10,385 nucleotides of DNA, taken from NCBI GenBank assembly GCA_947365485.1, contig CANAXK010000042.1, positions 1-10,385 of the forward strand. The letters run 5' to 3'. Under the pieces are notes generated by a model. That model had not been told where the DNA came from. It saw nothing but the letters and a program-made list of their open reading frames with translations, and searched no databases. Position numbers and translations under genes: made by a program. This document shows, piece by piece, positions 1-10,385 of this stretch (position 1 is its first letter; each line of letters begins with the position of its first letter). Source of the DNA: an uncultured bacterium (GTDB lineage Bacteria > Cyanobacteriota > Vampirovibrionia > Gastranaerophilales > Gastranaerophilaceae).

Positions 1-2
1 AT

Positions 3-2201
3 AGACAAAAATACTTCGAATCAGAATTAGAAAAAGTTAAAGAACGCGAAGGCGTTAAGCAGGATACAGAAATTTCTGCAGAAGGCTTAAAATCTCTTAT
101 TCCTGTTTACAAAAACTTAATCAAAGAAGTTACAGGAAAAGAATTCCCTCAAGACCCTTATGTTCAGCTTCAAGAAGCTATTGAAGCGGTATTCCGTTCT
201 TGGAATATTCCTCGTGCGGTTGCTTACAGAAACATGAACAAAATTGACCACAATTTCGGTACTGCGGTTAACGTTCAGTCAATGGTATTCGGAAACATGG
301 GTGACGACTGCGCTACAGGTGTTTCATTCACCCGTAACCCTGCTACAGGCGAAAACAAATTCTATGGTGAATACTTAACAAACGCTCAAGGTGAAGACGT
401 TGTTGCAGGCATCAGAACACCAAAACCTATTGCAGAATTGGAAACAGAAATGCCTGACTTGTACAAGCAATACGTTGATATTGCAAAAAAACTTGAACTT
501 GGCTACAAAGACGTTCAGGATATGGAATTCACAATCGAAAGAGGTAAATTATACATTCTTCAAACACGTAACGGTAAGAGAACTGCAGCAGCTGCTGTTA
601 GAATCGCTGTTGAAATGTGTGAAGAAGGTATCATCACAAAAGAACGCGCTATTCAGCTTGTTGACCCTTATAGCGTAAACCAGATTCTTCTACCTTGCTT
701 TGACTCTAAAGCTATGGAAGAAGCTAAAAAGATTGCCCACGGTGTAAACGCTTCTCCTGGTGCAGCAGTTGGTAAAATCGTATTCGATACTGAAGAAGCT
801 GCTCAAAGAGGTGAAGCAGGCGAAAAAGTTATCCTTGTTCGTGTAGAAACTTGTCCGGATGACATCCATGGTATGGCTGTTTCACAGGGTGTTCTTACAC
901 TTCGTGGCGGTGCTACATCTCACGCAGCAGTTGTTGCAAAAGGTATGGGCAAACCTTGCGTTTCAGGTTGTGAAGATATGAAAATCGACCTTGCAAACGA
1001 AACATTAACAGGTGCAGACGGTACAGTTTACAAAAAAGATGACATCATCTCTCTTGATGGCGGCAAAGGTATTGTTATGGCAGGTGCCGTTAAGCTTGTT
1101 GAGGCAAAAATCGACGAAAACTGGAACAAGTTCTTCTCATGGGTTGACAGCATCAAGCAGTTAAAAGTTGAAGCTAACGCTGATACTCCAAAAGATATTG
1201 AAAACGCTTTGAAATTCGGCGCTGAAGGTGTTGGTCTATGTAGAACAGAACACATGTTCATGGATCCTGACAGACTTCCTTGGGTTCAAAAAATGATTAT
1301 TGCAGGAACTCCGGAAGCTCGTAGAGAAGCTTTAGACAAGCTTCTTCCTATGCAGTATTCAGATTTCTACGCAATGTTCAAGGCAATTGGTGACAAGCCT
1401 ATGACAGTTAGACTTCTTGACCCGCCTCTTCACGAGTTCTTACCTTCAAAAGAAGAGTTAATCAAGGAAGTTGCAACTCTTAAAGCTTTGAATCAAGATG
1501 CGAAAGAAAAAGAAGAAATGCTTCACATCGTAGAAAGTCTTTCTGAATCTAACCCAATGATGGGCTTGAGGGGATGCCGTTTAGGCTTGACTTATCCGGA
1601 AATCAATGAAATGCAGGTAAGAGCAATCTTTGAAGCTGCATGTGACGTTAAAAAAGAAGGTATTGACGTTAAGCCTTGGGTAATGATTCCGCTTATCGGA
1701 CACGTTAACGAGCTTAAGGTTGCAAAAGAAATCCTTGAAAAAGTTGCAGAAATTGTTATGCTTGAAAAAGGCGTTAAGGTTGAGTACAAGTTTGGTACAA
1801 TGATTGAAATTCCTCGTGCAGCTTTAACAGCTGATGAAGTTGCTGAATACGCAGAATTCTTCTCATTCGGTACAAACGACTTAACCCAGATGACATTCGG
1901 CTTCTCTCGTGACGATGCAGAAGGCAAATTCCTCAACAGATATGTTGAGAACAAAATCCTTCCTGCTAACCCGTTTGAAACACTCGACCAGAAAGGTGTT
2001 GGTAAGCTTGTTGAAATGTCAATGACATTAGGTAAAGCAGTAAATCCAAAACTTGTTGGCGGTGTTTGCGGCGAGCACGGCGGAGACCCTGATTCAGTTA
2101 AGTTCTGCCACAGAATCGGTTTGAACTACACTTCTTGTTCACCATTCAGAATCCCGCAGGCTAAGCTGGCTGCTGCGCAGGCGGTTGTTGAAGGGAAATA
2201 A
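3..2201 (+). CDS. ppdK: Pyruvate, phosphate dikinase, 5'-truncated by window edge
   Basis: Cytoplasmic enzyme interconverting pyruvate + ATP + Pi and PEP + AMP + PPi, usually serving PPi-linked glycolysis in anaerobes. The reading frame is open from base 3 and yields 732 residues. Full PPDKs run about 870-890, so roughly the first 150 residues (the start of the ATP-grasp domain) lie outside the window; the ATG at 234 is internal. Visible in order: the end of the nucleotide-binding domain (TAVNVQSMVFGN, ILQTRNGKRTA); the phosphohistidine swivel domain with GGATSHAAVVAKGMGK, catalytic His at bases 921-923 and the regulatory-type Thr two residues earlier; and the TIM-barrel PEP/pyruvate domain with GLCRTEHMFMDPDRLPW, VRLLDPPLHEFLP, SFGTNDLTQMTFGFSRDD and the GVCGEHGGDP Cys (2067-2069). 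The residue before TSH is Ala where Met is usual (GGMTSH); otherwise all core motifs are intact. No PPDK regulatory protein gene is seen nearby. Identification is secure. Confidence 0.97.
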   Translation, partial: RQKYFESELEKVKEREGVKQDTEISAEGLKSLIPVYKNLIKEVTGKEFPQDPYVQLQEAIEAVFRSWNIPRAVAYRNMNKIDHNFGTAVNVQSMVFGNMGDDCATGVSFTRNPATGENKFYGEYLTNAQGEDVVAGIRTPKPIAELETEMPDLYKQYVDIAKKLELGYKDVQDMEFTIERGKLYILQTRNGKRTAAAAVRIAVEMCEEGIITKERAIQLVDPYSVNQILLPCFDSKAMEEAKKIAHGVNASPGAAVGKIVFDTEEAAQRGEAGEKVILVRVETCPDDIHGMAVSQGVLTLRGGATSHAAVVAKGMGKPCVSGCEDMKIDLANETLTGADGTVYKKDDIISLDGGKGIVMAGAVKLVEAKIDENWNKFFSWVDSIKQLKVEANADTPKDIENALKFGAEGVGLCRTEHMFMDPDRLPWVQKMIIAGTPEARREALDKLLPMQYSDFYAMFKAIGDKPMTVRLLDPPLHEFLPSKEELIKEVATLKALNQDAKEKEEMLHIVESLSESNPMMGLRGCRLGLTYPEINEMQVRAIFEAACDVKKEGIDVKPWVMIPLIGHVNELKVAKEILEKVAEIVMLEKGVKVEYKFGTMIEIPRAALTADEVAEYAEFFSFGTNDLTQMTFGFSRDDAEGKFLNRYVENKILPANPFETLDQKGVGKLVEMSMTLGKAVNPKLVGGVCGEHGGDPDSVKFCHRIGLNYTSCSPFRIPQAKLAAAQAVVEGK

Positions 2202-2217
2202 TAAATAGTAAAATAAA

Positions 2218-2246
2218 AAAAGGGTGTATCAATGATACACCCTTTT
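2218..2246. terminator. Bidirectional rho-independent terminator between ppdK and the recombinase gene
   Basis: A perfect 13-bp inverted repeat (AAAAGGGTGTATC at 2218-2230, its complement at 2234-2246) surrounds a 3-base AAT loop. The G+C-rich core is flanked by an A-run on the left and a T-run on the right, so both strands give a hairpin followed by U residues. It starts 16 bases after the ppdK stop and lies 3 bases past the stop of the converging minus-strand gene, so it can end both transcripts. Confidence 0.9.
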
Positions 2247-2249
2247 ATC

Positions 2250-2792
2250 TCAAAGGCTAAACATCCTTAAATTATCATCAATAATCTCCTGCGTTACACC
2301 AATATACCTCAGTGTAATATCCTGTGATGAATGATTCAGGATTTTTTGCAAAAGAGCGATATCCTTTGTCTGCTTGTAAAAATGATAGCCGAATGTCTTC
2401 CTCAAAGAATGCGTTCCGGTATGGTCTATTCCCAATGCGTCACACGCCTCTCTAATTATTCTGTATGCCTGGATTCTTGATATCGGGCGGTTTGATTTGC
2501 GGCTCTTGAATAAATACCGGCAAAGCGGTTTGCGCTCAACATATTCGCTGATAAATACCCTGATTTCTCTTGGAATTGGAAACTTCTTGGTCTTTCGGGT
2601 TTTCTTTTCTCTAATCTGAACGGTCTCCTTGTTCTTCACATCCCGAACCCGCAGGCGCAGCAGGTCAGAAACACGCAGCCCTGTATTAATCCCCATCAAA
2701 AAGAGAAGCAGGTTACGCGAGCCGCTCTCACGAAGGATACGTTTCACACCATTAATATACTCTTTGTTTCTAATTGGATCTACTACATTCAT
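2250..2792 (-). CDS. Small tyrosine recombinase/integrase, catalytic domain only
   Basis: Site-specific DNA recombinase of the phage integrase (XerC/D-like) family. The catalytic set can be read: Arg40 in NTGLRVSDLLRLR, a beta-hairpin Lys around 64-70, His128-x-x-Arg131 in HSLRKTFGYHF, His154 in LNHSS, and nucleophile Tyr163 in LRYIGV. At 180 residues it is far shorter than usual integrases (300-400) because the N-terminal core-binding/SAM-like domain is missing; the catalytic domain starts almost at once. Compact integrases of this kind occur in Firmicutes and other bacteria, often alone. The ATG at 2792 is preceded by AAGGA with 7-base spacing. It lies 117 bases downstream of the FlhA-like gene on the same strand, with no strong terminator between, so it may be co-transcribed. 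No tRNA, attachment site, excisionase or phage gene is visible. Target and role are unknown. Confidence 0.9.
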   Translation of the reverse strand: MNVVDPIRNKEYINGVKRILRESGSRNLLLFLMGINTGLRVSDLLRLRVRDVKNKETVQIREKKTRKTKKFPIPREIRVFISEYVERKPLCRYLFKSRKSNRPISRIQAYRIIREACDALGIDHTGTHSLRKTFGYHFYKQTKDIALLQKILNHSSQDITLRYIGVTQEIIDDNLRMFSL

Positions 2793-2909
2793 TTTTTGTT
2801 CCTTTCATTTTTACATAGTACATAAGTATAACTTCCTGACTCCAGCACCCAGTCATTCGGCTTAATACTTTCTACCTATATAAAAAGCATGAACAAAAAA
2901 AATTTTTTT

Positions 2910-4373
2910 CTATATTTTCCCATCGAATTTTATATTGCACTCACTAACGAGTTCTTCATTCGCAAGCACAGTCAGATTCTGGACAAATTCCGAGAGGATT
3001 ACAAACACCATGTGGCGCAAATCCAAAGGAACAACAAGAATCGGGGTCTCGATTTTTTTAGACACAACAAATTTTTCAATCTTATCAACTATAGCCTCAA
3101 CATCTGTCGCGTCGATTCTTATAATAGCGTCATCCTCATCCTTAAAGAATGAATAAACTTTTTCCAGAGTATCCTCAGAAAGCTCAATTACACTAAGCTC
3201 GCCGTCTTTTGACAAGTCTTTGACAATATGTTTTGAAAGCGCAAGCCTTACCTTGTCCAACAAATCTTCTTTTGTAGGCTCGTTTGCGTAGTCATTGATT
3301 TTTTCGAATATATAAATAATGTTCTTTACTGAAACTCTTTCTCTGATTAAGCAAGTCAGAAGATACTTTAAGTCAGACGCTGTAATAAAATCAGGTATTA
3401 TGTTATCAACAAGGAAAGAGTTGCTTTCCAGAACGATTTCCACGTACTTGTTGATGTCGTTGTAGTCCATAATATCAGAGACTTCTTTTATTGAAACATA
3501 CTCAATTGCTTTTCCGATATACTCAACAGCGCTCATACCCTGAATCCAGAAGTCTTTGACCTTGTCTTTCTGAATCCAGATGAGCTCTTTTCCGGTAATC
3601 TCGTCAGCGAGTTCGATATCGTCTCCGTCTGCCTTGTACCCTTTTAGCTCTTCCTTGTAAAACGCCATATAGCCCGGGAAGACAACGGTGCGCAAAACTT
3701 CGATATCATGAATCTTGATATTGAACTCGTTCTGCATAAGCTCATCGCTGTTATGAAAATGGATGTGCGGAATCACGTAACCGAGAGTATCAGTAAGTTT
3801 TTGTCTGATTTTCACTGTCTCTGCAAGCAGGTTGTCGTTCTGCTCAAGAGAAATAACTTCAAGAATCTCTTCTGAAAGATTCACGACAAACTTTTCTTCT
3901 TTAATTGTGGAATACATCGCCTCCGGAGAAATCTCGTTTACAAGCGCCTGCTTAAGTACGTCAAGCTGCTTCAACTCATCTGACATCTGGTTGTTTAACT
4001 GATTTTTTCTATCCGGAGAAAGGTTTTCACTCTCAAGCTGGGATTTAATCTTCTTGATTCTGTCTTTCTGGTTGGAAATCTTTAGTTGAATCTCCTTGCA
4101 GGAAGCATAAGGGCTTGAAGGCGCAGCGAGCATCTTTTCCATGCGGTACTTAAAGCTTGTAATATTAACGATATCGTCCAAATCAGTAGCGTCTTCTTCC
4201 TGCTTTTCACGCATAAAAATACAATTGAAATCATAAGACGAGCTTGTTTCAACTTCGTGCATAGTGTACAAATCCCATCCGGCTTCTGACATCTCGTTAA
4301 GCAGATTTTCGAGCGCCTGCTTATTGTCTGTCGGAACTGATTTTATAACATATTGCATCTTTTTATTAAACAT
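2910..4373 (-). CDS. Soluble FlhA-C (FHIPEP cytoplasmic domain)-like protein with N-terminal DUF4177-like module
   Basis: 487-residue protein with no membrane segment or signal peptide, so predicted cytoplasmic. Residues ~6-55 (MQYVIKS... EAGWDLYTMHEV...FMREK) resemble the small DUF4177 fold. Residues ~90-145 are charged and heptad-like, a likely coiled coil. From ~162 to the end the protein follows the cytoplasmic part of FlhA/FHIPEP nearly colinearly: IRQKLTDTLGYVIPHIHFHN, NEFNIKIHDIEVLRTVVFPG, ELIWIQKD, NIIPDFITASDLKYLLTCLI then RERVSVKNIIYIFEKINDYA, VRLALSKHIV, and a final VVPLDLRHMVFVILSEFV stretch. True FlhA has about 300 further residues of N-terminal membrane domain forming the export gate; none is encoded here. 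The start was set at 4373 because GAGGA lies 5 bases upstream and the ATG overlaps the phosphorylase stop by 8 bases. An in-frame ATG at 4436 would add 21 poorly supported residues, and ATG 4358 lacks a clear ribosome site. Function unknown; FlhA-C docks chaperone-substrate complexes, so an adaptor role is possible. The FlhA-C likeness is judged by eye. Confidence 0.8.
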   Translation of the reverse strand: MFNKKMQYVIKSVPTDNKQALENLLNEMSEAGWDLYTMHEVETSSSYDFNCIFMREKQEEDATDLDDIVNITSFKYRMEKMLAAPSSPYASCKEIQLKISNQKDRIKKIKSQLESENLSPDRKNQLNNQMSDELKQLDVLKQALVNEISPEAMYSTIKEEKFVVNLSEEILEVISLEQNDNLLAETVKIRQKLTDTLGYVIPHIHFHNSDELMQNEFNIKIHDIEVLRTVVFPGYMAFYKEELKGYKADGDDIELADEITGKELIWIQKDKVKDFWIQGMSAVEYIGKAIEYVSIKEVSDIMDYNDINKYVEIVLESNSFLVDNIIPDFITASDLKYLLTCLIRERVSVKNIIYIFEKINDYANEPTKEDLLDKVRLALSKHIVKDLSKDGELSVIELSEDTLEKVYSFFKDEDDAIIRIDATDVEAIVDKIEKFVVSKKIETPILVVPLDLRHMVFVILSEFVQNLTVLANEELVSECNIKFDGKI

Positions 4374-5694
4374 CGTCATCCTCGTCATTTCTAATAATTT
4401 CGTATAACAAACTTTTGTGCGCAGGCTTACTTTCACTTATGATAAAAGCCTCGTCGCAAAATCTCTGCGCAGCCTTTGTGCTTTCCTCGCAGTTTGAGTA
4501 AATTGTATACAAAGTCTCGCCCTTTTTAACGTACTCTCCGCTTTTCTTGTTGAGATAAATCCCGACACTGTAATCAATTGTGTTGCTGTATTTATCCCTG
4601 CTGGCGCCGAGCAAAGAAGCTGCGTGTGCAATATTGTACGCGTTTATATTATGCACATAGCCGTTCTTCTTGGCTTCGCACTCAATCTTGAAACACGGAA
4701 GCTCAAACCTGTCGTAATCGTCAATAACATCCGGATTACCGCCCTGCGCCCTGATTAGTTCACGGAATTTTTCAAGCGCTTTTCCGGACTCTACAAGAGC
4801 TCGAAGGTAGTTTACTGCCGAGGTTGTATTTTCATACATGTCAAGGTTTTGAAGAATTATCGCAGCAAAAGAGTAGGTTAATTCTGCCAAATCACCTGTT
4901 TTTATATTCCCCTTCAAAAATTCTATTGCCTCAATTATTTCAAGCGTATTCCCGATAGCGCGCCCGAGTGGCTCTTCCATTGAAGTCACAACAGCTGTAA
5001 TCTTCTTTCCAAGCTGCTTACCGATATTCACTATAAGTCTTGAAAGATTCACAGCGTCTTCTGCTGTTTTCATAAACGCGCCCGAGCCATACTTTACATC
5101 AATAATTATTGTACTTGTGCCTGATGCCAGTTTTTTAGAGATAATAGAAGAGGCTATAAGCGCGTCATTATCAACCGTTGCAGTCTGATTTCTAAGAGAA
5201 TGCAGCTTTTTATCAGCAGGCGCAAGATTCTTGTCCTGCGAAGCAATTACTGCATTAATACTACTTACCTGATTTACAATAGCCTGTGTTGTAAGGTTTG
5301 TATTAAACCCCGGGATTGCTTCGAGTTTGTCAACAGTTCCGGCTGCGTGCCCGAGTCCTCTGTCTGCAAGCTTTGCCACAGGGATTCCGGCTGCAGCAAG
5401 CAGCGGTATAAGGGTTATAGTAACATTATCTCCCACACCGCCTGTTGAGTGTTTATCCACAACAGAGTTTTTCAGCTCGCCAAAGTCAATGGTGTCACCG
5501 GAGGAAGCGAGAGCTTCGGTAAAAAACGCGGTCTCATCCTCGTTCAGGCCTTTGAAGCAAACAGCCATAAGCCATGCCGAGATTTGAGAATCGTTTGCAG
5601 ACTCGCTCATAATTGAATTAACAATGTAGCAAATCTCGTCTCTGGTATGGCGAAGTCCCTGTTTTTTCTTTTCAATCAGGTCTACAAAGTTCAT
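4366..5694 (-). CDS. pdp: Pyrimidine-nucleoside phosphorylase (thymidine phosphorylase family)
   Basis: Cytoplasmic salvage enzyme phosphorolysing uridine/thymidine-type nucleosides to base plus (deoxy)ribose-1-phosphate. At 442 residues it has the usual length. Visible: N-terminal alpha domain VDLIEKKKQG, phosphate site K81-HSTGGVGD, DRGLGHAAGTVDKLEAIPGF (111-130), APADKKLHSLRNQTATV with Arg168, and ASSIISKK with Ser183 and Lys187. These match the E. coli thymidine phosphorylase catalytic residues at a constant offset of three. Lys108, where E. coli enzyme has Met111, favours the broad-specificity pyrimidine type (pdp) over strict deoA; that distinction is from memory of the family. The usual SGRGLGHTGGT appears as ADRGLGHAAGT, with Gly, Thr and Gly replaced next to the phosphate/ribose site. 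The start ATG shares its last-strand base with the skp stop (TAATG), and the 3' end overlaps the next gene by 8 bases, so expression is probably coupled. Confidence 0.93.
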   Translation of the reverse strand: MNFVDLIEKKKQGLRHTRDEICYIVNSIMSESANDSQISAWLMAVCFKGLNEDETAFFTEALASSGDTIDFGELKNSVVDKHSTGGVGDNVTITLIPLLAAAGIPVAKLADRGLGHAAGTVDKLEAIPGFNTNLTTQAIVNQVSSINAVIASQDKNLAPADKKLHSLRNQTATVDNDALIASSIISKKLASGTSTIIIDVKYGSGAFMKTAEDAVNLSRLIVNIGKQLGKKITAVVTSMEEPLGRAIGNTLEIIEAIEFLKGNIKTGDLAELTYSFAAIILQNLDMYENTTSAVNYLRALVESGKALEKFRELIRAQGGNPDVIDDYDRFELPCFKIECEAKKNGYVHNINAYNIAHAASLLGASRDKYSNTIDYSVGIYLNKKSGEYVKKGETLYTIYSNCEESTKAAQRFCDEAFIISESKPAHKSLLYEIIRNDEDDDV

Positions 5695-6143
5695 TATTTT
5701 TTAACGCCCTTTAGTTTTGCAATTACAATATCGGTAATATCAACACCGCCGACAAAAACACCTCTTTGATCCATAATCGCATCGAGTTTTTGTTCAACCA
5801 TTACAGCTTTTGCAGCGTCTTTAATCTTTGTATAAACTTCCTGTTCTCTTTTGTTTTTCAAAGTAACATAAGCTGTTTCTTTTGCCTTAAATTCCTGTGC
5901 AACTTTTTCTTCAAAAGTCTGTTTCTTCAAAGGTGTATCCAAAGATTTGTATTCTTTTTCTTTATCAACAAGAAATTGCTGCATTTCAAGTCCTTTTGCG
6001 TCAACTTCTTTTGTAACCTGTTTTGCGTAATCGTAGTTTGCAATTACTTTTGCATAGTCAATATAACCAACTCCGCCTGCATTAGCAATACCTGTCACAG
6101 CAGCAAGCATAAGTACAACAAGCCCTAATTTAAATTTTTTCAT
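5694..6143 (-). CDS. Skp/OmpH-like periplasmic chaperone
   Basis: Predicted periplasmic chaperone of 149 residues that would hold unfolded outer-membrane proteins for delivery to the BamA machine encoded just upstream. Residues 1-22 (MKKFKLGLVVLMLAAVTGIANA) form a signal peptide with AxA-type cleavage before GGVGYIDYAKV, the usual OmpH mature start (xxGYIDxxKV). Residues ~35-115 are a long charged helical stretch (QQFLVDKEKEYKSLD, KQTFEEKVAQEF) expected to form the coiled-coil arms, and VEQKLDAIMDQRGVFVGG plus DITDIVIAKLKG matches the C-terminal strand/helix (VGGxDITDxV). The start is placed at 6143, where AGGAGG sits 6 bases upstream; an upstream ATG at 6179 would put 12 residues before the signal peptide. 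It follows the Omp85 gene by 46 bases and its TAA overlaps the pdp ATG. Confidence 0.9.
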   Translation of the reverse strand: MKKFKLGLVVLMLAAVTGIANAGGVGYIDYAKVIANYDYAKQVTKEVDAKGLEMQQFLVDKEKEYKSLDTPLKKQTFEEKVAQEFKAKETAYVTLKNKREQEVYTKIKDAAKAVMVEQKLDAIMDQRGVFVGGVDITDIVIAKLKGVKK

Positions 6144-6149
6144 ACAAAA

Positions 6150-6155
6150 CCTCCT
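6150..6155 (-). promoter_or_regulatory. Strong ribosome binding site of the skp-like gene
   Basis: Reads AGGAGG on the minus strand, 6 bases before ATG 6143. It decides this start over the in-frame ATG at 6179. It is the most canonical ribosome site in the cluster, consistent with high demand for the chaperone. Confidence 0.85.
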
Positions 6156-6189
6156 AATATTTATAATATCATTATACAATACTTTTTTA

Positions 6190-8088
6190 TTAGTACATCA
6201 TATCGCCTGCACCAAACGTGAAGTATCCGTTAGGCGAACCGTTCGGGCCAGGGTTTGTAAGCGGGAAGCCGTAGTCAACAGACAGCGGACCAACCCCCGG
6301 CATATTTATCTTCAAACCAATACCGGCAGTGATTGCATGAATCGGTCTGTCATATAATGTACTAGAAATAGTAGGGTCAAACACACGCCCTGCATCAACC
6401 CAGAAAGTTATTCTCAAATTCTGCAAGAAGTTAACCTTGAGCCTGTCAACAAACGGGATCGGAGTTGCAAGCTCTGCTGAACCCATAATGAACGATGTAC
6501 CTGTACCAACCCCGTTAACCTTGTAACCTCTAATTGTATAAGGTCCGCCAAGACGATAAGCCATAACTTCAGGCATGTCTGAGCCATGCGCCTTCAAACC
6601 GCCACGGCCGGTAAAGGTCAAAGAAGACTTTTTGGCGATTGGAATATATTTTTTAGCCATTGCTGTTAAGCGCCCGTTTGTTTTACCAAATCCGTCCATC
6701 CCGAAAGCTTCTTCATATCTAACAGAAGCAAGAGCACCATGGCGCGGGTTAACAACAGAGTCTCTGGAATCGTAAGCCAACCCCGGAGCTATTCTCAGGA
6801 ACAAGCCACCTTCAAGCTGCTTAGCACGGTCTGCAATATTAAGGTTGTGCAGCCTGTACATAGAGCTTATGCCTGCTATATCACCTTCATCAAGGTTAAT
6901 ATATTCAACGCCGCCGGTTAATGTTGTTGACAGATGACGGTTGTATTTGAGCCTGTGAGCCACAGTACCCTCAATACCGATTCTGCGCTCAACTGCTAGC
7001 GGAATCTGATAGCTTCCCAAGTCTCTGAAATAGATTTTGCTCATCAAAGAATTGTCAGCATTCAGAAAATGAGGCTCAAAAAAGCTCAATTCAGCCTGAT
7101 AGTTCATGTGGTTCTTGATTGAAGAGTCGCTCATCAGGATACCGGAACCAACCAGACCTGTAAGAGACACCCTCTGGTTCATTCCTCTAAAGTTGTTATC
7201 TGAGATACCAACAGAGCCAAACGCACCGGTTGCAGAATCCAGACCGCCGCCCACTGAAACAGAAGCGGTTCTCTGTTCTTTTAGTTCAATTGTGATATCA
7301 AACTTATCCGGATCGTCCTCTGATACTTCAATCGTTCTGTTTACATCCTTAAACGCCTGTGTTGAATACAGTCTAACCAAATCCTGTTTAACCTGGTTTT
7401 CGTTATAAACAGTACCCGGTTCGGTCATAATATTACGTTCAACAACATAGCCCTTAGTTTTTTCGTTTCCGGTAATCAGAATCTTGTTAATCTTACCTTC
7501 TGTAATACTAAGGTTTAAAGTCCCATCTGGATCATCGTAAATTGAATCGATTTTGGATAGAATATAACCCTTAGAATAATAGCAATTATTAATCTTTTCC
7601 ATTGCTTCGTTAATTGCGGTGATGTTTTGCGGCTTGCCTTTTAGAGGAAGCAGATACTGCATAATCTCGTCACCCGAAACAACAGTGTTACCTTCTATCG
7701 TAAAGTCTGTTACAGGAATATTTTCCTCCAGAATAATCTTGAGAGAAATCGTTCCGTTTGAGTTTTTAACCGGAATCGCCTTCATTCTTTCTGTAAAATA
7801 TCCGAGTCTGTAGATTGTCTTCAAGTCCTGCTGCATTTGGTCTTTGTCATACAAATCACCCTTTTTCAGTGACATTTTTGAGAGGATGTAGTCAGGCTTA
7901 ATGATATTAGAGCCCAGAATCTCAATATCGTTAATATACGCTGTATTGCTGTCGTAAGAAGATTCTTCAATGTAATCAAGTTCTTCTTCGCTTTCTTCTG
8001 CAAGGCAAGCACAATAAGGGGTTGATAAAGCTCCCAACACCATTGCAAAGATTATTAAGTTTTTATATAAACCTGATAGATTAATCAA
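6190..8088 (-). CDS. bamA: Omp85/BamA outer-membrane protein assembly factor with three POTRA domains
   Basis: Outer-membrane beta-barrel that folds and inserts other barrel proteins. Of 632 residues, ~1-30 are a signal peptide (n-region Lys9, hydrophobic LIIFAMVLGAL, cleavage near CLA/EE), followed by an acidic linker. Three POTRA domains follow at ~50-122 (INDIEILGSNIIKPDYI), ~124-197 (VTDFTIEGNTVVSGDEIMQY) and ~198-271 (INKILITGNEKTKGYVV). The barrel, ~274-632, begins ASVSVGGGLDSATGAFGSVG and carries the lid-loop motif GGPYTIRGYKVNG (Arg520) and WVDAGRVF; it ends in an aromatic residue (GAGDMMY). E. coli BamA has five POTRAs and ~810 residues; three is typical of cyanobacterial Omp85. The start is TTG: an in-frame TAG directly precedes it, GGAG lies 7 bases upstream, and the next Met (residue 16) would lose the signal n-region. 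First gene of the minus-strand cluster, directly before the skp-like gene. A TamA-like role is less likely because of the Skp neighbour. Confidence 0.93.
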   Translation of the reverse strand: MINLSGLYKNLIIFAMVLGALSTPYCACLAEESEEELDYIEESSYDSNTAYINDIEILGSNIIKPDYILSKMSLKKGDLYDKDQMQQDLKTIYRLGYFTERMKAIPVKNSNGTISLKIILEENIPVTDFTIEGNTVVSGDEIMQYLLPLKGKPQNITAINEAMEKINNCYYSKGYILSKIDSIYDDPDGTLNLSITEGKINKILITGNEKTKGYVVERNIMTEPGTVYNENQVKQDLVRLYSTQAFKDVNRTIEVSEDDPDKFDITIELKEQRTASVSVGGGLDSATGAFGSVGISDNNFRGMNQRVSLTGLVGSGILMSDSSIKNHMNYQAELSFFEPHFLNADNSLMSKIYFRDLGSYQIPLAVERRIGIEGTVAHRLKYNRHLSTTLTGGVEYINLDEGDIAGISSMYRLHNLNIADRAKQLEGGLFLRIAPGLAYDSRDSVVNPRHGALASVRYEEAFGMDGFGKTNGRLTAMAKKYIPIAKKSSLTFTGRGGLKAHGSDMPEVMAYRLGGPYTIRGYKVNGVGTGTSFIMGSAELATPIPFVDRLKVNFLQNLRITFWVDAGRVFDPTISSTLYDRPIHAITAGIGLKINMPGVGPLSVDYGFPLTNPGPNGSPNGYFTFGAGDMMY

Positions 8089-8095
8089 CTATCCA

Positions 8096-8099
8096 CTCC
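8096..8099 (-). promoter_or_regulatory. Ribosome binding site supporting the TTG start of bamA
   Basis: GGAG on the minus strand, 7 bases before TTG at 8088. Together with the in-frame TAG at 8089-8091 it fixes translation at this non-ATG codon, which may damp expression. Confidence 0.65.
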
Positions 8100-8118
8100 A
8101 CAGCGTTATATATTAATA

Positions 8119-8124
8119 ATCATA
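8119..8124 (-). promoter_or_regulatory. Candidate extended -10 element for the bamA cluster
   Basis: TATGAT on the minus strand, preceded by TG one base upstream (TGGTATGAT), an extended -10 pattern. It would start transcripts about 24 bases before the TTG codon. The -35 position has no good match, but it lies next to the repeated TTGTACGA boxes, so an activator could compensate. Read by eye only. Confidence 0.4.
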
Positions 8125-8142
8125 CCACAAATATGGAAATTG

Positions 8143-8161
8143 TTGTACGATTATTGTACGA
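8143..8161. repeat. Direct repeat TTGTACGA x2, 11-bp period, in divergent control region
   Basis: Two exact copies of the octamer TTGTACGA at 8143-8150 and 8154-8161, separated by TTA. Start-to-start spacing is 11 bases, about one helical turn, as expected for tandem binding of a response-regulator-like dimer. It lies between the bamA cluster and the divergent gene at 8225, covering the -35 zone of the candidate bamA promoter. The rest of the 136-base intergenic region is A+T-rich with no other clear element. Confidence 0.5.
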
Positions 8162-8224
8162 AATTTTTCACAGAAAGGCAATTATTTTCTGCCCGAAGAC
8201 TTTATATATACAAGGGGGATATTT

Positions 8225-8734
8225 ATGCCGTCAAATAAATCATTTTTCGTAAAAAACGAAGCCTCGATATCCTTGCGCGACGGGAGCATAGGCGACTATC
8301 TGGGCGGAGGAATCAAATACAGCACCCCATCAGGGAGCTATGAGGGCATGGTTGCATTCCGCGCGAACAAGGATTCAAAAGGCGGGTTTGCGGAATTTAA
8401 GTACACCACCCCGAAAGTCAAGGATATGGCTCTTGAATCAAGAACAAGGGTTCAGCTTGAAGACACCGGAAACAGCATGACAACAAGGCTTGCCGCTAAA
8501 TACTCAACCAACATCGGGAAAATCAACATTTACGAAATCGCCGGAGCAACAATAAAGTTCAAAGGCGGTCTCAAATCCCTCACCCCGTCCTCGCTGACCG
8601 GAGCCGGAATTAACGTAACACCGAAGCTCAACTGTTACGTAGAGGGCGAAGTCAGCAAGAGCTACAACACACAAGCAAAGAGCTGGGGAACATTTTCTCC
8701 GGCTGCTTATGTGGGTGTGAAGTACACATTCTAA
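8225..8734 (+). CDS. Hypothetical beta-strand-rich protein, possible barrel-like, no signal peptide
   Basis: 169-residue protein of unrecognised family. It is rich in Gly, Ser, Thr and Lys, with alternating short strands (GGGIKYSTPSGSYEGMVAF, GGFAEFKYTTPKV, TTRLAAKYSTNIGKINIYEI) and ends AAYVGVKYTF, a Phe-terminated strand like the C-terminus of outer-membrane barrels. There is, however, no hydrophobic N-terminal signal, and the frame upstream of the ATG encodes none either. ATG 8225 is well supported by AAGGGGG about 6 bases upstream. Base composition differs from its neighbours: the stretch 8281-8400 is about 50-57% G+C by hand count, against an A+T-rich background. It is divergent from bamA. 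It may be a small barrel or autotransporter-like relic, a cytoplasmic beta protein, or a laterally acquired gene. The gene call is firm; the function is unknown. Confidence 0.8.
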   Translation: MPSNKSFFVKNEASISLRDGSIGDYLGGGIKYSTPSGSYEGMVAFRANKDSKGGFAEFKYTTPKVKDMALESRTRVQLEDTGNSMTTRLAAKYSTNIGKINIYEIAGATIKFKGGLKSLTPSSLTGAGINVTPKLNCYVEGEVSKSYNTQAKSWGTFSPAAYVGVKYTF

Positions 8735-8740
8735 ACACAA

Positions 8741-8766
8741 CGCCCTCTTCTTAAAAGAAGAGGGCG
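8741..8766. terminator. Strong hairpin between convergent genes
   Basis: Perfect 12-bp inverted repeat (CGCCCTCTTCTT at 8741-8752, complement 8755-8766) with a tiny AA centre, 6 bases after the plus-strand stop and 16 bases past the stop of the convergent minus-strand gene. It is placed to end both transcripts. Neither side has a proper T-run, so it may work weakly, need a factor, or act as a 3'-end stabiliser. Confidence 0.7.
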
Positions 8767-8782
8767 AGGATTCTGGATAATT

Positions 8783-9973
8783 CTATCCGACGATTGACTT
8801 ATATATGAGACTGGATGCTTTTACAATAAAATCTTTTCCCTGAGGTGCGTTATGAGGGCGGTTTGCAAGAATAACAACAATGTATTTCTTGCCGTTTTGT
8901 GCGTACACAATACCAGCATCCCCAAGCATTGTTCCAATATCGCCTGTTTTGTGGATAAACAGAGCGCCTTCGTCCAACCCTGCTGCGATAAGCCTGTTGT
9001 TTTTAACATGGCTTAGGTAATCAATAATATATTCTCTTGAATTAATATTCAGGAACCCCGGATTATCGAGGTTATAAAGAATCTTAGCGATATCTTTTGC
9101 AGTTGTTTTGTTTGTTCCGGTCAAATCAGGGAGCCATGTTCTTACATAAGTTGTTGAGATTCCCCAATCTCTTAGCCCGATATTGACATCGTCCATGCCG
9201 CCCATCTTTGCCATAATCATATTTGTTGAAGTGTTGTCAGAATCCTGAATCATTGTTTTTGCAAGAGAATCCAGTGAATATTTTCTGCCGGTTTGAGCGT
9301 ATTGCAGATTTCCGGAGCCTGATGATTTGTAGTAATCAGTGAGAGTCATCTCATCGTAGATTGTCATCTGATTTGCTTCAATAGATTTAAACAAACGAAC
9401 AAGCACAGGAAGCTTGATAATGCTTGCAGCAGAGTACATGCTGTCAGCATTAATATCGACGTACTGTCCGTTTTCGTATTCCCAAACATAAACAGAAGGT
9501 TTGATTGTCGGGTACTGTGCCATCAAGGCCTTGAGTTGGCTCTTCAAACCGCCCATTTCGTTTGTATGGTACATTGTAGTAACTTCACTATGGGTTTTCT
9601 GGATAGTAGGCGTGAGCATCAATCTGTTATTAAACAGGTCATTGCTCAAATAGTTTGTCACAGGGTTTGCCATTGCGTACAAATCCGCAGCAACAGGTTT
9701 TCTGTAATGTTTTTGTGCCAGACCTTTTGCCGGTTCAACACTTGCTTGAACGTTATCCGGAGTAAACACCTGATGAATCATCCGATTAAAAGATAGTGGG
9801 AACACAAAGTACATAATCACAGCAAGAAAAGAGAGCACAATCACCTGGCGAAACAGGTTAAAGCTAGTTTTCTTTTTTGCAACGCGTTTTTTTGAAACAC
9901 GTCTTACAACCTTTCTATCAGGTACGACGTGAAGTCTTCTTGGTTCTGTTTTTTGCTGCTGATAGGCGTACAC
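8783..9973 (-). CDS. Membrane-anchored class A beta-lactamase-fold serine hydrolase (likely cell-wall enzyme)
   Basis: 396-residue serine hydrolase of the class A beta-lactamase/transpeptidase-like fold. N-terminal ~36 residues are strongly basic (RKVVRRVSKKRVAKKK), followed by one transmembrane helix at ~43-60 (VIVLSFLAVIMYFVFPL), so the enzyme domain should face the periplasm; a linker of ~80 residues follows. Catalytic motifs: S184-I-I-K187 in SAASIIKLPV, S245-D-N247 in QDSDNTSTN, and K342-T-G in HKTGDIG. The omega-loop region reads WLPDLTGTNKTTAKD where lactamases have EPELN, so the deacylating Glu166 appears replaced by Leu. That argues for a peptidoglycan peptidase/PBP-like activity rather than drug hydrolysis, though this is inference. 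Start is GTG at 9973: an in-frame TAA directly precedes it and GGAGG lies 8 bases upstream. Monocistronic, between a hairpin and its own promoter. Confidence 0.9.
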   Translation of the reverse strand: MYAYQQQKTEPRRLHVVPDRKVVRRVSKKRVAKKKTSFNLFRQVIVLSFLAVIMYFVFPLSFNRMIHQVFTPDNVQASVEPAKGLAQKHYRKPVAADLYAMANPVTNYLSNDLFNNRLMLTPTIQKTHSEVTTMYHTNEMGGLKSQLKALMAQYPTIKPSVYVWEYENGQYVDINADSMYSAASIIKLPVLVRLFKSIEANQMTIYDEMTLTDYYKSSGSGNLQYAQTGRKYSLDSLAKTMIQDSDNTSTNMIMAKMGGMDDVNIGLRDWGISTTYVRTWLPDLTGTNKTTAKDIAKILYNLDNPGFLNINSREYIIDYLSHVKNNRLIAAGLDEGALFIHKTGDIGTMLGDAGIVYAQNGKKYIVVILANRPHNAPQGKDFIVKASSLIYKSIVG

Positions 9974-9981
9974 TTAAGGTT

Positions 9982-9986
9982 CCTCC
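9982..9986 (-). promoter_or_regulatory. Ribosome binding site fixing the GTG start of the serine hydrolase
   Basis: GGAGG on the minus strand with 8-base spacing to GTG 9973. The in-frame TAA at 9974-9976 excludes any upstream start. Confidence 0.75.
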
Positions 9987-10007
9987 AAATCCCTCTATTA
10001 TATTATC

Positions 10008-10036
10008 ATCATATTCTTTTGGATTTAATCCTTCAA
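10008..10036 (-). promoter_or_regulatory. Sigma-70-type promoter of the serine hydrolase gene
   Basis: On the minus strand TTGAAG (10036-10031) and TATGAT (10013-10008) are separated by exactly 17 bases. Transcription would begin near base 10001, giving a leader of under 30 bases. A perfect TATAAT also lies just downstream (10002-9997) but lacks a matching -35 box. Confidence 0.55.
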
Positions 10037-10103
10037 ATAGTCGAATTCAAATCTGAACAGCAAAAATATAGCCCGATATAACTAATGCCTCATACCAATG
10101 TTA

Positions 10104-10130
10104 TTGAAATTAATCCTCTTACAATATAAA
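10104..10130 (+). promoter_or_regulatory. Candidate promoter of the small exported protein gene
   Basis: TTGAAA (10104-10109) and TATAAA (10125-10130) with a short 15-base spacer, or TACAAT (10120-10125) without a good -35 box. Either would place the start just before the ribosome site. Weak, by-eye match. Confidence 0.3.
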
Positions 10131-10148
10131 AGAAAAAAGGAGTTCTTT

Positions 10149-10385
10149 ATGAAAAAGTTTTTAATATTATCAGCCATTCTATTCGCCTTACCTTCTTATG
10201 CAATGTGTCCTGTTGACGGTGGTGAGACAGTCTGCTCCCTGCCTGGTTTCAGGGAGCAGGTTTCACCTATCTACAAACCCGGAACAGGCATAAGCGAGTT
10301 TTCAGGAACACCGGAAGTACGGCTTAAGCCGCTTGACAGAAGCGATATCAGCAAGCAAATCAAAGGTGTGACTCCAGATGGCAGT
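10149..10385 (+). CDS. Exported hypothetical protein, 3'-truncated by window edge
   Basis: Open reading frame running off the right edge; 79 residues visible. The start ATG has GGAG 6 bases upstream. Residues 1-18 (MKKFLILSAILFALPSYA) are a textbook signal peptide with SYA cleavage; the mature protein begins MCPVDGG, with Cys20 and Cys30 close together, possibly a disulfide pair. The Cys is not in a lipobox context (SYAM precedes it by one residue), so a lipoprotein is unlikely. The remainder is Pro/Gly-rich and soluble-looking (FSGTPEVRLKPLDR). No family recognised. It is divergent from the serine hydrolase gene, sharing its 175-base upstream region. Predicted periplasmic or secreted. Confidence 0.75.
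   Translation, partial: MKKFLILSAILFALPSYAMCPVDGGETVCSLPGFREQVSPIYKPGTGISEFSGTPEVRLKPLDRSDISKQIKGVTPDGS

Follow-up and report, generated by a model that had tools for sequence, protein, structure and literature searches.

A membrane-free FlhA cytoplasmic-domain protein kept across Gastranaerophilales: a possible new accessory of a protein-export system

In FlhA/SctV, regarded as a single protein, the membrane portion and the cytoplasmic portion are taken to work jointly. According to the available text of two studies, the cytoplasmic domain, FlhA-C, is the docking domain for chaperones (PMC9431611, PMC8166844). In Salmonella, Gly368 is described as needed for the open-close motion of FlhA-C and Phe459 for substrate recognition (PMC9431611), and the linker residues Glu351, Trp354 and Asp356 are described as binding to the neighbouring subunit at its D1 and D3 (PMC8166844). 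The soluble FlhA-C used in the laboratory covers residues 328-692, and linker variants as well as linker-less FlhA-C are reported to be monomeric in solution (PMC8166844). The NF-T3SS of Myxococcales (the "Myxo" group) is flagellum-derived, lacks the motility parts and was once annotated as a decaying relic, as presented in the accessible part of Abby and Rocha 2012 (PMC3459982). From other bacteria, Kaplan et al. 2022 describe a hat-like structure that is akin to the export apparatus of the flagellum; we do not take it for the same thing as the protein reported here, and Gastranaerophilales are not mentioned in the available part of that paper (PMC9380563). In the open-access literature, the studies of Di Rienzi et al. 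and Soo et al. among it, we found neither a natural soluble FlhA-C nor a second export system in this order, in agreement with an earlier note on this DNA, which knew of no described system of this architecture.

The window, i.e. the whole stretch of DNA that was analysed, is an entire contig (G000:C42) of 10,385 nucleotides, from a metagenome-assembled genome of 1.63 Mb that is 83.8% complete. We use the term stand-alone for the membrane-free FlhA-C protein of 487 residues encoded at 2910-4373 on the minus strand, and for its orthologues. The features are as follows.

2910..4373, minus strand: stand-alone FlhA-C protein, 487 aa, stop included (profiles, alignment)
4194..4373, minus strand: DUF4177-like beta-alpha-beta-beta domain, residues 1-60 (profile and predicted fold)
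3930..4157, minus strand: helices (hairpin/coiled coil), residues 73-148, in place of the FlhA membrane domain (prediction)
2913..3926, minus strand: FlhA cytoplasmic domain (D1-D4), residues 150-487 (profile, solved structures, predicted fold)
3873..3875, minus strand: codon of Ser167, at the place of the GYXLI glycine (residue alignment)
3291..3362, minus strand: residues 338-361, the best-kept stretch of D3, LTCLIRERVSVKNIIYIFEKIND region (column conservation)
4366..5694, minus strand: deoA-like pyrimidine nucleoside phosphorylase; its end overlaps the stand-alone's start (Pfam, comparison of loci)
5694..6179, minus strand: skp/ompH-like periplasmic chaperone (Pfam)
6190..8088, minus strand: bamA/Omp85 with POTRA domains (Pfam)

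The start codon is the ATG at 4373, which lies within the final codons of the upstream gene, whose stop ends at 4366. A longer frame of 508 residues from 4436 was judged to be over-extended because the relatives start at the later methionine.

The stand-alone matches the FHIPEP profile (PF00771) over positions 321-655 of 657, with an E-value of 2.7e-45 and 155.5 bits (cut-off 29.1), so the concern of the earlier note that profile searches might miss FHIPEP falls away. A Pfam profile search gave no match to the membrane part, profile positions 1-320. By sequence, the protein matches the solved FlhA cytoplasmic domain 3mix (E 2.6e-20). Its predicted model, with a pLDDT of 81, contains all four subdomains of FlhA-C and aligns to 6ch1 over 336 columns with a Foldseek E-value of 2.8e-22 and a TM-score of 0.82 by target length. 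The Kyte-Doolittle mean over 19 residues peaks at 1.65, compared with 2.89 and 2.72 for the two full-length FlhAs of the same genome, in which 78 and 81 Kyte-Doolittle windows exceed 1.6; neither a membrane helix nor a signal peptide was seen in the stand-alone when hydropathy was scanned for membrane segments. The soluble FlhA-C derivative without membrane segments, as the earlier note had it, is therefore confirmed by profile and hydropathy alike.

Compared with flagellar FlhA/FHIPEP (TIGR01398, PF00771), the whole of D1-D4 is recovered by profile and fold, with D3 best kept. Unlike flagellar FlhA, the stand-alone has no membrane domain, no hinge glycine and no chaperone aromatic, and it carries an additional N-terminal domain and a hairpin. 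It obtains 134.5 bits in the flagellar FlhA equivalog, where the cut-off is 772.1, while exceeding the Pfam FHIPEP cut-off. With the injectisome proteins SctV/HrcV/YscV (TIGR01399) it shares the fold of the cytoplasmic domain (7alw, 7qij and 6wa6 are among the hits), but it scores 82.2 bits against a cut-off of 692, and its nearest kin are the FlhA-B proteins of its own order, described below. The stand-alone is thus a FHIPEP-derived protein that scores below the equivalog cut-off of the gate protein itself; it is real and conserved, and it is not known to us in this form.

The N-terminus had been called DUF4177-like. Against DUF4177 (PF13783) the protein of the window obtains 13.9 bits as a whole and 17.4 as an N-terminal slice, both under the Pfam cut-off of 25. 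The profile is matched at E <= 1 by the N-terminal slices of all 24 aligned stand-alones, the best at 2.6e-5, and by 18 of the 24 full-length proteins, and the slice is predicted to fold as beta-alpha-beta-beta (pLDDT 85). DUF4177-like is therefore a fair label, with membership below the Pfam cut-off; unlike DUF4177, the domain is here fused to FlhA-C. No significantly similar solved structure was found by Foldseek (best E 0.036) or by profile (best E 0.69), and the Foldseek hits, generic ferredoxin-like or ACT-like pieces, were not trusted as a known fold. A function of DUF4177 was not found in the open-access literature. The region before FlhA-C, described earlier as a coiled coil, is modelled as three helices (73-82, 88-113 and 120-148), which may form a hairpin or coiled coil. 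FliJ is a coiled coil that binds FlhA, and that the hairpin might imitate FliJ is only an idea.

Among 57 relatives sampled, the stand-alone is found in 54 of the 56 Gastranaerophilales genomes, counted from the matches listed, where the stand-alone rows come first by E-value. It is missing in two genomes that are 80% (G012) and 83% (G053) complete, and FHIPEP is altogether absent from G056, the sole sampled relative that is not a member of the order. When 240 genomes were sampled from the class, the matches listed covered 144 members of the order, and 143 of these have the stand-alone, the exception being G262; another 34 genomes have no match, and the order of the list suggests that they belong to other orders. 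The N-terminal domain and hairpin were not seen in other orders, where the FHIPEP matches of 42 genomes never begin before profile position 122. Twenty-four stand-alones from seven families align over their full length, with 31-81% identity to the protein of the window and 35 invariant columns, 11 of which fall within the first 53 residues. The order of DUF4177-like domain, helices and FlhA-C is kept in 24/24, so the fusion put forward from the single sequence holds across the order.

A full-length flhA had been recommended as a search target in this genome, and two full-length FHIPEP proteins are encoded outside the window. The stand-alone is therefore a third FHIPEP paralogue of Gastranaerophilales, separate from both. 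One of the two, FlhA-A (865 bits), is encoded together with flhB in a gate operon, which in relatives reads fliP-fliQ-fliR-flhB-flhA; the other, FlhA-B (715 bits), lies alongside fliH and a FliG-like gene. In sequence searches FlhA-B is the next relative of the stand-alone (E about 1e-33), ahead of FlhA-A (about 1e-15). We built a tree of 59 cytoplasmic domains, including the 24 stand-alones, FlhA-A, FlhA-B and the B-type FlhAs of other orders. The stand-alones form one clade (100/100), within which the rows follow the families of the order. This clade sits in a group with FlhA-B and the B-type FlhAs of other orders (97/94), with FlhA-A apart, and within that group the three meet at one open fork. 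The branches of the stand-alones are longer than those of FlhA-B, and two long-branch fusions join them at 94/91.

FliP, FlhB and FliF are likewise of two kinds across the relatives: in the 56 members of the order, at least two matches were obtained for FliP in 50, for FlhB in 49 and for FliF in 52, the extra rows being partly fragments at contig edges. The two systems, A and B, are best seen in a genome of eight contigs (G039), in which the genes were labelled partly by eye from sequence and partly confirmed by profile. System A consists there of flgB-flgC-fliE-fliF-fliG-fliH-fliI, with fliP to flhA on the same contig, and its FliG is the canonical three-domain protein. System B contains flgF/flgG-like genes, flgB, flgC, fliE, fliF, a FliG-like pair that matches nothing in Pfam, fliH, flhA-B and fliI. 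A FliM/N-like protein forms its second cluster together with fliO, fliP, fliQ and fliR; further parts are flhB with a sigma-factor-like gene and fliJ-fliK-flgD-flgE. The flagellar equivalog cut-offs are missed by FlhA-B (675.6 against 772.1) and FliF-B (123.8 against 129.75), and the FliG-like protein gives no match; FlhB-B passes barely (349.7 vs 349.25), and FlhA-A and FliG-A pass. System B occurs order-wide, for example at L115, L175 and L176 in this genome and at L252 and L261 in G077, and its FliG-like protein is recognised by neither Pfam nor NCBIfam models.

The two systems come apart in 54 genomes of the family of the window, hand-picked to span 26 genera. Thirteen of them have FlhA-A, and all thirteen have FliG_C, flagellin, two FliP and the stand-alone, with FlhA-B in 12. 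The remaining 41 lack FlhA-A. FliG_C is found in none of these and flagellin in one (G223), whereas each has exactly one FliP; FlhA-B is present in 39 and the stand-alone in 40. As the genomes are related and share losses, the counts do not represent independent events. Over the whole set, the genomes carrying the stand-alone have FliP-B in 53/53 and FlhA-B in 50/53. In ten further genomes, including that of the window, flagellin and FliG_C are present. Losses occur within a single genus (g33), where G221 has system A and G217 and G223 do not. The flagellin-like gene of G223 (G223:C1:201268-201672), in a genome without FlhA-A or FliG_C, is perhaps a leftover. In all six genomes without system A that we chose for inspection, the clusters fliE-fliF-fliG'-fliH-flhA-B and fliMN-fliO-fliP-fliQ-fliR are intact; no rod genes were among the neighbours of fliE in the genomes read.

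System A is the flagellum, which has been lost repeatedly, and system B is a flagellar-type export system without flagellin, with its own gate and with no recognisable FliG motor domain. Because the stand-alone is kept where FlhA-A, FliG_C and flagellin are lost, it tracks system B and not the flagellum; that it is a part of the flagellum was rejected on the 40 of 41 family genomes that keep it without FlhA-A. Four genomes are discordant and may reflect gaps in drafts: G262 (98% complete) has FlhA-B but lacks the stand-alone, no FlhA-B was found in G249 and G143 beside their stand-alone and FliP-B, and G224 has system A and FliP-B with no FlhA-B found. Much as the NF-T3SS of Myxococcales was annotated as a decaying relic, system B has been handled as an incomplete flagellum, according to the accessible text of PMC4040986; unlike that NF-T3SS, system B keeps flagellar-type FliF and FliE, and rod and hook genes in G039. 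In the part of Di Rienzi et al. that is available, flgG, flgG, flgC, fliF, fliH, flhA, fliI and flgE are on one contig and flhB is apart from fliPQR. From that excerpt, this gene order looks like system B, and the second flhA of that study may be the stand-alone. Since the flagellum was lost many times with system B and the stand-alone kept, the "incomplete flagella" of these common gut bacteria, which are relatives of cyanobacteria, are more aptly regarded as an export system in its own right, second to the flagellum and intact.

Residue changes were mapped to Salmonella positions through the alignment of the stand-alone to solved FlhA cytoplasmic domains. At the place of the GYXLI glycine all 24 stand-alones have serine, against glycine in 33/33 full-length FlhA rows (FlhA-A 12/12, FlhA-B 10/10, B-type of other orders 11/11). 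The aromatic of the chaperone dimple (Phe459 place) is absent in 24/24, with Thr, Ser, Asn, Leu or Lys instead; the full-length proteins have F in FlhA-A and mostly Y in FlhA-B. The linker aromatic (Trp354 place) is Tyr in 18 and Phe in 6 of the 24, Tyr in 21/21 B-type FlhAs and Met/Leu in FlhA-A. The Arg391 place is Arg in 24/24, and the linker residues Glu351 and Asp356 are not kept. Only 26 of the 174 columns that are invariant in 21 B-type FlhAs, many of them in D3, are kept at >=80% of the stand-alones, so the surfaces of the protein must be much changed.

Taken together, an order-wide soluble FlhA-C kept with system B suggests that a protein-export machine has an accessory component not recognised so far. 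Our main reading, to which we give a probability of roughly one half, is that the stand-alone is a soluble paralogue derived from FlhA-B that acts on the export gate of system B from the cytosol. That it is an accessory of system B is probable in itself. This reading draws on the homology, the fold prediction, the order-wide conservation, the single clade, the co-retention and the residue changes, from which we infer a docking on the FlhA-B ring and a regulation of the gate. The cytoplasmic domain of FlhA-B would have been copied, and the copy would have lost the membrane domain and gained the DUF4177-like domain and the helical hairpin. The product would dock on or into the FlhA-B ring via the kept linker aromatic and its D1/D3 surfaces, a form of the accessory reading that we put forward tentatively. 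It would neither accept chaperone-substrate cargo in the normal manner nor perform the opening swing of FlhA-C. With a linker that could still meet a neighbouring FlhA-C, and without the usual cargo uptake and opening, it may act as a cap, a plug or a switch on the FlhA ring of system B; its N-terminal domain and its hairpin would serve as the input, through which a partner or a signal is brought in. A gate regulated by a soluble FlhA-C pseudo-subunit on or in the FlhA ring, the ring being heteromeric or capped, would be undescribed in type III systems, and this most specific version is rather doubtful. Like the laboratory fragment, the stand-alone is a membrane-free FlhA-C; unlike it, it is a natural, conserved gene. 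By analogy, and because linker variants and linker-less FlhA-C are reported to be monomeric in solution (PMC8166844), a natural soluble FlhA-C could stay a monomer as long as it has not encountered a ring. If true, an FlhA ring can have a separate regulator, and the stand-alone would be a natural reagent for dissecting gating.

The same residues bear on another possible role in system B, that of a cytosolic cargo receptor that hands the chaperone-substrate complexes of system B to the membrane ring of FlhA-B. FlhA-C is the docking domain for chaperones in the sections available of PMC9431611 and PMC8166844; the Asp456 place is Asp in 23/24 stand-alones, and all four subdomains are predicted. 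However, the dimple aromatic is replaced in every stand-alone, the hinge glycine is lost, and the Thr490 place is variable; Thr490 is not kept in the B-type FlhAs of other orders either. A cargo receptor is, on this balance, unlikely.

The genomic neighbours led the earlier note to suggest that the protein serves a different process as adaptor or scaffold, possibly envelope protein traffic. With BamA and Skp as partners this would be the traffic of outer-membrane proteins, and FlhA-C would have been diverted from type III export. In the family of the window the linkage is real: a script finds the order bamA-skp-(phosphorylase)-stand-alone in 77/80 nearest loci, which are the best 80 of 248 and thus lean to close relatives. 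Between skp and the stand-alone, these 77 loci have deoA in 44, another gene in 9 (at L256, the single locus tested, it is a PNP/UDP phosphorylase) and nothing in 24. Of the three remaining loci, L058 has the same order by eye, which raises the count to 78, L067 begins in deoA and L100 lacks the order. The loss of the canonical chaperone site and hinge, and the three genomes in which the stand-alone occurs with no FlhA-B found (G249, G143, G224), also fit a role elsewhere. However, bamA is adjacent in 0/21 loci of six other families (f2-f7), 4 of the 21 being cut off upstream, and the protein is conserved there; the linkage, and with it the conservation of the operon, is confined to the family of the window. 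Retention, moreover, follows system B, and a place next to Skp in the periplasm is unlikely for a protein in which neither a signal peptide nor a membrane segment was seen. The idea of envelope traffic is weakened by these results, and we hold it to be distinctly improbable.

Nor is the gene always outside flagellar loci, as had been stated; this is so in the window, but in genus g7 (G039, G044) it lies between rplT and fliJ-fliK-flgD-flgE, directly upstream of fliJ. In G047, of the same family, rplT is beside the stand-alone and fliJ is absent. Among the loci read, the two genomes of g7 are the only ones with the stand-alone beside system B genes.

If flhA had been duplicated and the stand-alone were what remains of a copy in decay or without function, the long branches and the many changed columns would be accounted for, but the frame is open in nearly every genome listed in both samples, and 35 columns stay invariant over 31-81% identity in a protein of uniform three-part architecture that follows the families of the order, which makes decay very improbable. 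An assembly break or a split flhA gene, a caveat raised earlier for which the absent N-terminal half is the sole argument, can be dismissed, since proteins of about 490 residues with the same N-terminal domain recur in unrelated assemblies, no half is missing and two complete flhA genes lie elsewhere.

Other frames of the window were noted. Just downstream of the stand-alone, 2250-2792 (minus strand) encodes a XerC/D-like integrase catalytic domain of 180 residues; of the 80 loci listed, 12 have a match to it behind the stand-alone. A 169-residue frame at 8225-8734 (plus strand) has no Pfam match and ends in YTF, an ending common in outer-membrane barrels. At 234-2201 (plus strand) a PPDK-like frame is without most of the N-terminal domain (655 residues, compared to 888 in L118), owing to either the contig edge or a frameshift.

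In this group, FlhA-C appears to have been reused widely as a module. Three further FlhA-C proteins (L244:4697-7684 in G011:C17, L245:3086-4882 in G001:C30 and L246:3042-4823 in G134:C9) are anchored by a hydrophobic stretch and have FlhA-C behind an N-terminal part that resembles system B's FliG-like protein. In L244 a FliI-like ATPase domain follows FlhA-C in the same chain of 995 residues. Among the best 120 relatives of this fusion (P0121-P0240, of which the sequences P0129 and P0139 were examined), the ATPase domain is found in 9, Peptidase_M10 (PF00413) in 7 and both in 2. Short FlhA-C pieces of 215-296 residues occur at L247 and L248 (G225:C10 and C34) and at L249:3146-4036 (G143:C7); they match the profile in two blocks, skipping positions from about 405 to 450, on the D2 side.
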